Shown piece after piece: positions 1 through 39,034 of a DNA stretch of 39,034 nucleotides. The stretch comes from a virus. The DNA lies in IMG/VR virus record IMGVR_UViG_3300048837_000156, positions 1 through 39,034 of that record. The stretch is one strand, 5' to 3'. The notes under the pieces were generated by a model that had not been told where the DNA came from, ran no database searches, and saw only the letters and a list, made by a program, of their open reading frames with translations. Made by a program: the position numbers and the translations under genes. Position 1 is the stretch's first letter. The number at the start of each line of letters is the position of its first letter.

Positions 1-127
1 CAATGGTCTGATCGTCGGGATAGGGCGACCGCGCCAGCACGAGGGCGGCGGTGGCCAGCACCTCGTCCGAAACGAGGTCCGGGCGGCGGAAGGCGGCGCG
101 GGCATTGGCCAGCGGCGTCGCGATGGA
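1..127. repeat. Left copy of 127-bp terminal direct repeat
   Basis: Bases 1-127 are identical to bases 38908-39034. A length of exactly 127 equals a common largest k-mer in de Bruijn assemblers, so this most likely marks a circular graph path (a circularly permuted or circularised molecule) and not a biological terminal repeat. An open reading frame on the minus strand continues perfectly through the join. Confidence 0.95.
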
Positions 128-145
128 GACCATATGGGCGGTCAT
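1..145 (-). CDS. Small membrane protein spanning the circle junction (5' part)
   Basis: The start codon is at 143-145 (protein begins MTAHMVSIATPL) and overlaps the TGA stop of the upstream gene at 142-144 as ATGA. The frame runs off the left edge of the window and resumes at 39034. The joined product is 108 aa. Only six codons (128-145) are unique to this end; the rest duplicates 38908-39034. See the right-hand part for the membrane segment. No family is recognised. Confidence 0.8.
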   Translation of the reverse strand, partial: MTAHMVSIATPLANARAAFRRPDLVSDEVLATAALVLARSPYPDDQTI

Positions 146-633
146 CTGGTGGCTCCCTTCCGCAATTGAACACACTCGCGGCACTCACAACCGTCGATTG
201 GCGCGCCATCATTGTGCGCCTTGTGCCATGCCTCGCTCCCCGCGAATCTAGCGCCCCTAGAATGCGGGCAATCCCAGTCACATTCCTCGGTGCCTGCCTT
301 GCAGCATTGGCCGGTCAGGACGTTCAAGCCACAGTCATCGCAACCACAGTCCTCGACATGAAGACCGCAGGAGTCGCAAATCTCGCCGCCGGAATCGTCG
401 TCGTAATAGTCCATCGTCGCTTCGACGCCAATTCGCTCCTTGATGATGTCGGAAACGGCGTCCTTCATCATCGACATGAACAGCTCCTTGCGTTGCCAGT
501 CAGCGGCGACGAAAGCCATGTGAATGCTGCCCAAATGCAGCGCATCCTTCATAGTGTTGGGCATGGCGTAATAGGCATTCCACCAGTCGCCCTCGACGCG
601 CATTGCGAGGCGTCCCATTTCTTGCTCGCTCAT
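142..633 (-). CDS. Cysteine-rich hypothetical protein
   Basis: The 163-aa protein starts MSEQEMGRLAMRVEG. I chose ATG 631-633 because it lies just behind the stop of the upstream gene (636-638) and has a GGGGAG ribosome site about 10 nt upstream; an ATG 30 nt further up is possible. The N-terminal half is helical. The C-terminal half has many Cys/His residues in CxxC-type pairs (ICDSCG, CGCDDCG, GQCC, CDWDCPH, CECREC), consistent with zinc binding. It is the seventh gene of the leftward operon. Function unknown; a role in nucleic-acid binding or host takeover would be only a guess. Confidence 0.75.
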   Translation of the reverse strand: MSEQEMGRLAMRVEGDWWNAYYAMPNTMKDALHLGSIHMAFVAADWQRKELFMSMMKDAVSDIIKERIGVEATMDYYDDDSGGEICDSCGLHVEDCGCDDCGLNVLTGQCCKAGTEECDWDCPHSRGARFAGSEAWHKAHNDGAPIDGCECRECVQLRKGATR

Positions 634-635
634 TC

Positions 636-821
636 TCAGCACTCCCCTTGCTGGCACGGCCATGCGATGCGGCGGACGGAATCAGTGATCTCGACGGCGA
701 TCCACGCGGCGAACAGGATCACCACAGCGTAGCCGATCCACCCGGCGATGCGGTCGAGGTTGGCCCAGCGGCGGGCGCGGGCGCTGCGGCGGTTAAATGT
801 GGTCCAGAGATCGGGGGTCAT
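636..821 (-). CDS. Small single-pass membrane protein
   Basis: The protein has 61 aa and begins MTPDLWTTFNRRSARARRW. A basic N-terminal stretch precedes one hydrophobic helix (IAGWIGYAVVILFAAWIAV). The positive-inside rule predicts a cytoplasmic N-terminus. A strong GGAGG site lies 6-10 nt upstream of ATG 819-821, inside the end of the pentapeptide-repeat gene. Function unknown. Confidence 0.75.
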   Translation of the reverse strand: MTPDLWTTFNRRSARARRWANLDRIAGWIGYAVVILFAAWIAVEITDSVRRIAWPCQQGEC

Positions 822-822
822 T

Positions 823-1410
823 TCATTCTCCTCCCGTCGGCAAAGCCGGGCACAACTCAATCGTCTGGAAAATCCAGTCCTTGTATTTCCGCCAGAATTG
901 CAGCGCCCTCTTGCCGTCCATTCGGATGATCCGCTCGTCATCGAACTCCCGCCACTCGTCCAGCGTGTGGCTCTCGCAGCCGATCTGCATGACCTCGGCG
1001 GTGTAACAGATCGGGTAGGTCTCTATCTGGAGGCATTTGATCCAGTCGTTAAGGCCATGAGCCCCGTTGAGATTGGCACCGCCGAGATTGGCATCTCTTA
1101 GATTGGCATCTCTTAGATCGGCACCCGCGAGATTGGCACCCCAGAGATCGGCACCCCTGAGATCAGCACCCACGAGACTGGCATCTCTTAGACTGGCATC
1201 TCTTAGATTGGCATCTCTTAGATCGGCACCCGCGAGATTGGCACCCCAGAGATCGGCATCCCAGAGATTGGCACCATTTTGATGCCCCCAGACGACCGCA
1301 AGTCCCAGCCTCACACTTTCCGGTGCGCTATCGGGGCAGGCAATTTCGGCAGTGAACAGAGGGCGTTTGGGCCAACGGGACTTGACGGCGAATTTCGTGA
1401 GGACGGTCAT
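823..1410 (-). CDS. Pentapeptide-repeat protein
   Basis: The 195-aa protein begins [21 protein letters not shown] lies upstream of ATG 1408-1410, overlapping the end of the upstream gene. Residues about 46-117 form some fourteen A(N/D)LXX pentapeptide repeats (for example [19 protein letters not shown]), which in this family fold as a right-handed quadrilateral beta-helix. Flanking parts are a short N-terminal region and a 75-residue C-terminal helical region ([19 protein letters not shown]). Relatives such as Qnr/MfpA mimic DNA and bind gyrase, but many have no known role. Here a phage early function such as host-enzyme or anti-defence binding is inference. The repeats contain an exact 65-bp duplication. 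Confidence 0.9.
1089..1153 (-). repeat. 65-bp direct repeat in pentapeptide gene, copy 1
   Basis: Bases 1089-1153 equal 1194-1258 exactly. The offset of 105 bp is seven 15-bp units, that is seven pentapeptides. It indicates recent in-frame expansion of the solenoid by duplication. Confidence 0.9.
1194..1258 (-). repeat. 65-bp direct repeat in pentapeptide gene, copy 2
   Basis: Second exact copy of 1089-1153, in the same coding frame, so both encode the same run of repeats (within [19 protein letters not shown]). Confidence 0.9.
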
Positions 1411-1411
1411 C

Positions 1412-1636
1412 TCAAAACCCCTCCCTGATTGCGCGCAGATCGCTGCCTGCCTGCCGCATCGCCATGTCGAAAGCATCGGCAAGGGTGCGGGCGTCGGCGG
1501 GGCCGATCATCTCCGCCACCGGCATCGCCGCCGCGCCCTTGGACAGACACCACTGGCAGAGGAACGCGAAGGACGGCGACGACGAAGTGCGGCGAACGAT
1601 GCGGTCTAGGGTTTCATGGGTAGGGAGAAGGTTCAT
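1412..1636 (-). CDS. Small hypothetical protein
   Basis: The 74-aa protein starts [16 protein letters not shown]; its TGA overlaps the ribosome-binding region of the pentapeptide gene. It has two Cys ([10 protein letters not shown]) and an alanine-rich helical C-terminal half. No known domain is recognised. It is part of the leftward early operon, with tight spacing to its downstream neighbour. Confidence 0.6.
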
Positions 1637-1656
1637 TCTGTGTCCTTTCTGAAAGT

Positions 1657-1689
1657 GCCCCGCCGGCGGGAAACGTTAACCGGCGGGGC
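1657..1689. other. Intergenic hairpin
   Basis: A perfect 10-bp stem (GCCCCGCCGG at 1657-1666 pairs with CCGGCGGGGC at 1680-1689) encloses a 13-nt loop in the 89-bp gap between two leftward genes. No T-run follows on the minus strand, so it is not a classic terminator. It may act as an RNA stability or processing element between gene segments. Confidence 0.6.
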
Positions 1690-1725
1690 CAGGTGGCGGC
1701 GTCGAGCAGGTGACGCCGCTGGCAA

Positions 1726-2028
1726 TCACAGATACCGGCGCAGATCGGCTTGGAGTTCGTCCCGGTCGATCTCTGCCTGTTCGGCCTCTTTGCAGTCGCG
1801 CTCAAATGCGGCGATGGCTTCATCCGTTACATCAACCGGCGGCATGTCTGCCTGGATGTCCCAGACCCGCACCATGACCGTCTTGTAGCCGATGCGAAAA
1901 TACCGATCGGCCTCCGCTTTGGCGATTTCACCGGCATCGGCGAGCGTCTCCGCGACCGTCATCCCGGTGCGCATTTCGACCAGGTAGCAGAGGCGGGTTG
2001 CGGGCGGGTCGATGCCAAGGCGGGTCAT
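1726..2028 (-). CDS. Hypothetical protein (100 aa)
   Basis: Its start overlaps the stop of the upstream gene as ATGA (2025-2028). The protein is acidic and helical. It has a central beta-like stretch (YFRIGYKTVMVRVWDIQAD) and a charged coiled-coil-like C-terminus (AIAAFERDCKEAEQAEIDRD). No family is recognised. Its position directly behind the recombination pair suggests early expression. Confidence 0.7.
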   Translation of the reverse strand: MTRLGIDPPATRLCYLVEMRTGMTVAETLADAGEIAKAEADRYFRIGYKTVMVRVWDIQADMPPVDVTDEAIAAFERDCKEAEQAEIDRDELQADLRRYL

Positions 2029-2693
2029 GCCGCACCCCCATCGCGCTCTTCCACCTCACGCCGCGCTTCCTCCATCGCCGCGGCGATTTCCGCCTCGGTC
2101 GGGGTGGGGTCGATCGGCGGCAGGCCAAACGGATCGTCTGAGACGGCAGCATCAGCATCCGCCGCCAACGCCTTCAGCTCATCCAGTATCGGCTTCGTCG
2201 CATCCCGCTTGCCGGGATTGGCGCGGAACCATTCGCGGAAACTCTCGGTGCCATTGCGCGCAGCTGCGCGGGCTGCGGCCAAAATCGGGTTGGACTGAGC
2301 GATCATCGGCTTCACAGTATAAGGCTTCCTTGCGCCCTTTGTGGCAGTCAGCGCCATTACGACCGGCTTGCCGCCCTCCATGTCGCTCATGGCGCGGATG
2401 CGGATGCCACCGACCGCCATCCCGCCCCACTTCACGTCCGGGTCGCGATACAGCGTCATCGACTTTCCGACATAGGCCTTCGCGTCCGGCCCCCACACGG
2501 CCACGAGAACGCGGGACATGCTTTTGCAGGGCCGGTAAACCTTGTCGCTTTCCGCGAATGAAATGGACACCGGCTGGTCCTGCCCGCTGTCGATCTGGAC
2601 GCCGGTCACGGTGATATCCATTTCGCGCCCGATCAGGTCGTCGGCGTTGATCTGATCGCTCTTTGGCTGGATCGCTTGAATCATATCGTTCAT
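2025..2693 (-). CDS. YqaJ-partner protein, putative recombination accessory protein
   Basis: The 222-aa protein begins MNDMIQAIQPKSDQINADDL; its ATG (2691-2693) overlaps the stop of the YqaJ-type nuclease gene. I recognise the pattern as a conserved phage protein usually placed beside YqaJ exonucleases in alphaproteobacterial phages (motifs PVSISF, RPCKSMSRVLVAVWGPDAKA, YVGKSMTLYRDPDVKWGG). The N-terminal 110 residues look like a beta-rich, OB-like domain and the C-terminal 110 are acidic and helical. In two-component phage recombination the exonuclease partner is a single-strand annealing protein. This protein is the only candidate here, but it is not a recognisable RecT, Erf or Red-beta, so that role is inference. 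Confidence 0.75.
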   Translation of the reverse strand: MNDMIQAIQPKSDQINADDLIGREMDITVTGVQIDSGQDQPVSISFAESDKVYRPCKSMSRVLVAVWGPDAKAYVGKSMTLYRDPDVKWGGMAVGGIRIRAMSDMEGGKPVVMALTATKGARKPYTVKPMIAQSNPILAAARAAARNGTESFREWFRANPGKRDATKPILDELKALAADADAAVSDDPFGLPPIDPTPTEAEIAAAMEEARREVEERDGGAA

Positions 2694-3457
2694 GTGAACA
2701 TCTCCTGTTCGATCTTCCGCTCTGTCGGGATCAGCCGCGCGTCGGAATTGACCGCCGCGCCGTATTGCGCCAGCTTTTCGGCGATTGTCGCCTCGAACGC
2801 TTCTGCGGCCTCGATAATGGCGCCCTGGATTTCCGCATCGGGAAATACCCGGATCACAGCCATCGGCATACCGCCGCAATAACTGATCAGGTCGCACCAC
2901 GCGCGCTCGGCAACAAGAAGCCCGGTCTGGCATTGCAGCATGTATTCGCTCGGGATCGTTCCTGACGTGACGTTCTCGACGATGGTCTGCGCCTGAAATT
3001 TCTGGCGGCGCGACTTGCACTCGATCAGGCCGTCATCCCCGACCAGCCCGTCCGGCGAATAGCCAAGGGTAAATCCCCAGCGGTCATTGGTGATGAAACC
3101 CATCTCCTGAACCGGCGCGATGTGCTGGCTGTAGAGTATGCGCGCTTCGACCTCGTCAACCTGACCGCGCAGCATGTCGTCGCCGATGTAGGTCGGCTCG
3201 ACGTAGCGCGTGATCCTCTGCGCCAGCAGCTCGTAGACATGCGCCCGCGTCTTGTCGTTATTCGCGACCTTCAGTGTCGGCGTCAGGATGTGCTTCATCT
3301 CGCTGGCCGTCAGCAGGCCCCGACGCGCGGCCAGCCATTCGTCGCTGCCCTGGATCAGGTCCGGGAAATAGCGCATGGTCGCGCTTGTCGGCTTCAGCGG
3401 CTCGAACTCAGCAAAGATGTCGTCCATCACGTCTGACTTGATGCGGGGGTAGGTCAT
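2690..3457 (-). CDS. YqaJ/lambda-exo-family viral recombinase (5'-3' exonuclease)
   Basis: The 255-aa protein starts MTYPRIKSDV; AGGAG stands 6-10 nt before ATG 3455-3457. It has the PD-(D/E)XK core of the YqaJ family: an early SDEWLAARRGLLTASE motif (about 38-53), a QVDEVEARILY helix (about 99-109), D136 in YSPDGL, and E146-x-K148 in IECKS. Family members degrade one strand of duplex DNA from ends to supply single strands for annealing-based recombination. It is the first gene of the leftward operon, just behind the divergent promoter region. Confidence 0.9.
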   Translation of the reverse strand: MTYPRIKSDVMDDIFAEFEPLKPTSATMRYFPDLIQGSDEWLAARRGLLTASEMKHILTPTLKVANNDKTRAHVYELLAQRITRYVEPTYIGDDMLRGQVDEVEARILYSQHIAPVQEMGFITNDRWGFTLGYSPDGLVGDDGLIECKSRRQKFQAQTIVENVTSGTIPSEYMLQCQTGLLVAERAWCDLISYCGGMPMAVIRVFPDAEIQGAIIEAAEAFEATIAEKLAQYGAAVNSDARLIPTERKIEQEMFT

Positions 3458-3481
3458 CGGGTTTCTCCTGTTCTCACTGCC

Positions 3482-3510
3482 ACCCTGCCAGAAAAATTTT
3501 CCCATATCAA
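3482..3510 (-). promoter_or_regulatory. Leftward early promoter candidate
   Basis: On the minus strand a -35-like TTGATA (3505-3510) is followed after 17 nt by CAGGGT (3482-3487). The -10 match is weak. Support comes from its likeness to the rightward element at 3525-3553: both read TTGA(C/T)(C/A)TG, 17-nt spacing, then CA(T/G)GGT(A/G)GC. It would drive the YqaJ operon. Confidence 0.45.
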
Positions 3511-3524
3511 CAGGAAAAATCATC

Positions 3525-3553
3525 TTGACCTGACTTTTTTTCGCGGGCATGGT
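3525..3553 (+). promoter_or_regulatory. Rightward early promoter candidate
   Basis: TTGACC (3525-3530), 17 nt, then CATGGT (3548-3553), only 6 nt before the ATG at 3560. If transcription starts where expected, the Cro-like gene would have almost no leader. The AT-rich palindromic core GAAAAATTTTC (3491-3501) between the two divergent promoters is a plausible operator for the HTH protein. This is inference from layout. Confidence 0.45.
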
Positions 3554-3559
3554 AGCGCC

Positions 3560-3763
3560 ATGAAACACGAAGTCATCAGGATCACGGACGCGCTGGGGAC
3601 GCAGCGGCTTTGCGAAGCCCTCGGCGTCAAGCCGGCGTCCATCGAAAAGGCCCGCGTGATGGGGGTGTTTCCCGCCAGCTGGTATGCCCCGCTGCGCTAT
3701 CTCTGCGACGTCAACGGCATCGACTGCCCGATGGAACCTTTCGCGTGGAAGGCGCCAAAATGA
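3560..3763 (+). CDS. Cro-like helix-turn-helix protein
   Basis: The protein has 67 aa and starts MKHEVIRITDALGTQRL. Residues about 9-45 form a short HTH typical of phage Cro-like (CARPH-ISOPRO type) proteins: the ITDALG helix, then RLCEALGVKPASIEKA as turn and recognition helix, then an FPASWY segment before a CPMEPFAWK end. It is the first gene of the rightward early operon and lies opposite the recombination operon, the usual place for a repressor of the divergent promoters. No CI-type partner is visible. Confidence 0.8.
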   Translation: MKHEVIRITDALGTQRLCEALGVKPASIEKARVMGVFPASWYAPLRYLCDVNGIDCPMEPFAWKAPK

Positions 3764-3821
3764 GAAGCAGTGGTCGCGCGCCGGCTCGGAAAGTTTTCCG
3801 CATAAAATTAGGGGGTCGGGA

Positions 3822-4847
3822 ATGAACGTCCCCGCAGTTATTGCTCACGACAACATTCCGGCCATCATCGACAGGGCAACTCGGATGCTATCCGATGCGC
3901 GCACCAGCGGAGAAGTCCTTGAGGCGCGCGATATGGCATCGGTTGCCTACGACGCAGCAAAGATCGCCGGTCGTATGGCGCGCGCAAAAAAGGCCCATGA
4001 TGACGTTCTGTCGGCTGTCTATAGGACACAGGCCGATGCGCTGCTGATCGAGGCGCGCGCAAAGTCCCGACTGGCCGATGAATACGATGCGGCGCAGGCG
4101 CGGGGCGAGGTCGCGACACGCCAGCACAACCCCGGCTCGGTGGGGCATGTTGGCGCCGACGACATGCCCCCGGCCACCGCCGCCGACCTCGGACTGCGCC
4201 GCGACGAGATCCACGAGGCCCGCCAGATCCGCGACGCCGAAGCCGCTGACCCCGGCATTGTCGAGCGCACGCTTTCCGAACGGGCGGCCGCTGGATTGGA
4301 GCCGACGAAAGCCGCAGTCAGACAGGCGGTCGAATCCGTTAACAAGCCATTCGTCGCAAACAACTCGGGGAACAATGAATGGTATACCCCGGCGCCGATC
4401 ATCGACGTGGCGCGGGCTGTCCTCGGTGGCTTCGACATCGACCCGGCATCGTCGGAAGTCGCTAACCGGATCGTCCGCGCCGCCCGGATATTCACAGCCG
4501 AGGATGATGGACTGGCGCAGGAATGGCCTGTCGGCTCGATCTGGATCAATCCGCCCTATGCACAGCCGCTGATGGGGCAGTTTGCCGATAGGTTCGCGGC
4601 TGAAGTCCGGCGCGGGTCGACTGGTATCATGCTGGTGAACAACGCCACCGAGACCGCGTGGTTTCAAACCGTAGCGGCGGAGTGCAGCGCGATCTGCTTC
4701 CCAAAGTCGCGGATCAAGTTTCTGGACCCGGAAGGGAACCCGTCGGGCGCGCCATTGCAGGGGCAGGCGATCATCTATTGCGGCCCGGATGCCGATACTT
4801 TCGAGGGCGCCTTTGCTGGCTTCGGCCTGGTGGTGCGGCATGGGTAA
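3822..4847 (+). CDS. Phage Dam-type DNA N6-adenine methyltransferase
   Basis: The 341-aa protein starts MNVPAVIAHDN after GGGGGTCGGG. Residues 1-170 form an alanine-rich helical N-terminal region rarely seen in minimal Dam enzymes. The catalytic domain starts at about 184 (NNEWYTPAPIIDVAR), with GGFDIDPAS (about 202-210) and NPPY (243-246), the methyl-transfer motif of N6-adenine enzymes. It methylates adenine in duplex DNA from S-adenosylmethionine; the target sequence cannot be read from sequence. The usual purpose in phages is protection from host restriction. Confidence 0.9.
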   Translation: MNVPAVIAHDNIPAIIDRATRMLSDARTSGEVLEARDMASVAYDAAKIAGRMARAKKAHDDVLSAVYRTQADALLIEARAKSRLADEYDAAQARGEVATRQHNPGSVGHVGADDMPPATAADLGLRRDEIHEARQIRDAEAADPGIVERTLSERAAAGLEPTKAAVRQAVESVNKPFVANNSGNNEWYTPAPIIDVARAVLGGFDIDPASSEVANRIVRAARIFTAEDDGLAQEWPVGSIWINPPYAQPLMGQFADRFAAEVRRGSTGIMLVNNATETAWFQTVAAECSAICFPKSRIKFLDPEGNPSGAPLQGQAIIYCGPDADTFEGAFAGFGLVVRHG

Positions 4848-5370
4848 ATTCGAGGCCGCGCTGGCGTTCGGGCAAGAGGGTGAGCAAACCGTCTCGCAAT
4901 GGCTGCAAGCGCGCGGGCACATGGTGTTCCCGGCCTACGAGAAAGAAGGCGGCGACTTCAAAGGGCCGCAATTGTTCTCCGCATCCGGCGATCTGGTTCT
5001 GCCGGACTTGCTGGCATTCCGTTCCGGCGCGGCGATCTGGTTCGAGGTCAAGCGCAAGACCTGCTTCACATGGCACCGGATCACGCATCGCTGGGTGACG
5101 GGAATCGACCTGCACCATTACGGGCAATACCTTGAAGTCTCGGCGCGGACCGAATTGCCGGTCTGGCTGATGTTCCTTCATCCGCAAGACGAGCCCGATC
5201 CGCGCGACATTCAGCACGGATGCCCGGCGTCCTGCCCCGCCGGGCTCTTCGGAAATGACATCGACGTCCTGAGCCATTGCGAGAACCACCGCCACGCCAA
5301 CCACGGCCGGCACGGCATGGTCTACTGGGCGAGCGACAACCTCCACCTCCTGGCGAGGAACGCCGCATGA
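4840..5370 (+). CDS. Putative PD-(D/E)XK nuclease
   Basis: The 176-aa protein begins MGKFEAALAFGQEGEQT and overlaps the Dam gene by 8 nt. The pattern GEQTVSQWLQARG, then LVLPDLLAF (acidic residue) and, 10 residues on, WFEVKRK (E-x-K) fits the core of small PD-(D/E)XK nucleases of the Holliday-resolvase or VRR-NUC type. A C-terminal Cys/His-rich tail (CPASCPAG, HCENHRHANHGRH) may bind metal. Its role in recombination or replication is inferred from fold and neighbours. Confidence 0.6.
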   Translation: MGKFEAALAFGQEGEQTVSQWLQARGHMVFPAYEKEGGDFKGPQLFSASGDLVLPDLLAFRSGAAIWFEVKRKTCFTWHRITHRWVTGIDLHHYGQYLEVSARTELPVWLMFLHPQDEPDPRDIQHGCPASCPAGLFGNDIDVLSHCENHRHANHGRHGMVYWASDNLHLLARNAA

Positions 5371-5672
5371 GCACCCACACCCCAAACAGCGGTCGCGCAC
5401 CGCTGTCAGCGCCGCCCGCAACCCGCGTCCTCCCTCGCGGCACGCCGGGCGGCGCGAACTATTCCCCGGCATCCTCTCGGCTCGACAAGATCGCGCGCGA
5501 GACAGACGCGGGGCAACTGCGCCAGATGCGCGGCCACTGGCAATCCGGCGATCCGATCTATGGGCCGCCGCTGTCGTCGCTCGAGGCCGAGGCAATCGCG
5601 CTGCGGCTGGCGGAGTTAATGAAAGAAAATCGCAACCCCAAAGAGGAGGAATACAATGTCGGACGGAAATAG
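5367..5672 (+). CDS. Hypothetical protein (101 aa)
   Basis: The ATG overlaps the upstream TGA (ATGA at 5367-5370). The N-terminal 45 residues are Pro/Ser/Arg-rich and probably disordered. The C-terminal half is helical and charged (SSRLDKIARETDAGQLRQM, LEAEAIALRLAELMKE). No family is recognised. It overlaps the next gene by 17 nt. Confidence 0.6.
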   Translation: MSTHTPNSGRAPLSAPPATRVLPRGTPGGANYSPASSRLDKIARETDAGQLRQMRGHWQSGDPIYGPPLSSLEAEAIALRLAELMKENRNPKEEEYNVGRK

Positions 5673-5976
5673 CCATTTCATGATGGCGGTGGGGCGGATC
5701 GACGGCGGCAGGCCGGTCGAAGTAGCGGACGCGCAATTGCGCGATGTGGTCGCGGCGATCCATCGCACCGGCAAGCCCGGCAGCGTCACGATGACGCTGG
5801 AGATGAAGCCGAACGGCGAGCTGGGGATCGCCGCCAGCGTCAAGATCACCGCGAAGGCGCCGCAGCTGAGCTTCGGCCAGTCGTTCTTCTATGTCGACCG
5901 CGAGGGCGATCTGACCCGGCAAGCGCCTGACATGATCCAGCAGGGGATGTTCAAGAGGGAGAAGGAAAATGGCTGA
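5656..5976 (+). CDS. Conserved phage hypothetical protein preceding DUF2303
   Basis: The 106-aa protein starts MSDGNSHFMMAVGRIDGG after AGAGGAGG. It is predicted beta-rich (GSVTMTLEMKPNGELGIA, VKITAKAPQL) with an FFYVDREGDLTRQ turn. It overlaps the DUF2303 gene by 8 nt, an arrangement often seen in phages, so the two products may work together. Biochemical function unknown. Confidence 0.65.
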   Translation: MSDGNSHFMMAVGRIDGGRPVEVADAQLRDVVAAIHRTGKPGSVTMTLEMKPNGELGIAASVKITAKAPQLSFGQSFFYVDREGDLTRQAPDMIQQGMFKREKENG

Positions 5977-6766
5977 CCTGACCGAATTCGAGGCGGAACT
6001 GGCGCGCACGATGGCCGCCACTCCGCTGGCGGTGTCCGAGAACGGTGGCGCGATCCTGCCGCTGCCGCCGGGCTATACGATCACCGATCTTGAGGCTTTT
6101 CAGGGTCGGCCCAACAGGATGCGCGCGGATCATGTGTTCCGCGATACCAGATCGCTGGCCCTCTATCTGGAACGCTACGCCGAGGCCAGCAGCCTGGCGC
6201 TGTCGGACCCGGAGAAACGGCTGATCCGGGTCGTGGTAGATTATCACGAGCACAAACCCCGCGCGGCACAGCACGGCGAGCACATTGCGAGTTTCTCGGC
6301 GCGGTTCACCGCCGAATATGCGGCGTGGCGCGCGATCAGCGGCAAGCTGAAGTCGCAGGTCGACGCGGGCATGTTTCTTGAGGATCGCGCGACCGATGTG
6401 ATCGAGCCGGACGCCGCCGCGATCATGGATATGGTGATGACCTTCGATGCGCTGAAGAAGGTCACCTTCCGCCAGTCGACTCGCCTTCACGATGGCCAGC
6501 GGCAGTTCACTTATTCCGAAGAAAACGAGGCACGCGGCAATGTCACCCTGCCTGCGCGGATCATGCTGCTGCTGCCGATCTTCGAGGGACAGGACCCCGA
6601 GCGGATCATGGTGCGGGTGCGCTACCGGATCGAGGACGGCAGCCTGAAGTTCCAGTTCGACATCGCCGATCAGAAGCTGGTCGAGGATGAGGCGTTCCGC
6701 CGTTGCGAGGATGCTCTGGCCGTCGATGCGCCGTCCGGGCTGCTGATCCTTCGAGCCAGTCTCTGA
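5969..6766 (+). CDS. DUF2303 (YfdQ) family protein
   Basis: The protein has 265 aa. The LPPGYTITDLEAFQGRPNRM segment, FRDTRSLALYLERY, VVVDYHEH, and the long beta-rich C-terminal part (ARIMLLLPIFEGQDPERIMV) match the YfdQ/DUF2303 family found in many prophages. The function of the family is not established. It sits in the early/replication operon between unknown small genes and rusA. The start overlaps the previous gene. Confidence 0.85.
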   Translation: MADLTEFEAELARTMAATPLAVSENGGAILPLPPGYTITDLEAFQGRPNRMRADHVFRDTRSLALYLERYAEASSLALSDPEKRLIRVVVDYHEHKPRAAQHGEHIASFSARFTAEYAAWRAISGKLKSQVDAGMFLEDRATDVIEPDAAAIMDMVMTFDALKKVTFRQSTRLHDGQRQFTYSEENEARGNVTLPARIMLLLPIFEGQDPERIMVRVRYRIEDGSLKFQFDIADQKLVEDEAFRRCEDALAVDAPSGLLILRASL

Positions 6767-6768
6767 CG

Positions 6769-7113
6769 ATGACGCGGATCGTGCTGCCATGGCCGCCGGC
6801 CGCGCTACAGCCCCACGCCAAGGGCAGCAGATGGCCGAAGATCAGGGCGACCAAGGCCTATCGGCAGCAGGCGTTCTGGCTGGCGAAGGCGGCGGGCGTT
6901 GCGGCTGATCCGGCCGCGATCCTGGTCGTGACCTATCACCCGCCGGATCGCGCCCGGCGGGACTGCCAGAACATGCACGGTCGCACAAAGGCGGCGATTG
7001 ACGGCATCGCCGACGCCATGGGCTGCGACGACAACGGGTTTCGCGTCCGGTTTCCGGACAGCTTCGGCGCAGTCGTGAAGGGCGGCGCGATCATCGTGGA
7101 GGTTTCGGCATGA
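6769..7113 (+). CDS. rusA: RusA-family Holliday-junction resolvase
   Basis: The 114-aa protein begins MTRIVLPWPP, 2 nt after the DUF2303 stop. It has the RusA layout: early beta-strand and NAKGSRW-like region (HAKGSRWPK), D65 and N68 in RRDCQN, K74, D78 in KAAIDGIADAMG, and D87-D88 before GFRVRF. RusA dimers cut four-way DNA junctions in a metal-dependent way, resolving recombination or replication branches before packaging. Confidence 0.85.
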   Translation: MTRIVLPWPPAALQPHAKGSRWPKIRATKAYRQQAFWLAKAAGVAADPAAILVVTYHPPDRARRDCQNMHGRTKAAIDGIADAMGCDDNGFRVRFPDSFGAVVKGGAIIVEVSA

Positions 7114-7745
7114 GCATCAGCGCCACAACCGGCTATCCGATCCTCAAGAGGCACCGCCCGCCGCCGTTCATGCTCACCCGCGTCTGCGCCGCATGCAAGC
7201 ATTTCTGGGGGCCGACAAAAACCGGACCCGGCGAGTGCCGCAAGCTGCTGGCGCTGACTTATGGCAGAGACAGCGCGCGGGACTGCGGGCATTGGACGCG
7301 GCGCATGGCCGGGGTTGATCCGGTGCCGTTTGGCGTGGCACCACGGGTCGATCCGGTCGCTGCACCACCGCCGCCACCGCCGCCACCGCCGCCGCCGCCG
7401 CCACCCGCCAAGGTCAAGGTTGCCCCGCCGCCGCGTGCGCCAATGGCCCCAGCGCCGCCGAACCGGAGCGCCGCCGATGCGCGCCGCGATCAGGTGGCCG
7501 CCCTCGCGCGATCCGGCATGGCAGGCCCGGCCATTGCCGCCGCCCTCGGGTTGTCCATCAGGACGGTCTGGAGTGACGCAGCCGCGCGTAGGGTGTCGCT
7601 GGGCGGCAGCGGCGGGCCGTCGCGGCGCGCCGAGGTCTATGCGCTGGCCAAGAAGGGCCTCACCGGTGCGCAGATCGCGCGGGAACTCGGCATGTCGCGT
7701 AGCGGTGTGTCCCGTCATCTCGCAACATGGCGGGCTGGCAAATGA
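7110..7745 (+). CDS. Two-HTH DNA-binding protein with Cys motif and polyproline linker
   Basis: The 211-aa protein starts in an ATGA overlap. Order of parts: Cys residues 26, 29, 43 and 59 (CAACKHFWG, PGEC, RDCGHW), a likely zinc site; a run of 14 prolines (86-99) in a disordered linker; a first HTH at about 130-158 (GPAIAAALGLSIRTVWSDAA); and a second at about 176-206 (GAQIARELGMSRSGVSRHL). Both HTHs resemble resolvase/sigma-type recognition helices. The layout suggests a transcription or replication regulator binding paired DNA sites. The exact role is unknown. Confidence 0.7.
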   Translation: MSISATTGYPILKRHRPPPFMLTRVCAACKHFWGPTKTGPGECRKLLALTYGRDSARDCGHWTRRMAGVDPVPFGVAPRVDPVAAPPPPPPPPPPPPPPAKVKVAPPPRAPMAPAPPNRSAADARRDQVAALARSGMAGPAIAAALGLSIRTVWSDAAARRVSLGGSGGPSRRAEVYALAKKGLTGAQIARELGMSRSGVSRHLATWRAGK

Positions 7746-8041
7746 CCACCATCCGCCAAATCCAGATCGCCGTTGCCAATCGTTACGACATGTCCGTTGC
7801 GGAGATGATCGGGCCGTGCCGGGACAGGCGGCATTTCATCCCCCGCGCGATTGCAATCCGGCTGGCGCGCGAACTGACGGACGCCAGCTTGCCGCAACTC
7901 GGCACTGCATTCGGCGGCCGGGATCACACCACGATCATGTGGAGCATTCGCCGCGAATTGCCGGAGACGGATTGGGAAATACTCATTTCCGTCTACAATC
8001 AATTTTCGGAGTTGCCGCAATTCAAGAGTTGCAGGGTATGA
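7742..8041 (+). CDS. Stand-alone DnaA domain IV-like DNA-binding protein
   Basis: The 99-aa protein starts MTTIRQIQIAVANRYDM in an ATGA overlap. It carries only the C-terminal DNA-binding domain of DnaA: SVAEMIGPCRDRRHFIPRA, LARELTDASLPQLG, and the signature FGGRDHTTI (57-65). No AAA+ ATPase part is present. In DnaA this domain reads DnaA boxes. A phage version next to the replication gene could recruit or compete with host DnaA, or act as a regulator. That role is inference. Confidence 0.85.
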   Translation: MTTIRQIQIAVANRYDMSVAEMIGPCRDRRHFIPRAIAIRLARELTDASLPQLGTAFGGRDHTTIMWSIRRELPETDWEILISVYNQFSELPQFKSCRV

Positions 8042-8823
8042 GTCTCCCCTACTTTCCGATGTATCCGTCCGATTTCGAGGCCAAGACCTCGCATCTGACG
8101 CTATTGGAGGACGGGGCATATAACAGACTCCTGCGGCTATGCTGGATGACGCCCGGTTGCTCAATCCCGGCAGACGAAGCCTGGATCATGCGCCGGGTTC
8201 GCGCGCGCGACGAGGCGGAAATCGACGCAGTGCGGACAGTCCTGGGAGAGTTTTTCCGGGTCATCAAGGGACGCTATAGCAATGCTAGGCTGACCCGCGA
8301 ATTTATCGCCGCGACAGAGGCCCATGAAAAGAGAAAAAAGGCGGGGTCGAAGGGCGGCCTCTCCAAGTCGCTGAAAACTAATGAGTCTGGCCCTAGCAAT
8401 GCTATAGCAAAGCCCAAGCAACCAGAACCAGAACCAGAACAAGAACCAGAGAAGAAAGAAGAAGACACTAGCGTGTCTTCCAAGAAAGAGCGCGGCAGCA
8501 GGCTTCCAGACGATTGGGTGCTGCCGAGGGATTGGGGCGAGTGGGCCGTCGAGCAGGGCCTGGAGCCGGCTGCCGTCCACGCCGATGCCGAGAGGTTCCG
8601 GGATTACTGGATCGCCAAGGCTGGCCGCGAAGCAACCAAGCTGAATTGGCAGGCGACATGGCGAAACTGGATCAGATCGTCAATTGAGAGAAACCCGAGA
8701 AAGGCGAAATCGAATGCCGTCAGCGATGCGAAAAGAATTGCAGACATCTACCGAAGCAAGCGCGGAATGGATTGCGGGCCGGATCAGGGTGTTGCTGTCC
8801 CATTACTATCTGCCGGACGATGA
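8038..8823 (+). CDS. DUF1376 replication-initiation-like protein
   Basis: The protein has 261 aa and starts in an ATGA overlap. Residues 1-100 match DUF1376 (MSLPYFPMYPSDFEAKT, LTLLEDGAYNRLLRLCW), a winged-helix-like domain common in phage replication modules. Next comes a K/G-rich stretch, then an acidic low-complexity linker (KQPEPEPEQEPEKKEED), and a C-terminal domain (LPDDWVLPRDWGEWAVEQ, ATWRNWIRSSIERN) like replication-initiator tails that bind host helicase loaders or DNA. The gene contains a 17-bp inverted repeat and CCAGAA repeats that may form an origin. Confidence 0.85.
   Translation: MSLPYFPMYPSDFEAKTSHLTLLEDGAYNRLLRLCWMTPGCSIPADEAWIMRRVRARDEAEIDAVRTVLGEFFRVIKGRYSNARLTREFIAATEAHEKRKKAGSKGGLSKSLKTNESGPSNAIAKPKQPEPEPEQEPEKKEEDTSVSSKKERGSRLPDDWVLPRDWGEWAVEQGLEPAAVHADAERFRDYWIAKAGREATKLNWQATWRNWIRSSIERNPRKAKSNAVSDAKRIADIYRSKRGMDCGPDQGVAVPLLSAGR
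8273..8289. repeat. Left arm of 17-bp inverted repeat (possible origin element)
   Basis: GCTATAGCAATGCTAGG is, with one central mismatch, the reverse complement of 8392-8408. The arms are 102 bp apart. Each contains the palindrome GCTATAGC and the odd palindrome TAGCAATGCTA. Confidence 0.65.
8392..8408. repeat. Right arm of 17-bp inverted repeat (possible origin element)
   Basis: CCTAGCAATGCTATAGC mirrors 8273-8289. Directly downstream (8420-8450) lie tandem AACCAG units that encode the PEPEPEQEPE linker, followed by an A-rich stretch, a layout reminiscent of lambda's origin inside gene O. Confidence 0.6.
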
Positions 8824-9130
8824 CCGCAATATTCTCGATGCCGCAATGGTCGATTGGATCGAAGCGCTCGACGGATTCAGCGCCGCGCAGATCGAGGCCG
8901 CATGCCAGCGTCACATTCGGGACGGACGGTTCCGGCCGTCGCCAGCCCGCATTCGCGAACTCTGCGAACAGCGCGCCGCCAAAACCGGGACGGGCGACAA
9001 GATGGCGCTGAGCCGGTCCGAACTGGCCCTGCTTGAAGACACGATCCTGCCCACCGCCCGCCGCTGGCTGACAATTCCGGGACTGGACGAACATGGGCGC
9101 AAGACGCTCGAATACTGGGGCGAAGCATGA
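8714..9130 (+). CDS. Hypothetical replication-module protein
   Basis: The protein has about 138 aa; ATG 8714 is chosen for the upstream AAAGGCGAAA, with ATG 8726 as an alternative. It overlaps the DUF1376 gene by about 110 nt. A helical domain (AEWIAGRIRVLLSHYYLPDD, ILDAAMVDWIEALDGF, IEAACQRHIRDGRFRPSPAR) looks like those seen behind phage initiator genes, in the place of lambda P or a helicase loader. No Walker motif is seen. Function assigned from position only. Confidence 0.65.
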   Translation: MPSAMRKELQTSTEASAEWIAGRIRVLLSHYYLPDDDRNILDAAMVDWIEALDGFSAAQIEAACQRHIRDGRFRPSPARIRELCEQRAAKTGTGDKMALSRSELALLEDTILPTARRWLTIPGLDEHGRKTLEYWGEA

Positions 9131-9810
9131 ACCACCTCGCTACCCATCTGGCGCCGGGGATCGTTCGCGAAGAACGCATCGGCGGCCAGCGGCTGATCCT
9201 GGGGGACTCGCGGTTGATCGTGCCGACATTGCCGAAGCCGGACGCAATTGTTGCTGATCCGCCATACGGGATCAGCATCACGAAAAGCAACCGCCTCGCC
9301 GTGAGCCGAGGCATGGGGGGCAAGGCGTGGGACGACCATCCGGCCGATATGGCACCCCTGCTGGCGCTGAACTGCAAGATGATCGTTTGGGGTGGAAACT
9401 ATTTTGACTTGCCGCCCTGCCGCGCGCCGCTGGTCTGGGACAAGAACAACGCGGGCCGGGATTTCGCTGATTTCGAGATGGCGTGGACCAACCTCGACAT
9501 GGTGGCGCGCCGCATCGTGTTTCGCCCGATGAACATGGATGGCGGGAAGCTGCACCCGACGCAGAAGCCTATCGCGGTCATAGAGTGGTGCCTCGGCTTC
9601 CTGCCCGATGCCGTCACCATCCTCGATCCCTTCCTCGGCTCAGGCACCACGCTCGTCGCCTGCCAGCGCCTTGGCCGCATGGGCACCGGCATCGAGATCG
9701 ACCCCGACTATTTCGACATCGCCTGCCGCCGCGTCGATGAGGCCACCCGCCAACCGGACCTGTTCGTCGAGATGCCCGCGAAGCCATCCGCCCAGGAGCC
9801 GCTGCTATGA
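9127..9810 (+). CDS. DNA N4-cytosine/N6-adenine methyltransferase (class beta)
   Basis: The protein has 227 aa and starts in an ATGA overlap. Motif IV DPPYG (44-48) comes before motif I DPFLGSGTTLVAC (167-179), the order of class beta enzymes. HPTQKP (about 143-148) is the usual segment before motif X/I, and GIEIDPDYFDIACRRV follows it. It transfers methyl from S-adenosylmethionine to an exocyclic amino group of C or A. The compact size leaves little room for a separate target-recognition domain. It is the second of three DNA methyltransferases here. Confidence 0.9.
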   Translation: MNHLATHLAPGIVREERIGGQRLILGDSRLIVPTLPKPDAIVADPPYGISITKSNRLAVSRGMGGKAWDDHPADMAPLLALNCKMIVWGGNYFDLPPCRAPLVWDKNNAGRDFADFEMAWTNLDMVARRIVFRPMNMDGGKLHPTQKPIAVIEWCLGFLPDAVTILDPFLGSGTTLVACQRLGRMGTGIEIDPDYFDIACRRVDEATRQPDLFVEMPAKPSAQEPLL

Positions 9811-10301
9811 ACCATCTCGCCGATGTGTTCCGGGCTGGTCGCTGCCTCCGCTGGCACACCGACCCGCGCCTCTCCGGGACGCTTGATCGGCTCGACGGGC
9901 ATCAGGGCCGTGTCGCGCGGCTGCTGCTGGCGCTGCACCCGGACCCGAGCGCCGCCCTCCTGCGCGCCGCCCTGACGCATGACGACGGCGAGACGGCAAC
10001 CGGCGACGTGCCGCGCCGCGTCAAGGACGCCATGCCGCATGTCGCGCTGGAATGGCTGGAAGCCGCGGAGGCCGCGCAACGCGCCCGGATCTGGCGTCCC
10101 GGCGGCGGGCTGACCGAAAAGGAAGAACGATGGCTCGACTTCGCCGACGCGCTCGACGCGCTGATGTGGGCGGCGCACCACGATCCGGCCTCGATGTCCG
10201 CGCCACGCTGGCAGGTTGAAATCACCCGGCTCGGCATCGTCGGGTATGCGCTGGGCATCGACCTGGAGATTCCGGCGCTGGTGCAGGAGTTGGGGCTGTG
10301 A
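9807..10301 (+). CDS. HD-domain phosphohydrolase, YfbR-like
   Basis: The 164-aa protein starts in an ATGA overlap. HD-type metal ligands are seen as H32 (DGHQGRVA), H58-D59 (LTHDDGETATGDVP), and a distal Asp (DFADALDALMW). YfbR relatives remove phosphate from deoxynucleoside monophosphates. In phages such enzymes can reshape the host nucleotide pool. It lies between two DNA methyltransferase genes, so a role in nucleotide supply for DNA modification or replication is possible. Substrate not readable from sequence. Confidence 0.75.
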   Translation: MNHLADVFRAGRCLRWHTDPRLSGTLDRLDGHQGRVARLLLALHPDPSAALLRAALTHDDGETATGDVPRRVKDAMPHVALEWLEAAEAAQRARIWRPGGGLTEKEERWLDFADALDALMWAAHHDPASMSAPRWQVEITRLGIVGYALGIDLEIPALVQELGL

Positions 10302-11986
10302 TCGGCATGACGCTCTGCTCCGGGATCGGCGCTCCGGAAATGGCCGCGCCCTGGATCGACTGGCGTCTTGCATCGGAAATCGAGGCGTTCCCGCGCGCCG
10401 TCCTGCAACATCGTTTCGGATACCGGACGCCGACCGGTCACAATCAGGGCGATCCCCTGCTCTGGGCCGACATGACCGAGGTGACGCCCGAGCTGCTGCG
10501 CCAGCGCGGAATCCCGCTGCCGGAAATCATCGTCGCCGGGACGCCGTGCCAAGCCTTCTCTGTCGCCGGGCTGCGGCAGGGCCTCGAAGACCCGCGCGGA
10601 AACCTGACCCTCGCATTCGTGGAGATACTTCATGCAATCGTCGCTGCTCGACCTGATGGAAAACTCATTGCCGTCTGGGAAAACGTCCCCGGCGTCCTCT
10701 CCGACAACGGAAACGCCTTTGGGTGCTTCCTGGGAGGGCTTGTCGGGGCAGTGGATGCCTTGCGACCGCCAGGAGACGGACGCTGGCCCGGTGAGGGTAT
10801 GGTGCAGGGGCCAAGGGCACGGGCTGCATGGTGCATTCTCGACGCCCAATGGTTCGGAGTGGCGCAGCGGCGCCGTCGCGTGTTCGTTGTCGTCGATTTT
10901 GGAGGCGCGGTCGATCCCGCGGCGGTTCTTCTTGAGCCCGACCGCCTGCGCGGGGATTCTCCGCCGCGCCGGGAAACGCGGCAAGGAGCTGCCGCCGGCA
11001 ATGCACAGGGCGCTGGCGTCGGTGGCGATGAAATAGCCTTCGACACCTATAATCAGGATTGCGGACCCGTCACGCATACCCTGCGCGCGCAGTCTGCAAT
11101 GGGCGATGCGATCCCTGCAATAATAGCCAGCATGGGCGACGTTGCCCATTGCCTCAACACCGCCGGCGCAATGGGTCGCTTCGACCGGGAGAGCGAGACG
11201 TTTATTCCGGTCGCCCATGCCCTGCGCGGCGAGGGCTTCGACGCCAGCGAGGACGGCACCGGGCGCGGGACGCCGATCGTGCCAGTGGTGGCGGGGACAA
11301 TGAAATCCTGCGCTCAATCCGGCGGGTTCTCGAATAGCGCAGATCACGCGGCGGCGGGGTATATGATCCCGGTGGTAACTCCGATTGATATGCGTCAAGC
11401 CAGCCGTGGCGCGACCATGACAAACAACCGGCGCGAGGGTTCGTCTGGCGGGGCCCCTGGGACAGGCGTTGGTGCGCCGGGCGATCCTTCCCCGTCACTT
11501 TCGACTTCGCACGTTCCGGCAATCTCATTCTCATCCAAAGACTACGGCGGCGATGCACTATCGGACCTGTCGCCGACACTTCGGGCCGGAACGCATGACG
11601 GCAGCCATGCCAATGCCGGGGTGCCGCCAGCGATTGCCATTCAGGAGCGCGCGGTCAGTGAAAACCCGAAGGCCGGGCCGCAAGGAAAGGGGTATCAGGC
11701 GGAACTGGCCTACACGCTTGAAGCGCGAAACAAGGTTCAGTCAGTTGCCACCGATTGGGCGGTGCGTCGGCTGACCCCAACAGAATGCCACCGGCTTCAG
11801 GGCTTTCCCGACGACCACTGCGACGTGCCGTGGCGCGGGAAGCCCGGCGCTCCGGACGGGCCGCAATACAAGGCTCTGGGAAACTCGATGGCCGTGCCGG
11901 TGATGCGCTGGATACTCGACCGGGTGCGGATCAGCGCCGCCGTCGCATCGCAACCGCAATCGCTATTCGATGGAGCCGCCGAATGA
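10298..11986 (+). CDS. DNA C5-cytosine methyltransferase with extended recognition region
   Basis: The 562-aa protein starts in a GTGA overlap with the HD gene. Motifs: I TLCSGIGAPEMAA (5-17), IV GTPCQAFSVAG with catalytic C84, VI ENV (128-130), VIII QRRRRVFVV (190-198), IX RRLTPTECHRLQGFPDD (about 493-509), X ALGNSMAVPVMRW. Ordinary enzymes have 320-420 aa; here about 280 extra residues lie between motifs VIII and IX. That region repeats short units such as VTHTLRA, VAHCLNT, VAHALRG, SPSLST, SPTLRA and AYTLEA. Such arrays may hold several target-recognition elements. Likely role: protecting phage DNA from restriction. Confidence 0.92.
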   Translation: MIGMTLCSGIGAPEMAAPWIDWRLASEIEAFPRAVLQHRFGYRTPTGHNQGDPLLWADMTEVTPELLRQRGIPLPEIIVAGTPCQAFSVAGLRQGLEDPRGNLTLAFVEILHAIVAARPDGKLIAVWENVPGVLSDNGNAFGCFLGGLVGAVDALRPPGDGRWPGEGMVQGPRARAAWCILDAQWFGVAQRRRRVFVVVDFGGAVDPAAVLLEPDRLRGDSPPRRETRQGAAAGNAQGAGVGGDEIAFDTYNQDCGPVTHTLRAQSAMGDAIPAIIASMGDVAHCLNTAGAMGRFDRESETFIPVAHALRGEGFDASEDGTGRGTPIVPVVAGTMKSCAQSGGFSNSADHAAAGYMIPVVTPIDMRQASRGATMTNNRREGSSGGAPGTGVGAPGDPSPSLSTSHVPAISFSSKDYGGDALSDLSPTLRAGTHDGSHANAGVPPAIAIQERAVSENPKAGPQGKGYQAELAYTLEARNKVQSVATDWAVRRLTPTECHRLQGFPDDHCDVPWRGKPGAPDGPQYKALGNSMAVPVMRWILDRVRISAAVASQPQSLFDGAAE

Positions 11987-12222
11987 TTCCCCGCCGCCTC
12001 TACGACGCAACCAACACCGCCAGCCCCAACGGCGAGGCGCACGCCCGGCACGTCTCGCTGCCCTGTGAGCCGTGGATGGAGCCAATCGCCCAGATGCCGC
12101 CGCGCCGCCCGACATGCGAGGTCTGCGGCTGTTCCGTCGGTGAGGGCAAGTCCCGCTGCGGCCTGCACGTCCGGTCGCGGCCCCACCACCAGAAAAAGCG
12201 AGGCCGCAATGGGCAAGGGTGA
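11983..12222 (+). CDS. Small zinc-binding-like hypothetical protein
   Basis: The 79-aa protein starts MIPRRLYDATNTASPNGEA in an ATGA overlap. It has a Cys/His cluster (CEVCGCSVGEGKSRCGLH) and a basic tail (SRPHHQKKRGRNGQ), consistent with a small zinc-ribbon nucleic-acid binder. No family is recognised. Confidence 0.65.
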   Translation: MIPRRLYDATNTASPNGEAHARHVSLPCEPWMEPIAQMPPRRPTCEVCGCSVGEGKSRCGLHVRSRPHHQKKRGRNGQG

Positions 12223-12847
12223 CCGGCGACGGCAGCAGAAGGAGCGACCCATGGGAATCCCCGACCTCGACGTGAAGACGCCGGCCAAGCCGCATCGTAG
12301 CGGCGGCCGCTACGCCAAGCCGGCCGAGGACTTGAGCCGCACTGTCCTCGATGACCGCTGCCGCCGCTTTGGGCTCGCTGCGGGCGACTGGTCGCGCAAG
12401 GCCCTCACGGGGCCAGAGGCGGGCAGTCCGATCGGCATGGTCATGCTGCGCGAGTTGCCAAGCCATGAAGCCGTTGCGCGGCTCTGGTCCGTCTGGCAGG
12501 GGTTCTGCGCCGCCGAGCGGACCTACCGCGCCCGCTACATCGGCCAGACCGGCGATCCGAAGGGCGCGTCCCTGTCCATGGTCCCCGATGCCATGCAGGT
12601 CGACACCGGCCACACCATCGACATTCGCACCGCCGATCAGCGCGATCGCGATGCCGTCGCCGCATGGATGCGTTGGCGCGGCTATCTCGGGCACCTCGGC
12701 GCCCATGCGCAGTCCGCCATCTGCGACGCCGAGCGCGGCACTGGCCCTGCCATCTGGTGCGACCGCGCGCCGACCAAGCACGGGCTGTTCACGCTCGAGG
12801 CCCTGCTGGCATTGGCCGATGTGACCGAGAGGAAGGCGCGGAAGTGA
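12209..12847 (+). CDS. Hypothetical protein at end of early operon
   Basis: The 212-aa protein starts MGKGDRRRQQKERPMGIPDL; an internal ATG at 12251 is an alternative. The N-terminus is strongly basic, and the rest is mixed alpha/beta (LPSHEAVARLWSVWQGFCAA, QVDTGHTIDIRTADQRDRDA, WMRWRGYLGHLGAHAQSAI). No known domain is recognised. It is the last gene before the late promoter region, the place where many lambdoid phages carry a late regulator, so a regulatory role is possible but unproven. Confidence 0.65.
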   Translation: MGKGDRRRQQKERPMGIPDLDVKTPAKPHRSGGRYAKPAEDLSRTVLDDRCRRFGLAAGDWSRKALTGPEAGSPIGMVMLRELPSHEAVARLWSVWQGFCAAERTYRARYIGQTGDPKGASLSMVPDAMQVDTGHTIDIRTADQRDRDAVAAWMRWRGYLGHLGAHAQSAICDAERGTGPAIWCDRAPTKHGLFTLEALLALADVTERKARK

Positions 12848-12852
12848 AACGC

Positions 12853-12885
12853 TTGACACAAAACCCGGCCTACCGTAGCTATAAT
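12853..12885 (+). promoter_or_regulatory. Late promoter candidate with consensus hexamers and 21-nt spacing
   Basis: TTGACA (12853-12858) and TATAAT (12880-12885) are both perfect sigma-70 hexamers but stand 21 nt apart instead of 16-18. An alternative -10 (TAGCTA, 12876-12881) has 17-nt spacing and poor match. It lies in the 112-bp gap between the early and late genes. Over-long spacers are typical of promoters that need an activator, so this may be the switch for late transcription. Confidence 0.55.
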
Positions 12886-12899
12886 GCGAGAGCATCATG

Positions 12900-12927
12900 C
12901 GCCCCGGCAGAGAAATCCGCCGGGGCG
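12900..12927 (+). terminator. Hairpin in leader before HNH gene
   Basis: A 9-bp GC stem (CGCCCCGGC at 12900-12908 with GCCGGGGCG at 12919-12927) has a 10-nt loop and is followed by TTTGCG. It starts roughly 10 nt downstream of the expected start of the late transcript. It may end early transcription, act as an attenuator or antiterminator target, or protect the 5' end. The T-run is short, so terminator strength is uncertain. Confidence 0.5.
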
Positions 12928-12959
12928 TTTGCGTTCGTGATCGGCTGGAATGCGCGACG

Positions 12960-13283
12960 ATGGCTTCAGCACAGCACAGCACCGCAGCATGGCAGAGGCT
13001 GCGCCTCCACATCCTCGAGCGTGACCTGTGGACCTGCCGCATGTGCGGCTGCCTGCTCCGTGAGGGCAGGACGGCACCGGATAGCGCGGCAGTGGACCAC
13101 ATCAGACCCGCAGAGCTGCGGCCCGATCTGTTCTGGGACGAGGGGAATCTGAGGGCATCCTGTCGATCGTGTCATGCCGTCGCGGATAGCATCGAGAAGC
13201 GGCTCGGCCCAGATGCCGACGCGATCGCAAGGGCCAAGATGGCATATCGGCCGATCGGAGCGGACGGTTATCCCGTAGGATAG
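12960..13283 (+). CDS. HNH endonuclease (packaging-associated)
   Basis: The protein has 107 aa, starting MASAQHSTAAWQRLRLHIL. It carries C26/C29 (CRMCG), the HNH core VDHIRP (D46, H47), N63 in EGNLRASC, and C68/C71/H72 (CRSCH), a zinc-bound HNH fold. In HK97-type phages a gene of this type sits directly before the small terminase and supports cleavage of concatemeric DNA during packaging. The same order here suggests the same job. An upstream in-frame ATG at 12897 lies in the hairpin and is less likely. Confidence 0.88.
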   Translation: MASAQHSTAAWQRLRLHILERDLWTCRMCGCLLREGRTAPDSAAVDHIRPAELRPDLFWDEGNLRASCRSCHAVADSIEKRLGPDADAIARAKMAYRPIGADGYPVG

Positions 13284-13400
13284 CCATGCACAGGGCGCAT
13301 GGCTCCGGGGGGGGTGGGACGAGTTGTGGAGCCTCAGCCGGGCAAGACCGACGCCCCCAAGCCTTATACACATCGCCATTTCAAAATTCGGGGCTGAGCT
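13284..13400. other. Noncoding gap before small terminase, possible packaging site
   Basis: The 117-bp region has a run of eight Gs (13307-13314) flanked by the inverted hexamers GGCTCC (13301-13306) and GGAGCC (13328-13333), then an AT-richer stretch before the ATG at 13401. The position between the HNH and terminase genes is where HK97-type phages keep cos. No clear cos consensus is available, so this is a candidate only. Confidence 0.35.
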
Positions 13401-13808
13401 ATGCCGAGACCGCATACCCCATTGGGCAAGGCGAAGCTGACGGGAGCAGCCGCGAACCATCCGGAGAGGTTCAGGAACCGCAAGGAGCCCGCGACGAGTG
13501 GACGTGGTGTTGGCGCGCCTCCGAAGCATCTTTCGGCCGCTGCTGCCCAATGCTGGAAGACGTTCGCGGACGAGCTTGGGTGGCTGGTGCATGAAGATCG
13601 GGCGGTCATGGAAGCGGCCTCTGTCGCTCGCGCCACGCTGGTGGATAGCCAGCGGTCGGGTGGCAGTCTGCCGGCATCGTTCTTCGCGACCTACAGGGCT
13701 TTTCTCGGGTCTCTCGGCGCAACGCCGGTGGATCGGACCAAAGTGCATCAGGGCGGCGCCGAGGAAGAGGACGATCCGTTCGCCGGGCTGGAAGCCCCGA
13801 AACAGTGA
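13401..13808 (+). CDS. terS: Terminase small subunit, P27 family
   Basis: The 135-aa protein starts MPRPHTPLGKAKLTGAAA. The basic N-terminus (NHPERFRNRKEP), then APPKHLSAAAAQCWKTFADE and a helical middle (DRAVMEAASVARATLVD) fit the P27 small terminase family. It recognises phage DNA and loads the large subunit. Its TGA overlaps the GTG start of the large-subunit gene. Confidence 0.88.
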   Translation: MPRPHTPLGKAKLTGAAANHPERFRNRKEPATSGRGVGAPPKHLSAAAAQCWKTFADELGWLVHEDRAVMEAASVARATLVDSQRSGGSLPASFFATYRAFLGSLGATPVDRTKVHQGGAEEEDDPFAGLEAPKQ

Positions 13809-15481
13809 CCTTCTGCGATCGGGCGACGGCTTATGCCGAGGCGGTCGTCGCGGGGAAAATCCCGGCCTGCAAGTTCGTCCGGCAGGCGTGCAAGCGGCAA
13901 TTGGCTGACCTGGCTAAGCCGCCGGTCGGGTGCCGGTTCGACACGGCGGCAGCGGAGCGGGTCTGCACCTTCATCGAACTTTGCCCTCACATCAAAGGGC
14001 CGCTTGCCTCGCAGGGCCAGACCATCCAGCTTGAGCCGTGGCAGGTGTTCATTCTGACTACGGTGTTCGGCTGGCTCGATCGCAAGGGGCACAGGCGGTT
14101 CCGGCGGGTTTATATCGAGGTGCCGCGCGGAAACGGCAAGTCAGCTCTTTCTTCGCCTGTTGGGCTTTATATGCTGGCGCTGGACGGCGAAGAGGGCGCG
14201 GAGGTCTACAGCGCGGCGACGACGCGGGATCAGGCGCGGATCGTGTTCCGCATGGCGCAGGCGATGGCACGGAAGATGCCGCAATTCTGCCGGCGGTTTG
14301 GGGTAGAGGTTCCGGCGCAGTCCATCACGCAGCTTCGCAGCAACTCGACGTTTCAGGCGCTTTCGGCGGATGGGCATTCTCTGGATGGGCTGAACATCCA
14401 CCTGGCGGTGATCGACGAGTTGCACGCGCACAAGACGCGGGACGTCTACGATGTGCTGGAAACAGGCCTCGGGAAGCGGCCGCAGTCGCTGCTTTGGGTC
14501 ATCACCACGGCCGGGGCGAACAAGCACGGCATCTGCTACGAGGTTCGCGACTACGCGGTGAAGCTTCTGGCTGGATCGGTGAAGGACGCGGCGTCGGAAT
14601 CGACCTTCGCTATCGTCTACACGATCGATGAAGGCGACGATCCGTTCGAAGAGGCAACGCTTCAGAAGGCTAACCCGAATTGGGGGATATCGGTTGACCC
14701 GACCGTGGTCATGCAGACCGCGGCAAAGGCTAAGCAGGTCTCGACGGCGCGGGCCAACTTCCTCACCAAGCACCTGGACGTGTGGGTTGATGCCAACTCG
14801 GCCCTGTTCGACACGGCGGCATGGCGGCGGTGTGAAGACAAGACGCTGGTGGAGGAAGCCTTCTCGGCCGACGAAAGCGTTACCGCGCTCGACTTGGCGT
14901 CCAAGATCGACATAGCGGCCAAGGTGAACCTCTACCGCAGGAGGATGCCGGACGGCTTCCACTTCTGGGTGTTCCCGAAGTTCTACCTGCCGCAGTCGGC
15001 GATCGAGGAAAGCCGGCATCCGATGTATCGGGGTTGGGAGATGCAGGGCGACCTGACGGCGACGGCCGGCGAGACGATCGACTTTGCGGTGATCGAGGAC
15101 GAGATCAGGCTTGAGGTTCCGGGCCGCACGATCCGGGCAGTGGTCGCGGACCCGTGGCAGGCCAACTATCTGGTGACAAACCTTCAGCGAGACGGGCTGC
15201 CGGCGGAAGAGTTCCGGCAGATGGTCGCGAACATGAGCGAGGCGACGAAGACGCTGGATGCGCTGATGCGCGAGGGTCGGATTCACCACCCCGGCAATGC
15301 GGTCCTCAACTGGATGATCGGCAACGTGGTCGGTCATTATGACGCCAAAGAGAATGTCTACCCGCGCAAGGAATTGCCGGGAAACAAGATCGACGGCGCG
15401 GTGGCGCTGATCATGGCGCTCGGCTGGTTCCTGAAGGAGCAGGCGGAGGCGCCGCCGGAATATCAGTTCTTCACTCTCTAG
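13805..15481 (+). CDS. terL: Terminase large subunit, HK97 type
   Basis: The 558-aa protein uses a GTG start within GTGA (13805-13808). ATPase: Walker A PRGNGKSA (about 107-114), Walker B AVIDELHAH (about 201-209), and the coupling motif WVITTAGANKHG. Nuclease: D363 in TALDLASKID, D449 in VVADPWQANYLV, and a third Asp in KIDGAVALIMALG near the C-terminus. It drives ATP-dependent DNA packaging into proheads and cuts concatemers. Length and motif set are typical, so packaging is intact. Confidence 0.95.
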   Translation: MTFCDRATAYAEAVVAGKIPACKFVRQACKRQLADLAKPPVGCRFDTAAAERVCTFIELCPHIKGPLASQGQTIQLEPWQVFILTTVFGWLDRKGHRRFRRVYIEVPRGNGKSALSSPVGLYMLALDGEEGAEVYSAATTRDQARIVFRMAQAMARKMPQFCRRFGVEVPAQSITQLRSNSTFQALSADGHSLDGLNIHLAVIDELHAHKTRDVYDVLETGLGKRPQSLLWVITTAGANKHGICYEVRDYAVKLLAGSVKDAASESTFAIVYTIDEGDDPFEEATLQKANPNWGISVDPTVVMQTAAKAKQVSTARANFLTKHLDVWVDANSALFDTAAWRRCEDKTLVEEAFSADESVTALDLASKIDIAAKVNLYRRRMPDGFHFWVFPKFYLPQSAIEESRHPMYRGWEMQGDLTATAGETIDFAVIEDEIRLEVPGRTIRAVVADPWQANYLVTNLQRDGLPAEEFRQMVANMSEATKTLDALMREGRIHHPGNAVLNWMIGNVVGHYDAKENVYPRKELPGNKIDGAVALIMALGWFLKEQAEAPPEYQFFTL

Positions 15482-15490
15482 GAGGTCCGC

Positions 15491-17443
15491 ATGGATCGCG
15501 CCTACGCCACCCTTGAGATCAAGGGCATGGATGATTCCGGCACGATTACCGGGATCGCCAGCACACCCAGTGCTGATCGCATGGATGACATTGTTCTTCC
15601 GGATGGCGCTGTCTACAAGCTGCCGCTGCCGCTTCTGTGGCAGCACGATCATTCGGACCCGATTGGTGAGATCACTTCGGCCAAGGTAACGGCCAAGGGG
15701 ATCGAGATCGTCGGCAAGGTGGTGCTCGGCGTCACGGATGAAATCGATCGTTACTGGAAGCTGCTGAAGGCCGGGCTTGTGCGCGGTCTGTCGATTGGCT
15801 TCCGAGGACTTGACGTTGAGCAGATCGAAGGATCGTGGGGCGTCCGCTTCAAGCGGTGGGAATGGCTGGAGTTGTCGGTCGTAACCATTCCCGCGAATGC
15901 CGAGGCGACCATCGCCACGGTCAAGGAATACGCAGCCAAGCCCGCCGCGACCGGCATTGGCAAGGCTGCGGCCACTCCCGGCGTCTCGGGAAAACCCATG
16001 AAACCCGTTTCCCTGAGGCCCAAGGAGGCCAAAACAATGAAAACCCTGTCTGAGCAGATCGCTGCCTTCGAGGCCAAGCGCGCTGCATCGCAAGCTCGCA
16101 TGGAAGAGCTGCAGAATGCTGCGGTCGAACGCGGCGAAAGCAAGTCTGCCGAGGAAAAGGAGGAATTCCAGACCCTCAAGGCCGAAGTGGCCGAGATCGA
16201 CTCCGAGCTGGCCGACCTTCGCGACCTGGAGAGAACCAAGGCCGCTGGCGCCAGGCCGGTGTCCGGTCAGAAGTCGGCGGATGGTTCGGCATCGCGCGAA
16301 GGGCTGGCCCCGGTGAAGGTCAAGGCCGCCAAGGCCGCGCCCGGCGTCGAGTTCGCCCGGCTGGCCCGCGTCAAGGCGCTCGCCAACATCGACCATGAAT
16401 CGCCGCTGGCGATTGCCAAGGCGCTCTATGGCGAGGATTCCCCCGTCGTCGGCGTGCTCACGAAAGGCAACGTGGTCGCGGGTTCCTCGGTATCCGGCAC
16501 GTGGGCGGCCGACCTGGTGGGGGCGGAGACTGCCGTCTATGCCGATTTTGCCGAATACCTGCAGCCGATGACCATCATCGGCAAGTTCGGCAGCGGTGGC
16601 ATTCCGAGCCTGATGCGCATTCCGTTCCGCACGCCGCTGATCCTGGAGACGGGCGTTCCGACCGGCTACTGGGTCGGGGAAGGCAAGCCGAAGCCGGTCA
16701 GCGCCGGGGCCTACGATCGGACGACGCTGGACGAGCTGAAGTTGGCGGCAATCTCGGTAGTCACCGAGGAACTGCTGCGGAAATCGAGTCCGTCTGCCGA
16801 CGCGCTGCTGCGGAACAGCCTTGCCCGCGCCGTGATTTCCACCATCGACGCGACGTTCATCGACCCGGCCGTTCCAGCGTCTTCGGGCGTTTCCCCGGCG
16901 TCGATCACCAACGGTGTGTCGGCCATTGCGTCGAGCGGCAATGATGCCGATGCGATCCGCGAGGACTTGCGGGCGCTCTGGGGGACGTTCATCGCTGCGA
17001 ACAACCCGCCGACCAGCGCCGTCTACATCATGTCGTCGATGACGGCGCTGGCGCTTTCGCTGATGGTGAACCCGCTGGGCCAAGCCGAATTCCCCGGCAT
17101 CACCATGGCCGGCGGCACGTTCCAGGGCATCCCCGTGATCACCTCGGAATACCTGTCGGCGGTCTCGGCGGGCGGCTTTGTCGTTCTGGCGAACGCCAGC
17201 GACATCTACTTCGGCGACGAAGGGGGCGTGAGTGTCGATATGTCGCGAGAGGCATCGCTGCAGATGCTGGACAACCCGACCAATGACACGGTGACGCCGA
17301 CAGCGACGAGCATGGTTTCGATGTTCCAGACGAACTCGGTTGCGTTCCGCGCCGAGCGGATCCTGAACTGGAAGAAACGGCGCGCGTCGGCGGTGGCGGT
17401 CCTCGATGAAGTGAATTGGGGCATGCCGGCTGCGTCGGTCTGA
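15491..17443 (+). CDS. Prohead protease-major capsid protein fusion (HK97 fold)
   Basis: The 650-aa protein starts MDRAYATLEI after TAGGAGG. Residues 1-150 are an HK97-type (S78) prohead protease: H52 in LLWQHDHSDPIGEI, S101 in LVRGLSIGF, and the VTIPANAEAT end. Residues about 183-270 are a charged coiled coil (FEAKRAASQARMEELQNA), the scaffold-like delta domain. Residues about 330-640 are the HK97 capsid fold (YADFAEYLQPMTIIGKFG, GYWVGEGKPKP, TMAGGTFQGIPVITSEYL). Protease and capsid are normally separate genes. An in-frame internal start at M183 has its own ribosome site, so two products are likely. Confidence 0.93.
   Translation: MDRAYATLEIKGMDDSGTITGIASTPSADRMDDIVLPDGAVYKLPLPLLWQHDHSDPIGEITSAKVTAKGIEIVGKVVLGVTDEIDRYWKLLKAGLVRGLSIGFRGLDVEQIEGSWGVRFKRWEWLELSVVTIPANAEATIATVKEYAAKPAATGIGKAAATPGVSGKPMKPVSLRPKEAKTMKTLSEQIAAFEAKRAASQARMEELQNAAVERGESKSAEEKEEFQTLKAEVAEIDSELADLRDLERTKAAGARPVSGQKSADGSASREGLAPVKVKAAKAAPGVEFARLARVKALANIDHESPLAIAKALYGEDSPVVGVLTKGNVVAGSSVSGTWAADLVGAETAVYADFAEYLQPMTIIGKFGSGGIPSLMRIPFRTPLILETGVPTGYWVGEGKPKPVSAGAYDRTTLDELKLAAISVVTEELLRKSSPSADALLRNSLARAVISTIDATFIDPAVPASSGVSPASITNGVSAIASSGNDADAIREDLRALWGTFIAANNPPTSAVYIMSSMTALALSLMVNPLGQAEFPGITMAGGTFQGIPVITSEYLSAVSAGGFVVLANASDIYFGDEGGVSVDMSREASLQMLDNPTNDTVTPTATSMVSMFQTNSVAFRAERILNWKKRRASAVAVLDEVNWGMPAASV
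16022..16039 (+). promoter_or_regulatory. Internal ribosome binding site and start for stand-alone capsid precursor
   Basis: AAGGAGG (16022-16028) stands 8 nt before an in-frame ATG (16037-16039, residue M183 of the fusion). Translation from here gives a 468-aa protein with delta domain plus capsid but no protease, the size and layout of a normal HK97-type capsid precursor. This would let a few fusion molecules carry the protease among many capsid subunits. Seen: site, spacing and frame. Inferred: use. Confidence 0.7.
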
Positions 17444-17454
17444 TTCTGACAACG

Positions 17455-17482
17455 GGCCGGGCGGGTGACTGCCCGGCCTTTT
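17455..17482 (+). terminator. Rho-independent terminator after capsid gene
   Basis: An 8-bp GC stem (GGCCGGGC 17455-17462 with GCCCGGCC 17471-17478) with an 8-nt loop is followed by TTTT. It lies between the capsid gene and the next late gene and would lower expression of downstream genes relative to capsid. Downstream genes need read-through or antitermination. Confidence 0.75.
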
Positions 17483-17496
17483 CATAGGAGGCCGCG

Positions 17497-17727
17497 ATGA
17501 AACAGAACTACGGCGACCGCATGATGCGCGCGCGCGATCCGCGGTTTGCCAAGATCGCCGAGCGCATGGGCTACAAGCGCCGCGACATGGTGGCGGAAAC
17601 GGCCGTCGACGAGACGGCGGCGCTCCGGGCCGAGTATGAGCGTGTGATCGGCAAGCGCCCGTTCATGGGCTGGGACGCGGCCAAGCTGCGCGAGAAGATC
17701 GAAGCATTTGCCAAGGGGTCCGAATGA
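17497..17727 (+). CDS. Small hypothetical head-module protein
   Basis: The 76-aa protein starts MKQNYGDRMMRARDPRFAKI after AGGAGG. It is helical and strongly charged, with a KRPFMGWDAAKLREKIEAF C-terminal helix. It is a phage protein of unknown function placed behind the capsid gene. Its stop overlaps the next start. Confidence 0.7.
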   Translation: MKQNYGDRMMRARDPRFAKIAERMGYKRRDMVAETAVDETAALRAEYERVIGKRPFMGWDAAKLREKIEAFAKGSE

Positions 17728-17981
17728 TGGCTGTGACACGCTCGCTTGATTCAACTTCGACCGGCAGCAAGCTCCGAGCCGTCACGCCGCACGTGAGCGA
17801 CCCGCTTCCTGGCGGCCCTTGTCGCGCCCTTTATGTCGGCGGCTCTGGAAGCCTTGTCATCGTTGCATCGGGCGATGAAGACGCAGTCACATTGACGGCG
17901 GTTCCGGCCGGAATACTGGCTATCTCTGTTTCGCATGTGCGCGCCACGTCTACGGCAACCGGCATTGTGGCGATCTACTGA
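17724..17981 (+). CDS. Head spike base-like protein (RcGTA Rcc01079 type)
   Basis: The 85-aa protein starts in an ATGA overlap. The beta-rich pattern CRALYVGGSGSLVIVASG, VTLTAVPAGILAISVSHV and ATSTATGIVAIY matches, in my recognition, the family named after Rhodobacter capsulatus GTA spike-base protein Rcc01079. In the GTA this protein sits on the head and carries spikes that bind the host capsule. Its place between capsid and portal agrees with a head surface role. Assignment is from pattern memory only. Confidence 0.65.
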   Translation: MMAVTRSLDSTSTGSKLRAVTPHVSDPLPGGPCRALYVGGSGSLVIVASGDEDAVTLTAVPAGILAISVSHVRATSTATGIVAIY

Positions 17982-17984
17982 GCT

Positions 17985-19310
17985 ATGCGCTTTCCCGCCC
18001 TGTTCCGCAGCAAGGCCATTGCCCCGGTCGCGCAATCGGCTGGCGCATGGTATCCTGTGTTTGAGTCATATGCGGGCGCGTGGCAGCAGAATGTCGTCGT
18101 TTCGCGCGATGCGGTGCTCGCCAACCCCTATATCTTCGCCTGCCAGACATTGATCGCCCGCGATATCGCCAAGCTGCGCGTGCGGTTGGTCGAGAAATCC
18201 GGGCGCATCTGGCGCGAGACGTCCAGCCCGGCATTCTCGCCGGTCCTGCGAAAGCCGAACCACTTCCAGACCCGCAACCAGTTCTGGGAAAGCTGGATGC
18301 TGTCCAAGCTTGGGCGCGGTAATGCCTATGTGCTGAAGCAGCGCGACAATCGCGGCATCGTGGTCGCGCTCTATGTGCTGGATCCGAACCGGGTGACGCC
18401 GCTGGTATCCGATGACGGGCAGGTCTTCTACGACCTTGCCGCCGACAACCTGCCGGGCCTGATGCAACAGGTTACGGTGCCGGCACGCGAAATAATTCAT
18501 GACCGTTGGAATTGCCTTTATCACCCGCTTGTCGGGTTGTCGCCGATCTTCGCGAACGGGATCGCTGCAACGCAGGGCCTTCGCATTCAGGACAACTCCG
18601 CGACGTTCTTCTCGAATCAGTCGCGGCCGGGCGGGATTCTCACCGCGCCGGGCAAGATCAGCGACGACACGGCTGCGCGGCTGAAGGCGGCGTTTGACGC
18701 CAACTATTCCGGCGCGAACGCGGGCAAGATCGCTGTGGTCGGTGACGGCCTGACCTTCGCGCAGCTATCGGTCACTGCCGAGGATTCGCAGCTGGTCGAG
18801 CAACTGAAATGGACGGCTGAGGCGATTGCCGCGACCTACCACGTGCCGCTCTACAAGATCGGCGCCGGGCCGATCCCGACCGCTGGCAACGTCCAGACGC
18901 TCAATCTCGAATACTACAGCCAGTGCCTTCAGAGCCTGATCGAGGATGCCGAGACGTTGCTCGATGAAGGCCTCGGCCTTGATGGCTTCAGCGTCGGGAC
19001 CGAGTTCGATACCGAAAACCTCCTGCGGATGGACAGCAAGACGCTGATGGAGACGCTGAAGTTGGCCGCCAGCATCATGTCTCCGAACGAGCAGCGCGAG
19101 CGGCTTGATCTTGGGCCGGTCAAAGGCGGAGAGGCTCCGCTGTCGCAGGAGCAGAACTGGTCTCTTGCCGATTTGGCTCAGCGCAGCATCTTGCCGGCGG
19201 CCCCCACGCAAGCTGAACCGTTGCAGCTTCCGGCACCGGAAGAAACCGATCTTCCGCCGGAGGCTGCCAAGGCGGTCTGGCGGGACTTATTGCGGGAAAA
19301 GGCGGCATGA
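17985..19310 (+). CDS. Portal protein, HK97 family
   Basis: The 441-aa protein starts MRFPALFRSKAIAP. The HK97 portal pattern runs through it: ANPYIFACQTLIARDIAKL, FWESWMLSKLGRGNAYVLKQ, YVLDPNRVTPL, VPAREIIHDRWN, LVGLSPIFANGIAATQGL, FFSNQSRPGGILT, WTAEAIAATYHVPLYKIG, and NLEYYSQCLQSLIEDAE. It forms the dodecameric ring at one head vertex through which DNA passes. The Pro-rich C-terminal tail is variable. It sits after the capsid gene, whereas HK97 has portal first. Confidence 0.95.
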   Translation: MRFPALFRSKAIAPVAQSAGAWYPVFESYAGAWQQNVVVSRDAVLANPYIFACQTLIARDIAKLRVRLVEKSGRIWRETSSPAFSPVLRKPNHFQTRNQFWESWMLSKLGRGNAYVLKQRDNRGIVVALYVLDPNRVTPLVSDDGQVFYDLAADNLPGLMQQVTVPAREIIHDRWNCLYHPLVGLSPIFANGIAATQGLRIQDNSATFFSNQSRPGGILTAPGKISDDTAARLKAAFDANYSGANAGKIAVVGDGLTFAQLSVTAEDSQLVEQLKWTAEAIAATYHVPLYKIGAGPIPTAGNVQTLNLEYYSQCLQSLIEDAETLLDEGLGLDGFSVGTEFDTENLLRMDSKTLMETLKLAASIMSPNEQRERLDLGPVKGGEAPLSQEQNWSLADLAQRSILPAAPTQAEPLQLPAPEETDLPPEAAKAVWRDLLREKAA

Positions 19311-19966
19311 AGCACGAAGAAATAGCGATGCTGGCCGCCGAAGTCGGTCCTGTGGTCCGCGAACTATTGGACAAGGCGACGGGACCGCTGATATCTCGAA
19401 TTGCCGCTCTGGAAAAGCAGATCGCCGATGCCCCCACCCCGCGCGACGGCAAGGACGGCGCGCGCGGCGAGAAGGGCGAAGCCGGCGCGGATGGCAAGGA
19501 CGGCGCGCCCGGTGAAAATGGCGCACCCGGTCGGGACGGGCTCGACGTGGCCGATCTGTTCAAGGCCGATGGTGGCCGTCTGATCGCGGTTCTGTCGGAC
19601 GGACGGACGAAAGACCTCGGCCAGTTTGTCGGCAAGGACGGCGCGCCGGGTCGGGACGGTTTGGGGTTCGATGACATGACCCTGGAAGCCGATGAACATG
19701 GCCGCCCGGTGGCGAAGTTCTCGCGCGGTGACGAGACGAAGTCGATCACGCTCGCGGGCGTGTATCGCGGCGTCTACAAGGCCGAGGACGATTACCGCAA
19801 GGGCGATAGCGTGACCTTCGGCGGCAGTCTGTGGACCGCGCTGGAAGATACCGCAGACCGCCCGGACGGCGGCAAGGGCTGGCAACTCAGCGTCAAGAAG
19901 GGCCGCGACGGCAAGGACGGCGAGATGAAGGCCCCGCCCGAGCCGAAGCCGGTGAAGGTGGGCTGA
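19307..19966 (+). CDS. Collagen-like virion protein
   Basis: The 219-aa protein starts in an ATGA overlap. Residues 1-45 are helical (a trimerisation-type coiled coil is plausible). Residues about 46-80 are an unbroken run of some eleven G-X-Y triplets ([18 protein letters not shown] and onward), followed by two shorter G-X-Y stretches. The C-terminal part ([45 protein letters not shown]) resembles small carbohydrate-binding modules of chitin-binding type. Collagen-like trimers are common in phage fibres. Lying beside the spike-base-like gene and portal, it may form a head or neck fibre. Confidence 0.75.
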
Positions 19967-20292
19967 TGCCGGACCTCGTGACGCTTGAAGAGGTGAAGAT
20001 CGCACTGCGCGTCTATCACGACGATGACGACGCAGACCTGACGCAGATCATCGCCGCCGCATCGGAGGAGGTGATCGCCTATCTCGACACGCGCGCCGAC
20101 GCGATCCTCGATCTCGACAGCGCGGGCGAACTGACGAGCGGCAGCGTGGTGCCGGATCGCGTGAAGCGCGCCACCAAGATCGTCTGCCAGCACCTCTACG
20201 AAGGCGACGACACGATGAAGGGCCGCCCCGGTGGACTGCCCTACCGCGCCGAAATGCTGCTGTATCGCCTTGTCGATCCGCCTTGCGCCTGA
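19966..20292 (+). CDS. Head-tail connector, HK97 gp6-like
   Basis: The 108-aa protein starts in a TGATG overlap. [20 protein letters not shown], then [20 protein letters not shown] and the [20 protein letters not shown] helix are typical of gp6-like adaptor proteins, which form a ring under the portal. Length is usual for the family. Confidence 0.88.
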
Positions 20293-20896
20293 CTGGTGGC
20301 CCGCCTGGGAAGGCGAGACTCTGGTCATCGTGGCCTCCGGGCCGTCTGCCAAGACTGCGCCGCTTGAACTGGCGAAGGGCCGGGCGAAGGTGATCGCGAT
20401 CAACACGAGCTGGCGGCTTTGCCCGTGGGCCGACATGCTGTTTGCCTGCGATTACAACTGGTGGCTGCGAACGGAAGGCTGGCAGGATTTCACGGGGCTG
20501 AAGCTGACGATCGACGCCAAGGCAGCGCGAAAATGGGGCCTTGGCTACGTTCATTGCATGAAGCCGGACGACCGGGTGTTTCTTGAGCCGAAGGGGACGG
20601 TCGGATGGGGCGGAAACAGCGGCTTTCATTGCGTTAATCTTGCGATCCAGTTCGGCGTGCGCCGGGTGCTACTGGTCGGATACGACATGACGCTTGACTA
20701 CGGTCTGCATTGGCACGGGGCGCACCCGAGCGGGATGCACAACCCGAGGGCGGATAACGTAAGACGCTGGCGGCACGCGGTCGACAGCGCGGCGAAGGTG
20801 GCGGCGGCGCAGGGGGTGGAAGTGATCAACTGCAGCCCTAGTAGCGCATTGACGAAATACCCGAAGATGGGCTTCGCGGAGGCGCTGGGGTGCTGA
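20270..20896 (+). CDS. MptE/DUF115-like protein of a sugar-type cassette
   Basis: The protein has about 208 aa. No ATG is available: TTG 20270 fits the conserved N-terminus ([19 protein letters not shown]), and GTG 20231 is an alternative with a better ribosome site. Motifs are [10 protein letters not shown] (Rossmann-like loop), [47 protein letters not shown] and GLHWHGAHP. The pattern resembles 6-hydroxymethylpterin-kinase/DUF115-like proteins, which are related to nucleotide-sugar enzymes. Substrate unknown. It begins a three-gene insert between connector and head-closure genes. Confidence 0.65.
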
Positions 20897-21537
20897 CCGT
20901 CGCCTGCGTCCTTCGGAGTGGGGGGATTTACACCCCCGAGTGGGTCGAGAAGTTGCAGCGCGGCGTTGAGATGCACTTGAGTCACAAGCATCGCTTCGTC
21001 TGCTTGTCCGATGTGGACGTGCCATGCGAGCGGATCGCTCTGGAAGATGATTGGCCGGGCTGGTGGTCGAAAATATGCCTGTGGCATCCCGCTGCCGGGT
21101 TGACCGGGCCGACGATCTATTTCGACCTTGACACTCTGATCGTCGGGTCGCTTGACGCCCTTGCGGCCTACCCGCACCGCTTCACGATGGCGCATGAGTT
21201 CTACCGCCCCGATCGCATGTGCAGCACGGCAATGGCATGGTCGGGGGATTGGTCGGAAATCTGGCAGCAGATGAAGGCCGATCCGGCGGCTGTCATTGCA
21301 GCCTACGACCGGCCGCGGAAGGACAAGCGGATCGGCGATCAGGCATTCATCGAGGATTGCCTCAGCGGGGCGAAGATCGACACCTTCCGCGATCTGTTCG
21401 GCGAGACGAGCATTGCCAGCTACAAGGTGCACTGCAAGCGGGGCATCCCGAGCGGGGCGGCGGCGGTTTCGTTCCACGGCCGTCCGAAGATGCACGAGGC
21501 CGGCGGTTGGGTGCAGAAGATGTGGGAATCGGCATGA
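20890..21537 (+). CDS. Glycosyltransferase (GT-A, DxD)
   Basis: The 215-aa protein uses GTG at 20890, overlapping the upstream gene by 7 nt. GT-A features: N-terminal strand [23 protein letters not shown], and the metal/nucleotide-sugar motif IYFDLDTLIVG (FDLD), then a distal SFHGRPKMHE His segment of GT8-like enzymes. It would move a sugar from a nucleotide donor onto an unknown acceptor (virion protein, DNA base or host glycan). Confidence 0.8.
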   Translation: MLTVACVLRSGGIYTPEWVEKLQRGVEMHLSHKHRFVCLSDVDVPCERIALEDDWPGWWSKICLWHPAAGLTGPTIYFDLDTLIVGSLDALAAYPHRFTMAHEFYRPDRMCSTAMAWSGDWSEIWQQMKADPAAVIAAYDRPRKDKRIGDQAFIEDCLSGAKIDTFRDLFGETSIASYKVHCKRGIPSGAAAVSFHGRPKMHEAGGWVQKMWESA

Positions 21538-22151
21538 GCGAGTTTGTGCAGCACGCCGGCTTCTGGTGGCCCGCCGACGACACGCATTGCCACTCGGTGA
21601 TCCATGACGAGCTGGCCGATCTGGATGCCGCTCTGGCGCTGGTCCCCGGCCGCAAGGTGGCGGTTCAGGCCGGCGGCAATGTCGGGGTCTGGGCTGCGAA
21701 GCTGGCTCGCGAATTCGAGACGGTCATGACCTTCGAGCCAGTAGCGGAAAACTACCAGTGCCTTGTCAAGAACGTGCCGACCAACGTGCGATTCTGGCGG
21801 GTCGGGCTGGGCGACAAGCCCGGCAAGGTCGGGATGACCATAGTTCCTGGAAATGCCGGGGCGCATTACATCGGCGGGGCTGGCGAGATCGAGATCATCA
21901 CGCTGGATAGCCTCGATCTTCCGGGTTGCGATTTCTTGTGCCTTGACGTCGAAGGCGCCGAGCCGCTGGCGCTGCACGGCGCGGCCGAAACGATCCGTAA
22001 GTTTCGTCCGGTGGTGATGATGGAAGAGAAAGGCTTGTCGGAACGCTACTTCGGCATCCGCCGCGGCGCCGCAGAGCGATGGCTGGTCCGTGAGCATGGC
22101 TATCGGGTGGCGATGAAGGTCCGCAAGGATTTGATCCTGGTGCCGGCATGA
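21534..22151 (+). CDS. FkbM-family methyltransferase
   Basis: The 205-aa protein starts MSEFVQHAGFWWPADD in an ATGA overlap. The Rossmann SAM-binding site reads AVQAGGNVGVWAAKLA and ETVMTFEPVAENYQCL; later LDSLDLPGCDFLCLDVEGAE is the FkbM signature. FkbM enzymes usually O-methylate sugars or polyketides. Together with the glycosyltransferase directly upstream this suggests addition and capping of a methylated sugar. Confidence 0.85.
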   Translation: MSEFVQHAGFWWPADDTHCHSVIHDELADLDAALALVPGRKVAVQAGGNVGVWAAKLAREFETVMTFEPVAENYQCLVKNVPTNVRFWRVGLGDKPGKVGMTIVPGNAGAHYIGGAGEIEIITLDSLDLPGCDFLCLDVEGAEPLALHGAAETIRKFRPVVMMEEKGLSERYFGIRRGAAERWLVREHGYRVAMKVRKDLILVPA

Positions 22152-22522
22152 AGGCGGGCGATCTTTACCAGCGCGTTGCCTTCGACGCCCCGAAGGCAGT
22201 GCCTGACACGCATGGCGGAACGGAAGTCGGGTGGGACACCGACAACGCGGTAACGGCGCGGGCGCATTTTCTATACCTGCGCGGCGGCGAGACGGTTCAG
22301 GCGGCGCGGCTGCAAGGCAGGCAGCCTATCGTTGTCACGATCCGGAACAGTGAGGATGCTCGGTCGATCACGGCGGGCTGGAGAATGAGGGACATGAACG
22401 CCGGATCGCTCAACAGTGGTGACGTGTGGTCAGGCCCGACATTCAACGTCCGCACTGATCCAGTGCCGAGCGACGATCGGCGGTGGCTGGAAATCACGGT
22501 AGAGGGCGGGGTGGCGGTGTGA
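22148..22522 (+). CDS. Phage head closure protein
   Basis: The 124-aa protein starts in an ATGA overlap. MKAGDLYQRVAFDAPKAVPD, GTEVGWDTDNAVTARAHFLY, GGETVQAARLQGRQPIVV and the C-terminal WLEITVEGGVAV match head-closure (SPP1 gp16-like) proteins, a beta-barrel ring below the adaptor that seals DNA in the head. Confidence 0.85.
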   Translation: MKAGDLYQRVAFDAPKAVPDTHGGTEVGWDTDNAVTARAHFLYLRGGETVQAARLQGRQPIVVTIRNSEDARSITAGWRMRDMNAGSLNSGDVWSGPTFNVRTDPVPSDDRRWLEITVEGGVAV

Positions 22523-22674
22523 TGTTGAAGAATGTCGTGTTTCAGGCAGATGACTTTGCCCGCAAGGCGGCGCTGATGGAAGCCGAACGCAACGCAATAT
22601 GTCAGGACGTGGTGGCGATTGCCGTCCTTTATGCGGCTGCGCTTGCGGCGTTTCTCAAGTATCTGTTTTCCTGA
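22522..22674 (+). CDS. Small membrane protein in tail module
   Basis: The 50-aa protein starts MLKNVVFQADDFARKAALME in a TGATG overlap and ends with the hydrophobic helix VVAIAVLYAAALAAFLKYLF. It is translationally coupled on both sides. No family is recognised. A membrane protein between head-closure and tail-completion genes is unexpected for a structural role. Confidence 0.65.
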   Translation: MLKNVVFQADDFARKAALMEAERNAICQDVVAIAVLYAAALAAFLKYLFS

Positions 22675-23081
22675 TGGGCAGTGCATCCGTCGATCTGCAA
22701 GACCTGATCTTTGCCAGACTGAAGGCGGATTCAGCGGTTGGCGCGATCCTCGGGGATCGCATTTACGACATGCCGCCCGGTGGCGCGGACTATCCACACA
22801 TAACGTTCGGCCCGTCCGATTATGCGCCGGACGATCCTGATTGCATCAGCGGGAGAACTGAAACGCTGCAACTGGATATCTGGCACCGGGATCAGGGCAG
22901 GCTCTGGCCGTGTCGCAAGACGGTGGATGCCGTCAAGGATGCGCTGCACCTCTATACCGGCGCGCTGGCGACGGCCGCACTGGTTGAAATGCGGGTGACG
23001 CTGGCGCGGACGATGGCTGACCCGGACGGCATCACGGCGCACGGCGTTGTGCAGGTAGCGGCGCTGATCGAGGAAGCCTAA
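22674..23081 (+). CDS. Tail completion protein, DUF3168 (gp17-like)
   Basis: The protein has 135 aa and starts in a TGATG overlap. DLQDLIFARLKADSAVGAIL, then RIYDMPPGGADYPHITFGP, ETLQLDIWHRDQGR and VDAVKDALHLY match DUF3168. This family joins tail tube to neck. The last 4 nt overlap the end of the oppositely oriented lipoprotein gene. Confidence 0.88.
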   Translation: MGSASVDLQDLIFARLKADSAVGAILGDRIYDMPPGGADYPHITFGPSDYAPDDPDCISGRTETLQLDIWHRDQGRLWPCRKTVDAVKDALHLYTGALATAALVEMRVTLARTMADPDGITAHGVVQVAALIEEA

Positions 23082-23410
23082 AACGGTTCGCAGGGTCCGA
23101 AGAAATCGACCGCCTTGAACTGGCCGTTGACGATCTTGCCGCCGAACATCTTGAACCCGACATAGCCGCCCATTCGGTTCTTGCCGTTGACTTCGCCGCA
23201 GACGCGCCGCTCGGATATGCCGTCTGTGGTCGTAATGTCGGAAGCGCGAACGTTACGGAATTGGGCGCTGCCTGGGTCGAAGAAGTCACGGGTCACGGTT
23301 GACTGGATCTGCGCCATTTGGGCTGCGGACAGGGCAATCGGTTTCGTTGCTGCGATGTTGGACATGACGCAGCCGCTCAGGAGAAACGCGGCGAATAGCA
23401 GTGTTTTCAT
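23078..23410 (-). CDS. Lipoprotein moron, opposite to late operon
   Basis: The 110-aa protein starts MKTLLFAAFLLSGCVMSN. The signal peptide and lipobox LSGC (C14) predict a lipid-anchored envelope protein. The mature part has a helix (LSAAQMAQIQSTVTRDFFDP) and a beta-rich domain (RRVCGEVNGKNRMGGYVGFK, FKAVDFFGPCEPF) with two Cys that may form a disulfide. It stands alone on the minus strand amid late genes, convergent with the tail-completion gene. This is typical of a moron expressed from its own promoter; superinfection exclusion or host-surface change is inferred. Confidence 0.82.
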   Translation of the reverse strand: MKTLLFAAFLLSGCVMSNIAATKPIALSAAQMAQIQSTVTRDFFDPGSAQFRNVRASDITTTDGISERRVCGEVNGKNRMGGYVGFKMFGGKIVNGQFKAVDFFGPCEPF

Positions 23411-23432
23411 CGGGGGCCTCGGAGGTTGAAAT

Positions 23433-23618
23433 ATGTGGGTTCGATTCACCGATGAATTCTGGTGGCGTGTCAAGCCGCAAGTGAAGATCAGATACCGCCC
23501 CGGCTCGGCGGTCAACGTTCGCCGCACATGCGGCGAAAGGGCAATCGCTGACGGCAAGGCTGTCGCGGCTGCGAATCCACGGGCAAAGCCCATCACCGCC
23601 GAAACCGGCAAAATCTAG
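23433..23618 (+). CDS. Small conserved phage protein (61 aa)
   Basis: The protein starts MWVRFTDEFWWRVKPQVKIR after GGAGG with 7-nt spacing. The shape, a short beta-rich FT..F....P.V.I.Y segment followed by NVRRTCGERAIADGKAVAAA, is known to me from small genes before the tail-tube gene in alphaproteobacterial phages. Function unknown; the role may be to bind or modify tail assembly. Its first bases overlap the divergent moron promoter. Confidence 0.7.
   Translation: MWVRFTDEFWWRVKPQVKIRYRPGSAVNVRRTCGERAIADGKAVAAANPRAKPITAETGKI
23444..23473 (-). promoter_or_regulatory. Promoter candidate for lipoprotein moron
   Basis: Minus strand: TTGACA (23468-23473), an 18-nt spacer and GTGAAT (23444-23449), about 34 nt before the ATG at 23410. 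The -35 is perfect and the -10 matches 3 of 6. It lies inside the 5' end of the rightward gene at 23433. Confidence 0.45.
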
Positions 23619-23627
23619 GAACCCAAA

Positions 23628-24068
23628 ATGTCCGCACCGAAAACCGCGCGCTTCGGCGCGATGATCATTTCCCTGTCCAACGGCGCATCGCCTCCCACGT
23701 TCACTGCGCCGTGCGGGTTCACGTCGAAGTCGCTGAGCCTGTCGAAGAACCTGTCCGAAGTTTCGATCCCCGACTGTGACGATCCCGACGCGCCGATCTG
23801 GCTGGGCCGTGATGTGCAGAGCCTGACCGCGAGCGTCACCGGTGAAGGCGTGCTTGCGGCGGAGGCGGTTCCGACTTGGCAGGATGCCTTCGACAGCACG
23901 GCCAGCGTCGAGGTGCAGGTCGAGATTACCTTTGCCACCGGCGTGCTGACCTACCAGGGCTTCATGCACCTTGAAAGCATGGAGATCACTGCCGAACAGG
24001 GCGGGCGGGTGCAGATGAGCATCTCGATGCAGTCGGACGGCGAACTCGTCGGAACGTGGGGAACCTGA
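23628..24068 (+). CDS. Major tail tube protein
   Basis: The 146-aa protein starts MSAPKTARFGAMIISLSNGA. It is beta-rich, with GRDVQSLTASVTGEGVLAAE, VEVQVEITFATGVLTYQGFM and MEITAEQGGRVQMSISMQSD, the pattern of siphophage/GTA tail tube proteins whose hexamers stack into the tail. Its place before the chaperones and tape measure supports this. Confidence 0.85.
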   Translation: MSAPKTARFGAMIISLSNGASPPTFTAPCGFTSKSLSLSKNLSEVSIPDCDDPDAPIWLGRDVQSLTASVTGEGVLAAEAVPTWQDAFDSTASVEVQVEITFATGVLTYQGFMHLESMEITAEQGGRVQMSISMQSDGELVGTWGT

Positions 24069-24637
24069 TGCGGGACGGGTCGGTCGAGTTCGAATGGGCG
24101 GGTTCGGCCCGCCTGTTCCGGCTTGGCTGGGGCGAACTGATCGCGCTGCAGGAACATTGCGATGCCGGGCCATATTACATTCTGGCGCGGATTGGGGCGG
24201 GTGGCTGGCGGGTCCGCGACTTGCTGCACACCATCCGCCTCGGGCTGATCGGTGGCGGCTATTCCGCGCCTGAGGCCCGCGCGCTGGTGGCGGAGCACGT
24301 CGAGGGCAATCCGCCGACGCAGAACGTGCTGGCGGCTCAGATCATACTCGCGGCGGCGTTGGTGGGGGCAGACGATGAGGCCCCCGGCAAGGAGCGGAAG
24401 TCATCGGATCGCCCAGCCGCCGAGCTTCGCAACGGCAAGATCAAGATCGCCGGCCTGTTCGGGGCCGGGGCCGCGATGGGGTTCACGCCCGACGATGTGA
24501 AGCGGTGTTCGGTGTGGGAATTCAGCGCGGCGCTGAGCGGTTACGTCGACGCCAACACGCCACCGGACAAGGGGCTTGCCGACGATGAGCGCGACAACCT
24601 ATGGGAAATGGTCCAAGCCAGGATGGCAATGAACTGA
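24068..24637 (+). CDS. GTA-type tail assembly chaperone (TAC-11 like), long form
   Basis: The 189-aa protein starts in a TGATG overlap. Residues 1-100 match the gene-transfer-agent chaperone family: FEWAGSARLFRLGWGELIAL, GGWRVRDLLHTIRLGLIGGG, PEARALVAEHVEGN. Residues about 135-189 (AMGFTPDDVKRCSVWEFSAA, DERDNLWEMVQAR) look like the second chaperone segment which other phages make by frameshift. So this may be a natural G-T-like fusion in one frame. It keeps tape measure protein soluble during tail assembly. Confidence 0.8.
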   Translation: MRDGSVEFEWAGSARLFRLGWGELIALQEHCDAGPYYILARIGAGGWRVRDLLHTIRLGLIGGGYSAPEARALVAEHVEGNPPTQNVLAAQIILAAALVGADDEAPGKERKSSDRPAAELRNGKIKIAGLFGAGAAMGFTPDDVKRCSVWEFSAALSGYVDANTPPDKGLADDERDNLWEMVQARMAMN

Positions 24638-25029
24638 TGGCGGTCAAGAACCTCGACAAGTTGCTGCGCCGGTTCCATGCGTTGCCGGTTTCGATACAGA
24701 CGGCCGCGCAATTGGCTCAGGACGAAATGGCGACGAAGATGGTTGCCGAAATGAAGGTGCTTGTCCCGGTTGATCAGGGCAAGTTGTCGGCGTCGATCCG
24801 CAAGGAACGTCGCGGGCCGATCAGTGTGGCGATTCTGGCGGGCGATGAGACGACTGAAGTTCAGGTCGGCGGCACCAAGCTGCAGAACGCTGCGCTGCAG
24901 GAATACGGCACCAAGAAGATGCCGGCCAACCCGTTCTTCGGCCCGGTGGTCAGGGTCAACCGGCAACTGGCGCAGCGGCGCATTCGGGCGGCCGCAGTCA
25001 AGGCGGCACGGGCGGAGTGGGGCGTATGA
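24637..25029 (+). CDS. HK97 gp10-like tail/neck protein
   Basis: The 130-aa protein starts in a TGATG overlap. LVPVDQGKLSASIRKER, VQVGGTKLQNAALQEYGTKK and MPANPFFGPVVRVNRQLAQR match the HK97 gp10 family (tail terminator/neck component). In most siphophages this gene lies between head-closure and DUF3168 genes. Here it has moved between two chaperone genes. Confidence 0.87.
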   Translation: MAVKNLDKLLRRFHALPVSIQTAAQLAQDEMATKMVAEMKVLVPVDQGKLSASIRKERRGPISVAILAGDETTEVQVGGTKLQNAALQEYGTKKMPANPFFGPVVRVNRQLAQRRIRAAAVKAARAEWGV

Positions 25030-25370
25030 GCGATAAACCCCGCGGACAAGTCACGCTGCAATGGGCCGGCGGCGAGCATGAATTCCGCCTGACATGGGCG
25101 GCGCTGCGGTCGGTCGAGACGGCAACCGACATGGGTCCGCTGGCGCTGTTGGGGGCGTTGCAGGGCGGCACATGGCGGCTCGACCACGCTGCTACGGTGC
25201 TGCGGCACGGGCTGATCGGCGCCGGGATGGAGCCGCTTGAGGCGAAGTCGCTGCTGCTGAAAACCGCCGATATCTGCACTCCGGTTGAAATGGTGAAACC
25301 TGCAACGCTGGCACTGGCAGCGGCGCTGTTCGGGCTTTCGGATGACGTGAAGGACGCCGACAATGGCTGA
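25026..25370 (+). CDS. GTA-type tail assembly chaperone, short paralogue
   Basis: The 114-aa protein starts MSDKPRGQVTLQWAGG in an ATGA overlap. It is clearly related to the first 100 residues of the chaperone at 24068: LQWAGGEHEFRLTWAAL, then DMGPLALLGALQGGTWRLDH and LRHGLIGAGMEPLEAKSLLL. It lacks the second segment. It directly precedes the tape measure gene, with which it overlaps by 8 nt. Confidence 0.8.
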   Translation: MSDKPRGQVTLQWAGGEHEFRLTWAALRSVETATDMGPLALLGALQGGTWRLDHAATVLRHGLIGAGMEPLEAKSLLLKTADICTPVEMVKPATLALAAALFGLSDDVKDADNG

Positions 25371-27339
25371 ACCTCTCGAATTCGAGGTGGACGTGCAGAT
25401 CAAGAAACTGGTGCAGTCGCTTGCGCAGGCAGAGGCGCGGGTAAACAAAACCGCCACCCGCATCGACGCTGATTTCCGGCGCACCAATGCGCGAGTGTCG
25501 ACCGGGGTTGCACAGTCTGCGGCGGGTTTCGCGCGGCTGGGACAGGTCACCGGCGCGCAACGGTTCGTGCTTCAAAACACCGCCAACCAGCTTGGTGATA
25601 TCGCGGTGCAGCTGGAGACCGGCGCGTCTGCATCGCGGGTGTTCGGACAGCAGCTGCCGCAGATTCTGGGCGGATTCGGTGCGCTTGGCGGCACGCTAGG
25701 GCTGGTCGCGCCGCTGCTGGGCACGGTGGCGGCGCTTGGGATTCCGCTGGCGGCGATGTTCTTGGCGACGGGCAAGGGCGTCGAGGAAGCAGCGGTTAAG
25801 GTCGAGACGTTTCAGGAACGCCTGAGCGATGCGACGGCAGCGCTGGGGCGGGCAGAGGACGCCCTGCGGCTTGCGGCGGCCGGGGCGGCCGTCGACGTTG
25901 CGGCGCGCTATCACACGCTCAACGCCGAGATTCAGAAGCTGGTCGGCAGTCTGGCAGAGTTGGAAGTCTTTGGCGCAAGGCAGCAGGGCGACGAGCTGAT
26001 CAGTGGCATCCTTCCGGGCCTCACGGCGTCGAAGGAGCAGCTCCAGCTGGCAACCGTGGAATATGACAAGCAACTCGCCCGGCTTGGAGAGATTTTCGGC
26101 CTGCAACAGGGCGTGGCGACAATGGATCAAAGCCGGTTCGATGCCTTGGAAAGGGAACGGATCGCCATTGAAGCGCAGTTGCGGGCCAGCGAAGGCTTGC
26201 GCGATGAATTGTCGAAGATCGGGGATGCGCTGAACCTTTTGCCAGAAGAGGCGGCCCGGTTCGCAGGACATATCATCGATGCGCAAGAGGCGATGAAGCG
26301 CGGCGACTTTGAAGCGGCGGCGGATGCGCTGAGGGCGGCGCAGGATTACGCCAGATCGCTGGGCTTCACGATCGAAGACGAGATAGTCCGAAACCTGATC
26401 CAGGCGGAGGACTTTACCCGGCAGACCGCGGCGCGAATGGGCGATGTGCAGATTGCCGCTGATGGCGTTGTCAGTTCGACCGCTGGCATAGTCGCTAACA
26501 TCAGTTCGGCGGCGAACCAAGCCGCGCGGCTCGCCGGGAACTTGGCCGAATCCGCTAAAAACATCAACTTCGACGCCAGCGATCTGGCGCCGGCAACGTC
26601 GCCGCGGCCGCGCCCTGCCCCGGCCCTGATAGGCGAAGGCGGCGCCGTGGCGAGTGCCGGGGGCGGCAGAGGTGGCGGCGGTGGCGGCGGCGTCAACCCG
26701 CTTGTTGCCCAGCTGGAGACAATCCGCAGATCGCTGATGACGCAGGAACAAGTGGAACTCGAGTCGTTCGGAAAGCAGCAGGAACAATTGCAGGCGGCGC
26801 TGGAGCAGAAGCTGCTGACCCAGCAGGAATACAATGCGCTGATGGAAGATGCACAGCGCCAGCACCAGCAGAAGATGAGCAATCTGGAGCGGACGCAGCA
26901 AAACCAGCGTTTGTCGGCCTATGCCGGGGCGCTGGGCGATCTGTCGTCGCTTATGGAAACGAATAACAAGAAGCTGTTCGCGATCGGCAAGGCGGCGGCA
27001 ATCGCCGAGGCGACGGTCAGCGGCTATCAGGCGGCGGTCGAGGCATGGCAGAAAGGCATGGAAATCGGCGGCCCGCCGGTTGCCGCGGCTTTCGCGGCGG
27101 CATCTATTGCCAAGACCGGGGCGCTGATTTCCAAGCTGGCATCATCCAGCATCGGCGGCGCGGGCGGCAATTCAGATACCGGCGGCGGGGCGGTCGCGCC
27201 AACGCAGGCCGGGACTTACCTCAACTTCACCTTCACCGGCGGCTATTCGACGCCGGAACAGATGGGGCGCTTCATGGTGGCGTCGCTCAATTCGGCGATC
27301 GAGAATGGCGCGACCATCCGCGGCGCGAGGATTGTCTGA
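25363..27339 (+). CDS. Tail tape measure protein
   Basis: The 658-aa protein starts MAEPLEFEVDVQIKKLVQSL. Long helical stretches flank a hydrophobic part (about 105-140: LGGTLGLVAPLLGTVAALGI). A glycine-rich linker (GGGRGGGGGGGVNPL, about 430-445) and Gln-rich coiled coil (EQKLLTQQEYNALMEDAQR) follow, ending with the IGKAAAIAEATVSGYQAAVE segment common to lambda-type tape measures. At about 0.15 nm per residue the tail would be near 100 nm (rule of thumb, not measured). Confidence 0.9.
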   Translation: MAEPLEFEVDVQIKKLVQSLAQAEARVNKTATRIDADFRRTNARVSTGVAQSAAGFARLGQVTGAQRFVLQNTANQLGDIAVQLETGASASRVFGQQLPQILGGFGALGGTLGLVAPLLGTVAALGIPLAAMFLATGKGVEEAAVKVETFQERLSDATAALGRAEDALRLAAAGAAVDVAARYHTLNAEIQKLVGSLAELEVFGARQQGDELISGILPGLTASKEQLQLATVEYDKQLARLGEIFGLQQGVATMDQSRFDALERERIAIEAQLRASEGLRDELSKIGDALNLLPEEAARFAGHIIDAQEAMKRGDFEAAADALRAAQDYARSLGFTIEDEIVRNLIQAEDFTRQTAARMGDVQIAADGVVSSTAGIVANISSAANQAARLAGNLAESAKNINFDASDLAPATSPRPRPAPALIGEGGAVASAGGGRGGGGGGGVNPLVAQLETIRRSLMTQEQVELESFGKQQEQLQAALEQKLLTQQEYNALMEDAQRQHQQKMSNLERTQQNQRLSAYAGALGDLSSLMETNNKKLFAIGKAAAIAEATVSGYQAAVEAWQKGMEIGGPPVAAAFAAASIAKTGALISKLASSSIGGAGGNSDTGGGAVAPTQAGTYLNFTFTGGYSTPEQMGRFMVASLNSAIENGATIRGARIV

Positions 27340-28184
27340 TGGGCGTTGTGATCCCGACAGGCTACGTCAAGCCCTATGGGGATCGTTCCTTGATGTGCGC
27401 CCGCATCCTGCACGCCGGCGTTTGGCTTGCGGGCGGCGCCGCGGCGGCGTCCACCACCGCGGCGGGATATTTTGCGGACGGCCCGCTGAACAGCCTGACC
27501 TATGAGCGGTGGAAGCCCGCGGCCGCGCCCGCGACCTACGAATACAACCACGGCAGCGCCGCGCAGTGCGACTGCGCCGGGATTGCGGCGCACCGGCTCG
27601 GGTCCGCCGGGGCGACGGTGGCGCTCCAGTATTACGATGCAACATGGATCACGATCGCCAGCGTCGCGCCGACCGACGATATGCCCGTCCTGTTCCTTTT
27701 CGCGCCGGTGACGGCGCAGCGGTGGCGCCTGTCGATCACGGGCGCCGCGGCCGAGGTTGGCGTATTCAAGCTGGGGATGGCCATGCAGATGCCGCAAACC
27801 GTCGATCCGGGGCACCAGCCGCTCAACCTGTCGCGGCAAGTTCAGCTGCGCACCAACCGTTCGGATACGGGCGAGACGCTGGGCCGATCTATCCAGCGCA
27901 CGATGCTTGGCACGTCCTACCAGTGGCGCAACCTCGAGGACCAGTGGGTCCGGGACGTGTGGCGGCCGTTCCAGAGCGCGATCGCGGCCGAGCCGTTCTT
28001 CATGGCATGGCAGCCTGAAGTCTGGTCCGAGGTCGCGCTCTGCAGCGTCGATGAACTGCCGGTGCCGGTAGAAACCGGCGAGCGCACCCGGTCGCGTGTC
28101 CTGCAGGTCAGTGACGTGACCGACCCACGGGTGCGGGCGCTGTTCAGCGTCGAGATGAAGGTGCGTGCCCATGCCTGGGACTGA
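27339..28184 (+). CDS. Distal tail/baseplate protein
   Basis: The 281-aa protein starts MGVVIPTGYVKPYGDRSLMC in a TGATG overlap. It is beta-rich and Ala/Gly-rich, with a sandwich-like middle (GATVALQYYDATWITIASVA, AQRWRLSITGAAAEVGVFK) and a C-terminal domain (NLEDQWVRDVWRPFQSAIAA). The position straight after the tape measure is that of distal tail proteins, and the carbohydrate-binding-like sandwich would fit. Family not firmly identified. Confidence 0.7.
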   Translation: MGVVIPTGYVKPYGDRSLMCARILHAGVWLAGGAAAASTTAAGYFADGPLNSLTYERWKPAAAPATYEYNHGSAAQCDCAGIAAHRLGSAGATVALQYYDATWITIASVAPTDDMPVLFLFAPVTAQRWRLSITGAAAEVGVFKLGMAMQMPQTVDPGHQPLNLSRQVQLRTNRSDTGETLGRSIQRTMLGTSYQWRNLEDQWVRDVWRPFQSAIAAEPFFMAWQPEVWSEVALCSVDELPVPVETGERTRSRVLQVSDVTDPRVRALFSVEMKVRAHAWD

Positions 28185-29928
28185 GGTCACGCCGGGGCGC
28201 GAGCCGGTCCAGTTTGTCGAGATCAGGCAACCGCTCTGTTCCCGGACGTTCGGGGTGGCGCCCTGCATGGCAACCGGCACCGCCGATCAGAAGTGCTACA
28301 ACACCCGCAGGAGCTGCCGTGATCCTGCGAACTTCGCGCTGGGCGCGCCGCTGGCGCTGGTCTTCGGCCGGGGCGGGGTGGCGGAGCAGGGCGCTACCGG
28401 CGCGACCTACGTCTTTCCGGCGCTGCTTTCGGTGACGACCGCGCCGACGCGGATCAACCTTGCGGGCTCCAACCCGGACGCAAAGGGCATTGGCAACCGC
28501 GCTGTCTGCACGGTCACACTGGCAGATTTCCAACACACCGACAGGCTGGTTGACCCCTACGTGGCAGGGCGAAGCTGGAACCCGCTGGCGGCGGATCGTG
28601 GCACGTTCTGGACCCGATGGCTGGCGCGCAACCCCTATCGGCAGAACATCGAGATGATCGTGTATGACGGCTACGCGGGGCAGGCCCTGTCGGCGATGGT
28701 CAAGCGCACCTACTTCCTGCAGGACGCCAACCTCTCCGGCGACAAGATGACGATCACCGGCAAGGACGTTCTGGCACGCGTCGAGGATCGTAAGGCGCAG
28801 GCGCCGCTGGCATCGCCGGGGGTGCTGCAAACCGACATTGGTTTCGCCGCCACCAGCTTCGAGGCAACGAATGCGGTGCTTGCCGACTACCCCGCTACGG
28901 GGACGCTGCGGATCGGAAACGAGTGCATGACCTACGCCGGCCGCGCCACCACGGCGAACGGCGTGACCTTCACCGGCGTTGCGCGCGGCACCGACAACAC
29001 GACTGCGGAGGACCATTCTGCCGAGGACGGGATACAGCTTTGCTTGCGGTGGCACCGGACGCCTCTGGTAGAGGTTTACGAGGAACTGCTGAGTGATTTT
29101 TCTGGCGTGGCGATGGCATGGCTTGACCTGGCTGGATGGAATGTCGAGGCGGATAACTACCTGTCGTTCTACGATCTGACCGGGCTGGTCACGGAGCCGA
29201 CTGCGGTGGTGGACCTGCTGTCGGAGATACAGATTCAGACGGTCAGCTATCTCTGGTGGGATGAGCGGGTGGCGCTGGTGAAGCTGAAAGCGGTGCGCGG
29301 GATCGAGGAACTGCCGCCGCTGCTGACTGACGCAACCCACATCATCGAGGACGCCTTCGCGATATCCGAGAAGCCGCGCGAACGGGCCTCGCAGGTCTGG
29401 GTAAGCTGGGGCCAAGTTGACCCTACCAAGGGCGTTGAGGATATCGGAAACTATACTGCGACCAGCGTCTTTGCGGATATCGAAAGCGAAGCCGCGATCA
29501 AGTATGGCGAGCCGTCGATCCGCAAGGTATTCGCGCGGTTCCTGCCCGCCGGGGCACAGGCCGACACGACTGCATCGAAGATCATCACCCGCTATGTCGA
29601 GACGCCGAGCGAAGTGCAATTCGCGATGGATGCCAAGGACCGGCAATACTGGGTCGGGGACACGGTGCGGATCAGTCATTGGCGCGATGTGGATGTTTAC
29701 GGGGCGCGGCGGGTCAGGACATGGACGATAGTCTCGGCAGAGGAAACCCTGCCGGGTGAGGTGGTGCAATACGGGGCGGAAGACACGACCCTTTCCGGGC
29801 GAATTGCTTTCATCATGGCGGGAGGCGCGGCGAACTATCCGGGGCCGTCGGCGCCATTCAAGAATGCCTACATCGGCGATGCCGCTGGCCTGCTGTCAGA
29901 TGGCACCAATTGCGCGAGGATCAACTGA
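28171..29928 (+). CDS. Tail hub/tip protein with four-cysteine motif
   Basis: The protein has about 585 aa, starting MPGTEVTPGREPVQFVEIRQ and overlapping the previous gene by 14 nt. Four Cys near the N-terminus (C23, C32, C42, C49; spacing x8, x9, x6) recall the iron-sulfur cysteines of lambda gpL and GTA hub proteins. The rest is beta-rich (VYDGYAGQALSAMVKRTYFL, RIGNECMTYAGRATTANGVT, PSEVQFAMDAKDRQYWVGDT), like baseplate hub/tail-associated proteins. It probably forms the tip that joins fibre proteins to the tube. Confidence 0.75.
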   Translation: MPGTEVTPGREPVQFVEIRQPLCSRTFGVAPCMATGTADQKCYNTRRSCRDPANFALGAPLALVFGRGGVAEQGATGATYVFPALLSVTTAPTRINLAGSNPDAKGIGNRAVCTVTLADFQHTDRLVDPYVAGRSWNPLAADRGTFWTRWLARNPYRQNIEMIVYDGYAGQALSAMVKRTYFLQDANLSGDKMTITGKDVLARVEDRKAQAPLASPGVLQTDIGFAATSFEATNAVLADYPATGTLRIGNECMTYAGRATTANGVTFTGVARGTDNTTAEDHSAEDGIQLCLRWHRTPLVEVYEELLSDFSGVAMAWLDLAGWNVEADNYLSFYDLTGLVTEPTAVVDLLSEIQIQTVSYLWWDERVALVKLKAVRGIEELPPLLTDATHIIEDAFAISEKPRERASQVWVSWGQVDPTKGVEDIGNYTATSVFADIESEAAIKYGEPSIRKVFARFLPAGAQADTTASKIITRYVETPSEVQFAMDAKDRQYWVGDTVRISHWRDVDVYGARRVRTWTIVSAEETLPGEVVQYGAEDTTLSGRIAFIMAGGAANYPGPSAPFKNAYIGDAAGLLSDGTNCARIN

Positions 29929-30462
29929 ATGGCATGGACCGCAATCGCCAATGGCTCCATCGACCAGGACAGCCCGGTCACGCAACCGCTGATGACCGCC
30001 TATCGGGACAATCAGATCATGGCGGTCCAGATGGGCTGGGCGCCCTGGGACGTCTCCCAGCCGTCCGATACCACGGCCGGACCGATCTACGACTGGTCGG
30101 TGCTGGGTTCGGTGTCTTCTATCGAGACGCCGAGCTTCGTTGACAACTTCGAATATCGCATCATCGCCGATGCGGTCACGGTTTCGATTGGCGGCGGCGG
30201 AACGGGAGAACTGACGGTTTCGCTTTATGGCGCCACGGACGGGTATTCGGCGCCGGTAACAGTGACGCCAACCGCATCTGTTCTTGGGGTAATGGCTGAA
30301 ATCCAAATGCCGCGAATGTCAACGCGGGTTCACTTTGTAGGGCAGGTGGCGGTCACATTCGGGTCGGCGCAGAAAGTCTCCAAGGCAAAGATCGCGACCG
30401 CCGTGGCGGGGACAATCACCGGCGGCAAGGTATGGTTGCAGCGCCGACGCGTGATTGTCTGA
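29929..30462 (+). CDS. Tail tip-associated protein (177 aa)
   Basis: It starts MAWTAIANGSIDQDSPVTQP directly after the previous stop. The first 40 residues (LMTAYRDNQIMAVQMGWAPW) recur in many phage tail proteins as a conserved adaptor segment. The remainder is a beta-rich domain (VSIGGGGTGELTVSLYGA) possibly for carbohydrate or fibre docking. Function inferred from position. Confidence 0.65.
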   Translation: MAWTAIANGSIDQDSPVTQPLMTAYRDNQIMAVQMGWAPWDVSQPSDTTAGPIYDWSVLGSVSSIETPSFVDNFEYRIIADAVTVSIGGGGTGELTVSLYGATDGYSAPVTVTPTASVLGVMAEIQMPRMSTRVHFVGQVAVTFGSAQKVSKAKIATAVAGTITGGKVWLQRRRVIV

Positions 30463-30791
30463 TGCCGAAAGTGTTGGTGTTTTCGGACGGCGCGCCGATG
30501 GTCCGCGATATGACGTTCGACGAGATGACCGACGATCAGCGCCTCGATGTTGAGCGCGACGCGATGGTTGTGAGCCGGTTTCAGGCGCGCGCCGCCTTGA
30601 TGGGGGCCGATCTGTTGGCTGCGACAGACGCGCTGGTGGCCGAGGCTGATGAATTGACCAAACTTGCATGGGCGGATGCCGGCACATTCGAGCGCCGCAG
30701 CCCAGCGATTGCATCACTCGGGGCGCAGCTGGGCCTGACCGATACGCAGATCGACGACCTGTTCCGCGCGGCTGCGCTGATCCACGCCTAG
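30462..30791 (+). CDS. Hypothetical tail-module protein (109 aa)
   Basis: It starts MPKVLVFSDGAPMVRDMTFD in a TGATG overlap, and is helical and acidic (EMTDDQRLDVERDAMVVSRF, GLTDTQIDDLFRAAALIHA). Small acidic proteins next to tailspike genes are often fibre-assembly chaperones, but no family is recognised here. Confidence 0.6.
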   Translation: MPKVLVFSDGAPMVRDMTFDEMTDDQRLDVERDAMVVSRFQARAALMGADLLAATDALVAEADELTKLAWADAGTFERRSPAIASLGAQLGLTDTQIDDLFRAAALIHA

Positions 30792-30810
30792 GACACCCGG
30801 AGAATTTACA

Positions 30811-32976
30811 ATGGCTTTGACCACGTGCAACGTCACGGGGGCATTTGTGCTGCCCACCAGCATCGCGCATCTGAATGCTGTCGCGGTGTTCACGCTTTCG
30901 GCGCCGGACACAGATGGCGAAGTGCTGATCCCGCGTGAGGTGCGCTCGCCCCTTGGCGCCGGGGGCGAGTTGGAGGTAGACCTCTGGCCGAACGCGAGGG
31001 GAAGCGGAAATACCGTCTACCGTCTCCGGGTCGATCTGGCGGCAGATGCCAATGCGGGCCGCGTCGTTCAGGCGGTTGACTACGGCACGGTGTTTGTCCC
31101 GGACATTGCCAGCGTCGGCATTGACGACCTGCTGGAATCGCCGGTGCCGGTGCCGATGGATTCGGACACGCTGGCGGCGCAATATGCGCTGCTTTCCCGC
31201 GCATGGGCCGAAAGCGCAATCGCGCCTGGCGATCCAGGCACCAAGTCGGCAAAGACATGGGCTGGTATAGCGTCAGACGGTGCGGCGCAGACCCGCGCGG
31301 ACGTTGTGGTGCGGATCGCGGGCGGGTGGGTGCCGACGAACGGCATCCAATACCTTATCGGCGGCCAGATCTACAAAGGCGCGACCGGCGCGACCTATAT
31401 CGCGGATTTGCCGGGGCTGGTGCCGGTCAATCCGACGCCGGAACACCACGGCTGCGCCGGTGACTGGAACCCGGCCACGCAAACGGGGACGGACGACCAG
31501 ACCCGTTTTGTCGAGTTCCTGACCTATCTCGCCGCGACGAATGAGAAGGGCAAGCTCGGGGCGAAGAAGAATTACCGCCTGACCGCGCCGATCGTTATCG
31601 CGCAGTTCGATCTGACCCTCGAAGGCGCCGGCCCGAACCAATCCATTCTGACGCTGGATCACACCAGCAAGATCGGCATCCAGAACCGCAGATCGGGCTG
31701 CACCTTCCAGAACTTCAAGCTCGAAGCGTCGGACGCCCGGAGGGCGGGCGCCGGGAAAACATCCATCGGCTTTCTGCTCTCGGATATCAGCGGCTCCGGC
31801 TCCGGCGCCTTCGCCAAAGTCGAGCACGTCCATGCCAGCGGGCATCCCGGTCACGGCATCATCAACGGTGCGGCGGCTGCGAATTTCACCCAGTGCATCA
31901 CGTGGGACAACGGCGGGCACGGGTTGGCGCATGATGCCAGCGGCGTCTATACCGGGATCGTTGTTTCGGGTTATCCGGGCTGGTCGCGGTATACCCTGTG
32001 CCGCGCATCCGGTAATGGAGGCCACGGCTTCTGCATCGGGCACCCGGACGACGGTGTGGGCAGCATCCCCTATCGCATCCAGATGAACAACTGCGAGGCT
32101 TACGCCAATGCCACAGATGCCGCGGTGCGCCACGACACATCGCAGATTTATGTCATGGCGGTCGGAGGAACGCTGAGCGAGTGCAACGCCGAGTGCGGCG
32201 CCGGCAGCGGAATGACGCTGAGCGGCGCTTACCTGCGCATCATAAATGCGCGGTTCACAGACCCGAGCGGGGGTGCTCCGGTCGTCAAGATCAAGGACGG
32301 CACGACATATCCGACCCGCGATATCCTGATCGACACGATGTATGTCAACGGCGGCACTGTAGCGGTCGCAGTGGATATTTCAGGGGTCGCGTCACCGGAA
32401 ACCAAGCAGCTGCGCATTGTCCAGCACAACACCACCAACATCACCGCTGCTGCCTCCGATCCGAGCAAATTCGCCGTTTACCAATTCGGATTGACACACA
32501 AGACGCTCTCGAAACTCTACGCGCCGAACCTGTATGCGGGCGGTTTCGAGGTCGGCCCGATCAGCGATTTCGCATCCTTTACACCGACACTTACAACCGT
32601 TGCCGCCGGGGATTTCAGCGTAGTGTTCTCGGCATCAAATGAGTGCCTTTATCGAAGGTTGGGGAAATACGCATACATGAAGCTGCGGCTGGTGTTCACG
32701 CCGACATTCACCACCGGCGGCGTGCTCCTGATCGGCAACCTGCCTTTCGCCCTCGAAAATACCCGCAATGCCAGGGATAACCTCCCTGTCTCGCAGTTCG
32801 AGAAGATCAAGACTGGGACCATGACGCAGTTAACCGTTCAACGGAACAATAGCACCACCCTTCGCGTCATTGGCAGCGGCCCGAACGCGGATGCCGTTAC
32901 GCTGACCGCCGTCGATCATCTGACCAGCGGACAGCAATCCGTAATCCTGGCCGAGGGTTGGGTGGAAGTCGGATGA
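30811..32976 (+). CDS. Tailspike with beta-helix (pectate-lyase-like) domain
   Basis: The 721-aa protein has GGAG 7-10 nt before ATG 30811. Residues 1-200 form a beta-rich head-binding part. Then a pectate-lyase-like start (DWNPATQTGTDDQTRFVEFL) is followed by beta-helix repeats with many short strands (LTLEGAGPNQSILTLDH, GCTFQNFKLEAS, VEHVHASGHPGHGIIN, FTQCITWDNGGHGLA). The C-terminal domain (YAYMKLRLVFTPTFTTGGVL) is of the tail-fibre trimer type. It likely binds and possibly degrades a surface polysaccharide. Catalytic residues cannot be assigned. Confidence 0.82.
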   Translation: MALTTCNVTGAFVLPTSIAHLNAVAVFTLSAPDTDGEVLIPREVRSPLGAGGELEVDLWPNARGSGNTVYRLRVDLAADANAGRVVQAVDYGTVFVPDIASVGIDDLLESPVPVPMDSDTLAAQYALLSRAWAESAIAPGDPGTKSAKTWAGIASDGAAQTRADVVVRIAGGWVPTNGIQYLIGGQIYKGATGATYIADLPGLVPVNPTPEHHGCAGDWNPATQTGTDDQTRFVEFLTYLAATNEKGKLGAKKNYRLTAPIVIAQFDLTLEGAGPNQSILTLDHTSKIGIQNRRSGCTFQNFKLEASDARRAGAGKTSIGFLLSDISGSGSGAFAKVEHVHASGHPGHGIINGAAAANFTQCITWDNGGHGLAHDASGVYTGIVVSGYPGWSRYTLCRASGNGGHGFCIGHPDDGVGSIPYRIQMNNCEAYANATDAAVRHDTSQIYVMAVGGTLSECNAECGAGSGMTLSGAYLRIINARFTDPSGGAPVVKIKDGTTYPTRDILIDTMYVNGGTVAVAVDISGVASPETKQLRIVQHNTTNITAAASDPSKFAVYQFGLTHKTLSKLYAPNLYAGGFEVGPISDFASFTPTLTTVAAGDFSVVFSASNECLYRRLGKYAYMKLRLVFTPTFTTGGVLLIGNLPFALENTRNARDNLPVSQFEKIKTGTMTQLTVQRNNSTTLRVIGSGPNADAVTLTAVDHLTSGQQSVILAEGWVEVG

Positions 32977-33013
32977 CGCGCACTGATCTAATCGAAAAAA
33001 TAAGGGCACTCAG

Positions 33014-33316
33014 ATGACTGATAAATTGCCAAACTGGCTGAACCCGCAAGTCAGCATCGGAAACATCATCCAGGGCCTGATGCTTATTGTAGCGATTAGT
33101 ATTGCGTGGGGATCGCTCAGGTCCGAACAGATCGCACAGTCGCGGCGGGTAGAAGCCCTTGAGCGGGCCACGGCAGAGCGCGAGCTGCGCATCCGCGGCG
33201 TCGAGATTTCGCAGGCAGGAACAGCGTCGGACGTGCGGTCGATTCAAGCAGGGATAGCGCGGATCGAGACCCTGCTCGATTCGCTGACAAAGCAGAGACA
33301 AGGGGGCCCGAACTGA
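33014..33316 (+). CDS. Membrane/coiled-coil protein at start of lysis cassette
   Basis: The 100-aa protein starts MTDKLPNWLNPQVSIGNII. One transmembrane helix (GLMLIVAISIAWGSL, about 21-35) is followed by a long coiled coil (SRRVEALERATAERELRIRG, IQAGIARIETLLDSL). This is the usual shape of a holin-accessory or anti-holin type protein. It directly precedes the endolysin, with a TGATG overlap. Exact role unknown. Confidence 0.7.
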   Translation: MTDKLPNWLNPQVSIGNIIQGLMLIVAISIAWGSLRSEQIAQSRRVEALERATAERELRIRGVEISQAGTASDVRSIQAGIARIETLLDSLTKQRQGGPN

Positions 33317-33912
33317 TGACCACCAAGGCACTGCTGGATTTCATAGCCGAGCACGAAAGCCGGGGCGACTACAACACCGTCTGGGGTGGCATCGCGGCAA
33401 GGCATCGGCCCAAGCGGCCGCTGACCACAATGACCATTGCCGAGGTGCTGGCGTGGCAGGACAGCATCGACCCCCTCTACCGCAGCGAGGCGGCGGGCAA
33501 GTATCAGATCATGGAGGACACGCTGCGCGGCCTCTATGTCGAAGCGGGCCTCGGGGCCAAGGCGCTGTTCGACGAGGACAATCAGGACCGGCTTGCCGAG
33601 GCGCTGCTCCGGCGGCGCGGGCTTGGCCTTTACCGCTCCGGGGCGATGACCGCCGAGGCATTTGCCAATTCGCTGGCGAAGGAATGGGCGTCGCTTCCGG
33701 TCGTCACCGGCAAGAAGAAGGGCCAGAGCTACTATTCCGGCGACGGGCTGAACAAGGCGCTGGTGAATGTCGAGCCGTTCCTGGCGGCGGTCCGGGCCGC
33801 GCGGGATGGCGCCCCGGCGCCCGTGGATCATGTCGCCCCGGCGCCGGTGCCGAGGAATTGGCTGGCGAAACTGATCGCGGCGATTGTCGCGTGGTTTGGA
33901 GGCAGGAAATGA
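33316..33912 (+). CDS. Endolysin, GH104/lysozyme-like with C-terminal hydrophobic segment
   Basis: The 198-aa protein starts MTTKALLDFIAEHESRGDYN. EHESRGDYNTVWGG (12-25) has the likely catalytic Glu, and TMTIAEVLAWQDSID plus SEAAGKYQIMEDTLRGLYVE match GH104-type lytic enzymes of phages. It cuts the glycan backbone of peptidoglycan. The C-terminus (NWLAKLIAAIVAWFGGRK) is hydrophobic, which could tether the enzyme to the membrane. No N-terminal signal is seen. Confidence 0.85.
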   Translation: MTTKALLDFIAEHESRGDYNTVWGGIAARHRPKRPLTTMTIAEVLAWQDSIDPLYRSEAAGKYQIMEDTLRGLYVEAGLGAKALFDEDNQDRLAEALLRRRGLGLYRSGAMTAEAFANSLAKEWASLPVVTGKKKGQSYYSGDGLNKALVNVEPFLAAVRAARDGAPAPVDHVAPAPVPRNWLAKLIAAIVAWFGGRK

Positions 33913-34142
33913 AACCGGAGATGCAACAGGCAGAAGTGCCGCCGACGCTGCTTGCCCCGATCGTCCGCATCGTGTTGCGTGTGCTGGCGGGCTACCTGAT
34001 CGGCAAGGGCGGCAATCAGGAAATCGCCGGGGTGCTGGTCGACGAGCAGACGGTCGGCATCGTGGTGCTGATCGTCAGCGAAAGCTGGTTTGCCATCTCG
34101 AAATGGCGCGGCTGGATGATGTGGCGGAGCTGGTGGAAATGA
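33909..34142 (+). CDS. Holin, Pam3-gp28-like
   Basis: The 77-aa protein starts MKPEMQQAEVPPTLLAPIV in an ATGA overlap. It has two hydrophobic helices (IVRIVLRVLAGYLIGKG and VGIVVLIVSESWFAIS) and a basic/aromatic end (KWRGWMMWRSWWK). Size, order and position fit the Pam3-gp28 family of putative holins from alphaproteobacterial phages. It would form inner-membrane lesions that free the endolysin. Confidence 0.78.
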   Translation: MKPEMQQAEVPPTLLAPIVRIVLRVLAGYLIGKGGNQEIAGVLVDEQTVGIVVLIVSESWFAISKWRGWMMWRSWWK

Positions 34143-34204
34143 CCGATCTGATCGTCATCGCCAGCATCGCCTGCGTGGTTATCATGCTGGTCGCGAGCCG
34201 ATGA
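34139..34204 (+). CDS. 21-aa single-helix membrane micropeptide
   Basis: The sequence is MTDLIVIASIACVVIMLVAS plus Arg. Its ATG overlaps the holin stop (ATGA 34139-34142) and its TGA overlaps the start of the i-spanin gene (ATGA 34201-34204), so it is translationally coupled on both sides. It is almost wholly one transmembrane helix. The coupling supports real expression; it may tune holin timing. Confidence 0.65.
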   Translation: MTDLIVIASIACVVIMLVASR

Positions 34205-34401
34205 TCCGGCTCTATCTTCTCGGCGGCATCGCGGCGGCTTTCGCGGCATCGGCCGGCTTTGGCTACGTCCAGACACAGAGGCTGCACCGGGCGCAAGACG
34301 CGCTGGCGGCGGCACGGGCATATACCACCACAACGAAGGCGATCTGCGATGCGCTATCTGATCCTCGCCCTTGGCTTGACCGCCTGCGTCCCGGTCAGTG
34401 A
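34201..34401 (+). CDS. Inner-membrane spanin-like protein (Rz-like)
   Basis: The 66-aa protein starts MIRLYLLGGIAAAFAASAGF. An N-terminal membrane anchor is followed by a helical periplasmic part (QRLHRAQDALAAARAY). It is shorter than usual i-spanins (about 90-150 aa). The embedded downstream lipoprotein gene in another frame supports the call. Confidence 0.72.
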   Translation: MIRLYLLGGIAAAFAASAGFGYVQTQRLHRAQDALAAARAYTTTTKAICDALSDPRPWLDRLRPGQ

Positions 34402-34555
34402 CGCAGCACTCTGCGACGGGCTGTCCCGGCCGGTCGAGACGCTGCGCACCGCGCTGATCGACAATGCGGCGGCAGTCCCCGAGCCGGTCGGAGAGGCCGG
34501 GGCGGACGTGGTGACAGGCTTCAATGCGGGATGCCGCGTCATGGAGAAAATCTGA
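34349..34555 (+). CDS. Outer-membrane spanin lipoprotein (Rz1-like)
   Basis: The 68-aa protein starts MRYLILALGLTACVPVSDAA. Signal peptide and lipobox LTAC (C13) precede a short mature part (CDGLSRPVETLRTALID, ending NAGCRVMEKI). It overlaps the last 53 nt of the i-spanin gene in a different frame, the usual Rz/Rz1 arrangement. It is expected to bridge to the i-spanin and disrupt the outer membrane. Confidence 0.72.
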   Translation: MRYLILALGLTACVPVSDAALCDGLSRPVETLRTALIDNAAAVPEPVGEAGADVVTGFNAGCRVMEKI

Positions 34556-37500
34556 TGTTCATCGGGATCGGGCTAGGTATCAATGCCATTCGGGCTGATG
34601 TTGCGGCGGCCGTCCTCACCCCGGTCAATACCGGCGCCCCGACCTTCTCGCCCACGACGGGCAAGATCGGCACATCGCACACGGCCAGCGGTGACACGTG
34701 GGATGCCTATGACGAGCGCGAATACCGGGTGCAGGTGGGGGGCGTCACCGTGTCCTCAAGCGCGACCTACACGCCGGTCGGCGGGGATGACGGCGAGTCG
34801 ATGGTCGGGCAGGTCCGGGCACGCAACACCGGCGGCGCATGGTCTGCATGGGCTTCCACGGCGCCCCTGACCGTCACCTATCCTGTCGCCGTCGCGGCCG
34901 GCGCGCTGGCGGATCAATCCTACACGCAGGGCACCGGCGACCAGACCGTCAACGCGGCGACGGACTTCACCGGCGCGACTGGCGGCACATGGTCTGTCTC
35001 GGGCGGCGGCGCGTCGATCGACGGCAGCGGCGTCGTCACCATCCCGACCGACACGCTGCTGGCCGGAGTGACGGTGACTGTCACCTACACCAACTCGGGC
35101 GGCGTGGCCTCGAGCGCGTTCCAGGTCACGGTCGCGGCGGGCGCCGCTGTTCCCGCCGCGTTCACCACCGGCATGTGGACGGTCGAGGACCGAGCGACGA
35201 CCGGGGAGCTTCGGGTTGCGATCAACGACCTGCCATCGGACGGCGGCTCTCCCATTACCACGATTGAATATCGGGTAAACAGCGGCTCGTGGGTGGATAC
35301 CGGGTCCGCCCTTGGCGTGACCTTCATCATCGGCGGCCTCACCAATGCCGCATCGGCGTCCGTCGAACTGCGCGCAGTCAACGCCAATGGCGACGGCGCC
35401 GTCGGAACCGCGAGAACCGGAACACCGACACTCGGCAGCCGGATTTCGACCACATCTGTTTCCAGCTTCACTTATGCCGGTGTCACCGTAAACCTCTCGA
35501 AAGCCATGTCTGTCGGTTACTACCACGACGGGCACCCCTTCGTGATCCGTGAGGCATCCACCTCCATCACCAGCAGCAGCCCGGCTGCGCAACAGATCAC
35601 TACCGGCGCATGGACCGACCTTCGGGACGGGGCTGTCAGCGGCGCGTCCTATTGGGTCAACGGCGCAATGTTCGACCCCTACCTGATCCCGAGGCCGGAA
35701 ATTCCCGGCAATACCAAACAGGGGTTTTCCCGCTTTTTGCAGGCTTCCACCAGTGCGATCGGCTTGAGCAAGACCACGACCTTCGACGGCTCGCTCTGCG
35801 TCGATCCCGGCTATACCGGCGCTGCCGTGCCTATTCCGGCCACGGACACCACATGGGTCAAATCGGTTCACAAGACCGGCCAGACCACGCCGGACACACA
35901 GACCTTCGACAAGTTCATCGCGGTCCATTTCGTCTCGGAAGCCCCGTTTGTCGGCGCCTTCGCCCCCGCTCCGTGCGACCTCGACAAGACCCCGATCGCC
36001 TATGCGCAAGATCGCAACAAGGCCTGCCTCGGCACCGGCTTCACGCCTTCGACCTACATGCCGAGCCTCAGCACGGTGACGACGAACGAGTATATCCGAT
36101 CCGACCTGTATCCGCTCTGGGGGCAGAGCGGCGAGGTAAACCGGCGCTACATGACCGGGCCGGATGATTATGCGGGCACCTCCGCCGGTTATGGAGTGCA
36201 TTGGTCCGAATATATCGCGGCGCTCCAGGCGGAAGGCGCAAGCGCGGTATCGGATGCCGACTTCGACCGGGCCGTATCGCTGGCACTGGCCTTTCACGGC
36301 GTCCGGCGCCGCATGATCCACGAAGGCGACATTACCTCCAGCGACTTCACAAAGCCTGGCGGTGCGGGCCAGGCGGCGGGCTATGGCCTTCTGGGTTTCT
36401 TCCTCGGCTTCGCAATTCCGCCGCTCTATCCGCAAGCGATTCTCGCTGGCGGGAACGCCTTTGGCGCGCAGACCTTCTGGGTGGAAGCGTCACACGTTGG
36501 CGTCGCGACAAGGTGGCCCGGCAACCACTACGTCTACAACCAGACCTACCTGCCGGAGCAGATCGGGCTTCCCGAATGGACCGTGGAAACCTATGCGTTT
36601 TTCGCGGACAGCCAGATCGCGGCAGACTACCGCACCACGTCCGGCCCGGCGACATTCCCGGAAACGCTGGTCGCGATGCTGCTCAAGGCAGGACCGGGCG
36701 GGATCGACGGGTCGCAGGCCATCGCGCGATCCGGCGCCTATGACCTGACCAACCCCTTTGCGGCGTCGATGGCCTATATGGACCGGCAACGGACGTGGAC
36801 GGACGTTCACGGATCGGTCGATCCCGTCAGATACACGCATCGCCCGTTCTATGACGACAGGCGGGATGACTGCCACATGCCCCGCTGGCATGGGCAGCCG
36901 GACCAGTTCATGCCGCGCAATGCAAATCTCTCCACGTATCTGACGGCAGGCAGTGGCAGCTTTTCCTGGAACCTCTCGACCGCCGCCCATGCGACTGAAA
37001 CGATCCTCGAATACAGGGTGCAGTATTCGCTCGACGGAGTGCAATTCGTCGATGTGGACACGCAGGGCGTCAGCGGAACGCAGACGGGCCTGATCGCATC
37101 GCAGCTCTACTATGTCCGGTGGAAGCGGCGCTCGGCCTCGGGCTGGTCGCCCTGGTCGATGAATTTCAAGCAATTCTCGACCGACAGCGCGGGCAGGATG
37201 CTGGTCACGACGACAGGAACCAAGTCCGGCACGGTTACGAATACCGTGGCACCGATGCTCATGTCGAAGGTCTATCCACTGTGGAAAGGTTCCTATTTCG
37301 AGGAAGCTCCGGACGCACTGGACCTTGGAACGCCGATCTATATTGGGCGCGGCATGTGGACCGGAAACGTCACCGGGGGGCCGACCTATGCCGACCTGAC
37401 ATCCGCGACGGAAGGCGGCACCTATACCGCCGGGGCTGGCGCCATCGCGGCGGGGGCCTATGCCTCGTTTTATGATCCCGTCGCGGCGGATGCTGATCTT

Positions 37501-38127
37501 TGGCTCAAGGCCGATGTGACGCAGAACGGCGTGACGGCACGGAGCGGCGCCGTGCAGCTCGGCCACCTGCCTGCCATCCCGGCCGATACCATCGTCGACA
37601 CCGCGTTCGGCTACAACTTCAAGCTGCTTTATCCCGACATCTGGACCTCCCTCGGCGCGGAGAGTTTCAATGTGTCGCAGGTGGTGCATCTGCCGGATTA
37701 CACGCTCTACTCGACACCGGTTGACGATGACGACCCTGTGACACTGATCGCGTCCGGCATCGTCCTGGGTGAGAAAAGCGCCAAAAACGCCGCCCTCATT
37801 GCCGAGATCGGCACAGTCCGCCCGCTGACCATCGGCCAGACCTATGAGGTGACGGCGACAGTCCCGACAGACGTCCCCATGTCGGGCGGGGCGGCCCGTC
37901 CCTGGGCAGGGCCTCTGAAATGGCGCCTCGGCACGACGAAGAACGGCGTGGATTACCAGCCGCTGACCACTGAAACGGTGGATACGCACCCCATGCAGAT
38001 CACGCTGACCGCAACATTCGTCGCCACAACGACGACCCTCTGGTTCGAGGCCTATGCGTCAACCTCAACGGGCGGAACGGCGGGCGGAAACCCGGCGTTG
38101 AACAGCCTCAAGGTGGTGAAGCTGTAG
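34555..38127 (+). CDS. Large FN3-containing fibre/adhesin-like protein
   Basis: The 1190-aa protein starts MFIGIGLGINAIRADVAAAV in a TGATG overlap. Residues about 30-120 and 120-210 are two Ig-like beta domains (GKIGTSHTASGDTWDAYDER; DQSYTQGTGDQTVNAATDF). Residues about 210-300 look like FN3 (SPITTIEYRVNSGSWVDTG, ASVELRAVNANGDGAVG). Residues about 310-780 form an unrecognised, aromatic-rich domain (SVGYYHDGHPFVIREAS, FWVEASHVGVATRWPGNHY). A second FN3 (ETILEYRVQYSLDGVQFV) and beta-rich C-terminal modules follow. It is likely a second host-surface-binding fibre; enzymatic activity is not excluded. Confidence 0.78.
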   Translation: MFIGIGLGINAIRADVAAAVLTPVNTGAPTFSPTTGKIGTSHTASGDTWDAYDEREYRVQVGGVTVSSSATYTPVGGDDGESMVGQVRARNTGGAWSAWASTAPLTVTYPVAVAAGALADQSYTQGTGDQTVNAATDFTGATGGTWSVSGGGASIDGSGVVTIPTDTLLAGVTVTVTYTNSGGVASSAFQVTVAAGAAVPAAFTTGMWTVEDRATTGELRVAINDLPSDGGSPITTIEYRVNSGSWVDTGSALGVTFIIGGLTNAASASVELRAVNANGDGAVGTARTGTPTLGSRISTTSVSSFTYAGVTVNLSKAMSVGYYHDGHPFVIREASTSITSSSPAAQQITTGAWTDLRDGAVSGASYWVNGAMFDPYLIPRPEIPGNTKQGFSRFLQASTSAIGLSKTTTFDGSLCVDPGYTGAAVPIPATDTTWVKSVHKTGQTTPDTQTFDKFIAVHFVSEAPFVGAFAPAPCDLDKTPIAYAQDRNKACLGTGFTPSTYMPSLSTVTTNEYIRSDLYPLWGQSGEVNRRYMTGPDDYAGTSAGYGVHWSEYIAALQAEGASAVSDADFDRAVSLALAFHGVRRRMIHEGDITSSDFTKPGGAGQAAGYGLLGFFLGFAIPPLYPQAILAGGNAFGAQTFWVEASHVGVATRWPGNHYVYNQTYLPEQIGLPEWTVETYAFFADSQIAADYRTTSGPATFPETLVAMLLKAGPGGIDGSQAIARSGAYDLTNPFAASMAYMDRQRTWTDVHGSVDPVRYTHRPFYDDRRDDCHMPRWHGQPDQFMPRNANLSTYLTAGSGSFSWNLSTAAHATETILEYRVQYSLDGVQFVDVDTQGVSGTQTGLIASQLYYVRWKRRSASGWSPWSMNFKQFSTDSAGRMLVTTTGTKSGTVTNTVAPMLMSKVYPLWKGSYFEEAPDALDLGTPIYIGRGMWTGNVTGGPTYADLTSATEGGTYTAGAGAIAAGAYASFYDPVAADADLWLKADVTQNGVTARSGAVQLGHLPAIPADTIVDTAFGYNFKLLYPDIWTSLGAESFNVSQVVHLPDYTLYSTPVDDDDPVTLIASGIVLGEKSAKNAALIAEIGTVRPLTIGQTYEVTATVPTDVPMSGGAARPWAGPLKWRLGTTKNGVDYQPLTTETVDTHPMQITLTATFVATTTTLWFEAYASTSTGGTAGGNPALNSLKVVKL

Positions 38128-38129
38128 CA

Positions 38130-38240
38130 TCACCACCGAAACGGATCGCCCAGTTCCCGGCACTTGCTGCAAAGCCGGTTATGCGCGCCCTCGCTAGGGA
38201 ACAGCGCGCGACAGCACATGCAGGGCCGGCCACCATTCAG
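38130..38240 (-). CDS. Zinc-ribbon micro-ORF lacking an ATG at its N-terminus
   Basis: The reading frame 38130-38255 (minus strand) encodes GGRPCMCCRALFPSEGAHNR and LCSKCRELGDPFRW. Two Cys pairs fit small phage zinc-ribbon proteins. No ATG opens the conserved part; CTG at 38238-38240 or the ATG inside CMCC (28 aa) are the options. It may be a decayed gene or use a rare start. It follows the integrase remnant in the leftward direction. Confidence 0.5.
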   Translation of the reverse strand: MNGGRPCMCCRALFPSEGAHNRLCSKCRELGDPFRW

Positions 38241-38414
38241 GGTTTCCCATTCCCTTTACAAGTCATTGATTCCGCTTATGCTGACTCAGGGTGGGTTTCC
38301 GATGCAAGGCCGCGAAGCTGCGTGAATTTCGCTTCCCTATCGGGGCCGCCAGTCGTCTCATAACGCTCTGTTATCGCGCGCCATTTTTACTGGTTTCCCA
38401 TCCGGGTTTCCGAT
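38241..38414. other. Direct-repeat cluster, possible attP arm sites
   Basis: Two exact pairs of short direct repeats: GGTTTCCCAT at 38241-38250 and 38392-38401, and GGGTTTCCGAT at 38293-38303 and 38404-38414. All share (G)GGTTTCC in one orientation. The cluster surrounds the 3' end of the integrase remnant, where arm-binding sites of a tyrosine integrase and the core site are expected. Apart from the micro-ORF, 38256-38386 holds no gene that I can see. Confidence 0.5.
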
Positions 38415-38614
38415 TTTCGTTCCCGGTCCGGTCCTGAGAGGATGCGGCGCTTGTCGGCTTTGCGGGCGTAGCGCTGGGCTTCGGCGATGGACTCGTGGCC
38501 GGTCCAGGCCATGATCTGATGCGCTGTAGCGCCGTGTTCGGCCAGGGTCGTGGCGCGGAACTTGCGCAGGACGTGGCGCAGCCGATGAGCACCCGCATCA
38601 CCACCACCCCGCAT
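38387..38614 (-). pseudogene. int: Tyrosine integrase, C-terminal remnant
   Basis: The 75-aa frame holds only the last catalytic part of a tyrosine recombinase: HVLRKFRATTLAEHG (H14-x-x-R17 box), HQIMAWTGHESIAEAQRY (G39-H40 and nucleophile Y49) and a basic tail. The arm-binding, core-binding and first catalytic Arg/Lys parts (some 250-300 residues) are missing. Its first codons overlap the end of a small membrane-protein gene, so the 5' part has been deleted. The circle contains no other integrase piece. It cannot work as a recombinase alone. Confidence 0.85.
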
Positions 38615-38729
38615 GGTCCATCTGGTCGCGTTCCTCGGTGTCGGGCGCGGCCATGATCAGCAGGCAGGCCATGACCAGAGCGGCGAGGATGGAAGCGGCG
38701 ACCAGTGCCGCGATGACCCAGACGGTCAT
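38598..38729 (-). CDS. Small membrane protein (43 aa)
   Basis: It starts MTVWVIAALVAASILAALVM in an ATGA overlap. One transmembrane helix (about 3-28) is followed by an acidic tail (DTEERDQMDHAGWW). It lies between the junction-spanning gene and the integrase remnant, overlapping the remnant by 17 nt. Function unknown. Confidence 0.7.
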   Translation of the reverse strand: MTVWVIAALVAASILAALVMACLLIMAAPDTEERDQMDHAGWW

Positions 38730-39034
38730 GTCAGCCCACCCATCGTGAGCCACACGACCCAAAACAGGATCGCCAGCCAACCGACGATCCCGATCAGGGC
38801 CACAGGCGCGACCCACCAGCCCTGCGGCCAGCGCGGATCGCGGCCCTCGTCGCTCCATTCGGCGCGGTCCATCTCCTCTTCAGCGCTGCGGCGCTGCCAT
38901 TCTCGCGCAATGGTCTGATCGTCGGGATAGGGCGACCGCGCCAGCACGAGGGCGGCGGTGGCCAGCACCTCGTCCGAAACGAGGTCCGGGCGGCGGAAGG
39001 CGGCGCGGGCATTGGCCAGCGGCGTCGCGATGGA
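38726..39034 (-). CDS. Small membrane protein spanning the circle junction (3' part)
   Basis: This holds the last 102 residues of a 108-aa protein whose ATG lies at 145 after circularisation. The N-terminal half is soluble and charged (PDDQTIAREWQRRSAEEEM). One hydrophobic segment near the C-terminus (VALIGIVGWLAILFWVVWL) is a likely transmembrane helix. The stop overlaps the start of the next leftward gene (ATGA at 38726-38729). It belongs to the leftward early operon between the Cys-rich protein gene and the integrase remnant. Function unknown. Confidence 0.8.
   Translation of the reverse strand, partial: SIATPLANARAAFRRPDLVSDEVLATAALVLARSPYPDDQTIAREWQRRSAEEEMDRAEWSDEGRDPRWPQGWWVAPVALIGIVGWLAILFWVVWLTMGGLT
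38908..39034. repeat. Right copy of 127-bp terminal direct repeat
   Basis: Exact copy of bases 1-127. Removing one copy gives a circular genome of about 38,907 bp. The repeat lies inside the coding frame of a small minus-strand membrane-protein gene that starts at 145 and ends at 38726. Confidence 0.95.

Follow-up and report, generated by a model that had tools for sequence, protein, structure and literature searches.

Two tail assembly chaperone genes of unlike ancestry at a mosaic phage tail junction: a probable short and long form pair without frameshift

Gene organization of the tail junction

The window analyzed here is the whole stretch of 39,034 nucleotides of the IMG/VR virus record IMGVR_UViG_3300048837_000156 (positions 1 to 39,034). 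Its tail junction carries two genes of the PF11836 family, called here P0001 and P0002, which both sit between the major tail protein gene and the tape measure gene. The genes of the junction are given below, types A and B referring to the two groups of relatives described in the section on ancestry.

22148..22522, + strand: head completion protein, on the B-type side of the junction (PF05521, E=1e-14; best relative L185/L264, 68% identity)
22674..23081, + strand: tail terminator, the last resident B-type gene ahead of the foreign block (PF11367, E=2e-26)
23433..23618, + strand: small MWVRF protein, opening the A-type block (its best relatives, all of A type, reach 62 bits vs 29 in B-type)
23628..24068, + strand: major tail (tube) protein, A type (PF06199, E=3e-23)
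24068..24637, + strand: P0001, tail assembly chaperone, long form GT, A type (PF11836, E=1.2e-21); the G domain (24068-24385) is fused in frame to the T domain (24422-24625)
24637..25029, + strand: HK97-gp10-like neck/tail completion protein, B type (PF04883, E=1e-4; TIGR01725, E=4e-11)
25026..25370, + strand: P0002, tail assembly chaperone with the G domain only, short form G, B type (PF11836, E=3.5e-19)
25363..27339, + strand: tape measure protein, B type (PHROG 9483, E=6e-39)

The gp10-like gene scores 23.5 bits with PF04883 (cut-off 21.4) and 43.7 bits with TIGR01725 (cut-off 30.8). In most relatives gp10 precedes the major tail gene and here it stands between the two chaperone genes, so that the preliminary description of this DNA was right to place it between the copies and out of its usual position.

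Two features outside this gene series can be mentioned. Upstream, three genes separate the connector from the head completion gene (window 20231-22151); the last one encodes an FkbM-family methyltransferase (TIGR01444) and relatives of two of the three occur in a small number of the fetched loci. Just before the A-type block, a minus-strand ORF (window 23078-23611; PHROG 2320, unknown function) opposes the tail genes and, because its relatives are found only in A-type loci, it may have come with the foreign block.

Homology and predicted fold of P0001 and P0002

The two proteins, of 189 amino acids for P0001 and 114 for P0002, both start with ATG and match PF11836 (Phage_TAC_11; tail assembly chaperone, GTA-gp10) with 77 and 69 bits, respectively, for a curated cut-off of 27.8. 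Compared directly by BLASTP, they show 33% identity over 84 amino acids (E=3e-15), which bears out the kinship claimed in the preliminary description for these two ORFs, whose coordinates were also right. Their local alignment score is 164, against a mean of 30 and a maximum of 57 for 2000 shuffles, and a profile-profile comparison, in which the two alignments have some rows in common, gives a probability of 100 and E=4e-51. The motifs WAG, FRL-W, D-GP, GG-WR/GTWR and GLIG-G, which had been noticed in the same order in both products, stand in register in the alignment. In AlphaFold models, whose mean pLDDT values are 88 and 90, two strands are followed by five helices in both proteins; a lack of structural similarity between the N-terminal domains, named beforehand as the observation that would speak against their relationship, was thus not found. 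From the sequences and the predicted folds, we conclude that P0001 and P0002 are homologous tail assembly chaperones.

The segment present only in P0001 covers residues about 119-187 and is predicted to form four helices after a low-confidence linker (residues 104-111). The two genes therefore encode proteins which have the G domain in common and one of which is extended by T, as in the lambda-type G/GT pair. P0002 keeps the residues that are invariant in its family alignment, and its ORF is intact and overlaps the genes on both sides.

Among BFVD structures, P0001 matched a 190-amino-acid protein of RcapNL and, weakly, the GT protein of N15. For either G domain, searches of solved structures with Foldseek and VIA-align returned nothing significant, a result which does not make the fold new, and profile searches of PDB sequences likewise gave nothing significant. 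On the side of nomenclature, PHROG 8985 and the PF11836 description name the G domain a tail tube protein, and this name is also found in phage annotations.

The T domain and the -1 frameshift in relatives

In relatives, the PF11836 ORF ends after about 110-150 codons and the counterpart of the P0001 C-terminus is then encoded in the -1 frame. When the fetched loci were scanned with a T profile which includes P0001, T was found adjoining G in 235 genes; it lies in the -1 frame in 222 of them, all with an open overlap, and in 180 of these 222 the T frame has no start codon. A slippery heptamer, mostly GGGGGA(A/G) and located at codons 99-118, is present in the overlap of 192 of the 196 distinct genes, the background elsewhere in the same genes being 11 of 17640 codons (0.06%). 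In the 42 further loci fetched later, some of whose contigs had been seen already in the first set, T is in the -1 frame in every case. Since lambda-like G / G-T systems are arranged in just this way, with T placed after G and in the -1 frame, the extra segment of P0001 corresponds to the T domain; it is present in P0001 and absent from P0002, as the preliminary description had it for the C-terminal extension.

In the annotated records of the frameshifting PF11836 phages, the T frame is omitted or named as a separate hypothetical protein. PHROG 18467, of unknown function, matches the T domain. The short ORF following the chaperone gene in PF11836 phages is thus the T domain (PHROG 18467), and annotations which omit or separate it miss the frameshift product.

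Gene transfer agents were considered as a source for the fused form and rejected; their T-like segment is an ORF of its own with an ATG. This organization was seen in three PF11836 loci which are probably gene transfer agents (L255, L256 and L259), one of which matches PF09550. PF09550 (Phage_TAC_6) is matched by the gene transfer agent T-like protein at 9e-14, while the phage T has no Pfam match, and the profiles of these T segments resemble each other only weakly (E=0.035).

Loss of the shift site in P0001 and of the T domain in P0002

P0001 runs from G into T without a change of frame, and the T profile (P0001 included) scores 120 bits in the G frame. No slippery heptamer was found at the place where relatives have it:

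24383..24391, + strand: conserved slippery place in P0001, which reads CCC GGC AAG and holds no slippery site; the frames are joined by an indel downstream

Being fused in frame and devoid of a slippery site, P0001 would make only the long GT. P0002 stops at the end of the G domain, the tape measure gene begins inside its last codons, and no T match was found between P0002 and the tape measure gene; lacking T, P0002 would make only the short G. Judging from their sequences, the two genes look like a dedicated long form and a dedicated short form.

Two other readings of P0001 have to be weighed at this point. According to the first, the in-frame fusion is due to a one-base error in the assembly; P0001 would then be an ordinary frameshift gene that makes both forms, with P0002 as a surplus copy. 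Taking out one base can indeed return T to the -1 frame, and a slippery heptamer appears in two of the trial removals, at codon 98 or 99. Either of these would break up the GA(P/D)DExxG stretch conserved in the G frame, which makes a single sequencing error unlikely; removals downstream of this stretch give no slippery site, when 192 of 196 relatives have one. We therefore hold this reading to be very unlikely. According to the second, P0001 makes its short form by an inverted -1 shift, through a GGGGGCA heptamer at codon 99 and a -1 stop at codon 102. Both the heptamer and the stop (at 24376) are present, the product would end just past the G domain, and a likelier case of the same device is offered by the loci L014-L018, where A AAA AAA AAA is accompanied by an early -1 stop. 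GGGGGCA is nevertheless outside the motif set counted in relatives, and the -1 stop falls within the GATGAG codons of the conserved Asp-Glu pair, where it is present in L003 too, so that it is probably incidental; we give this reading hardly any weight.

Unlike ancestry of the two chaperone genes

The phylogeny of the chaperones was established on a set of 41 rows, a first tree of 124 rows having been spoiled by long branches. In the 41-row tree, P0002 falls in a B subclade with L181, L184, L185 and L187 (100/98), with a long branch of 1.4, and P0001 falls in clade A (97/91 and 99/94). The nearest relative of P0002 is the G of L181 (48% identity), which is a single-copy gene in another prophage. 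When P0001 and P0002 were held as sisters, the tree was rejected (p-AU 0.026).

These results bear on the proposal, made in the preliminary description, that a duplication replaces the frameshift. One half of it stands, because the frameshift of the relatives is missing here; the other half, a duplication within the phage in which one gene was copied from the other, with T lost or gained, finds an argument in the homology and closeness of the two genes, but it is opposed by their position in separate supported clades, each with the clade of its neighbours, by the rejection of the sister tree and by the single-copy nature of the nearest relative of P0002. A within-phage duplication is in our opinion most improbable.

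The genes surrounding the chaperones follow the same partition. The tube gene of the window lies inside clade A of its own tree, in which the A/B split has a support of 100/99; it scores up to 238 bits in the A set vs 70 in the B set and has no significant match in L264. The gp10 gene groups with L181/L184/L185/L187 and L144 (100/99), the latter on a long branch beside it. The best relatives of the tail terminator are L181, L183 and L185, and those of the tape measure protein, whose start overlaps the end of P0002, are in the B set (22 loci in total). Gene by gene, the best relatives are of B type for the connector, the head completion protein and the terminator, of A type for the small MWVRF gene, the tube gene and P0001, then again of B type for gp10, P0002 and the tape measure gene.

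The nearest contig spanning the region, L264, is identical to the window at 77% for the terminase, 70% for the capsid, 83% for the portal, 68% for the head completion protein and 60% for the terminator, and at 43% for the N-terminal part of the tape measure protein. Its gene order is plain B: gp10 and a B tube gene come first, then one G whose T lies in the -1 frame, then the tape measure gene. The placements in clades A and B, together with this single-chaperone order of L264, therefore indicate that a foreign block of tube and chaperone genes became joined to the resident block of gp10, chaperone and tape measure genes. The simplest account of the sequences is that the A block (small gene, tube gene and GT) came to lie between the resident terminator and gp10, and that the resident tube gene and T were lost. 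The gp10 gene would look displaced because the foreign block stands in front of it, while it stayed with its own kin. The preliminary description had suggested a duplication arising with a rearrangement; the rearrangement is supported, but gp10, which belongs to the B clade, did not move alone, and what entered is a block with the foreign tube gene and P0001.

Searches of viral contigs for close relatives gave one weak match for gp10 and none for P0002 or the tape measure gene. A DNA search with the region 22100-27300 matched two Rhizobium phages, over part of the tube gene only, and nothing in plasmids. A contig of 4 kb, L263 (IMGVR_UViG_3300048590_000020), is 94-95% identical to positions 17435-21482 of the window and ends before the tail junction.

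Other loci with fused or duplicated chaperone genes

In-frame G-T fusions also exist in relatives with a single copy (L005, L012, L013, L014-L018, L162 and L164; L092 and L039, which look broken, were excluded from this count), and only one PF11836 match was found in each of the records or genomes searched. L014-L018 present CCT AAA AAA AAA AGC, their -1 frame soon meets a stop codon, and a short form could possibly be made there by an inverted -1 shift on the A run; in the other fused single-copy relatives no clear way to a short form was found. A single-copy fused gene may thus be able to do without a second G, unless its short form comes about in another way. Since such relatives exist, compensation by P0002 in the window is no more than likely.

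Loci with two copies were found in few places. L144 (contig JAQGLP010000573) has a tube gene with a frameshifting G/T (GGGAAAA), followed by a second G without T, gp10 and the tape measure gene. As it keeps the frameshift despite the second G, a second copy alone does not replace the shift. In L182 (G179; L182:4759-6315), a PF11836 gene without T precedes the tube gene, and the G after the tube gene is fused to a weakly T-like segment (best domain of 1.5 bits). Class-wide, 46 of 385 genomes have PF11836 matches over the cut-off, and two matches within 3 kb occur only in G179. Two copies are thus an uncommon state, and no rule can be drawn from three cases.

Some neighbouring observations concern less complete loci. 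At L280:300-5550, a capsid gene precedes three genes which are, in turn, weakly PF11836-like, gp10-like and tape-measure-like, and neither a tube gene nor a T could be recognised there; about 8 kb beyond, this contig bears another, complete head-tail module. The order second G, gp10, tape measure is common to L144 and the first of these two modules. In L354 and L355, around 6453-7027, about 130 bases match the G domain and the T domain follows further downstream, so that this chaperone gene may be interrupted or diverged.

A proposed working of the chaperone pair

Homology, domain make-up, unlike ancestry, block boundaries and the loss of the shift site are read directly from the DNA. The reading that we prefer, and consider fairly probable, is a mosaic join of two phage clades in which each chaperone form now comes from its own gene. 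This state with two separate genes probably came after an exchange of the tail-tube block.

In lambda, about 30 gpG are made per gpGT (PMC5009743); the partner of gpG, and of the G part of gpGT, is the tape measure protein, and T binds and recruits the tube protein (PMC5009743, PMC4493119). In TP901-1, a permanent G-T fusion leads to particles that look normal but are non-infectious (PMC4493119). From these partners in lambda, a division of labour can be proposed for the window, where each form has a gene of its own lineage next to it, the tube gene in the case of the long form P0001 and the tape measure gene in that of the short form P0002. P0002, with some P0001, would coat the tape measure protein of P0002's lineage; the T domain of P0001 would bring in the tube protein of P0001's lineage; the ratio of long to short form would be set by the expression of the two genes; and mixed P0001/P0002 complexes would bridge tube and tape measure. 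By analogy with these systems, we infer that both proteins are made, act in mixed complexes and are both needed. More tentatively, and with clearly less than even confidence, the two proteins could be regarded as an adaptor pair, in which a short G of the tape measure lineage and a long GT of the tube lineage let an unlike tube and tape measure assemble, the second chaperone being both the mark and the price of the swap and freeing the phage from the frameshift.

It could be objected that P0002 is a dispensable leftover of the resident tail module and that the fused P0001 works alone, as single-copy fused relatives might suggest; the long branch of P0002 could also mean decay or a changed role. 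Yet P0002 has kept the invariant residues of its family and a confident predicted fold, it is intact, overlaps both neighbours and adjoins a tape measure gene from the same lineage as itself. In TP901-1, moreover, a permanent fusion by itself yielded non-infectious particles (PMC4493119). We judge this possibility unlikely, if less so than the other alternatives weighed above.

If the two forms do come from the two genes of the mosaic join, the locus is of interest beyond this phage. The -1 frameshift producing short and long chaperones is among the most conserved decoding tricks of long-tailed phages; its split into two genes of unlike ancestry would be a natural experiment, in which the question of the ratio can be put apart from that of the frameshift. 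The P0001/P0002 pair would also let the rule that G matches the tape measure and T matches the tube be tested, and the case illustrates mosaic exchange across a junction of proteins that must fit each other.

Comparison with known systems

The closest parallel in arrangement is gpG/gpGT of lambda, the comparison being made by arrangement while the G domain of the window belongs to PF11836. In both, the genes are placed between the tube and tape measure genes and encode a short G and a long G-T with a common N-terminal domain, and the relatives of both window genes use a -1 frameshift. The window differs from lambda in that its two forms would come from two genes of unlike ancestry, with no shift site left and gp10 in between: a long form made by -1 frameshift at a slippery site is found in 222 of 235 relatives and not in the window. 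The frameshifting PF11836 siphophages of alphaproteobacteria (RHph_TM3_3_14B, RHph_X2_25, 16-3 and the prophages L181 and L185/L264) have homologous G and T domains and the same neighbours, but in them one gene gives both forms through a -1 frameshift.

Distinct genes for the short form and for the fused long form, without frameshift, are described in some T4-like phages (Vladimirov et al. 2022, as summarized in PMC10885494). The likeness concerns the architecture only, one short gene and one gene in which the short form is fused to a downstream part; these are contractile-tailed phages belonging to a different family, whereas the pair of the window would result from the joining of two lineages in a frameshift-using family. 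L144 is partly parallel, since its tube gene with G/T is likewise followed by a second G without T, gp10 and the tape measure gene, but its first copy still has a shift site and its order is second G, gp10, tape measure, vs gp10, second G, tape measure in the window. In the open-licence literature searched, we found no report of a chaperone pair from two lineages in a frameshift-using family. All the parts of the locus belong to known families.
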